Shown piece by piece: positions 1-42,650 of a DNA stretch of 42,650 nucleotides. The notes below the pieces were generated by a model, which was given only the letters and a program-made list of their open reading frames with translations, did no database searches and was not told the origin of the DNA. Numbering within the stretch: position 1 is the stretch's first letter; each line of letters begins with the position of its first letter. This stretch comes from Cyanobacteria bacterium MH1_Bin12 (GTDB lineage: Bacteria > Cyanobacteriota > Cyanobacteriia > Cyanobacteriales > Cyanobacteriaceae). The translations under genes and the position numbers were made by a program. Where the stretch lies: contig JAALKG010000004.1 of assembly GCA_011088145.1 (NCBI GenBank), positions 1 to 42,650 of the forward strand, given 5' to 3'.

Positions 1-331
1 ATATTTAAGAAACTCCTTAAAACTTCTAAAAAGAAGGCAAAGGCAAGTATCGAAATTTAAACTAGTAGATGGAATTTCTGTTCATGATCAATATTCAAAT
101 TTTTCTATTGAATCGGATCAAGGTTCTTTTACACATAATTTCCCACACCATTCCGCAGGACCTTTTGGCAATGATATTATTGGAAATTGGATGACAATCG
201 ATAATTTTTTTCAAGTATTATCTCATGTTGGTCTTGGATGGAAAGATATACATGCAAGCAATATAGATCAAGCAGATGCTAACTATATTCCTGAGCTTTC
301 TTACAAAATAATGAAGCAGGTTAATTTTTAA
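1..331 (+). CDS. 3' end of an unidentified protein gene (partial)
   Basis: An open frame enters from the left edge (first full codon at base 2) and stops at TAA 329-331, leaving about 109 residues of a C-terminus. The start lies outside the window. The fragment opens basic (KLLKRRQRQ) and then becomes polar with many His, Asn and Asp residues, including HNFPHHSAGPFGND and later GWKDIHASNID. It has no membrane segment. I do not recognise the family. It converges on rlmB with only 31 bp between the two stops. Codon use looks like the neighbours, so I take the frame as real. Confidence 0.55.
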   Translation, partial: YLRNSLKLLKRRQRQVSKFKLVDGISVHDQYSNFSIESDQGSFTHNFPHHSAGPFGNDIIGNWMTIDNFFQVLSHVGLGWKDIHASNIDQADANYIPELSYKIMKQVNF

Positions 332-362
332 AAATTATTACACACTGATAGTCTCTGAAAAA

Positions 363-1202
363 TTATTTTTTTGATAAAGATTGCCGACGAATTTCATAAA
401 GGCAAATCGCTGCTGCTACCGAAGCATTAAGACTGGGAGTTTTACCCAACATCGGTATTGACATTAGAAAATCACAGAATTTCATCGTGGATTGACTCAA
501 CCCTTTCCCTTCTGCACCTATGACTAAGCCGATCGCACCTGATAATTTAGTATCATGTAAATCATTACCATCCATAGTAGTGCCATAAATCCAAAAACCA
601 TTTTCTTGTAACTGCTTAATTGCATTATTAATATTGACAACTCTAGACACAGAAAAATATTCTAAGGCACCAGCAGCAACCTTCATAACCGTAGAATTTA
701 TACCCACTGCACGACGTTGAGGAATTATTAATCCCTGAATACCCAATGCTTCTCCTGTACGGATAATAGCCCCTAAATTGTGGGGATCACTAATGCCATC
801 GGCTATGACAATGACGGGGTTTTCAGTTTCAGACTTTGCCTTAGTAATTAAATCATCTAGTTCCATATAATCATAAGGAGCAACCATAATTGCAACTCCT
901 TGATGATTAGCAAAATCAGTAATTTGATTGAGACGTTTGACATCGACTACATCAATAATTGCACCATTGGCTTTAGCTGAAGTTAATAAAGACTCAAAGC
1001 GATTATCATGAAGTAGTTTACCCATGATATATATTCTATTCAACTGTCGATCGCTTTTCAAGGTAGTTAACACAGGATGACAACCATAAACTAAATCCTC
1101 ATCTTGATTATTCTGAGGAGAATTTAACTTTGATTGTGATGTTTTTTTAGTCACCGGTTGATTGCTTTTTTTGGGGAATGGTTTATGTTTCGAGTTAGCC
1201 AT
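363..1202 (-). CDS. rlmB: 23S rRNA 2'-O-ribose methyltransferase, TrmH/SpoU family (RlmB-like)
   Basis: 279 residues. The first ~35 residues are a basic, low-complexity tail. An L30e-like substrate-binding domain follows (about 36-110, opening with YGCHPVL). The SPOUT methyltransferase domain occupies about 125-275. All three SpoU motifs are visible: [11 protein letters not shown] (139-149), IGAEGKGLS (228-236) and SLNASVAAA (257-265). Enzymes of this family use S-adenosylmethionine to methylate a guanosine ribose of 23S rRNA (G2251 in E. coli) in the cytoplasm. Length is slightly above the usual ~245 because of the N-terminal tail. The gene stands alone on this strand. The exact target nucleotide is inferred from the family. 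Confidence 0.88.
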
Positions 1203-1462
1203 GAAAAACGATATTAAATTAGCAATAGCAAGTCATTACAATATAATCTATAAAATACCTTTTGAAGTGAAATACAACTGTTACGTTATGTGAAGATTAA
1301 GGATCAAATAATCTGAGAAAAAACTCAGGAAATAATCAGCAATAACGTTGTTAGTTCAGATAATAATAGATTAAATAAGGAAAATTCAAAGGACAAAGTT
1401 TAAAGAATAAAGGTAACTGTCAATTATCAATTGTTTGACCTTTTTTTAACAGGAATGCAATT

Positions 1463-2158
1463 ATGAAAAAAAATTTTTTATTGATTATTTTATTTATTAC
1501 CACCATAATCATCGTTACCTCATTTGATCTTAAAACTTTATGGGAAATATCCTTAGTTTGGATGGAAAAATTGGGTTTTTGGGGTTATTTATTATTTTTT
1601 TTCATCTATAATCTGGGTACTCTATTTTTTATTCCAGGTTCTATTTTGACCATCAAAGGCGGTTGCTTATATGGTTTATTTTTAGGAACTATTATTGTCT
1701 TAATTTCCGCTATAATAGGTGCGATCGTCTCTTTTCTGTTAGGACGTTATTATTGTAGAAACTGGGTAAATAAGCAATTACAAAAATATCCTCTCTTAAA
1801 AAAAATGGATAAAATTGTTTCCCAAGAAGGATGGAAAATTGTCTTTTTAACTCGTCTTTGTCCTCTTTTTCCTTTCAACTTACTGAATTATTTCTTGGGA
1901 ATTACTGAGATAACTCTCAGAGACTACATTCTTGGCTCTTTTGCAATTATTCCTGGTACGATCATGTATGTCTATATTGGTTCTCTAGCAAGAGATTTAG
2001 CTACTTTTGATCCTGCTAATGATCAAGCAAATCCAGAAGCTCAAAGCTTAATATGGATGATGCGTTTTGTAGGGTTAATTGCTACTATTGCAATAACTAT
2101 TTACACAGTTGAGATAGCAAAAAAAACTATCAATCAAAATATTTTAGATGGAGATTAA
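1463..2158 (+). CDS. TVP38/TMEM64 (VTT-domain) membrane protein, first of a tandem pair
   Basis: 231 residues, strongly hydrophobic. The N-terminal helix (about 4-22) is followed by a VTT/SNARE-associated core. Family hallmarks are visible: FFIPGSILTIKGG near 54-67, a Gly-rich GAIVSFLLGRY stretch near 86-95, RLCPLFPFNLLNY near 131-143 and IPGTIMYVYIGSL near 162-175. A last membrane helix lies near the C-terminus. Members are polytopic membrane proteins related to DedA, linked in other organisms to lipid scrambling or transport; no specific substrate can be named. The stop codon overlaps the next start by one base (TAATG), so the two paralogues are probably translationally coupled. Confidence 0.85.
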   Translation: MKKNFLLIILFITTIIIVTSFDLKTLWEISLVWMEKLGFWGYLLFFFIYNLGTLFFIPGSILTIKGGCLYGLFLGTIIVLISAIIGAIVSFLLGRYYCRNWVNKQLQKYPLLKKMDKIVSQEGWKIVFLTRLCPLFPFNLLNYFLGITEITLRDYILGSFAIIPGTIMYVYIGSLARDLATFDPANDQANPEAQSLIWMMRFVGLIATIAITIYTVEIAKKTINQNILDGD

Positions 2159-2955
2159 TGGCAATGTTTTTCTTAAAAAATAACTTAACTAAAACGAGTT
2201 TAACAAGTAACAAATCAAGACAAATTTTTCGTTGGCTAATCCTGACACTGACTACATTTATTGTTTCTTTAACTATTCATACTAATCCTGTTTTAGCTCA
2301 AGAATCGTCAGGTAGTGGCTTTAATCCTCAGATGTGGTTAGTAAATGCCCTCGAATGGATTGATGGTTTAGGAACGGTTGGTGCGATCGCATTTATTGTC
2401 ATCTATATGATTGCTGCGGTTGCTTTTTTACCAGGTTCAGTACTTACCTTAGGTGCAGGAGTAGTGTTTGGAGTAGTTTTAGGTTCTATTTATGTCTTTA
2501 TCGGTGCCACCATAGGTGCAACCCTCGCTTTTTTAGTGGGACGTTATGTTGCCAGAGGATGGGTAGCCGAGAAAATAGCAGGAAATCAGAAATTTAAAGC
2601 GATCGATGAAGCAGTTGGTCAAGAAGGCTTGAAAATCGTCTTATTAACCCGTGTATCTCCTATTTTCCCTTTTAATTTACTTAATTATGCTTACGGTGTT
2701 ACCAAGGTATCTCTCAAAGATTATGTTATTGGTTCTTTGGGAATGATACCAGGTACAATTATGTACGTCTATATTGGTTCATTAGCAGGAAACCTTGCAA
2801 CTATTGGTGCAGGAACAACAGAAGCCAATCCTGTAGCTCAATGGACAATTCGTATCATTGGTTTTATTGCCACTGTTGCCGTTACTTTGTATGTGACTAA
2901 AGTTGCCAAAAAAGCCCTTGACGATTCAGTTTTAGATTCTTCAGCTCAATCATAA
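2158..2955 (+). CDS. TVP38/TMEM64 (VTT-domain) membrane protein, second of a tandem pair
   Basis: 265 residues, a clear paralogue of the preceding gene: FLPGSVLTLGAG, RVSPIFPFNLLNYAYG and IPGTIMYVYIGSLAG match its motifs. It differs by an extended N-terminus with a basic stretch, a hydrophobic helix (about 26-42) and a signal-peptidase-like NPVLAQE site near residue 48, so part of the N-terminus may be cleaved or face the lumen or periplasm. ATG 2158 overlaps the upstream stop; a second ATG at 2164 is possible. Roughly 410 bp downstream lies a MerA/Lpd-like flavoenzyme, a partner often found beside or fused to this family. Function is inferred only at family level. Confidence 0.85.
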   Translation: MAMFFLKNNLTKTSLTSNKSRQIFRWLILTLTTFIVSLTIHTNPVLAQESSGSGFNPQMWLVNALEWIDGLGTVGAIAFIVIYMIAAVAFLPGSVLTLGAGVVFGVVLGSIYVFIGATIGATLAFLVGRYVARGWVAEKIAGNQKFKAIDEAVGQEGLKIVLLTRVSPIFPFNLLNYAYGVTKVSLKDYVIGSLGMIPGTIMYVYIGSLAGNLATIGAGTTEANPVAQWTIRIIGFIATVAVTLYVTKVAKKALDDSVLDSSAQS

Positions 2956-3364
2956 GAAAGTTGCCATAAATATATTATTTGAGCTTTTGAGATTGTTGGC
3001 TATCAGCTATAGGCTTTAGATATTTTTTAACTGGCACTTTATTTTTACATAAATTCCTAAATACATATATTCCATAAAGCTTTAAATCATTGCCCTTTTA
3101 ACTTTCATGACAAAGTGCGATCGCTTTCCTTTCCTTGTTTGAGCCTCGAAAGACTTAAGCTATAAACGATACATAAAAAAAGCGATCAAATTATGGTCGA
3201 TAATGTAGCTTTGCCCTTGATACTTAGGTCAAAATTATTAATTATTAATTATTAATTATTAATTACTCATTACATTCTCATTTTTTATCATTAAACTTTA
3301 AATAAAGAAGAAAAAACAACAATTATCGTTTTCTATTAAAAATTTATTCTCAATCAAAATATAG
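2956..3364. other. Intergenic region with a HIP1 site and a heptamer array
   Basis: 409 bp without a recognisable gene. It holds a HIP1 octamer (3117-3124) and the AATTATT tandem array at 3233-3265, followed by A-rich DNA up to the flavoenzyme start. No clear terminator or promoter could be assigned. Confidence 0.5.
3233..3265. repeat. Heptanucleotide tandem repeat (AATTATT), 4.7 copies
   Basis: Four perfect copies of AATTATT followed by AATTA, 33 bp in all. The same 33 bp occurs at 11803-11835. It lies about 100 bp upstream of the flavoenzyme start. It resembles the short heptameric tandem repeats known from cyanobacterial intergenic regions, although the unit is AT-only. Confidence 0.75.
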
Positions 3365-4906
3365 ATGAATAATATATCTGGTAATGCAATTAATTTGGCT
3401 CCGATGGATGAATATAATCAGCAATTAATTTCTGAGGTTCATCCTCCTCAATGGAAAAATCCTACTCCAGCCGACAAATATGATCTAGTTGTCATTGGTG
3501 CGGGTACAGCAGGTTTAGTTGTCGCAGCAGGTGCAGCAGGTTTAGGTATTGGTCTGAAAGTTGCTTTGATTGAGAGATATTTAATGGGAGGTGACTGTTT
3601 AAATTTTGGTTGTGTACCTTCTAAGGCAATTATTCGTTCCGCAAAAGTAATCGGCGAGTTGGCCAAAGGCAAAAAATTGGGAGTTCATGTTGGTGATGTT
3701 GAGATCAATTTTGCCCAAGTTATGGCAAGAATGCGTAATATCAGAGCCAGTATTAGCCATCATGATTCGGCAGCAAGATTTAAAAAATTAGGTATTGACA
3801 TTTTCTTTGGAGAAGCTCATTTTACCTCAGATAAGACGATCGCAGTGGGAGATCAGTCATTATCTTATAAAAAAGCTGTTATCGCTACTGGTGCAAGGGC
3901 AGTTCAACCAAAAATAGAAGGCATTCAAAGCACGGGATTTCAAACGAATGAAACTATTTTTTCTTTAACTCAACAACCCAAAACTTTAGCGGTATTTGGA
4001 GGAGGACCTATTGGTTGTGAACTAGCCCAAGCCTTTCATCGTTTAGGTTCCAAGGTTATTTTAGTCCATAAACATGGGCATTTATTAAATCGTGAAGATG
4101 CTGATGCCGCCCAGATTATTCAGCAGAATTTTATCGATGAAGGCATTGAATTAGTATTAAATTCTCAAGTTTTACAAACAGAAAAAACTACCACAGGGAA
4201 GAAGATTAATTATATTGAAAATAATCAAGAAAAATCCATCGAAGTCGATGAAATTTTGATGGGTGCAGGGAGACAACCTAATATTGAAACCCTAAATTTA
4301 GAAGCTGTTGGTGTTGAATATAATAAACGTGGAGTGATAGTTAATGATCATCTACAAACCACTAATTCCAGTATTTATGCAGCAGGAGATGTCTGCTTAG
4401 ATTTTAAATTTACCCATACTGCTGATGCCGCTGCTCGTATTGTGATCAAAAATACTCTATTCTCTCCTTTTGGTTTGGGTAAAGCGAAATTTAGTGATTT
4501 AGTTATACCTTGGGTCACATATACTGATCCAGAAATCGCCCATGTGGGTATGTATGAAAAGGATACTCAAAGTAAAGGTATAGAAGTTAGTACTATCAAA
4601 ATTATGATGAGTGAGGTGGATAGAGCTATCACCGATGGCGAAACAGAAGGCTTTGTTAAGGTTTATCATGAAAAAGGAAGCGATCGCATTTTAGGTGCAA
4701 CAATAGTTTCTGCCCATGCAGGAGAAATGATTTCCGAGATTACAGCCGCCATGGTTAACGAAATTGGCTTAAATGGATTATCTGGAGTAATTCATTCTTA
4801 CCCCACTCAAGCCGATGCCATTAAAAAAGCCGCAGATGCTTATCGTCGAACTCTACTAACACCCAAAACAAAAACTTTACTAGGATTACTTACCAAACTT
4901 TCTTAA
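3365..4906 (+). CDS. MerA/Lpd-like FAD-dependent pyridine nucleotide-disulfide oxidoreductase
   Basis: 513 residues of the class I flavoprotein disulfide reductase fold. The FAD site GAGTAG is at 45-50. The redox-active disulfide is Cys78/Cys83 in GGDCLNFGCVPSK. The NAD(P) motif FGGGPIGCELAQ lies near 217, the second FAD motif AAGDVC near 345, and the dimerisation domain spans about 380-500. Homologues are often annotated mercuric reductase, but there is no N-terminal metal-binding domain and no C-terminal Cys-Cys pair (the tail is Lys/Leu/Thr). At the position of the catalytic His of lipoamide dehydrogenase there is Tyr479 (HSYPTQAD), as in MerA. Substrate is therefore uncertain. Its position after two VTT proteins suggests a functional link. 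Confidence 0.85.
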   Translation: MNNISGNAINLAPMDEYNQQLISEVHPPQWKNPTPADKYDLVVIGAGTAGLVVAAGAAGLGIGLKVALIERYLMGGDCLNFGCVPSKAIIRSAKVIGELAKGKKLGVHVGDVEINFAQVMARMRNIRASISHHDSAARFKKLGIDIFFGEAHFTSDKTIAVGDQSLSYKKAVIATGARAVQPKIEGIQSTGFQTNETIFSLTQQPKTLAVFGGGPIGCELAQAFHRLGSKVILVHKHGHLLNREDADAAQIIQQNFIDEGIELVLNSQVLQTEKTTTGKKINYIENNQEKSIEVDEILMGAGRQPNIETLNLEAVGVEYNKRGVIVNDHLQTTNSSIYAAGDVCLDFKFTHTADAAARIVIKNTLFSPFGLGKAKFSDLVIPWVTYTDPEIAHVGMYEKDTQSKGIEVSTIKIMMSEVDRAITDGETEGFVKVYHEKGSDRILGATIVSAHAGEMISEITAAMVNEIGLNGLSGVIHSYPTQADAIKKAADAYRRTLLTPKTKTLLGLLTKLS

Positions 4907-5276
4907 ATTAACAGGTATATTCTAAGATAATGCATGAAAGCTTTCTCAAGTATTTGTAAATGCCATTGGACAATATCATACCGTTGGAAAATATAATTTT
5001 TAGTTGAGTTATCAGTACTACTAAATGTAATATATTTTGATAGTCAATTTAACCACAGAATCTAACATTGCAAATAGATATAATTAATGGCCTAAATGAC
5101 TATCCTTCTTTCAATTCAACTTATCAAGAGTGAATGAGTATTGCTAAATTTAAGTTTTGTAACATGAACACCCTATATTTTGAAATAATTCAATATAATG
5201 GAATTGTATCAAGCGATACATATTGTTTTTTCAAGATTCGCTATTGAACACAACTTAAGATAGGAGATTTATAAAG
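4907..5276. other. Intergenic region upstream of the 42-residue gene
   Basis: 370 bp. The distal half shows nothing I can assign. The proximal part holds a TATAAT box (5194-5199), a perfect 6+4+6 palindrome (5205-5220) and a Shine-Dalgarno AGGAG (5262-5266) belonging to the small gene at 5277. Confidence 0.5.
5194..5220 (+). promoter_or_regulatory. Promoter -10 box with a palindrome over the predicted start point
   Basis: TATAAT at 5194-5199 is a perfect -10 hexamer. Six bases after it begins TGTATC-AAGC-GATACA (5205-5220), a perfect inverted repeat that would straddle the transcription start. No good -35 hexamer is seen at 17 bp. The placement fits an operator or a 5'-end hairpin; the regulator is unknown. 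Confidence 0.5.
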
Positions 5277-5405
5277 ATGAACGGAGAATACTTCAACACA
5301 ATTTTGATTATATCCATAATAACTGTTACCAGTGTTTTATTGCTTCCTTTAATCGCATGGGTAATCGGTTATCAATCACCACAAGAAAGAGAAACATTGA
5401 CTTAA
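5277..5405 (+). CDS. Small single-pass membrane protein, 42 residues, not recognised
   Basis: ATG 5277 has a Shine-Dalgarno AGGAG ten bases upstream (5262-5266). The frame runs to TAA 5403-5405. The peptide starts MNGEYFNT, has one hydrophobic helix at about 8-31 (rich in Ile, Leu, Val and Thr) and ends in a polar tail GYQSPQERETLT. Size and topology resemble the many small single-helix subunits of photosynthetic and NDH complexes, but I cannot match it to any Psa, Psb, Pet or Ndh small subunit. A -10 box, an operator-like palindrome and a strong terminator bracket it, so it looks like an independent monocistronic gene. Confidence 0.65.
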   Translation: MNGEYFNTILIISIITVTSVLLLPLIAWVIGYQSPQERETLT

Positions 5406-5478
5406 CTTTTTCTGCGTACATATCAGTTTGAACCCAGAAAAATGATTGGGAAAGGACGATGTTTAGAAATGTTTAATG

Positions 5479-5516
5479 ATAGTAACTAAATTAAAGCTAG
5501 TTACTATTATTTTTTT
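5479..5516 (+). terminator. Intrinsic terminator after the 42-residue gene
   Basis: Ten-base perfect stem ATAGTAACTA (5479-5488) and TAGTTACTAT (5498-5507) with a 9-base loop, followed by a T-rich run (5508-5516). It lies 74 bp after the small gene's stop on the same strand. Confidence 0.75.
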
Positions 5517-5683
5517 ATGAGGTAAAATCGGCTCACTCTATTTTTGAAGATTTAAGAACTCATAATATTTTCATGATGATGGAACAGACAAAAAATAGGA
5601 AAATAAAAATAAAGAGCGATCGATACGTAACCTCTATAATCAGTAAACATTATGGTTAGAATTAATTATATTTTTAAGTACTG

Positions 5684-6124
5684 ATGCTAAAATTTGAGTA
5701 TTCCAGTTTGATTAATGCTCCAGTTGAAAAAGTCTGGCAGTTTCATGAGAGAGCAGATGTATTGGAATTGTTGACACCCCCTTGGCAACCAGTGAAAATA
5801 ATTCGTAGAGAAGGGGGATTAGAAATAGGGGCAACCAGCGAGTTTTTGCTAACGTTAGGTTTTTTCCCTGTACCTTGGGTAGCTCGTCACACAGACTATC
5901 AGAAATATCAGTTATTTACTGACGAACAAATAAAAGGTCCCATGGAATCATGGCGACATGAACATATATTTAAAGCAAAAGGACAACAAACATTATTAAT
6001 TGATCGCATTTATTATGAAGTTTCAGGTGGTTGGTTCAGCGAAATATTATTAGGCTGGTGGATTAACTCAAGATTAAAAGAGATGTTTAAATATCGTCAC
6101 CAAATCACCAAAGAATATTCTTGA
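5684..6124 (+). CDS. SRPBCC-family (START/polyketide-cyclase-like) protein
   Basis: 146 residues. The N-terminal strand and helix SSLINAPVEKVWQFHERADVLELLTPP is the typical opening of the SRPBCC helix-grip fold, in which a hydrophobic pocket holds a lipid or other small ligand. The rest alternates beta strands and ends with a long C-terminal helix (WWINSRLKEMFKYRHQIT). There is no signal peptide or membrane segment, so it should be cytosolic. Length fits the family. Ligand and role are unknown. The gene ends in TGA and lies 206 bp before the ATP synthase operon, whose transcription is probably separate. Confidence 0.8.
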   Translation: MLKFEYSSLINAPVEKVWQFHERADVLELLTPPWQPVKIIRREGGLEIGATSEFLLTLGFFPVPWVARHTDYQKYQLFTDEQIKGPMESWRHEHIFKAKGQQTLLIDRIYYEVSGGWFSEILLGWWINSRLKEMFKYRHQITKEYS

Positions 6125-6330
6125 ATCCTTGCTGATTGAGTTATAACAATGTTTTTTCATAGAACTTTAGACAAATTTAATAAAAATTTACATTAATGTT
6201 CCTTAACATGATAAGATTGTCTTTGATTTAGGTTATCTAGTCCCTTACTGTGATTGTTTTTTAATACATTCACCATCGACTAATTAACAATAAAGCAGTC
6301 TTAAAGTCTGCCAGCACGAATACCTATAAA

Positions 6331-6789
6331 ATGAACAACTCCGAATCTACTTTGCACAGCACTATAGAAAAAAATAGTGAATCAGAGATCAGTACACCAG
6401 AATTAGCAGATAATTCCATGGGAGAGTTTTATCAACTACGAAATAATCTGTTGATGGGTACGATTTTTGTCGCTCTAGTAGGCTCCAGTCTTACTTTGTT
6501 TTTTTATGATTGGCAAACTAGTCTTAACTATTTATTGGGAACTTGCTTTGGTTTAGTTTACTTAAATATGTTAGCTAGATCTGTAGAAAGAGTTGGTCTG
6601 ACCAAAAAAACTTCTGGTTGGTCTCGTTTAGCTATCTTTATTGGTTTGATGATCGTGGCGATAAAAAGAGAACAATTACAAGTAGTACCAGTTTTTCTGG
6701 GTTTTATTACTTATAAGGTGGCTATTCTGTCTTATCTGTTACCCCTTAATTTATGGGATCAACAAAATAAAGCAGAATCAAAAAACTAA
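6331..6789 (+). CDS. atpI: ATP synthase protein I
   Basis: 152 residues. A polar N-terminus (about 1-35) is followed by four hydrophobic segments (about 40-60, 64-80, 92-108 and 115-140), the usual AtpI topology. It is the first gene of the operon, as in other cyanobacteria. AtpI is not a subunit of the finished enzyme; known members help assemble the c-ring and may affect Mg2+ supply. Sequence conservation of the family is low, so position in the operon carries much of the assignment. The start has no clear Shine-Dalgarno sequence; 47 bp separate its stop from atpB. Confidence 0.85.
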   Translation: MNNSESTLHSTIEKNSESEISTPELADNSMGEFYQLRNNLLMGTIFVALVGSSLTLFFYDWQTSLNYLLGTCFGLVYLNMLARSVERVGLTKKTSGWSRLAIFIGLMIVAIKREQLQVVPVFLGFITYKVAILSYLLPLNLWDQQNKAESKN

Positions 6790-6836
6790 ATCAATAAATT
6801 GTCAAAGATTTTTGTAATCAGGACAAATCTTGTTCA

Positions 6837-7586
6837 ATGGATCTTGTAAACACTTTAAATCTATCCCACTACTTGAATTTAGCGGCGATCGAAATAGGAG
6901 AACATCTTTACTGGGAAATCGGTAACTTAAAACTGCACGGACAAGTATTTCTTGTCTCTTGGTTTGTAATCCTAATTCTTGTTATCGTCTCCTTCTTGGC
7001 TACCAAGAATATCCAAAGAATTCCTAGCGGTATTCAAAACTTCATGGAATATATTTTGGATTTCATTCGTGGTTTAGCCAAGGATCAAATCGGTGAAAAA
7101 GAATACCGTCCATGGGTTCCTTTCATCGGTACATTATTCTTATTCATATTCGTGTCCAACTGGTCCGGTGCCTTAATTCCTTGGAAATTAATTGAAATTC
7201 CTGAAGGGGAACTGGCCGCACCGACTCTTGATATCAACACTACTGTAGCATTTGCATTATTAACATCCGGTGCATATTTTTATGCAGGACTTAAAAAGAA
7301 AGGCCTAGCCTACTTTGCAGATTATGCTCAACCATCTCCAATTATGGTTCCTTTCCGAGCCATCGAAGATTTTACTCGTCCTCTTTCCCTAAGTTTCCGT
7401 TTGTTCGGTAACATCTTAGCGGATGAATTAGCTGTCGGAGTATTAGTCTTGTTAGTACCTTTGTTCATTCCTTTACCCTTAATGCTCTTAGGTCTGTTTA
7501 CTAGTGCAATCCAAGCGTTAATCTTTGCAACTTTAGCCGCATCCTATATCGGGGAAGCTATGGAAGTTCATGGAGAAGAACATTAA
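6837..7586 (+). CDS. atpB: ATP synthase F0 subunit a
   Basis: 249 residues, with five to six membrane helices. The C-terminal proton half-channel helices are clear: [26 protein letters not shown] near 178-203 contains the essential Arg (LSFRLFGN), and the last helix ends [14 protein letters not shown]. Subunit a contacts the c-ring in the thylakoid membrane and conducts protons between the half-channels. Length matches cyanobacterial subunit a. It is followed by an unusually long 304-bp gap before atpE. In chloroplast nomenclature the gene is atpI; I use bacterial naming. Confidence 0.97.
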
Positions 7587-8136
<550 letters not shown>

Positions 8137-8335
8137 AATCTTATTAGGTATTTAAGATAACCATTAGCAACAAAAAAAATCAGTTTTTAGGTTTTGGGTA
8201 TTAGGCTGATTTAGAATAAAATCAATCTATATATCTCAAACCTAACTACTGAAAATGCACAATTGCAGTAATACTCTTAAGGATAATTCTAGATAGGAAA
8301 AAGAGAACAACTAAATTCTGTTCCTAAGTCAAAAT

Positions 8336-8800
8336 ATGATGACACAATGGATTTTATTGGCGGCAGAAACCGCAGAAGGAGGGGGTTTATTTGACCTTGA
8401 TGCCACCCTACCATTAATGGCAATTCAGTTTTTAATTTTAGCGTGGGTACTCAATAAACTCCTTTATAGCCCTTTAGGTAAGGCAATTGATGACAGGGCA
8501 GGTTATGTTCAAGGCCAACTTTCAAGTGCTAAAGATAAAAAAGCAAATACTTTAGCTATTGCTCAGCAATATGAACAAGAATTGAAAGATGTCCGTAAAG
8601 AATCTCAACAAGTTATTGCTCAAGCTCAAGCCGAAGCACAAAAAATAGTTTCAGATCAAGTGCAACAAGCACAACAGGAAGTTATTGTCGAAAGGCAAAA
8701 AGCATCTGAAGAAATTGAGACTGAGCGTGCTGATGCTTTTGCTTATTTAGAGCAAAAAGTAGAAGCTTTAAGTAACCAAATTGTCGAAAAATTTGTCTAA
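8336..8800 (+). CDS. atpG: ATP synthase F0 subunit b'
   Basis: 154 residues. After a short lumen-side start, one membrane helix (about 24-42, LPLMAIQFLILAWVLNKLL) leads into a long charged helix rich in Gln, Ala, Glu and Lys that forms the peripheral stalk. Phototrophs encode two different b-type subunits, b' and b; this one precedes atpF as expected. Start may be ATG 8336 or the adjacent ATG 8339. A weak hairpin (AAATCAG 8177-8183 with CTGATTT 8206-8212) lies between atpE and this gene. Confidence 0.93.
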   Translation: MMTQWILLAAETAEGGGLFDLDATLPLMAIQFLILAWVLNKLLYSPLGKAIDDRAGYVQGQLSSAKDKKANTLAIAQQYEQELKDVRKESQQVIAQAQAEAQKIVSDQVQQAQQEVIVERQKASEEIETERADAFAYLEQKVEALSNQIVEKFV

Positions 8801-8913
8801 CCAACAATTGGCTCAATTATTAAATTAGCAAGAATAACACTGAGATTTTATCAATTATTTTTCTTGTTTATTTTAAAGAGATAATCAAAGCTTAGTTAAA
8901 TCAAAAATTAATC

Positions 8914-9438
8914 ATGATCAATTTACTCTACTTAGCCACTGAAAAAGCGGTTGGTGGATTTGGTATTAAATTTGATCTTCTTGGCTCTAATATCGTTAAC
9001 CTGATAATTATCATTGTATTTTTATTGGTTTATGGTAGTAAATTTTTGAACAACATTCTCGCTCAGAGAAGAGATAAAATTGCCCAAGAGATTCAAGAAG
9101 CTGACAATTATGCTAATGATGCTGCAAAAGCTCTAGCTACTGCTAAGGAAAACTTAGATCAAGCTCAAGCTCAAGCGAAAAAAATTAAAACTGATGCTCA
9201 AGCTACTGCCAAAAATCTCAAGGTAGAAATACTAGCTCAAGGAGAGAAAGAAGTCGAACGGATGAAAGCCACTGCCGTTCAAGAACTTGATTCTGAAAGA
9301 GCAAAAGTAGTAGCTCAACTTAAACGTCAAGTTGCTATCTTAGCTTTGGAAAAAGCGGAACAAGATTTACGAAGTCGCTTGAATGATGATCTTCAAGGTC
9401 AGTTAATTAGTCGTGCTGTTGACCAACTAGGAGGTTAA
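8914..9438 (+). CDS. atpF: ATP synthase F0 subunit b
   Basis: 174 residues. A membrane helix at about 27-45 (NIVNLIIIIVFLLVYGSKFL) is followed by a long coiled-coil region rich in Ala, Gln, Lys and Glu that dimerises with b' as the peripheral stator. The C-terminal part (about 140-174) should bind delta and F1. Length is typical. The stop is six bases before the atpH start, so the two are tightly linked. Confidence 0.95.
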   Translation: MINLLYLATEKAVGGFGIKFDLLGSNIVNLIIIIVFLLVYGSKFLNNILAQRRDKIAQEIQEADNYANDAAKALATAKENLDQAQAQAKKIKTDAQATAKNLKVEILAQGEKEVERMKATAVQELDSERAKVVAQLKRQVAILALEKAEQDLRSRLNDDLQGQLISRAVDQLGG

Positions 9439-9444
9439 GAACTG

Positions 9445-9999
9445 ATGCAAAATGCTGTTACAGCTGAAGTGGTAGAACCTTATGCAGAAGCCTTGATGTC
9501 CCTAGCTAAGGAAAAAAATCTTACAGATGCGATCGGAAATGATATTCGTTCTTTGCGAGAATTATTTGAACAGTCACCAGAGTTAAGAATTTTTTTAGCT
9601 AGTCCCTTGGTAGGTGCAGAGGATAACAAAGAAGTTATTAAAAAAATTGCCAGTGAGCAAATTAATCCTTTTTTGCTCAATTTTTTATTACTATTAGTTG
9701 ACCGTCAACGAATTAATGTCGTTGAAGGTGTATTCAACAAATATTTAGAAAGTCTGCGTAAACTCAACAATATAGTCTTAGCTGAAGTAACTTCTGCCAT
9801 CAGGCTATATGAAGGAGAAGCAGAAAAATTAGTAGAAAAGATCAAAGTTCTTACTGGTGCTGACGGTGTAGAAATGGAAACTAAAGTTGATGATGGCATC
9901 ATTGGTGGTGTCGTGATCAAAGTTGGTTCTCAAGTTTATGACGCTAGTATTAAAGGGCAATTACGTCGTATCCGTCGTAGTATGCTCGGTACAGTTTAA
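9445..9999 (+). CDS. atpH: ATP synthase F1 subunit delta
   Basis: 184 residues. The N-terminal six-helix domain (about 8-110, starting VVEPYAEALMSLAKEK) binds the top of alpha. The C-terminal part contains the conserved GGVVIKVGSQVYDASIKGQL stretch near 153-172. It joins the peripheral stalk to F1 on the cytoplasmic side of the thylakoid. The start follows atpF by six bases. Length is typical for cyanobacteria. Confidence 0.95.
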   Translation: MQNAVTAEVVEPYAEALMSLAKEKNLTDAIGNDIRSLRELFEQSPELRIFLASPLVGAEDNKEVIKKIASEQINPFLLNFLLLLVDRQRINVVEGVFNKYLESLRKLNNIVLAEVTSAIRLYEGEAEKLVEKIKVLTGADGVEMETKVDDGIIGGVVIKVGSQVYDASIKGQLRRIRRSMLGTV

Positions 10000-10121
10000 A
10001 AACGGATGACAAATAGTGATAATTTTTATTCAGATAAGTTCAATAATTCTGAGAAAATATTACTAATTTGTTCTCTAAATTTTGATTTGCTCTCAATTTG
10101 ATAAGCAAACTATTATTTTAA

Positions 10122-11651
<1,530 letters not shown>

Positions 11652-11697
11652 TAAGTACTTTTTATCAAGGGGAAAATCAAAAACGGTTTTTTACCAC

Positions 11698-11724
11698 TTT
11701 CCCCCCTAATTCAGGGGAAATTTT
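11698..11724 (+). terminator. Terminator-like hairpin between atpA and the gamma gene
   Basis: TTTCCCC (11698-11704) pairs with GGGGAAA (11714-11720) over a 9-base loop and is followed by TTTT (11721-11724). It lies 47 bp after the atpA stop. It may act as a partial terminator or an mRNA 3' stabiliser. Confidence 0.5.
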
Positions 11725-11802
11725 CATAAAATAATTTGTTAATTTGACCAAATAAAAGCTGGAAAAAATTTTTTTCAGCATAACTAAGGATGCTAAATTA
11801 CC

Positions 11803-11835
11803 AATTATTAATTATTAATTATTAATTATTAATTA
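11803..11835. repeat. Heptanucleotide tandem repeat (AATTATT), 4.7 copies
   Basis: The same 33-bp array as at 3233-3265: four copies of AATTATT plus AATTA. It ends only six bases before the gamma-subunit ATG (11842), thus occupying the place of a Shine-Dalgarno sequence. Confidence 0.75.
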
Positions 11836-11841
11836 AATATT

Positions 11842-12786
11842 ATGCCTAACTTAAAAGCGATTCGCGATCGCATTGACTCGGTAAAAAATACAAAAAAAAT
11901 TACAGAAGCTATGCGTCTGGTAGCTGCGGCTAAGGTAAGAAGAGCTCAAGAACAGGTTACTGCAACTCGTCCTTTTGCTGATAGCCTAGCACAGGTACTT
12001 CAAGGCTTACAAGGTCGTTTGAGCATGGAAGATGTTGATTTAGCATTATTACAAGAAAGAAAAGTTAACACCGTTGCTTTAGTAGTTGTTACAGGCGATC
12101 GAGGCTTATGTGGTGGTTATAATGCTAATATAATCAAGAAAGCCGAAATTAGAGCCGCCGAATTAAAAGCTCAAGGCGTGGGTTATACCTTCATTACAGT
12201 TGGTAGAAAAGCGAGTCAATATTTTAAACGTAGAGAAGAGTCTATTACTCAAAGTTTTATTGGCTTAGAACAGATTCCTACTTCTAATGATTCTCAAGGG
12301 ATTGCTGATGAGTTAGTTTCTTTATTCTTTTCTGAAGAAATCGATCGAGTTGAATTAATTTATACTCGTTTTGTTTCCTTAATTTCTTCTAAACCTGTAA
12401 TTCAAACTTTATTACCTTTAACTCCTCAAGGGTTAGAAGTACAAGATGACGAAATATTCCGTTTAATTGTACGTGGTGGTAAATTCCAAGTTGAAAGAGA
12501 AGATATTTCGGCGGAAGTAACCGAACTCTCTCCGTCAATGATTTTTGAACAAGATCCTGTTCAGATTTTAGATTCTTTATTACCCTTATATATTAATAAC
12601 CAATTATTAAGATCATTACAAGAGTCTGCTGCTAGTGAATTAGCAGCTCGTATGACTGCAATGAATAATGCAAGTCAAAATGCTAGTGATTTAATGAAAA
12701 GTTTAACTCTTTCTTATAACAAAGCTCGTCAAGCATCTATTACTCAACAACTTCTTGAGGTTGTTGCTGGTGCTAATTCTTTATAG
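11842..12786 (+). CDS. atpC: ATP synthase F1 subunit gamma
   Basis: 314 residues. The N-terminal helix ([20 protein letters not shown]) and C-terminal helix ([20 protein letters not shown]) form the rotating coiled-coil shaft. The phototroph-type insertion lies at about 195-235. It lacks the two regulatory cysteines of chloroplast gamma: the only Cys is Cys90 in GDRGLCGG, so thiol control should be absent, as usual in cyanobacteria. The gene closes the operon, 190 bp after atpA. That gap holds a terminator-like hairpin and the heptamer array and has no Shine-Dalgarno sequence. Confidence 0.96.
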
Positions 12787-13064
12787 AATGATTTTAAATG
12801 GAGAAGTTCAGAATTCATTAGTTCAGTAGTTAATAAGTTTGTTTCTTCTATAACTTCTGCAACTTCTGCAACTTCTTCTATTTGTTAGTTATTAATGATT
12901 TGCGATCATTTTCACTTCAAGTAAATCCCATATCGATATTTCCATAACTCTTCACTTTTGTGAATAAGATATGACAAACAATCTGAAAAATCACTATAAT
13001 GGACAGTCTATAAACTATAAAATAAAACATTTTTAGTTATTCTAGTTAAGACTAAATATTAAGT

Positions 13065-14108
13065 ATGAGTAGTGAGTTCAGAGAATTATTAAAAAAAATT
13101 GGTAGTGGTGCCCATACCCACAAAAATTTAACATTTGAAGAAGCTGGTTTGGCTTTAGAAATGATGTTGACAGAAGTTGCCACTCCTGCTCAAATAGGGG
13201 CTTTTTTAATTGCTCATCGTATCAAACGTCCCACTGCTGAAGAATTAGGGGGAATGTTGAAAACTTATAATAGATTAGGTCCAAAAGTAGCGACATTAAA
13301 TAACTCTTCACCTTTGACTATCTTGGGTATTCCTTATGATGGAAGAACTCGTACTGCACCTATTTCTCCCGTTACCGCATTAATTTTAAGCTCGATGAAT
13401 GTCCCTGTGTTAATGCATGGTGGCACAACAATGCCCACTAAATATGGCTTGACATTGGCTGAAATTTGGGCAAGTTTAGGTGTTAATTTAACTGAACTTT
13501 CTCTCACTCAAGTTAATAAATTACTAGAAACAACTAACTTTGGTTTTCTCTATTTACCCCAACATTTTCCTCTAGCTCATAATTTAGTTACTTATCGAGA
13601 TCAAATTGGTAAACGTCCACCTTTAGCTACCTTAGAATTAATTTGGCATCCTTATGAAGGAAATACCCATGTAATAGCTGGTTATGTTCATCCTCCCACG
13701 GAAAAAATGATCAAAGGTGCATTACATTTAAACAACAAAGAAAAGTTTACTTTAATTAAGGGAATGGAGGGTAGTGGAGATTTAAAGTTATCTCAAACTA
13801 ATATTATCAGCATCGATCGTCATGATACTAGTGAAGGATCTCAATATCTGAAAATAAATCCACATCATCATAATTTAGATGGAGAAGACCCTGTTTTGGG
13901 TGACAAATTTAATTATTTCCAAGAGTTAAAAAAGACAATTCAAGGTCAAGAATCTAGTCTGACAAAAAGTTGTATTTTAAATGGCGGTTTTTATTTATGG
14001 CGTTGTGGTGTCACTAAAAATATTGAAGAGGGTTTAACAATTACTGCAACAATTCTTCAAGAAGGTAAGTTAGAAAAACATTTACAGAAGATAATTACAA
14101 ATTCTTAA
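13065..14108 (+). CDS. TrpD2-like protein (anthranilate phosphoribosyltransferase family, divergent)
   Basis: 347 residues. The N-terminal helical domain (about 1-70, with LTFEEAGLALEMMLTEVATPAQIGAFLIAHRIK) is typical of nucleoside/anthranilate phosphoribosyltransferases. The PRPP-binding loop of true TrpD (GTGGD) is replaced by GIPYDGRTRTAP, and the KHGN region reads VLMHGGTTMPTKYG. Anthranilate is therefore an unlikely substrate. YbiB/TrpD2 relatives share the fold and have been reported to bind nucleic acid. The C-terminal GMEGSGDLKLS segment matches the family's EG(S/M) region. No trp gene is nearby. Its function is unknown; the gene lies 84 bp before the epimerase. Confidence 0.75.
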   Translation: MSSEFRELLKKIGSGAHTHKNLTFEEAGLALEMMLTEVATPAQIGAFLIAHRIKRPTAEELGGMLKTYNRLGPKVATLNNSSPLTILGIPYDGRTRTAPISPVTALILSSMNVPVLMHGGTTMPTKYGLTLAEIWASLGVNLTELSLTQVNKLLETTNFGFLYLPQHFPLAHNLVTYRDQIGKRPPLATLELIWHPYEGNTHVIAGYVHPPTEKMIKGALHLNNKEKFTLIKGMEGSGDLKLSQTNIISIDRHDTSEGSQYLKINPHHHNLDGEDPVLGDKFNYFQELKKTIQGQESSLTKSCILNGGFYLWRCGVTKNIEEGLTITATILQEGKLEKHLQKIITNS

Positions 14109-14192
14109 TTAACCCTTAGGAATAAAAGTATCTGTCCATTGTCTGAAAAAATAAAATGTATAACCAACAATAAAACAAACTGATCTGTCTTC

Positions 14193-15380
14193 GTGAGCAA
14201 AATCAACAACATGGATTTTAAAAAACTAGCAACTCAATATCGGACTGAACTTATTAAAAACGTTCTACCTTTCTGGCAAAAGTATTCCCAAGATTTGGAA
14301 TATGGTGGTTTCTTTACCTGCTTATTACGAGATGGTCAAGTTTTTGATACTGACAAATTCATTTGGCTTCAAGCTCGTCAAGTGTGGACATTTTCCATGC
14401 TCTATAATTGTTTAGAGCAAGAACCCAAATGGCTTGTTATGGCAGAATATGGTGCTAATTTTCTACGAGAATACGGTCAAGATACATCTGGAAATTGGTA
14501 TTTCTCCTTGAACCAACAAGGTAAACCATTGGTGCAACCCTACAACATCTTTTCTGACTGCTTTGCGACTATGGCTTTTAGTCAGTTGTATCAAGCCACC
14601 CAAAACGAGGAATATGCTCAAATTGCTACCAGTACATTTCACAACATCCTTGAGCGTCAGAATAATCCCAAAGGTCAATATAATAAGCTTGTATCTGGTA
14701 CTCGTCCTCTCAAGAACTTTGCTTTACCAATGATTCTAAGTAATCTCTGCCTTGAGATTGAAGTACTACTAGAAAAAGAATTGGTAGAAACTACTATTCA
14801 AAACTTTATCCATGAAGTCATGGAAGTTTTCTATCAGCCCGAAAATGGTCTTATTTTAGAGAATGTTACTCCTGAAGGTCATTTTTCTGATTCTTTTGAA
14901 GGTCGCCTACTAAATCCTGGTCACTCCATTGAAGCGATGTGGTTCATGATAGATTTAGGTCACAGATGCAAAAATCAAATCTTGATAGATAAGGCCGTGG
15001 AAATAACCCTTTCTACCCTCGAATTTGGCTGGGATCAACAATATGGTGGATTGTTCTATTTTATGGATCTCAAAGGTTATCCTCCTCAACAACTCGAATG
15101 GGATCAAAAATTGTGGTGGGTACATTTAGAAACTTTAGTCGCTTTACTAAAAGCCTATCACCTGACATCCAATGAAGCATGTTGCCAATGGTTTAAAAAA
15201 GTACATGACTACACTTGGTCACATTTCTGTGATAGCGAATATGGAGAATGGTTTGGTTATCTCAATCGACAAGGGAAAATATTGTTGCCTCTCAAGGGTG
15301 GGAAATGGAAAGGATGTTTTCACGTACCAAGGGCTTTATTTCAATGTTCGCAAATACTAGAAACTATAGCCAGTAGATAA
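14193..15380 (+). CDS. N-acylglucosamine 2-epimerase (AGE/RnBP family)
   Basis: 395 residues from GTG 14193; ATG 14211 gives 389 and is equally plausible, as neither has a clear Shine-Dalgarno sequence. The protein is an (alpha/alpha)6 barrel. Recognisable segments are [53 protein letters not shown] (carrying one catalytic His) and [15 protein letters not shown] (the second catalytic His). It closely resembles the cyanobacterial enzyme characterised as interconverting N-acetylglucosamine and N-acetylmannosamine. The usual physiological role in cyanobacteria is unclear; it is cytosolic. Confidence 0.9.
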
Positions 15381-15720
15381 TTATGAATTTTGACGGTCAG
15401 CAAAATTATCCATACTTTTGTTAGTTATAATTAAAGTCTGAACATTAGGCAATTTAGCAAAGATATGAGTGATATCGATTTTTTGAATACTTTACCATTG
15501 ATTATCTCATCTTTATTGTCTTTGGTATTTGACTATGTCCGTTAAAAGATTAGTAATTAACCGAATGGTGAACCTTATCAATATAAACATATCGAATTGT
15601 ACTTAAGTTTGAAATTATTAATAGACCAGTTTTGATACTGTCATAAAACTTTTTAACTAACAATTACTGTACTTGCTGCCAATTTCTTGTAAATTGTGAT
15701 CATTGCCGATTTTAATAATT
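15381..15720. other. Intergenic region; one very short hydrophobic frame
   Basis: 340 bp. A 26-codon frame at 15465-15545 (starting MSDIDFLNTLP, hydrophobic, ending FDYVR) is the only coding-like piece. It lacks a Shine-Dalgarno sequence and is not called as a gene. Nothing else stands out. Confidence 0.35.
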
Positions 15721-18069
15721 ATGGAAAATCAAAGCAAAATAAATAGTTTCAATAGCTTAATAGAAAGAATCAAGTCCTTACCATCTCCGAAAACAGAAGA
15801 ATCAATTCTCCTGCGAGTATTAGTACAAGCGATGGTTATTGTTGGAATTATTGCTATCGACGTCGCCGCTCAAAGCCGTTTTCCGATGAGTTATTGGGCA
15901 ATACCTTTAAGTATAATTGGTGCTGTTGTTACTTGGCGTAGAAGAAAAAAAAGAAATATCGCTGTTAAATTTGGTTTAGCGATCGCGATGATTATTGCGT
16001 TAGTATTATTCTTAGGTAATCTACTCGGCAGTATCAATGATACCAGACTAGTATTAGCTGAATTATTAATACAGTTACAAGTTTTACATAGCTTTGATTT
16101 ACCCAGACGCAAAGACTTAGGTTATTCCATGGTCATTGGTTTAATTTTAATAGGGGTATCCGCTACTTTATCCCAAACTCTTGCTTTTGCTCCTTGGTTA
16201 CTATTACTCTTAATCATTGCTGTTCCAACTTTAATTCTCGATTATCGCTCTCGCATGGGATTAGATAGTTGGGATCAACTATGGCAACAAAAAAAGAAAC
16301 AGAATATTCCAGACAAAAATTATCAATCTATACCATCACAATATTCTTCCTTATCTCCTAAAAAACTCTTCTCTTCCATCTCAATTATTGTTGTTTTAGG
16401 TTTATTTATTTTCGCCATTATGCCTCGTTATCCAGGTTATCAAATTCAGAGTTTCCCTGTAAATGCACCTGATAACTATAAAAATCAAAACTTTGCCCAA
16501 GGAAATAAAAGTATAGTTAACCCAGGTTATAATCCCGACGGTACACCCAGCGATAATTTAATGGGAGGAAATGGAGAGGGTGAAAATGGTATTGACAGAG
16601 TGGATGATTCATCTTATTACGGTTTTAATACTCAAATTAATCAAAATTTTAGTGATACTATCACCAAGAAAAAACTCTGATTCCGCATTCGCTCTCAATA
16701 CCCTGGATTTTGGCGTGTATTAGGATTCGATCATTATACAGGGCAGGGATGGAAAATTCTAAGAGAAGACCAAACAGCTGATATTCAAAGACATCCTTGG
16801 AGTTATAAATTTGGTTTTCCTTCACCATTAGTTAAAGGAGAAACCCAAAAGGTTATTCAAACTTATACTACCGTTGCTGACGTACCTAATATCATTCCTC
16901 ATCTTCGTTATGCTAAATCTCTTTTTTTCCCGACTCCAGAAATTGCCTTGGACTCTGAAGGGGGTTTACGTTCACCTGCGGGATTAATAGAGGGTTTAAC
17001 CTATACTGTTATTTCTCGTGTACCTTATCGTAATCAAGAACAATTACAATTAGCAGGTAACAATTATCCTGATGTAATTCGTAAATATTATCTTGACTTA
17101 TCTCCAGAAATTAAAGACAAAATCAAGGTAAAGGCAGAGGATTTAATTGCTAAATCGAATCGAGAGTTAACATCTAATTATGATGTCGCTTTATATTTAG
17201 CTCAAGCTATTAAACAAAACTACAGTTGGCAACAAAATATTCCTCCATTAAAAGAGGGAGAGGATTTAACTGAGGCTTTTCTCTATAAAAATCAAGGTGG
17301 TTATCCTGATCAATTTGCAACAGTATACACTTTGATGTTGCGATCGCTAAATATACCAGCAAGGTTAGTTGTCGGTTTTGCTCCTGGGAAATTTAATCCT
17401 TTTACAGGTTATTATTTAGTACATAATACCGATGCTTATGCCATGACAGAAGTTTATTTTCCTGATTATGGTTGGTTTTATTTTGATCCGTTGCCTGGTC
17501 ACGAAATTATACCTCCATCTTTTCAAGATCAAAATCCTTTTGGTGTTTTAGGTTTATTATGGAAATGGGTAGCGAGCTTCTTACCTCCACCTTTTACCGC
17601 TTTTATTTCGACCATTTTTGCTAAAATAACTCAAGGAATATTAGGTGTTTTTCAAACTGGCTGGCTTGGTAAATTATGGCAGTTTGTTACGGGTAGTTTT
17701 ATTGGTGTTTTACTGGGAATATTAGGTGCTATAGTCCTAGCTTTCTTCGGTTAGTTAACGGTTAATTACTTGCAAAAATTGACCTATGTTCGCTACTTAA
17801 ATAAACTCCATCCTTTGGCTAAATTATACCGAGAAATGCTGGATTTATTGCAAGAAAAAGGTCATCCCAAACATCAGGCTCAAACTCCTTATGAATATGT
17901 TCAAAGTTTAAATAATATTTTTATAGGTGAGCAGTTAGAAATTATTACTGTAATTAGTAATAGTTACGTACAATGGCGTTACGGTAATGTTAATTGTAAT
18001 TTAGATTATTTGCGATCGCAATTTAAACTATTACAAAATAGCTTTGAAAGTAGTCGTCTCAAACCATAA
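15721..18069 (+). pseudogene. DUF3488/transglutaminase-like membrane protein gene with two in-frame stop codons
   Basis: One 782-codon reading frame from ATG 15721 to TAA 18067-18069, interrupted by TGA at 16678-16680 (codon 320) and TAG at 17752-17754 (codon 678). There is no frameshift; coding similarity continues in the same frame after each stop (FRIRSQYPGFWRVLGFD after the first; LNKLHPLAKLYREMLDLL after the second). Codons 25-235 hold several membrane helices (DUF3488), codons ~400-600 the transglutaminase-like domain, codons 650-677 a membrane helix, and the tail resembles DUF4129. The usual catalytic Cys is Pro529 (GGYPDQFA) and the usual His is Tyr573 (DAYAMTEVYF); Asp589 remains. 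Translation could at most yield fragments unless the stops are read through. Confidence 0.85.
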
Positions 18070-18126
18070 AAAAATAATGTCTGCGATCTCTTGGTGACAA
18101 AAGTCATCAGCAACCACAGACATTAT
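18068..18126 (-). terminator. Intrinsic terminator of petD (minus strand)
   Basis: ATAATGTCTG (18074-18083) and CAGACATTAT (18117-18126) form a perfect 10-bp stem. A second inner stem, TGGTGAC/GTCATCA around AAAA, extends the structure. On the minus strand the stem is followed by seven T (18074-18068). It lies 25 bp after the petD stop and also separates the convergent transglutaminase-like gene. Confidence 0.8.
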
Positions 18127-18151
18127 AAATTAATGTATTCGTAAAAACTAT

Positions 18152-18649
18152 TTAGAATAAACCTAAAGTCAAAGATTTATCAATAGGGAATACAGAACCA
18201 GCACCTAACCAAAGTGTTACAGCAGTACCGAATAAAAATACAGCCATAGCAATAGGACGACGGAAAGGATTTTGGAATTTATTGACACTTTCAATGAAAG
18301 GAATAGCCATTAAACCTAAAGGAATAGCTGCTTGACAAGCAATACCTAAAAGTTTGTTAGGAAGAACACGTAAAATTTGGAAAACAGGGTATAAATACCA
18401 CTCAGGTAAAATTTCCAAAGGAGTTGCAAAAGGATCAGCAGGTTCACCAATCATACCTGGATCTAAAATTGATAAACCAACGATTAAACCTAATGTACCA
18501 AGAATACAAACAGGGAACATATAGAGAATATCGTTAGGCCAAGCAATCTCACCATAATAATTATGACCCATATTTTGAGCTAATTTAGCTCTTAATTTAG
18601 GATCGGCTAGATCAGGTTTTTTAATCAATTGAGAATTTGGATTTGACAT
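18152..18649 (-). CDS. petD: Cytochrome b6f complex subunit IV
   Basis: 165 residues from ATG 18649. An upstream in-frame ATG (18670) would add seven residues, but family members begin close to the chosen start. [25 protein letters not shown] is followed by three membrane helices (about 41-62, 96-118 and 133-152). The quinol-site motif PEWY is at 82-85. Subunit IV and cytochrome b6 together match cytochrome b of bc1 complexes; the complex carries electrons from plastoquinol to plastocyanin or cytochrome c6 in the thylakoid. It follows petB on the same strand, but a terminator-like hairpin lies between them. Confidence 0.97.
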
Positions 18650-18760
18650 AATTGAATTTATTTCCCTCAACTTATAGTCTAAAGAGAACCAAAATAAGCC
18701 AGAATATTTTTATTTTATTCTGAAGTATTTAAGTTCATGCCATGAATTATTAGTAAATAC

Positions 18761-18801
18761 AAAAAAGACGATCTAAGTAATTGTTCAACATTTAGATCGT
18801 C
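18761..18801 (-). terminator. Terminator-like hairpin between petB and petD
   Basis: GACGATCTAA (18767-18776) and TTAGATCGTC (18792-18801) form a perfect 10-bp stem with a 15-base loop. On the minus strand it is followed directly by TTTTTT (18766-18761). It starts 20 bases past the petB stop, before petD. It could limit read-through or protect the 3' end of a petB message. Confidence 0.75.
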
Positions 18802-18820
18802 ATATATTAATTATTAGAGT

Positions 18821-19489
18821 TTACAAAGGACCAGAAATACCTTGCTTACGAATTAGTAAGAAGTGTAATAACATAAATACAGCCATGAACCATGGTAAAA
18901 CAAAGGTATGAATGGTGTAGAAACGGGTTAAGGTTGCTTGACCAACACTTGCTCCACCTCTTAACAATTCAACCATTTGGTCACCAACTACAGGAATAGC
19001 TGCAGGTACACCAGAAACGATTTTAACCGCCCAGTAACCAACTTGGTCCCAAGGTAAAGAATAACCCGTTACACCGAAAGAAACGGTAATAACAGCCATA
19101 GTTACACCTACAACCCAAGTTAATTCACGAGGTTTTTTGAAACCGCCAGTTAAGTAAACACGGAACACGTGAAGAATTAACATCAACACCATCATACTGG
19201 CAGACCAGCGATGGACAGAACGAATTAACCAACCAAAGTTAACTTCATTCATAATAAATTGAACAGAGTTAAAGGCTTCGGCAACGGTGGGTTTGTAATA
19301 AAAAGTCATTGCAAACCCAGTGGCAAATTGGATTAAGAAGCAAGTCAAAGTAATTCCACCTAAACAGTAAAAGATATTTACATGGGGAGGAACATATTTA
19401 CTGCTAATATCATCAGAGATCGCTTCGACTTCTAGACGATCGTTAAACCATTTATAAACAGGAGAATCGGTTACTTGTTTAGTAAACAT
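18821..19489 (-). CDS. petB: Cytochrome b6
   Basis: 222 residues, seven longer at the N-terminus than the 215-residue plant protein. Four membrane helices are visible. The b-heme ligands are His93 and His107 in the second helix and His194 and His209 in the fourth. Cys42 (FYCLGG) corresponds to the residue that binds heme c(n) covalently. It is the core redox subunit of the cytochrome b6f complex in the thylakoid. It lies upstream of petD on the minus strand, separated by 171 bp that contain a terminator-like stem. A long 5' region (up to rpsU at 20081) precedes it. Confidence 0.98.
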
Positions 19490-20080
19490 TAAGCCCTAAA
19501 CTATTTATTATTATTATGTACAGTGATTTTTATGAGCAAATTTCAGGAGATATAATCATCTCACCAGAAGAAAAAGATTAATCGACTTTTAGTTTGACTT
19601 TATTACCAAAAGTAACAGATACAAATAACTTTAAAGACGATTAATCTTAACTTACCGCCAAAATCTATAAATCCGAATGTTTTTATTTATTACCTTCAAA
19701 GATTTATGATTTATGATTTCTTGATTACATATAATCTATATGAAATTATATCATGACGTTGTAGCAAGGTTAGACATCATCAAGCTAGGTTATAGCTCTA
19801 TCTACTCACTAAACAAAATTTAACATATCTTTCAGTTTCTTTGCTAGTTATCACCCACTGTTAATGCAAATTTTTATATTATTGGCCCTAAATATCAAAG
19901 CAAGTCTCAAGTATTAGAATTAACCATACTTTTCGACTTGCCTCAAAATTTTGACTAAAAATTATATTTAATTTTTCCATCTTATCTAGTGACCCATTAA
20001 TATCAATTACCAGTCATTGAAACCACAATAAAATTGGTATATTAATAAAAATGATTTGACGAGTACTAGATAAAGCTAAT
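19490..20080. other. petB 5' region and rpsU 3' region
   Basis: 591 bp without a gene. It contains the long-range hairpin at 19574-19648 and AT-rich DNA with several near -10 boxes. I could not assign the petB promoter. A weak AT-only stem (AAAAATTA 19957-19964 with TAATTTTT 19969-19976) lies after rpsU. Confidence 0.4.
19574..19648 (-). other. Large hairpin upstream of petB
   Basis: AAGATTAATCG (19574-19584) and CGATTAATCTT (19638-19648) are a perfect 11-bp inverted repeat. After one mismatch, CTTT (19586-19589) and AAAG (19633-19636) extend it. On the minus strand the second arm runs into CTTTTTCTTC. It sits 85 bp before the petB start, inside the likely leader. Confidence 0.5.
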
Positions 20081-20257
20081 TTAACGAAAGCGTTTTTTAC
20101 GACGGGCTACAGCTTTGCGTTTTTTCTTTTCAATGGGGGTTTCATAATGACGCAAACGTTTAATATCTGCAAAAATACCTGCTTTAGAAACTTGTCTTTT
20201 GAAGCGACGTAAAGCTGATTCTATATTCTCATTCTGTCCCACAACCACTTGGGTCAT
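20081..20257 (-). CDS. rpsU: 30S ribosomal protein S21
   Basis: 58 residues from ATG 20257 ([20 protein letters not shown]...) to TAA 20081-20083. The strongly basic C-terminus ([16 protein letters not shown]) and the length are diagnostic of bS21. A perfect Shine-Dalgarno AGGAGG lies seven bases before the start. A TATAAT box on the minus strand (20314-20309) may be its -10. The protein sits at the mRNA exit region of the 30S subunit and affects initiation. Confidence 0.96.
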
Positions 20258-20377
20258 GCAAATTCCTCCTGATTTTTCAAAACAATATAGTAAAAATAAC
20301 AGTTTTCTATTATATCTTAATTCAAACTCCTGTTCTTGGATTATGACAAAATAATTTTTGATTCTACTAAATAATCT

Positions 20378-20599
20378 CTAGGGCGTGTCATCAATTAAGC
20401 CAAATCGAGTATGAACCACTCGAAAATCTCCAAATCTTTCTGGTAAATCTCTCCAAGGTATACCGGCTCGATATCGATCTAAGACTGCTTCAACAAATAG
20501 TCGATTGTCTTTGGCTGTAACTCCTACAGTACCTGGACGACCAGGAAGCATATTTTTAATTCTATCCCATTGGTCATCCCTTAAAGCATAACGGCGCAT
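20378..20599 (-). pseudogene. IS5-family transposase, N-terminal fragment
   Basis: 73 codons from ATG 20599. The first ~65 residues (MRRYALRDDQWDRI, then VEAVLDRYRAGIPWRDLPERFG) match the DUF4096 N-terminal domain of IS5/IS427-group transposases. The last residues (GLIDDTP) are encoded by the terminal inverted repeat. No DDE catalytic residues remain. The deletion fuses the N-terminal part directly to the opposite end of the element. Confidence 0.85.
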
Positions 20600-20684
20600 C
20601 TTCTTACCACACTCTGTTTCTGTTTAAAAATTACTTAGGGGTATATTCTATCTTGTTTTAAGTTCTAATTGATGACACGCCCTA
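20379..20684. mobile_element. IS5-type deletion element (MITE-like) with 17-bp perfect terminal repeats
   Basis: Terminal inverted repeats GGGCGTGTCATCAATTA (20381-20397) and its exact complement (20666-20682) bound a 302-bp element. A TA duplication flanks it (20379-20380 and 20683-20684), as for the IS427 group of IS5. Inside is only the N-terminal part of a DUF4096-type transposase; the catalytic domain is missing. It could move only with a transposase supplied in trans. It is inserted at the extreme 3' end of the pentapeptide-repeat gene. Confidence 0.88.
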
Positions 20685-21582
20685 GTTGAAAACCATAACC
20701 ATAATAATCTTTCTGATTAAGAGAATTATTATTTTGTGCTGTAATCATACGATTTACGGTTTCTGGAAAGATTGTCTCAGTCAGACATGAGTTATGTAGA
20801 TTGGTATGAGCTAAATTTGCACCCATTAAGTTTGCTTTTGTGAGGTTAGTTCTATCAAAAACAGCACCATCCAAATTCGCCATTTCTAAATCGGCCTGCT
20901 GTAAATTAGCTCCTCGTAAATCAGCTCCTTCTAAATTTGCACCTCTGAGTCTTGCTTCTCTAAGATTAGCTCCTCGTAAATTAGCGTTAGCCAAATTAGC
21001 ATTACTTAGCCTCGCACCATGTAAATTACTTTCACTTAAATCGCTATTTCTCAAATCTACTCCTTTCATAAAAGAGCGAGCAAAATTGGTTTTGTATGCT
21101 GAACATTTTCTCATATCAGCACCACTTAATCTAGATTCTTGAAAATTGCTCCAATTAAGATTACTATCTCTTAAAGATGAGTCTCTTAGGTTGACACGAT
21201 ATAAACAGGCACCACATAGATTTACTTGTGCTAAATCTGCATGACGAAGATTGGTATGATTTAAGTTCGCTCCACTTAGTTGAGTTTTAACTAATTGCGA
21301 TCGCACCATGAAAGCACCATAAAAATTCGCTTTAGTTAAATCAGCACCATCAAATATAGATTCACTTAACTTTCCATGGGTAAAATTAGACCAATTTAAT
21401 TGTGCGTGACTAAAATTAGACTTGGTTAAAAAAGAACCATTTAAATCCACGCCAATAAGATTCGCACCTTCTAAATCTAATGCTACTAAAACTGAACGAT
21501 ATAACTGTGCTCCTTGTAAGTTTATACCATGGAACTTGCGAATTCCTTGTTCATATAGACGTAAAAATCGACTAGCTTTCAT
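20665..21582 (-). CDS. Pentapeptide-repeat protein, C-terminal end rewritten by an IS element
   Basis: 305 residues. After a short start (MKASRFLRLYEQGIRKF), about 48 tandem A(D/N)LXX-type pentapeptides fill residues ~20-265, as in LSNANLANANLRGANL, predicting a four-sided right-handed beta helix. A polar tail follows. There is no signal peptide. Such proteins are abundant in cyanobacteria, mostly with unknown function. The last codons, encoding GRVIN and the stop, come from the IS inverted repeat. Without the insertion the frame would have read L-E-I-I-stop, so the repeat domain is untouched. Confidence 0.88.
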   Translation of the reverse strand: MKASRFLRLYEQGIRKFHGINLQGAQLYRSVLVALDLEGANLIGVDLNGSFLTKSNFSHAQLNWSNFTHGKLSESIFDGADLTKANFYGAFMVRSQLVKTQLSGANLNHTNLRHADLAQVNLCGACLYRVNLRDSSLRDSNLNWSNFQESRLSGADMRKCSAYKTNFARSFMKGVDLRNSDLSESNLHGARLSNANLANANLRGANLREARLRGANLEGADLRGANLQQADLEMANLDGAVFDRTNLTKANLMGANLAHTNLHNSCLTETIFPETVNRMITAQNNNSLNQKDYYGYGFQLGRVIN

Positions 21583-22114
21583 CTGTTCTTTATCCTCTAT
21601 TTAACTCATACTTAAATGTTTAAATCCTCTAACTTTTTCTTGAGGGTGAATAATCAATATCGTTTATATTTTCTCGTTCTTCTCTTTGTATTTTAATCAT
21701 AAATAATCATCTATGTAGAAGTACCTGTAATTACTCTTAATAAAAATTTTATAATCTTCATTGAGGACTATAATTTATCGGTGTCAAACATCATGTTGGA
21801 ATTGATACTTTCTGAGCTGTTGGAATGGTATTTATCTAAATTAATAAATCAATAAAAGTTAACAAAGAATCAAATATTTTTGAACTAAAATCACCCTAAT
21901 TAGTTTTGATCTTTGGAAATAAATTGTAGATTATTTTTTTTGAAATTCGTATAGAAGCTCGATTACTATTTATATTTTGTAATAATTTTCAATTGTAATA
22001 ATTTGTAGCTAAATATTTAGTTTTAAGTTTGGTTGAGAATGACAATTAATATATAATTAAGTAATGTAAATTAGATTCAGTTCAAGCGTATTAAAATCTG
22101 TTTGCCTTTTCAAT
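21583..22114. other. Intergenic region with a 12-bp direct repeat and a promoter
   Basis: 532 bp between divergent genes. TTGTAATAATTT occurs twice (21977-21988 and 21993-22004), 16 bp apart. A likely promoter for the 53-residue gene is at 22029-22057. The remainder is AT-rich with nothing assignable. Confidence 0.4.
22029..22057 (+). promoter_or_regulatory. Possible sigma-70-type promoter
   Basis: TTGGTT (22029-22034), a 17-base spacer and a perfect TATAAT (22052-22057). The -35 is poor. It would start transcription about 50 bases before ATG 22115. Confidence 0.35.
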
Positions 22115-22276
22115 ATGGATAGAAAAAAAATTGTAGCGATCGTCACAGGTATAATCTCGGTATTATTAGGAGTTATTTATTTAATTGTGGTGTTATTATT
22201 AGACTCCAGAGGTGAAATGATTCCTGCTCCCATTACTGATTTATCGTTGTTAATAAGCTTGTTCACAGTAAATTAA
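22115..22276 (+). CDS. Small single-helix membrane protein, 53 residues
   Basis: ATG 22115 to TAA 22274-22276. The peptide begins MDRKKIVAIVTG, has one hydrophobic helix at about 6-29 and then a segment LDSRGEMIPAPITDL. It resembles a small conserved cyanobacterial protein whose charged start and GEMIPAP segment I recall, but no function is known to me. The Arg/Lys at the N-terminus suggests that end stays in the cytoplasm. A TATAAT box lies 58 bp upstream. It stands 227 bp before the HAD phosphatase gene. Confidence 0.65.
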   Translation: MDRKKIVAIVTGIISVLLGVIYLIVVLLLDSRGEMIPAPITDLSLLISLFTVN

Positions 22277-22503
22277 ATTAATTACAGTTTTTTGATCAAT
22301 ATTCTAGTAACTGTTTATTTGGTGATGACAAAATAGGATTATCAATCGAATAAAGGATCATGATCAATTAAGGATTTTGCCATTGGTTTGGAAAAGTATT
22401 TGAACTATGGTTTTAACAGACTTGAATTTAAGCCCATAGATAGATTCCAACCTTTTGATTATTTGGTTTGATAAGTAATATCAACTGTTAAAAAATTGTT
22501 ATT

Positions 22504-23280
22504 ATGAATCAAGCTACTAAACCAATATCTAATCGTATTGCGATCATTTTTGATTTCGATCGTACTATTATTCCTTGCGATAGTTTTTATGTATTATTAG
22601 AAGATTGTGGAATAGACAAAGATGATTTTTATAAAAACTACGTCAATCCTTTACTTGAAGACGACTGGCAACATTATTTAGCAAGAAGTTATGGTTTAGT
22701 CAAAGAGTCTAACGGAAGAAAAACAAATAAAATTACTAAAAGTACCTTAACTGACTTAGGTAAAAAGATTCAATTGTGTAAAGGTGTAGAGAGAATGTTC
22801 GATCGTCTAGAACAAAAAATGACCCAAATTGATCAAGATATTGAACTAGAATTTTACTTAATGTCAGGTGGTTTTGTTGATATTGCCCGTAGTACGAGCA
22901 TTGCTAAATATTTTAAAGGTATGTGGGGATGCGAACTTCACTACAATGAAAATGAAAAAGATTTAATTTATCATTACCGAGATATACCTCCAGAAGAAAT
23001 TCGCATTCCAATTAATCAGGTGATTGATGTTGCTGATTGTACATCAGATATTCCCTGTTTTACAGTGATGAATCAATATGGTGGTATTGCTCTTGGGGTT
23101 CACCCTGAAGATAAAACTGGAGACCAATGGAAACATGCAGACGAAATTACTTCTAATCAAAAATTAACGAACTTAGTCCCTGCTAACTATCAAGAGAATT
23201 CTGAAACTATGAATTCAATCTGTTTGGCCATGGAATCTATTGCGCAAAAAATTAATTTAAGTAAACATCAGTGTTGGTAA
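22504..23280 (+). CDS. HAD-superfamily phosphatase-like protein
   Basis: 258 residues. Motif I is IIFDFDRT with nucleophile Asp17 and acid/base Asp19. Motif II-like LMSGGF lies near residue 120. The acidic motif IV reads IDVADCTSDIPCF near 177-190, where the more usual sequence is GDG..SD, so one acidic position is shifted or lost. The helical cap lies between about 25 and 110. No signal peptide or membrane segment is present, so it should be a cytosolic phosphatase on a small molecule. The substrate cannot be named. It stands 111 bp before gatB. Confidence 0.78.
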   Translation: MNQATKPISNRIAIIFDFDRTIIPCDSFYVLLEDCGIDKDDFYKNYVNPLLEDDWQHYLARSYGLVKESNGRKTNKITKSTLTDLGKKIQLCKGVERMFDRLEQKMTQIDQDIELEFYLMSGGFVDIARSTSIAKYFKGMWGCELHYNENEKDLIYHYRDIPPEEIRIPINQVIDVADCTSDIPCFTVMNQYGGIALGVHPEDKTGDQWKHADEITSNQKLTNLVPANYQENSETMNSICLAMESIAQKINLSKHQCW

Positions 23281-23391
23281 ATAGCAAATAGTTCCGATGG
23301 CACAACGCCATGGAAAGCATGATCGGCAATTCAAGTTACAATAAATTGAGAATGCGAGATTAGAAATTATTATTAGTTAAATAACAGATAT

Positions 23392-24876
23392 ATGGCTACA
23401 GCTACTCAAACCAAATACGAAGCAGTTATTGGTTTAGAAACTCATTGTCAACTCAATACCAATACGAAGATTTTTTGCAACTGTTCCACTAATTTTGATA
23501 GTCCTCCTAATACCAATATCTGTCCTGTTTGTTTAGGACATCCTGGAGTTTTGCCTGTTTTAAATCAAGAAGTATTGAACTCCGCTATTAAGATGGGTTT
23601 GGCTTTAAACGGACAAATTACTCGTTATAGTAAATTCGATCGCAAACAGTATTTTTATGCTGACTTGCCCAAAAACTACCAAATTTCCCAATTCGATTTA
23701 CCCATCGTTGAACACGGTAAATTAGATATTGAAATACTGGATAAAAAAACCAAAGAAGTAACGAAAAAAACGATTGGTGTTACTCGTCTGCACATGGAAG
23801 AAGATGCGGGTAAACTAGTTCATGCAGGTAGTGACAGATTAGCAGGCTCAACTCATTCTTTAGTTGACTTTAACCGCACGGGCGTACCGTTATTAGAAAT
23901 AGTCTCTGAGCCTAATTTGCGTAGCGGACAAGAAGCCGCCGAATATGCTCAACAACTACGCCGTATTGTCCGTTATTTAGATATTGGTGACGGTAATATG
24001 CAAGAAGGTTCATTACGTTGTGATGTCAATATTTCTGTTCGTCCTGAAGGTCAAGAAGAATTTGGCGTGAAGGTCGAAATCAAGAATATGAACTCTTTCA
24101 GTGCTATCCAAAAAGCGATCGAATATGAGATTGAAAGACAAATAGAAGCGATTAATAATGATGATGAAATATTTCAAGAAACCCGTTTATGGGATGAAAG
24201 TAGTCAAAAAACCTTCAGTATGAGACAAAAAGAAGGTTCGAGTGATTATCGTTATTTTCCTGAACCTGATTTACCTCCTTTAGTAATTAGTGATGCTCAA
24301 CTAGAACAGATGGGTAAAACTTTACCTGAGTTACCAGCCCAAAAATTGACTCGTTATATCGAAGAATTTGGTCTTTCTGCTTATGATGCTACTGTATTAA
24401 GTGACGATCGAGATGTGGCAATTTATTTTGAAACAGTTGTAGCAGGTAGTGTTACAGCTAAAAATGCAGCTAACTGGGTAACTCAAGATATAGCAGCTTA
24501 TCTGAATAGTAATCCTGATCTGAATATTAATCAGATTGCTTTAAAGCCCGAAATGTTATCGGAATTGATTGCTTTAATTGAAAAAGGTACTATAAGCGGT
24601 AAAATTGCCAAGGAAATCTTGCCTGAGTTGTTAGAAAAAGGTGGCTCACCCAAAGCGATTGTCGAAAGTCGAGGCTTAATGGCAATTACTAATCCTGATG
24701 AATTAGGTGCGATTATCGATCGAATCTTAGAAGCAAATCCTGATAAGTTAGAACTATATCGTGGTGGTAAGAAAAAATTACAGGGCTTTTTTGTGGGACA
24801 AATTATGAAAGAAACTGGTGGTAAAGCGGATCCTAAATTAGCGAATAAGATTTTGAACCAAAAATTGAACGGTTGA
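23392..24876 (+). CDS. gatB: Asp-tRNA(Asn)/Glu-tRNA(Gln) amidotransferase subunit B
   Basis: 494 residues of full length. GLETHCQLNT opens the cradle domain. Four Cys in CNCSTNFDSPPNTNICPVC (about 29-47) form the usual zinc site. HMEEDAGKLVH, DFNRTGVPLLEIVSEP and GNMQEGSLRCDVNIS are the conserved kinase/transamidation motifs. The C-terminal YqeY-like domain (about 350-494) binds tRNA. With GatA and GatC it converts misacylated Glu-tRNA(Gln) and Asp-tRNA(Asn). GatA and GatC are not in the window. It ends in TGA, showing that TGA is a normal stop here. Confidence 0.97.
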   Translation: MATATQTKYEAVIGLETHCQLNTNTKIFCNCSTNFDSPPNTNICPVCLGHPGVLPVLNQEVLNSAIKMGLALNGQITRYSKFDRKQYFYADLPKNYQISQFDLPIVEHGKLDIEILDKKTKEVTKKTIGVTRLHMEEDAGKLVHAGSDRLAGSTHSLVDFNRTGVPLLEIVSEPNLRSGQEAAEYAQQLRRIVRYLDIGDGNMQEGSLRCDVNISVRPEGQEEFGVKVEIKNMNSFSAIQKAIEYEIERQIEAINNDDEIFQETRLWDESSQKTFSMRQKEGSSDYRYFPEPDLPPLVISDAQLEQMGKTLPELPAQKLTRYIEEFGLSAYDATVLSDDRDVAIYFETVVAGSVTAKNAANWVTQDIAAYLNSNPDLNINQIALKPEMLSELIALIEKGTISGKIAKEILPELLEKGGSPKAIVESRGLMAITNPDELGAIIDRILEANPDKLELYRGGKKKLQGFFVGQIMKETGGKADPKLANKILNQKLNG

Positions 24877-24950
24877 TTCTTTTTTATTACCATCAAATCA
24901 TTTTCATGATTTCAAAACATAATAACAAGGGGAAAAACACCACTTTAGAA

Positions 24951-24990
24951 AAAGAAAAACAAGCTCTGCGAGAAATAATAGCAGAGCTTG
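24951..24990 (-). terminator. Intrinsic terminator, minus strand
   Basis: CAAGCTCTGC (24960-24969) and GCAGAGCTTG (24981-24990) form a perfect 10-bp stem with an 11-base loop. On the minus strand it continues into TTTTTCTTT. It probably ends the TPR-gene transcript 277 bp after that gene's stop; the stem could also serve gatB. Confidence 0.65.
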
Positions 24991-25092
24991 AGAAGTTTTG
25001 GAAGTGAAATGCTCGAGTTACGTTACAAGGTATTTTCTATTGAAAGTAATCAAAAGACGGTTATTTGATATATAGCTATTCCCGTGTAAATG

Positions 25093-25197
25093 AGGTACAA
25101 ATAGCTCAGATTAAAACCCCCTAAATCCTCACCCAGTCTGTCAGGATCTGCCCTTATCAAGATGAGACTAGGGGACTTACAAGTCTAACCTGTACCT
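25093..25197. repeat. Nested inverted repeats, possible decayed interspersed element
   Basis: AGGTACA (25093-25099) pairs with TGTACCT (25191-25197). Inside it CCCCTA (25118-25123) pairs with TAGGGG (25169-25174), and GACTT-AC-AAGTC (25174-25185) forms a further stem that partly overlaps. The stretch is richer in C and G than its surroundings. The ACCCCCTAAATCC...GGGGACTT pattern recalls CCCCCTAAA-type palindromic repeats seen between cyanobacterial genes, so I read it as a worn copy; a structured RNA is the alternative. Confidence 0.4.
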
Positions 25198-25267
25198 GAT
25201 GACTATGATAAACGCTATATCTAAAAAGAAAATAAAGGTAACAGAAGATCAAATATTTTTGAAATAA

Positions 25268-26923
25268 TTACAAAACAATATCAGCGTATTGCCATGCTTG
25301 TTCATATTGTTTGTTGACAGTTTTTGCTTCGGTCATTTTCCCTTGTCGTTGTAGACTTTGAGCTAATCCATGTAAAGACCAACCATTATTAGGATAGATT
25401 TCTAAGTCCTTTCTAAAAGCTTGTTCAGCTTGTTTTGGACGATCGCTTTCTAGGAAAACTCGACCTAATAAGTTGTGGGTAGGAGAATACCAATCGGGTG
25501 GTTCAGTATAAATTAAATTATCTTCTAAATTAGTTGCTTTTTGCAAGTGATTGATGGCGGTGGTATAATCTCGATCGAAATTAGCGATCGAACCTGCTAA
25601 CACTTCATCGGCAATTTTTAATACACTCGCAGTAGAATTAAAGTCCCAAATTTTTAATTCTTGTAAACTCGAATCATTCATCAAAGCTTGTAGTCTAACT
25701 AACTCTTGAGTTGCTTGATCTTTTTTACCTTGATGAATAAAAGCCATTCCTCTGGCATAATGCCAAACACCGTTGGGATATTTCAAATCGGCTGGAGGAG
25801 GGGAAGTTTCTAGAATTTGTTGCCATTTTTCAAAGCGAATTTCAGTAAATAAGGGTATCACAGAAAAATGTTGCAATGCACCAGCAAAATCAGGATTTCT
25901 GATCAAATCTTGATTAACATCAGCAGTGCTTTCAGCGGCATCCATGGCAATTTCACTTTGTCCTGTCATCAATGCTGAAAACCACAGAAAATGGTAGTTA
26001 TGAGGTACATAAGCGAATTTGTAAATACTATCTGGATGAGAAGAAGCTAGATATTTACGGTCAGCTTCGATCGCTTTTTCGTTAGCAATTACAGCATCTT
26101 CATAACGCCCTACACGAATATAAATGTGAGAAGGCATATGCTCTAAATGTCCTGAACCAGGAATCAAATCCCGCAAAGTATCAGCAGCTTTGACTGCTGC
26201 TAAAGGACGTTCTTTTTCCATGGCATGAATATAAAGATGATTCGCCCCTGGATGTTTCGGGCTTCTCTTGATCACCGATTCTAAGGTATCCACAATGGTC
26301 TTTGCTTCTGCTTTTAATTCGCCATTAGTCTGCCAATAATCCCAAGGCATAGTATCCATTAAGGCTTCGGCGTATAAAGTGGCAGCATCCACATCATCGG
26401 GATAGTCTCGGGCAACTTTAGCCATTGCTTGGGCATAGGCTAAATCTAAATTTGAACGATCTTCTCATGGTTTGGGAGAATAACGCTGAGCTAAAGCTTG
26501 AATATAAGCCTGTTCTTTTTTCGATCCTTTTTTACTAATTGCGATCGCTTTTTGAGTTGCTTGCCAAGCTGGAGATACTTGCTCTTCACCCATCGGTGCA
26601 TTAATATTAGGTCCTAGAATATAGGCTAATCCCCAATGACACATGACACAATTGGGATCCACTTCAGTGGCAGTTTTAAAGACACGAGCAGCTTCGGCAT
26701 GATTAAAACCATAAGTTAGGGTTAAACCTTGGTCAAAATATTTTTGAGCTAAATCAGATTTGCTAGAAATCGCAAAATGATAGTTACCAAGATTTTCTTT
26801 TAAGTTAACTTTTTCTTGAGCAAATAACGCTACTTTGGAGTTATTGACAATCAAGGGGAAGACAAATATTAAAACTAGACTTAAGATAAAGCCAGCTAAT
26901 ATTTTTGTTAATCTACTATACAT
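25268..26923 (-). pseudogene. Secreted tetratricopeptide-repeat protein gene with one in-frame TGA
   Basis: One 552-codon frame from ATG 26923 to the stop at 25268-25270, broken only by TGA at 26467-26465 (codon 153). Similarity continues directly after the stop (EDRSNLDLAYAQAMAKVARDYPDD), with no frameshift. Codons 1-36 encode a signal peptide or membrane anchor (basic start, hydrophobic 8-26, LFAQE). TPR-like helical repeats cover most of the rest; the C-terminal part holds LLGRVFLESDRPKQAEQAFRKDL. Cys92-x-x-Cys95-His96 in NCVMCHWGLAYILGPNINAPM has the form of a c-heme site. The first fragment (152 residues) could be made; the second has no good independent start. Confidence 0.82.
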
Positions 26924-27074
26924 TTTTCTGCTCTTTATTTTCCATGGTAATAAAGTTATTGATTGTTCTGGTTGAATATGTAAAAAAATGTCAAAAATTT
27001 AATTTATGTAAACTCTTTATTTTCTTAACTGTGCTTGCCATAAAATTTAACTGTAGAATTTAAAAACTTAGAAT

Positions 27075-27431
27075 ATGTCCAGAATTGAAAAAGACAAAGA
27101 ACGAGAACAGCGTATTGATTATGAAATTGTTGTAGATGCTTATAATGAGGAAGAAAGAGCAATGGGTTGGTATTATTATCTTGATGATAATATCAGTTTT
27201 CCCTTTCAGGCTAAATGGCTTAGTGGTAAAAAACCTGAAGGACGAGATGTTAAAGTTTTGGGTATATCTTCAGCAGAAGATTGTGAGCATAATATGTTTG
27301 TTGAAGTTGAATACGATGATGATGTTTTCTCTGCTCGTTTGAGCGATATTGAACCCTTGGAAGTTGATGAAAAAACAATACAAGCGATCGCAGATTGGAA
27401 ATATTGGTCAGACAGGGGTTATGAATTTTAA
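27075..27431 (+). CDS. ccbP: CcbP-like calcium-binding protein
   Basis: 118 residues, strongly acidic. The start MSRIEKDKEREQRIDYEIVVDAY, the centre GWYYYLDDNISFPFQAKW and the end WKYWSDRGYEF match the cyanobacterial CcbP family as I remember it. CcbP of heterocyst-forming Anabaena binds Ca2+ through acidic surface residues and affects heterocyst development. This organism need not be heterocystous, so a general Ca2+-buffering role is likelier. No membrane segment or signal peptide. It lies 82 bp before a DUF1186 gene on the same strand; whether they are co-transcribed is not known. Confidence 0.8.
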   Translation: MSRIEKDKEREQRIDYEIVVDAYNEEERAMGWYYYLDDNISFPFQAKWLSGKKPEGRDVKVLGISSAEDCEHNMFVEVEYDDDVFSARLSDIEPLEVDEKTIQAIADWKYWSDRGYEF

Positions 27432-27513
27432 AATAATTAAATAAGTAAACAAGCGTCAATAATTTGTCATAACTAAACTCTATCAACCTTCATATAATAA
27501 ACTCATCATTGAA

Positions 27514-28416
27514 ATGGAATTAACTCAAATACTCTCCGAATTAGAAAACTATACCGAAAAATTTCCTCGTCTTGCCCTTGAAGAAGCAATTGAAAAACAA
27601 GAAGAAATAACACCCCTATTATTGGAAAATATAACAAAATGGAAGGATAACTTAGAAGAATTATTGGAATTACCTGAGTATTTTTTACATATATATTCTT
27701 TCTTTTTACTAGCACAATTCAGGGAGACAAAAGCATATCCTCTCATCATCGATTTTTTCTCAGTACCAGGAGAGATTACCTTAGATATCACGGGAGACTT
27801 CGTCACCGAGGATTTAGCGAGAGTACTTGCAAGTGTTAGTGGTGGCAATATTGAACCTGTCAAAATACTTATAGAAAATCCACAAGTTAATAGATATGTC
27901 AGAAGTTCTGCCCTGCAATCTTTATTAATTTTATTCGTTGAAGATGTTATTTCTAGAGAAGTGATTATTGATTATTTTAAAGAACTTTTCTCAATCAAAC
28001 TAGACGAAAAAGACTTAGATATTTGGACACACTTAGTTATTTCCAGTGGCGACATATATCCCCTTGAACTGAAAGAAGATATCCATCGAGTTTTTGCAGA
28101 AGATTTAATAGATTCATCTTTTATCAGTCTCAAAAATATTGATTCTGTTATTGAACAAGGTAAAGATGTTGTTTTGAATGAACTTCGTCAAAATTCACAC
28201 CATCATTTTGTTAAAGATGTCATTGCGGAAATGGAATGGTGGGCTTGTTTTAAAACAGGAACAGAAACTCAAAAACAAGTAATCAGAAAACCTAAAGCCA
28301 TTGGATTAGGAAAATCTGGATTTTCCTCTACAAATAAATCTAATAGTTCTAAAAAGAAAAATAAGACAAAAATGCAAAAGAAATCACGTCAAAAAAATCG
28401 CTCTAAAAAAAAATAA
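27514..28416 (+). CDS. DUF1186-family protein with a lysine-rich tail
   Basis: 300 residues. The N-terminal ~255 residues form a HEAT-like all-helical array (LEDNLEELLELPEYFLHIYSFFL-type acidic helices, then ETKAYPLIIDFFSVPGE), as expected for DUF1186. Many relatives end in a zinc-binding SEC-C motif. Here no Cys cluster is present: the last ~40 residues are almost only Lys, Ser, Asn, Gln and Arg (for example SSKKKNKTKMQKKSRQKN), which could bind nucleic acid. Function is unknown. It is 54 bp before the DUF6155 gene. Confidence 0.72.
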   Translation: MELTQILSELENYTEKFPRLALEEAIEKQEEITPLLLENITKWKDNLEELLELPEYFLHIYSFFLLAQFRETKAYPLIIDFFSVPGEITLDITGDFVTEDLARVLASVSGGNIEPVKILIENPQVNRYVRSSALQSLLILFVEDVISREVIIDYFKELFSIKLDEKDLDIWTHLVISSGDIYPLELKEDIHRVFAEDLIDSSFISLKNIDSVIEQGKDVVLNELRQNSHHHFVKDVIAEMEWWACFKTGTETQKQVIRKPKAIGLGKSGFSSTNKSNSSKKKNKTKMQKKSRQKNRSKKK

Positions 28417-28470
28417 TGTAAGTACATAATCACATCAAAAGCAAAAGATAATAGTAATCAATTTGAATAG

Positions 28471-29004
28471 ATGAGTAAAGTGAATTGGACACAGATAAAA
28501 AAAGGATTACAACAAAAAACTAAAGAGGATTTGCTCAAAGAAATATCAACTCTTTATCAAAACTTTCCTCAAGTTAAAGAATATTATCAAGTACAGACAA
28601 GTGGAGTTGTTGAAATACTAGATAAATACAGAAATATTGTTGAAAAAGAATTTATTCACGGAAAAACTAGAGGACTACCTAAAGCTAGATTTAATGTAGC
28701 CAAAAAAGCAGTTTCAGACTTTAAAAAGTTAACAAAAGATCCTGATTTGATAGCTGATCTAATGTTAACTTTTGTCGAAAGTATTTCACAGTTCAACTCA
28801 GATTTTTCACCAGATGTTGAGAAGTTTTATGTGATTCCCGAAGATATGTTTGAAAAAGTATTGATACTTTTAAAAGAAAACAATTTACTTGCTAAATATC
28901 AACTAAGAGCATCTGAAATTGTTTGTAATGCTATGGATGGATGGGGACATTTTGATCAATTAAAAGAATACTATGAAGATTTTTATGGAACATTTATTAG
29001 ATAA
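28471..29004 (+). CDS. DUF6155-family protein
   Basis: 177 residues, soluble, helical and Lys-rich. The start MSKVNWTQIKKGLQQKTKEDLLKEIS followed by LYQNFPQVKEYYQ matches the DUF6155 pattern as I recall it (short Lys-rich opening, then L(Y)..N..VKEY). The C-terminal part ends in GWGHFDQLKEYYEDFYG. No catalytic motif is visible and no function is known. It sits 28 bp before the Dam-type methylase and probably shares its transcript. Confidence 0.65.
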   Translation: MSKVNWTQIKKGLQQKTKEDLLKEISTLYQNFPQVKEYYQVQTSGVVEILDKYRNIVEKEFIHGKTRGLPKARFNVAKKAVSDFKKLTKDPDLIADLMLTFVESISQFNSDFSPDVEKFYVIPEDMFEKVLILLKENNLLAKYQLRASEIVCNAMDGWGHFDQLKEYYEDFYGTFIR

Positions 29005-29032
29005 TATTATGGCTATCAAATAATCAATAAAA

Positions 29033-29959
29033 ATGAGTATAAAGCAGGCAAAACCTTTTTTAAAATGGGCAGGTGGTAAAACACAGTTATTAGAAACAAT
29101 TAGTTCTAATATTTCTTATGGTTACGATGATAAGTTTTTTTATATTGAACCTTTCATTGGTGGTGGAGCCGTTTTATTTTCGGTATTAAATAACTATAAA
29201 AATTTAGAAAAAGCAATTATAAACGATATTAATTTAGATTTAATTAATTCATATCGAACTATTAAATATAATGTAGAAAATCTTGTTGATATATTAAATA
29301 AATGGCAAACAGAATATCATGATTTAGTCGAAAACGAAGAGTTAAAGAAGAAATATTTTTATACAAAAAGAGATTTGTTTAACCAAAGAAATTCTAGCAA
29401 TATTATTCAAGCCGCTTTATTAATTTTTTTGAATAGAACTTGTTTTAATGGTTTATATCGTGTAAACAAAAAAAATCAATTTAATGTGCCAATGGGCAGT
29501 TATAAAAAACCGATGATTTGCGATCGAGATAATCTTTTAGTAGTAAGCAAATTATTGCAAAAAGTAGAAATTTTACATGGTGATTTTGAAAAAACTTTAG
29601 ATCGTGTACCCACAAATAGCTATAGTCTTTTTTATTTTGATCCACCCTATAAACCACTAAGTAAAACTGCTAATTTTAATTCCTATGCCAATAATAATTT
29701 CAACGATGATGAACAAATTAGATTAAAACAATTTTGTGACAAATTAGATAAATTAAACTACTCTTGGATATTGAGTAATTCGGATGTAAAAACTGGAAAT
29801 GATGAAGATAATTTTTTTGACCAGTTATATAGTAAGTATTACATCAACAGAGTTTTAGCTAGAAGAAGTATTAATTCCAATGCTTCTCAAAGAGGAAAAT
29901 TAAACGAGTTACTAATAACTAATATAGATATCGAAAATAATAGTAAAATATCTGTTTAA
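29033..29959 (+). CDS. dam: DNA adenine N6-methyltransferase, Dam/DpnM (D12) family
   Basis: 308 residues. PFLKWAGGKTQLL (about 8-20) and EPFIGGGAVLF (about 38-48) form the AdoMet pocket. RTCFNGLYRVN near 132-142 and the catalytic motif IV DPPYKP near 203-208 are intact, as is SNSDV near 242. Members of the alpha class methylate adenine, most often in GATC. No restriction endonuclease is recognisable nearby, so it may be a solitary methylase; GATC is the centre of the HIP1 octamer frequent in this genome. It is preceded 28 bp upstream by DUF6155 and overlaps the convergent HhH gene by four bases. Confidence 0.93.
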   Translation: MSIKQAKPFLKWAGGKTQLLETISSNISYGYDDKFFYIEPFIGGGAVLFSVLNNYKNLEKAIINDINLDLINSYRTIKYNVENLVDILNKWQTEYHDLVENEELKKKYFYTKRDLFNQRNSSNIIQAALLIFLNRTCFNGLYRVNKKNQFNVPMGSYKKPMICDRDNLLVVSKLLQKVEILHGDFEKTLDRVPTNSYSLFYFDPPYKPLSKTANFNSYANNNFNDDEQIRLKQFCDKLDKLNYSWILSNSDVKTGNDEDNFFDQLYSKYYINRVLARRSINSNASQRGKLNELLITNIDIENNSKISV

Positions 29960-30504
29960 AACTGTACGTAAGCCATAAAATGATAAGCCATTTCCTGATT
30001 CAAATTAAGTCTTTTTTGTAAATCAGCAATATGTCTATAATTGCCATTATTTTCTTTTTCTTCTGTTATTTGTTGAGCAAGATTTGGTTCTAAATTAGGT
30101 ATAGTAATTAATTGTTCAACAGTGGCATTATTAACATTCACTTTTGCAGGGGCAATAAAACTATCACAAGCATAATAGGCAAAATAAAGAATTGATTCCC
30201 ATCCCTTTATTTTTAAAACTGATACCCCCAACGCACCTGCTAAATCTTCCAAGCACAAAAAATTAATGCCTGAGTTGGTAATTTCTACCAAATTTCTGGC
30301 TTGAGTAATAGACATCCCCGGAAGTCTTAACCAATCGTCTACTGAGGCAATATTTGCATCGATTTTAATTCCTAATTCTGACCCTATTTGTATTTCTTCG
30401 ATCGACTGAAAACGGTAATAAGGATTATTTTGTATTCTAACAGCGATCGCTTGACGATGACGATTAATTTTTTTGAACGAAGATAGCCAACTAGAAAGTG
30501 CCAT
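29956..30504 (-). CDS. ComEA-like helix-hairpin-helix protein
   Basis: 182 residues with two HhH regions. The first is around 50-75 (IASVDDWLRLPGMSITQARNLVE) and the second around 120-180 (VNVNNATVEQLITIPNLEPNLAQQI...YRHIADLQKR). The second has the typical ComEA motif of a hydrophobic hairpin binding the DNA backbone. Unlike classical ComEA there is no N-terminal membrane anchor or signal peptide, so the protein is probably cytosolic. A role in DNA uptake cannot be claimed from this alone. Its 3' end overlaps the methylase gene by four bases. Confidence 0.8.
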   Translation of the reverse strand: MALSSWLSSFKKINRHRQAIAVRIQNNPYYRFQSIEEIQIGSELGIKIDANIASVDDWLRLPGMSITQARNLVEITNSGINFLCLEDLAGALGVSVLKIKGWESILYFAYYACDSFIAPAKVNVNNATVEQLITIPNLEPNLAQQITEEKENNGNYRHIADLQKRLNLNQEMAYHFMAYVQF

Positions 30505-30630
30505 ATTGTTATCTGTTTGTGTTGCAATTTATTACGAAGTTATGCAATTGTTACCATCTTAAGGCACATTTAATAATAATTTGAAATTAATTCTGTCAAT
30601 TTATTATTAATAATAAGGGGTTGTTAGATC

Positions 30631-30726
30631 ATGTCTATTTCTGAAACTCAAATTTTTGTAGCTTTAATTATCGCTCTTTTTGCGGGTGTATTAGCATTAC
30701 GTTTATCTACAGAGTTATATAAATAA
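30631..30726 (+). CDS. psaM: Photosystem I reaction centre subunit XII
   Basis: 31 residues: MSISETQIFVALIIALFAG then VLALRLSTELYK. The N-terminal S/T-x-TQ start and the ending RLSTELYK are diagnostic of PsaM, a single-helix subunit at the trimer-facing side of photosystem I in the thylakoid. Start ATG 30631, stop TAA 30724-30726. AAGGGG lies 13 bases upstream as a possible ribosome-binding site. It is monocistronic by position. Confidence 0.97.
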   Translation: MSISETQIFVALIIALFAGVLALRLSTELYK

Positions 30727-30733
30727 GCAATAA

Positions 30734-30768
30734 TTGATAGTTGATGGTTGATAGCTGATAGTTGATGA
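30734..30768. repeat. Short imperfect tandem TTGATAG/TTGATGG repeat
   Basis: Four to five imperfect copies of a 7-8-bp TTGATRG unit follow psaM. Low-complexity AT-rich DNA, of doubtful function. Confidence 0.4.
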
Positions 30769-30876
30769 TTTAAAGAGTAAATCTTGACTGTTTATTACCT
30801 GTTGTGATTTCGCTGTAAAATCCGGGATTATTAATTATCTATCGTCAATTATCTATTCTTGATTGAAGAAATTTTC

Positions 30877-31590
30877 ATGAACAATAAGACAGGTATTCTT
30901 TATGGTGTCAGTGTTGGCACTGGTGATCCTGAACTGATAACTGTCAAAGCTTTAAGAGTTTTACAACTTAGTCCTATAATTGCTTTTCCTGCTGGAGTCA
31001 AAGGTAATATGGGCGTTGCCCAAGGCATCATTGAAAGTTATTTACAACCTGATCAGAAAAAACTCCCTCTCAATTTTTCCTATACATTATCATTGGCTGA
31101 ATTATCTCAAGCATGGCATGAAGTAGCTTTAGAGGTATGGAAATATTTACAGCAAGGATTAGATGTTGCTTTTGCTTGTGAAGGAGATATCAGTTTCTAT
31201 AGTACTTTTACTTATCTGGCCTCAACTTTACAACAATTATACCCGAAGGTGAAAATCCATCGCATTCCGGGGGTATCATCTCCAATGGTGGCTGCTTCAG
31301 CTTTGAGTTTGCCTTTAACTATGCAACATGAAAAGTTAATTGTTTTACCAGCACTTTACTCTTTGGAAAAACTAGAAGAGGCATTAGATTGGGCAGAAAT
31401 AGTCGTACTAATGAAAGTCGCTTCTGTTTACTCACAAGTATGGGAAATATTAAAACGCAGAAAATTATTTCCCTATTCTCACTTAGTAGAAAAAGCCAGT
31501 ACCAATCAAGAACATATTTATACACAGTTAGAAAATCATCCTCAACTATCTTTAAGTTATTTTTCCATCTTGATTATTTGTCAAAGATAA
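30877..31590 (+). CDS. cobI: Precorrin-2 C20-methyltransferase
   Basis: 237 residues from ATG 30877; an upstream TTG (30859) is possible but less likely. GILYGVSVGTGDPELITVKALRVL is the N-terminal signature of tetrapyrrole methylases. ACEGDISFYSTFTYL near 104-119 and IPGVSSPMVAASAL near 136-150 form the active-site loops, with family-specific spacing for the C20 enzyme. It transfers a methyl group from AdoMet to C20 of precorrin-2 (or the cobalt form) in cobalamin synthesis. No other cobalamin gene and no obvious cobalamin riboswitch is adjacent. Confidence 0.9.
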   Translation: MNNKTGILYGVSVGTGDPELITVKALRVLQLSPIIAFPAGVKGNMGVAQGIIESYLQPDQKKLPLNFSYTLSLAELSQAWHEVALEVWKYLQQGLDVAFACEGDISFYSTFTYLASTLQQLYPKVKIHRIPGVSSPMVAASALSLPLTMQHEKLIVLPALYSLEKLEEALDWAEIVVLMKVASVYSQVWEILKRRKLFPYSHLVEKASTNQEHIYTQLENHPQLSLSYFSILIICQR

Positions 31591-31915
31591 TTGTCATCAT
31601 CATAATGGCTTTAGTCTTTATATCATAAGAATCATCAATTTTGAAGGATTAACTACAAAGCCTATTTTATCTAAAAGGAATTATTGTAATTAGTCCTAAT
31701 TACATTTTATTAATTGTCTTTTTTATTCTTTTCGAATTTTTCATGAAAATGACGAGAAATGCATTTTATCATACCAAATTTATCGACATAAAACATTAAA
31801 AATAATAAAGAAGTATAAATATTATTTAATTTTTGATATAACCTATCATGATTTCATTATATAAATAAAATTACATAGAATATTTATTGTTTAAAGAAGG
31901 AGTGTTTCTGTACAT
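31591..31915. other. Intergenic region before the MscS gene
   Basis: 325 bp, very AT-rich. Only the AAGGAG ribosome-binding site (31897-31902) of the channel gene can be assigned. Confidence 0.45.
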
Positions 31916-32758
31916 ATGGAAAATATACCAGTAGATGTTGATTTAAATCAGATACCTGTTATTTTAGGGACTTTAAGCGGCTTGGCTACAGCTTTTCTAA
32001 TGAAATTAGTCGGAGCTTTTTTGTTATGGGTAATTGGTAGAAAGTTAATTAATATTAGTATTAAAATAATTGGTAAAGCTGTACAAAAAGCTGAATTTGA
32101 TGCCACTTTAATTACTTATTTAACTAATACAATTAAAGTAATTCTCCAAGTTATTTTAGTCGTTGCAATTCTTGGCTTTTTTGGTGTCGAAACAACATCT
32201 TTTGCTGCGTTATTAGCTGCTGTTGGTGTTGCCATTGGTGCCGCTTGGGGTGGATTGTTGGCTAACTTTGCCGCTGGAGTATTCTTAATTGTTTTTCGTC
32301 CTTTCAATGAAGGAGATTACATTTCAGCCGCAGGAGTTACGGGTACAGTAAAAGAAATTGGATTGTTTGTTACTTCGATCGATACTATTGATAATGTACG
32401 TAATGTAGTAGGTAACAATGCTCTATTCTCTGAAACAATTCAAAATTTTAGTCATAATCGTTATCGCAGAGTCGATCTTGTAGCACAATTAAATCATAAT
32501 GTAGATTATAGAGATGCGATCGCTAGATTACAAGAAAGGGTAAGTCAAATTGACAATGTATTTACGGATCCTCAACCTGATATTAGTATTTTAGAATTTA
32601 ACTTAGCGGGTCCAGTATTAGCAGTGCGTCCTTATTGTAACAATGATCACTACTGGCAAGTTTATTTTGACACTAATGCTATCATCAGCGAAACCTTTGG
32701 GGAAGCTAATTATCCTGTTCCTGAAACTCATTATGCTCTACGGAAATTGGGTGCTTAA
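31916..32758 (+). CDS. MscS-family small-conductance mechanosensitive channel
   Basis: 280 residues. Three N-terminal membrane helices (about 10-45, 65-85 and 92-120) precede the cytoplasmic beta and alpha/beta domains. The pore helix carries the Gly/Ala packing pattern (AAVGVAIGAAWGGLLANFAAGVFL), followed by the signature FRPFNEGDYI. Such channels open on membrane tension and release solutes after osmotic downshock. Size is that of the short E. coli MscS. AAGGAG lies 13 bases before the start. Confidence 0.93.
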   Translation: MENIPVDVDLNQIPVILGTLSGLATAFLMKLVGAFLLWVIGRKLINISIKIIGKAVQKAEFDATLITYLTNTIKVILQVILVVAILGFFGVETTSFAALLAAVGVAIGAAWGGLLANFAAGVFLIVFRPFNEGDYISAAGVTGTVKEIGLFVTSIDTIDNVRNVVGNNALFSETIQNFSHNRYRRVDLVAQLNHNVDYRDAIARLQERVSQIDNVFTDPQPDISILEFNLAGPVLAVRPYCNNDHYWQVYFDTNAIISETFGEANYPVPETHYALRKLGA

Positions 32759-32873
32759 GAATTAGAAATTAAGTCTTAAACCTTGTTCAAATTGAAAATT
32801 AAAATTTTTCTCTTCAGGTTTAAGATCAACTATAACTTCTCAACTATCTATTTCTAGTTGCTATCGTCAAAAA

Positions 32874-33707
32874 CTAAGGCTGTTGCTGGAGGTAGTTTAA
32901 AAACTCAATTAATTCCTCATCAGACAATAAATGTCGTGACTTTTTCCCATAGGTAGCCACCAGATATTTTTTCCCGTGTTCCTGTGTCCATCCCAAGCGT
33001 TTTAACTCAATAGTTGTTTGATTTATTATTTGACTAAAATCCATTGTGACTGATGTTTCTGACAGTTGAGGAGAAACAGAAGTCTTATCCTGATCATTCA
33101 CTGACTTATTACTAACAGAACTCTCTACTGTGCTTGATTCTTCATCGTTAGCAGAAAAATCGAGTTCTGGCTGAGAATGATGATCTTGTATCTCAGACAT
33201 AAAGGTTACATTTTCCTCATTATCATCAGTTGACTCTGGGGAAATTAGAGTTTCTGAGATTGGTGAAAATTTTGCATCAATATCGGCAATCGCTTTTTTT
33301 GGCTTACTTTCATTTTGAACAGTTACAGGTGGATTAACAGGTAAAGATTTTTTTTCTTTCTCATTAATGAGCGAAGGAGAAATATTTACTGATTTTTGTC
33401 CTGTGACAGGTTGATTTTTTGATACTTTCAATTCTTTTTTTTGAGTTTTGGAGGAAACAAAAGCAGAGGATGAAATAGTATCTTGATTGGCTATGTTTTG
33501 TGGTGCTGAAGAACTAATTCCAGTAGCGATATTGATAGCTTCGATCGCTCTTTGGCGAGCCTGATCTTCCGCTGTTTCCACTGTATCAGCTGCGGCTAAA
33601 CCTGTACCAAGAATTAAACCATTATTACTGGCTGAAACCTTAACAATATATTTACCATGATCAACCATTACTAACTCACTAATCAATGCTAATGGTGAAA
33701 TACTCAT
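32874..33707 (-). CDS. Conserved hypothetical with alpha/beta N-domain, acidic linker and C-terminal helical domain
   Basis: 277 residues in three parts. Residues ~1-62 (VMVDHGKYIVKVSASNNGLILGTGLAAADTVETAEDQARQRAIEAI) look like a small strand-strand-helix domain reminiscent of dsRBD- or Rad52-type folds. Residues ~65-220 are a Ser/Asp/Glu/Lys-rich disordered linker. Residues ~225-277 (ELKRLGWTQEHGKKYLVATYGKKSRHLLSDEELIEFLNYL) form a compact helical domain. I recall similar C-termini in other cyanobacterial hypotheticals. No function is known; the link to nucleic acids is only a guess. Confidence 0.65.
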   Translation of the reverse strand: MSISPLALISELVMVDHGKYIVKVSASNNGLILGTGLAAADTVETAEDQARQRAIEAINIATGISSSAPQNIANQDTISSSAFVSSKTQKKELKVSKNQPVTGQKSVNISPSLINEKEKKSLPVNPPVTVQNESKPKKAIADIDAKFSPISETLISPESTDDNEENVTFMSEIQDHHSQPELDFSANDEESSTVESSVSNKSVNDQDKTSVSPQLSETSVTMDFSQIINQTTIELKRLGWTQEHGKKYLVATYGKKSRHLLSDEELIEFLNYLQQQP

Positions 33708-34008
33708 CTTTACTTTTTCTCTTTTTACTTTAGCTAATTAATTATTGACAATACAATTATACTATTATTGTTGCTAAAAATAGGAGAAAAAACCCAAAAT
33801 AGGATATATTAAAGCAATGGACAATTGACAATAAATTGATTAATCGTTATTCGGTAGAAGTGTGAAATAATCGAACTTTGACAAAAAAATAATCGGATTC
33901 AAGCCTAATAACTTCAGGTAGAGATTAATTATCTATTGTCAATTCTGAACTATCCATTGTTAAGCGAACCAACATAATTAATATATATATTTGGAAAGGA
34001 TATAGTAA
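33708..34008. other. Intergenic region between divergent genes
   Basis: 301 bp. Several imperfect direct and inverted copies of ATTGTCAATT/CAATTGACAAT-type sequence (about 33818-33960) are visible. No promoter box can be assigned with confidence. GGAAAGGA at 33992-33999 is the likely ribosome-binding site of the RNB gene. Confidence 0.4.
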
Positions 34009-36258
34009 ATGGAGTTTTCAATCGCTACAATACTTTCTCTTCTAAGCCCCGATAAACTTGTACCAGGAAAAGCACTAGAAAAAAAGTTAGGCTGTGAAGA
34101 CGAACAGGAAATCGAAAAATTACAAATAGCCCTCGATGTATTAGAAAAAATAGGAGTTTTAACCAAAGATTTTGGTAAATATCGTCGTTTGACAGAAGAT
34201 GATGTTGTCGAAGCGAAATTACGTTGTTCAAGTAAAGGTTTTTGTTTTGCAATTCAAGACGAAGAAGATGCTGATGATATTTATATTCGTGAAACTCATC
34301 TTAGCAATGCTTGGAATAGCGATCGAGTTTTAGTAAAAATTATTAAAGAAGGTACTCGTCGTCGTTCGCCAGAAGGGGAAGTCAAGCTAATATTAGAGCG
34401 TGCAAATCCTTCTGTTTTAGCCAGAGTCCTGGAAGACAAAGAAGGGGAACATTTGGCTGTACCTTTAGATGATCGTCTACTATTTGAACTACAATTAAGA
34501 AAAAATGGTTTAAATTTGGACGATGCCGTTAATCATTTAGTTCACGTCAACGTAACTCGTTATCCCATCGGGCAAAATCCACCCTTAGGGAAAGTTGTCA
34601 GAATATTAGGTAGTGATGCGGAAGCCGCTGCGGATACAGATATTGTTTCTTCCAAGCATGATTTACCCCAAGAATTTCCCGAAAGAGTTTTACAACAGGC
34701 TGCCAATATCAATTCTGAAATTAGTGAAGAAGAAATTGCCAAACGCTTAGATTTAAGAGATGTTTTAACGATTAGTATAGAGCATGATATTTCCAAAAAT
34801 TTAGATTTATTCTTTGAAAATGCCCTTACATTAGAACATACAGAAGAGGAACATTGGCGACTGGGAGTTCATATTGCCGATGTAGCTCATTTTATTGAAC
34901 CTGACACTCATTTAGAAAGGGAAGCACGTAAAAGATGCACTACAGTACATTTAGGCAATAAAATCATTGATTTATTACCCAAGCAATTGCGAAGATGTTG
35001 TTCATTATTGCCCAATGAAGATCGTTTAACCGTTTCAGTATTCTTGATTTTGGATGATAAGGGACAAGTTATTGAATATCAAATTAAACCAACTATTATT
35101 AGATTAGATCATCAACTGACTTATAGTGAAGTACAAACAATGATTGGTACAGGTACTACCAAGCCTGAGTTAGAATCAGCTCTAACGATGCTCAATCATA
35201 TCTTTTTCAAAATCAGTCCTTTAGTGAAAGCCCAAAGATTGCAAAGAGGTGGTTTTGATATTAGTTTAGATCAAGTTACTTCTTATTTTAAAGACGAAGG
35301 TCGTATTGGTGCGATCGCATCTTATTCCAACCTACCAGTATTATCTTTAATGACAGAATTAATGATTTTAATTGGTAAAGTAGTTGCAGAACATCTAAAT
35401 GCTTTACAAGTACCAGCGATTTATTGTTCTCAAGGGAAACCAGACTGGGATGAATTAGAAGACTTATTAAAATTAGTTTCCAATTTAGAACTAGATTTTG
35501 AATTAGACTCAGAAGCAGAAATACAATCTTTTGACTATTATCATTTAATTCAAGAATTTGGCAAATCCGACTACGAAAAAGTCTTACATTATCTGTTACT
35601 AAATTCCTTAAAACCGAATAAATATATCCAACATCCAGCACCACACTTTGGTTTAGCCTATCCTATTTATACCCACTGTATCTCTCCAGGACAACGTTAC
35701 ATTGACTTACAAATACAGCGAGTATTAAAAACCGTATTTGAACATGGACGAGACAGGCGGACAACAAGAGTTAAAAAAGGAGTAGACTTATACAGCAATA
35801 CCTGTCATGGACAAATTGATTGGAATGTCTTAGCACCTGCGATTCAAAATAGTCTAGAAGCTGACTTACATTCTCTAATAACCCATCTCAACGAAAGAGA
35901 AAAAATAGCTCAAGATGCAGAATCAGATTTAGCAGGATTAAAAAAAGCCGAAGAAATGAAAGACCGAACTGGTAAAATTTTTAACGGTTTAATCACAGGT
36001 GTACAATCTTATGGTTTCTTTGTTCAAATAGATGATTGTTTAGTCGAAGGACTAGTTCATGTTAGCTCCTTAAAAGATGATTGGTATGAATATAACCCTA
36101 AACATACTTGCTTAGTAGGTAGAAAAAATCGTAAAGCTTATCGTCTAGGTGATAAAGTTGAAGTTGAAGTTAAAAGTGTTGATTATTATCGTCAACAAAT
36201 CGATTTAGTTACGGTTTGTGGTGGCAGTGATGCCGTTGACGGAGATTTTGCGGATTAA
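34009..36258 (+). CDS. RNase II/R (RNB) family protein with degenerate active site
   Basis: 749 residues: N-terminal winged-helix/cold-shock region (about 1-200), RNB domain (about 245-580), S1 domain (about 655-735, IFNGLITGVQSYGFFVQIDDCLVEG in two parts). The fold is intact around the centre (GVHIADVAHFI, RGGFDISL, HFGLAYPIY). The Asp cluster that binds Mg2+ in E. coli RNase R (I-D-G-E-D-A-R-D-F-D-D) here reads I-E-H-D-I-S-K-N-L-D-L (257-267), and the catalytic SPIRR is SPGQR (Gln562). Exoribonuclease activity is therefore doubtful. Cyanobacteria carry two RNB paralogues, one called Zam; this is probably the Zam-like one, which I do not assert as a symbol. Confidence 0.85.
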   Translation: MEFSIATILSLLSPDKLVPGKALEKKLGCEDEQEIEKLQIALDVLEKIGVLTKDFGKYRRLTEDDVVEAKLRCSSKGFCFAIQDEEDADDIYIRETHLSNAWNSDRVLVKIIKEGTRRRSPEGEVKLILERANPSVLARVLEDKEGEHLAVPLDDRLLFELQLRKNGLNLDDAVNHLVHVNVTRYPIGQNPPLGKVVRILGSDAEAAADTDIVSSKHDLPQEFPERVLQQAANINSEISEEEIAKRLDLRDVLTISIEHDISKNLDLFFENALTLEHTEEEHWRLGVHIADVAHFIEPDTHLEREARKRCTTVHLGNKIIDLLPKQLRRCCSLLPNEDRLTVSVFLILDDKGQVIEYQIKPTIIRLDHQLTYSEVQTMIGTGTTKPELESALTMLNHIFFKISPLVKAQRLQRGGFDISLDQVTSYFKDEGRIGAIASYSNLPVLSLMTELMILIGKVVAEHLNALQVPAIYCSQGKPDWDELEDLLKLVSNLELDFELDSEAEIQSFDYYHLIQEFGKSDYEKVLHYLLLNSLKPNKYIQHPAPHFGLAYPIYTHCISPGQRYIDLQIQRVLKTVFEHGRDRRTTRVKKGVDLYSNTCHGQIDWNVLAPAIQNSLEADLHSLITHLNEREKIAQDAESDLAGLKKAEEMKDRTGKIFNGLITGVQSYGFFVQIDDCLVEGLVHVSSLKDDWYEYNPKHTCLVGRKNRKAYRLGDKVEVEVKSVDYYRQQIDLVTVCGGSDAVDGDFAD

Positions 36259-36490
36259 AAAATATTTATAAAAATAAATCTGATTTTGAAACCTCACCGA
36301 AGTTGAATAATTAAGGCTTGTCCGATTTTTCATCCTCTCATACCAAATTCTGAACTGAAAAATACTTCATTAAATAATAAGTAATTATTACCAGAAGCTT
36401 GATATAAGATCAAATTTCTCTAGATTAATATTTTAAATGAACAGTATTTGGTATAACTTGAGGTAGAAGCTAACTATTAACTATTAATGA

Positions 36491-37231
36491 ATGATGAAAA
36501 GGTTACTCTTACTATTTAGTTTAATTATTTGCTTAACAGGTTGCGTAAATTATGATGTTGGGATCAATTTTCCTCAAGCGAATCAAGGTACGATTACTCA
36601 ACAAATCAAACTTAGTGAACAATTAAGCAATGTGAGTGAAAAAGAAGGACATGCATGGTTGAAGAGTTTAGAGAAAAAGGCTTCTACATTGCAGGGAAAA
36701 AGTGAATATTTATCTTCTGATGAAATATTACTGACAATTCCTTTTAGCAATGGACAAGAATTAGTCAATAAATTTAATCAATTTTTTCTTCCTTTTAATA
36801 ATGAGACCACTACTAATTATTTATCTAGGGATGAAAATTTGAATTTATTGGATTTATCAGCAAATTTATCCATCAATCAAAATAATGCCATTTTGATCGA
36901 ACGTAATACTCTTAAACTGACAACGGATTTAACTTCTTTAGGGGTAACTTCTGGTGATGGAAATATGATTTTTTCTTCAGGGGATTTAATTAATTTACAA
37001 GTAAAGTTAAATTTTCCTTGGGGTGCCAAAATTATTACCAATGAATTTGCTCAATGGGAAAAATTACCCCATCATCAATATAATATTCAATTACAAGCAG
37101 GACAAATTAACGAAATTACAGCTATTTTTTGGATTCCTAACTACGTTGGTTTAGGAACTATAGTTATTCTTGTGGTGATAATTTTTGGTTTTTATGCTAA
37201 ATATCGCAGATTACCTTTAATAGATAACTAA
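36491..37231 (+). CDS. DUF3153 lipoprotein
   Basis: 246 residues. MMKRLLLLFSLIICLTGC is a lipoprotein signal with lipobox LTGC (acylated Cys18). The following domain (about 19-210, starting VNYDVGINFPQANQGTITQQI) matches DUF3153 of cyanobacteria and chloroplast-related bacteria. A single membrane helix lies at about 215-237, with a short basic tail. It would be anchored at both ends with the domain outside the cytoplasm. Function is unknown. ATG 36491 or 36494 may start translation. Confidence 0.85.
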   Translation: MMKRLLLLFSLIICLTGCVNYDVGINFPQANQGTITQQIKLSEQLSNVSEKEGHAWLKSLEKKASTLQGKSEYLSSDEILLTIPFSNGQELVNKFNQFFLPFNNETTTNYLSRDENLNLLDLSANLSINQNNAILIERNTLKLTTDLTSLGVTSGDGNMIFSSGDLINLQVKLNFPWGAKIITNEFAQWEKLPHHQYNIQLQAGQINEITAIFWIPNYVGLGTIVILVVIIFGFYAKYRRLPLIDN

Positions 37232-37588
37232 TCTTGCCCATGATAGAAATTTGTGAGCAATTTTTGAGTAATCTATCTCATGGTTAACAAACTCACATCA
37301 AAAACTTTAATCTCTGTGTTCTTTGTGGTTAAGAATAAACAACAGTTAGAGATTCCCACCAGATTTTAACTAAAATGTAAATATATCGACAATCAAAAAA
37401 TTTTAGTGCGTAACATCAGATAAATTATTGATAACTTGTTGTTTTTGCTTTTGTCTAATTTGTCGATGATAAACCACATTCATTTTGAAAATGGGAGTTT
37501 GTTTGATTAGTAATTTAGTTAAAACAATTGAGCTTTTCCCTTATTTAGGAAAAAATTTGACTAATTATTGTGTTTATTTCACTCACAG

Positions 37589-37612
37589 AAAATGTTCATG
37601 TATGAACATTTT
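37589..37612. repeat. 24-bp palindrome, copy 1
   Basis: Arms AAAATGTTCAT and ATGAACATTTT (11 bp each, perfect) around GT. It reads on into GAAGGCTC. It could be an operator or a hairpin. Confidence 0.7.
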
Positions 37613-37752
37613 GAAGGCTCATATTAAGGGCTTATTGAGGCTTTAAAGGTGTCTTAAATTGACTTTATTTTGGAGAAAGAATTTTTGTTGTAGATACTCA
37701 AAAGCTGGTTAGGTCAAAGAATAAGATTAAATCAGATAGAATTAGAGAGGGT

Positions 37753-37776
37753 AAAATGTTCATGTACGAACATTTT
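37753..37776. repeat. 24-bp palindrome, copy 2
   Basis: Differs from copy 1 by one base (T to C at position 15), leaving 9-bp perfect arms AAAATGTTC/GAACATTTT around ATGTAC. It begins 164 bp after copy 1 and is followed by GAAAATCAG. Confidence 0.7.
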
Positions 37777-37818
37777 GAAAATCAGAAATAAAGCTAGCAA
37801 AACAATTCATCAACAGAA

Positions 37819-37842
37819 AAAAAGTTTATGGGCAAACATTTT
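37819..37842. repeat. 24-bp palindrome, degenerate copy 3
   Basis: Nineteen of 24 positions agree with copy 2 (AAAAAGTTTATG then GGCAAACATTTT). It begins 66 bp after copy 2 and 168 bp before the M28 peptidase start. Confidence 0.5.
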
Positions 37843-38009
37843 TAACAAAGTTTAAGTTAAAAAATGAGTTTTTATTCTAATTGAAAACAGCTGTTCTGAA
37901 GATAAACGTGGTTTAATATCAGATAATATATTTTTGAAAATTGACAGTAATAAATCTTGAATTTGTGAGTTATGATCTTTTTATTGTGCAGTGAGCTTAA
38001 TGTGAATTA

Positions 38010-38852
38010 GTGAAAAATATTCAAGATAATTTAACTAATCATTTAAAGGTAATAATTAGAAAAAGAGATCCTTTTTTTGCCATGGAAGGACATTTTTTTG
38101 TCAGAGAATATATTAGAAAAGAGTTAAGTAATTTTGGTAATATACAGCAACAAAATTTTGAATTTAACGGTAAGATATATCAAAATTTAATTTTAGATTT
38201 ATGCGTAGATAAACAAGTTATCAATAAATCTCCTATTGTAATTGGTGCACATTACGACACAGTTTTTGGTTCAGCAGGTGCTGATGATAATGCAACAGGA
38301 ATTGCTGTTTTGTTGGAATTAGCCCAATTTTTTAGTAGTCATAAAGCAGATTATCCTCTTCGTTTTGTTGCTTTTGATTTGGAGGAATATGGATTATTAG
38401 GAAGTAAAGCTTATGCTAATTTTTTAAACAAAGAAAAACAACCGATTAGATTAATGCTTAGTTTAGAAATGTTGGGTTATTGTGATTCTAAACCTCATTC
38501 ACAAAGATACCCTGCTGGACTAAGTTATTTTTATCCTTCCACTGGCAATTTTATTGCCTTGGTAGGTAATGTTTTTACTATTGGTGAAATGATCAATCTT
38601 CATCGAAATATTCAGACAAAAGTTAATTGTCAGTGGCTACCTGCTGGAATTAAAGGTTCGATTGTACCTGACACTAGACGTAGCGATCATGCTCCTTTTT
38701 GGGACAATGGTTATAAGGCGATTATGGTAACAGATACAGCTAATCTTAGAAATCCCTATTATCATCTTGCCAGTGATACTTTTGAGACTTTAGATTTAGA
38801 TTTTTTAACGAGTGTTTGTCTGGGTTGGATCTTGGGAATTCAAGGGTTATAG
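38010..38852 (+). CDS. M28-family metallopeptidase
   Basis: 280 residues from GTG 38010; a stop codon lies in frame just upstream of any earlier start. The di-zinc aminopeptidase motifs are present: GAHYDTVFGSAGADDNATG near 86-104 (His and Asp ligands), DLEEYGLLGS near 127-136 (catalytic Glu and ligand Glu), LSLEML near 149 and SDHAPFWDNGYKAIMVTDTA near 228-247 (last His). There is no signal peptide, so it is probably cytosolic. Substrate unknown. The palindrome array lies just upstream and may control it. Confidence 0.88.
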   Translation: MKNIQDNLTNHLKVIIRKRDPFFAMEGHFFVREYIRKELSNFGNIQQQNFEFNGKIYQNLILDLCVDKQVINKSPIVIGAHYDTVFGSAGADDNATGIAVLLELAQFFSSHKADYPLRFVAFDLEEYGLLGSKAYANFLNKEKQPIRLMLSLEMLGYCDSKPHSQRYPAGLSYFYPSTGNFIALVGNVFTIGEMINLHRNIQTKVNCQWLPAGIKGSIVPDTRRSDHAPFWDNGYKAIMVTDTANLRNPYYHLASDTFETLDLDFLTSVCLGWILGIQGL

Positions 38853-39107
38853 TTAATCAATTATTCATTTATTTTCTTGGATATTTCGATCGCTTTAGAA
38901 ATAGTTTGGGTCATAATCAAATGGTGATCTAATTTACTGACAGTTTATCTTTTGAAAATATTCAACAAAAATATCCATTGCTTTTTTCCTTTCCGATGAT
39001 ATTCAATGGGGATTTGACTAGTTACATTATTGTTGCTATCAAATAATATTTATCGAAAGTTAAGGGATATCTTTGCTATCTTGAAAATAAAGATTGTAAA
39101 AAATGAT

Positions 39108-39326
39108 ATGGATAAAGATTCTCGTTTTGCTTTGTTTGTAATTGGCTTACCGCTTTTAGGCTTAATTTATTGTCTAGGGATTATTGCCTTTTTTTTACTG
39201 TCTCCCATAGCTCAAAATCACCCTTTAGTTATTGGTTTGGGTTCTGCTGTTATACCATTTGCGATCGCAGTAATTATTTGGACAAAAGCATCAGCAAAAG
39301 CCTATAAAAATAAAAAATCTTCTTAA
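39108..39326 (+). CDS. Small two-helix membrane protein
   Basis: 72 residues from ATG 39108; the frame stays open upstream to TTG 39030 but that part is unlike a protein start. MDKDSRFALFVIGLPLLG opens the first hydrophobic segment (about 6-30), a second lies at 40-58, and a basic tail (KASAKAYKNKKSS) follows. It is a hairpin membrane protein with both ends probably cytoplasmic. I do not recognise the family. The alkA gene starts 24 bp later, so they may share a transcript. Confidence 0.6.
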   Translation: MDKDSRFALFVIGLPLLGLIYCLGIIAFFLLSPIAQNHPLVIGLGSAVIPFAIAVIIWTKASAKAYKNKKSS

Positions 39327-39350
39327 TTTAATTTCCCATTCACAACTGTG

Positions 39351-39962
39351 ATGACTCATCCTTCTTATTGGCAGACAGCGACTAATTATCTTTATACCAA
39401 AGATCAACTTCTCGCTAGGTTAATTGACAGTTATCCTAACGAAATTTTAACTAATCTGAATAATCCTTTTCATACTTTGATTCGAGCCGTTGTCGGGCAA
39501 CAAATTTCCGTTAAAGCTGCCGAAACAGTTTGGCATAAACTTAGACAAAAATTATCAACCATATCACCTCAAGCCTTTGCTCTTTTATCTGAAGCAGATT
39601 TGAAAAGCTGTGGATTATCTAGACAAAAAATAGCTTACATGAGCAATATTGCTCATGCTTTTGAACAAGGATTGTTAAAACCCAATCAATGGCATCAAAT
39701 GAGTGATAAACAGGTCATTAAGCAATTAATTCAAATAAAAGGAGTAGGAGCGTGGACAGCCCAAATGTTTCTGATATTCCATTTACACCGTCCTGATATT
39801 TTTCCCATGGCTGATGTAGGATTAATTAATGCAGTTAAGTTTCGTTATGGTGATTTAACTAAAGATCAAATAATCAATCGATCGCAACAATGGAAACCTT
39901 ACCGTACCGTAGCAACTTGGTATTTATGGCTAAGTTTAGACCCTATTACCATTCAATATTAA
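39351..39962 (+). CDS. alkA: DNA-3-methyladenine glycosylase (AlkA-type, HhH-GPD)
   Basis: 203 residues from ATG 39351 (a GTG immediately before it is possible). PFHTLIRAVVGQQISVKAAETVWHKL opens the HhH-GPD domain. The helix-hairpin-helix is IQIKGVGAWTAQMFLIF near 126-142, and the catalytic Asp lies in FPMADVGL near 151-158. It removes alkylated purines from DNA by hydrolysing the glycosidic bond. The N-terminal beta domain of E. coli AlkA is absent; the protein is the short bacterial form. There is no Cys cluster, so it is not an iron-sulphur MutY/Nth type. Confidence 0.87.
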   Translation: MTHPSYWQTATNYLYTKDQLLARLIDSYPNEILTNLNNPFHTLIRAVVGQQISVKAAETVWHKLRQKLSTISPQAFALLSEADLKSCGLSRQKIAYMSNIAHAFEQGLLKPNQWHQMSDKQVIKQLIQIKGVGAWTAQMFLIFHLHRPDIFPMADVGLINAVKFRYGDLTKDQIINRSQQWKPYRTVATWYLWLSLDPITIQY

Positions 39963-39971
39963 CTTGCCAAT

Positions 39972-39994
39972 AAAAAAAGCGGGAAATCCCGCTT
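39972..39994 (-). terminator. Intrinsic terminator of glnN (minus strand)
   Basis: AAGCGGG and CCCGCTT form a 7-bp GC-rich stem (39977-39994). On the minus strand it is followed by an unbroken T run (39978-39972). It lies 126 bp after the glnN stop and only 15 bp after the convergent alkA stop, and probably serves both. Confidence 0.8.
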
Positions 39995-40119
39995 CCATAA
40001 AATATTTATATAGCATTTCTCATAGTTATGAGTTAGAAAAATTCGGCTTAAAACTATTACACAATAAGTATTTTGGTTTTAAGCTTTGCTATATTTTCTT
40101 TGTCCAATAAAGTTGAACA

Positions 40120-42294
40120 TTATTTAATGAATAACATTTCTTGGTAACTAGGTAATGGCCAGCAACTATCATCAATTTCGGCTTCAAGAACATCAACATA
40201 TTCACGAACTTCATCCATCAAAGAACGAATTGTCCCAGCACAATATTGCATATGTTCTTCAGTAGAAGCAAAATCTTCTTTTTCGATCGCACTTTCCAAC
40301 TTACTAACAGAAGCTATCATTGAGTTAGCTAAATCCGCAATTTTTTGAGCAATTCCTTTTTCCAAAGTAATCCCTAAACCACTCAAACTAGTTATGGTCG
40401 AACAAAGTTGAGATAAATATTCCACAGCAGCAGGATAAATAATCGTTTTAGCCATGGAAATAACTAATTTAGCTTCCACTTCAATCGAAAGAACATATTG
40501 TTCAGAATATACTTCAAAACGACTTTCTAACTCAACAGGAGTCAAAACACCAGTTTTGTCAAAAAGATCTCGGATAGATTCAGTTTTGAGGTATGGTAAA
40601 GCATCAGCAGTGGTTGGTAAATTGAGTAACCCACGTTCTTCCACAGCCATTTTATGCCATTGTTCAGAATATCCATCGCCACCAAAGATAACCGCACCAT
40701 GGTCATCCATGATTTCTTTAAGAACAGTCAGAATCGCTTTGCTGATATCTGCACCAGCAGATAATTCACTTTCTAAACGATTACCAATCCAAGTTAGAGA
40801 ATCAGCTAACATGGTGTTAAGAACGATTAACGGACCAGATACAGATTGAGCTGAACCCACAGCACGGAACTCAAATCTGTTACCAGTAAAGGCAAAAGGA
40901 GAAGTACGGTTTCTATCTCCTGCATCTTTGGTTAGATCAGGTAAAACTGCGACACCCAAGTCCATAACCCCTTTCTTTTGAGAACCATTTAAAGTTTCGC
41001 TTTGAATCTGTTCAAATACTTCTTCTAATTGAGTACCTAAATAAACAGACATGATTGCGGGAGGAGCTTCGTTAGCACCTAGTCTGTGGTCATTACTTGC
41101 AGTTGCGATCGCAGCACGCATAAGAGGTCCATATTTATGAACACCACGGATTACAGCACCACAGAAAACCAAGAATTGAGTATTGTCATGGGGAGAATCA
41201 CCAGGGTCAAGCAAATTACCTTGAGTGGCATTACCCACGGACCAGTTTACGTGCTTACCAGAACCATTAATACCAGCAAAAGGTTTTTCGTGAAGTAGAC
41301 AAACAAAACCATGCTTTTTAGCGGTATGTCTGAGAGTTGTCATCATCATTTGTTGGTGATCACTAGCAACGTTAGCCGCTTCAAAGAAAGGTGCTATCTC
41401 AAATTGTCCGGGAGCAACCTCATTATGTCTGGTTTTAGCAGGAATACCCAGCTTATACAGTTGTTCTTCAACATCTTGCATGAAGACTTGTACTCTTTCA
41501 GGAATTGCCCCAAAATAATGATCGTCAAATTGCTGACCTTTCGCAGGTGCTTTACCAAATAAAGTTCTTCCTGCTAATAATAAATCAGGACGCTGGGTAG
41601 CAAAATTCGCATCCACTAAGAAATATTCTTGTTCTGCACCACAGCTAGAGTTAACACGAGCAACATCATTATGACCCAAAAGACCTAATACTTTGTTCGC
41701 AGCCTTATCCATTGCCGAGATAGAGCGTAATAGAGGTACTTTCTTATCTAATGCTTCACCAGTCCAAGAGACGAAAACAGTTGGGATACATAAAGTCGCA
41801 CCATTGTCTGTTTCCATGACATATGCAGGACTAGTAACATCCCATCCCGTATATCCTCTGGCTTCAAAAGTTCCTCTGATACCACCGTTAGGGAAAGAAG
41901 AACCATCAGGTTCACCTTGGACTAAGATTTTACCAGAAAATTCAGAAATAGCTCTGCCATCAGGTTGAATAGAAATAAAACCATCGTGCTTCTCCGCAGT
42001 GGAGTTTGTCATCGGATAAAAAACGTGAGCATAGTATAAAGCACCTTTAGACATTGCCCAATCTCTCATTGCCGTAGCAACTGCATCGGCGATGGAAATA
42101 TCAATTGCCTCACCACTAACAATTGTTTTTTTAATGGATTTGAATATATGTTTAGGGAGAGTCGCTTGCATTTTATTGAGGGTAAATACATTCTCTGCCC
42201 AGATTGCGTCTAAACTTGGAGGGGTTTTAGGAGGCAGTGGCTTATGATTAACAATCTGTTTAATTGCTTGGATGCGACCTTCGTTTTTACTCAT
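40120..42294 (-). CDS. glnN: Type III glutamine synthetase (GSIII)
   Basis: 724 residues, the large GSIII form. Visible signatures are [30 protein letters not shown] (metal ligands), [29 protein letters not shown] (ammonium/glutamate site) and [13 protein letters not shown] near the catalytic Arg. The enzyme makes glutamine from glutamate, ammonium and ATP in the cytoplasm as a double-ring dodecamer. In Synechocystis the glnN product rises under nitrogen starvation through NtcA; an NtcA-type promoter is seen here. It supplements the housekeeping GSI, which is not in this window. Confidence 0.97.
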
Positions 42295-42650
42295 TATTAT
42301 TTATATTTTCTACAATAAAACTATCTAATTGCGTGGATAAACTATAAATATACGCAAATTTAATTGAGAATTTTGTTATATTCGCTACAAAATCTTCCAC
42401 GGCTATTTTTCAGAAATTTTAAATAAATACTAATGCAATTGAATTGAGCATTTTAGTTCTTTAATTCTCTATCACTTTAAATATAAAGTTTTATAAATCT
42501 ATCTTGAATTAATCTCAATTCAACCAAATCAAATTATGCAATATTTAGGCTTTGAGCTTGTGTTACTACACAAATATTGAAAGCTATAAATTAATGGGAG
42601 TATCCCACTTTTGCACTAAGCACAAATACTCAATTTAATCTGACTATTTA
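42295..42650. other. glnN upstream region
   Basis: 356 bp to the window edge. It holds the NtcA-type promoter (42347-42388). Farther up are two small palindromes: TTGTGT-TACT-ACACAA (42558-42573) and TGGGA-GTA-TCCCA (42595-42607). No gene is visible. Confidence 0.5.
42347..42388 (-). promoter_or_regulatory. NtcA-activated (class II) promoter of glnN
   Basis: On the minus strand the NtcA-like site GTAGCGAATATAAC (42388-42375) fits GTA-N8-TAC with one mismatch and is flanked by T and A to give the longer TGT...ACA form. After exactly 22 bases comes TATATT (42352-42347), a good -10 of the TAN3T type. This spacing is the one known for NtcA-activated promoters. The start would fall ~45 bases before the glnN ATG. 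Confidence 0.75.

Follow-up and report, generated by a model that had tools for sequence, protein, structure and literature searches.

The two palindromes upstream of the peptidase M28 gene of Cyanobacteria bacterium MH1_Bin12 are, with high confidence, internal parts of an IS630-type MITE rather than operators lined up before a single gene. As a MITE the element is ordinary; what is unusual is how well its interior is conserved. What appeared to be an operator array is thereby reassigned to a mobile element, and a false lead on the regulation of M28 is removed. Here, the window is the whole 42,650-nucleotide stretch that was analyzed, which is contig C99 of a 2.57-Mb genome (190 contigs, 67.5% complete). 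The coordinates of the features are collected in Table 1.

Table 1. Features of the region between the DUF3153 and peptidase M28 genes, in window coordinates
Feature	Position	Strand	Description
DUF3153 gene	36491-37231	+	upstream neighbor, 238 bp from the MITE
MITE	37470-37915	+	446 bp; dispersed copies in its own genome; ends match an IS630-family insertion sequence (IS)
Left terminal inverted repeat, TAAACCACATTCATTTTGAAAATGGGAGTTTGTT	37470-37503	+	consensus 27/34 against right end and 27/34 against IS left end; shuffled maximum 18-19
TA, left edge	37470-37471	none	presumed target-site duplication; TA edges of copies bounded by terminal repeats and of four related IS copies
Palindrome P1	37589-37612	none	arms AAAATGTTC / GAACATTTT, core ATGTAT; arms invariant in 8 aligned copies
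Palindrome P2	37753-37776	none	arms of P1, core ATGTAC; arms invariant in 7 aligned copies
Degenerate look-alike (third copy of the initial annotation)	37819-37842	none	inside the element; 7/24 columns invariant
Right terminal inverted repeat	37882-37915	-	minus strand starts TAAACCACGTTTATCTTCAGAACAGCTGTTTTCA; consensus 24/34 against IS right end, shuffled maximum 20; also a pattern match
TA, right edge	37914-37915	none	presumed target-site duplication; TA edges as for the left edge
Peptidase M28 gene	38010-38852	+	downstream neighbor, 94 bp from the MITE

The initial annotation described an intergenic region of about 780 bp upstream of the M28 gene, whose product matches Pfam PF04389 (1e-32); the measured gap to the DUF3153 gene is 778 bp. 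It also described two palindromes that differ by a single base and lie 164 bp apart, and both their coordinates and their sequences were reproduced: P1 is AAAATGTTCATGTATGAACATTTT and P2 is AAAATGTTCATGTACGAACATTTT, with a start-to-start distance of 164 bp. Each consists of 9-bp arms around a 6-bp core of mostly alternating purines and pyrimidines. At up to three mismatches, these two are the matches in the window, while 100 shuffles gave 0. The third palindrome that had been proposed did not hold up. A 27-nt stretch lying 66 bp beyond P2 has 74% similarity to the palindrome, but 37819-37842 shows weak self-complementarity and, apart from the two cores, is the least conserved part of the repeat described below. 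It is a part of that repeat and no third site.

Across the genome, a search at up to three mismatches found 16 palindromes, against 0 for the reversed-pattern control, and these include six pairs, each spaced exactly 164 bp. Since the spacing is fixed, the palindromes belong to a larger repeated unit, and all 16 lie within copies of a single repeat or remnants of it. Every genome match at up to one mismatch is carried by the element, and the extra matches to a looser pattern all have two mismatches and stay at control level (28 in total versus 35 in the control). When blastn was run with the whole element, a search that does not need the palindromes, it recovered pair-bearing copies on contigs C43, C65, C21, C181, and C31. 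The six pair-bearing copies are 78 to 87% identical (13-22% different) outside the palindromes. Partial copies, which are deleted, truncated, or fragmentary, lie on C129, C24, C119, C41, C107, C54, C189, C33, and C76. All copies that were examined are intergenic, and their neighbors are unrelated genes in varied orientation, with some copies in downstream positions.

Alignment of the copies set the ends of the repeat at TAAACCACATTCATTTTGAAAA... and ...GAAGATGAACGTGGTTTA. These ends form terminal inverted repeats of about 33 bp (TAAACCAC...GTGGTTTA), and in the family consensus the left and right ends are identical as inverted repeats at 27 of 34 positions (shuffled maximum 19). Matches to the terminal-repeat pattern fall mostly on copies that blastn had found. 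The repeat thus has the features of a MITE: it is multi-copy, falls within about 50 to 600 bp, has terminal inverted repeats and a patchy distribution, and carries no transposase ORF, none of at least 90 aa overlapping it. It accounts for 446 of the 778 bp between the DUF3153 and M28 genes, and the unusually long M28 leader is therefore due to the insertion of the MITE. The alternative in the initial annotation of a mobile palindrome family came close, in that all 16 palindromes lie in one dispersed element bounded by terminal repeats, but the palindrome itself is not the dispersed unit. In the genome-wide search proposed there as a check, the copies proved to be dispersed, and every copy examined was intergenic.

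Some copies have been rearranged. In the C119 and C33 copies, the left flank of P1 is fused to the right flank of P2 and one palindrome remains, a structure that may reflect recombination between P1 and P2 as direct repeats, which would give such deletions, or a shorter subfamily. The deletion in the C107 copy is joined at a shared CATTTTGAAAAT. The C31 copy has lost its 3' end, and the right part of the C181 copy is partly replaced. Short heptamer runs of the CCTTTGCCC type occur in or beside MITE copies (C181:6608-6690, locus L020; also beside the C31 and C33 copies), and at C181 one such run seems to have taken the place of part of the copy.

The ends of the element point to the IS630 family. 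Seven further genomes of the order share their signature (controls 0); in these it bounds short MITEs of about 120 bp (loci L250 and L253) and a decayed IS (L252). Using the transposase remnant of this decayed IS as the query, we obtained 13 matches to its transposase in genome G250, and comparison of four copies defined an IS of 1204 bp. The four copies share the boundaries TAAACC...GGTTTA with TA at both edges. Two reading frames of this IS match HTH_23 (6e-10), HTH_33 (7e-14), and DDE_3 (2e-27), an architecture (HTH plus DDE_3) that is of IS630 type. The MITE is shown here with its left end equated to the end of the related IS that lies on the 5' side of the transposase. It matches the IS at 27 of 34 positions at the left end (shuffled maximum 18) and at 24 of 34 at the right end (shuffled maximum 20). 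Its own genome, as assembled at 67.5% completeness, contained no complete autonomous partner IS; it does contain a decayed C-terminal transposase remnant of this type (C16:2069-2203, 53% identity), which runs directly into AAATTACGGTTTTCAACCTGAACGAGATTTA, a right end of the matching type. A complete partner is required only for current activity and not for descent.

From these similarities, we infer that the MITE was moved by an IS630-type transposase. Such a transposase would mobilize it in trans by recognizing the ends of about 33 bp that start with TAAACCNC. IS630 elements duplicate TA on insertion. Together with this family trait, the TA edges suggest that TA is the duplicated target, and a TA in the gap between DUF3153 and M28 was presumably where the MITE inserted. 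The related G250 IS lacks a palindrome of the P1/P2 kind, so any requirement of the palindromes for transposition would be conjectural.

A DDE_3 transposase on C24, whose stop codon lies only a few bases from a palindrome, was considered as the parent of the element, with the palindromes as its inner ends. The boundaries instead show a separate IS inserted in a MITE copy: full-length relatives of the C24 IS end in TAAGTA... near the stop codon, and on C24 this TAAGTA end abuts CATA inside the MITE copy, as a passenger insertion would. We give this parentage practically no credence. The C24 sequence (L017:4562-5053) is a different IS630-type element with the end TAAGTACTCAGACAAAATTAATTACAT, inserted at CATA and with its 5' part unrecognizable there; its relatives have many copies in genome G004. 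A REP or REPIN origin, in which a tyrosine (RAYT) transposase would move the palindromes, is just as remote. The constant distance within each pair would suit it. However, the palindrome is not itself dispersed and never occurs outside the element, no pair without flanking terminal repeats was seen in the genome, the repeated unit is bounded by terminal repeats with IS630-type ends, and the copy number is low.

The initial annotation favored repeated operators in the M28 leader, bound cooperatively by an undescribed regulator. The perfect dyad symmetry and the conserved arms are compatible with a dimeric DNA-binding protein, and the MITE ends only 94 bp before the M28 start. Against operators, the spacing and flanks of the palindromes are set by the element and not by the gene, every palindrome in the genome is carried by the element with no stand-alone copy, and the neighbors of the MITE belong to no common gene class. 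Sites upstream of several genes and free of a mobile element, as a regulon would have, were not found. A scan of the M28 leader gave no excess of sigma-70 promoters and no terminator. Footprinting at M28 homologues had been suggested as a check; the homologues in G003 and G007 (about 40% identity) lie in different gene neighborhoods, and these two genomes contain no such palindrome anywhere. Absence from close relatives had been named as weakening a regulatory role, and the element has no match in 14 genomes of the same family. We consider operators for M28 very unlikely.

Further afield, a scan across the order (391 genomes) turned up nothing beyond short or end-like matches to the MITE, and the plasmid and phage collections gave no match. 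The relatives are too distant to provide an empty site.

The conservation of the MITE interior is unusual. All 36 arm columns are invariant, versus 192 of 330 background columns (Fisher 1.7e-8, an optimistic value since these statistics count related copies as independent), and of 446 circular shifts, the arm mask scores best. Private mutations, which we assume to have mostly arisen after insertion, are less affected by relatedness: the arms have 0 versus 13.7 expected (1 with the C33 remnant included; binomial 5e-6). The terminal repeats have 3% and 5% private mutations per site, and the arms are conserved more strictly than these repeats. The core behaves differently. Its pairwise difference is 0.35 to 0.37 versus 0.15 to 0.19 for the background, about twice as high, and its differences comprise 97 transitions and 7 transversions versus 668 and 602 in the background. 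It nevertheless keeps its mostly alternating purine-pyrimidine pattern, with C119 as the exception.

The arms thus seem to be maintained after insertion, and for that reason a need for transposition alone is insufficient as an explanation. Arms without a private mutation in resident copies that are otherwise decaying are unexpected for the interior of a MITE. They lead us to predict that some protein or process recognizes AAAATGTTC-N6-GAACATTTT. Of the regulator binding proposed initially, the operator array falls away while the idea of recognition survives: the arms are kept beyond neutral expectation, so recognition by some protein is likely.

RNA hairpins that terminate transcription in both directions or stabilize mRNA (A-run, stem, and U-run on both strands) might also keep the arms intact, a function within the MITE that is compatible with its identity. 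P1 and P2 each fold alone (-7.5 and -7.0 kcal/mol, z about -3.8), and the part containing G-C pairs is flanked by A-runs and T-runs; the fold of the whole element is unremarkable (z -1.84). On the other hand, the stem is weak with two G-C pairs, a consensus-based scan found no terminator-like site, and Rfam gave no match. Paired arm changes, which a hairpin could tolerate, are absent from the 15 aligned palindromes; a hairpin explains the symmetry but not this absence. We regard hairpins as an unlikely reason for the intact arms.

A dimeric DNA-binding protein that touches only the arms, either a transposition co-factor or a host protein, would explain both the invariance of the arms and the freedom of the core, the sites being preserved by selection after insertion. 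We put this forward tentatively, at somewhat short of an even chance. The transitions in the core would fit deamination in an exposed hairpin loop. A further step, that the MITE spreads a candidate bipartite protein-binding site that the host needs or that the putative protein keeps intact, is speculative and rather improbable. If true, transposition would have assembled the sites of an undescribed DNA-binding protein of cyanobacteria with a nucleoid, segregation, or regulatory role, and the palindromes found between genes in other cyanobacteria, which have the same arms but different flanks, would be sites of the recognizer outside the element.

Of the 391 genomes of the order, 102 contain the arms at up to one mismatch, versus about a dozen in the control. 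Among the matches examined, many encode the motif KMFLQEHF or KMFVQEHF, and some are intergenic with other flanks. An arm scan of genome contigs gave at least 116 stretches; the four Nostoc-type matches inspected were all coding (KMFLQEHF in one protein). At loci L100, L109, L132, L176, L299, L304, L327, and L329-L331, the palindrome is a coincidental product of coding for the conserved peptide KMFLQEHF, or a variant of it, in a single protein family that by eye resembles radical SAM ArsS; this inflates any motif search. In genus g55 (family f31; L313-L316, L303, L306-L308), intergenic palindromes with the same arms share the flank GTGTACCTATTCAAAAATC...TGGAGAC and have the appearance of a separate, small dispersed repeat centered on the palindrome. 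In genus g2 of the window's family (L326, L328), AAAATGTTC-N6-GAACATTT(T/C) occupies one orthologous intergenic place in two species, between genes for a membrane protein (TauE-like by eye) and a DedA/TVP38-like protein. Genomes G034 and G060 (genus g25) have five and six arm matches, respectively (control 0). The intergenic palindromes may offer a lead on a common recognizer, and no proof of one.

Several known systems resemble the element. REP/REPIN sequences (PMC3116915, PMC3733652) are also extragenic palindromes, and those described here are paired; unlike in REP/REPIN, what is dispersed here is not the palindrome itself, and a link to a RAYT was not seen. Among cyanobacterial MITEs, Nezha (cited in PMC10969869) and the 147 MITEs of Anabaena sp. 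90 (PMC3542288) are likewise small, mostly intergenic, and bounded by terminal inverted repeats; in the descriptions consulted, no conserved inner pair of palindromes is mentioned. The closest likeness is to the IS630-derived MITEs of the IS630/Tc1/mariner superfamily, which are also short, non-coding, multi-copy, and intergenic, with terminal inverted repeats, TA edges, and IS630-type ends. Unlike these, the element described here contains a pair of 24-bp palindromes that have identical arms, lie 164 bp apart, and are more conserved than its terminal repeats.
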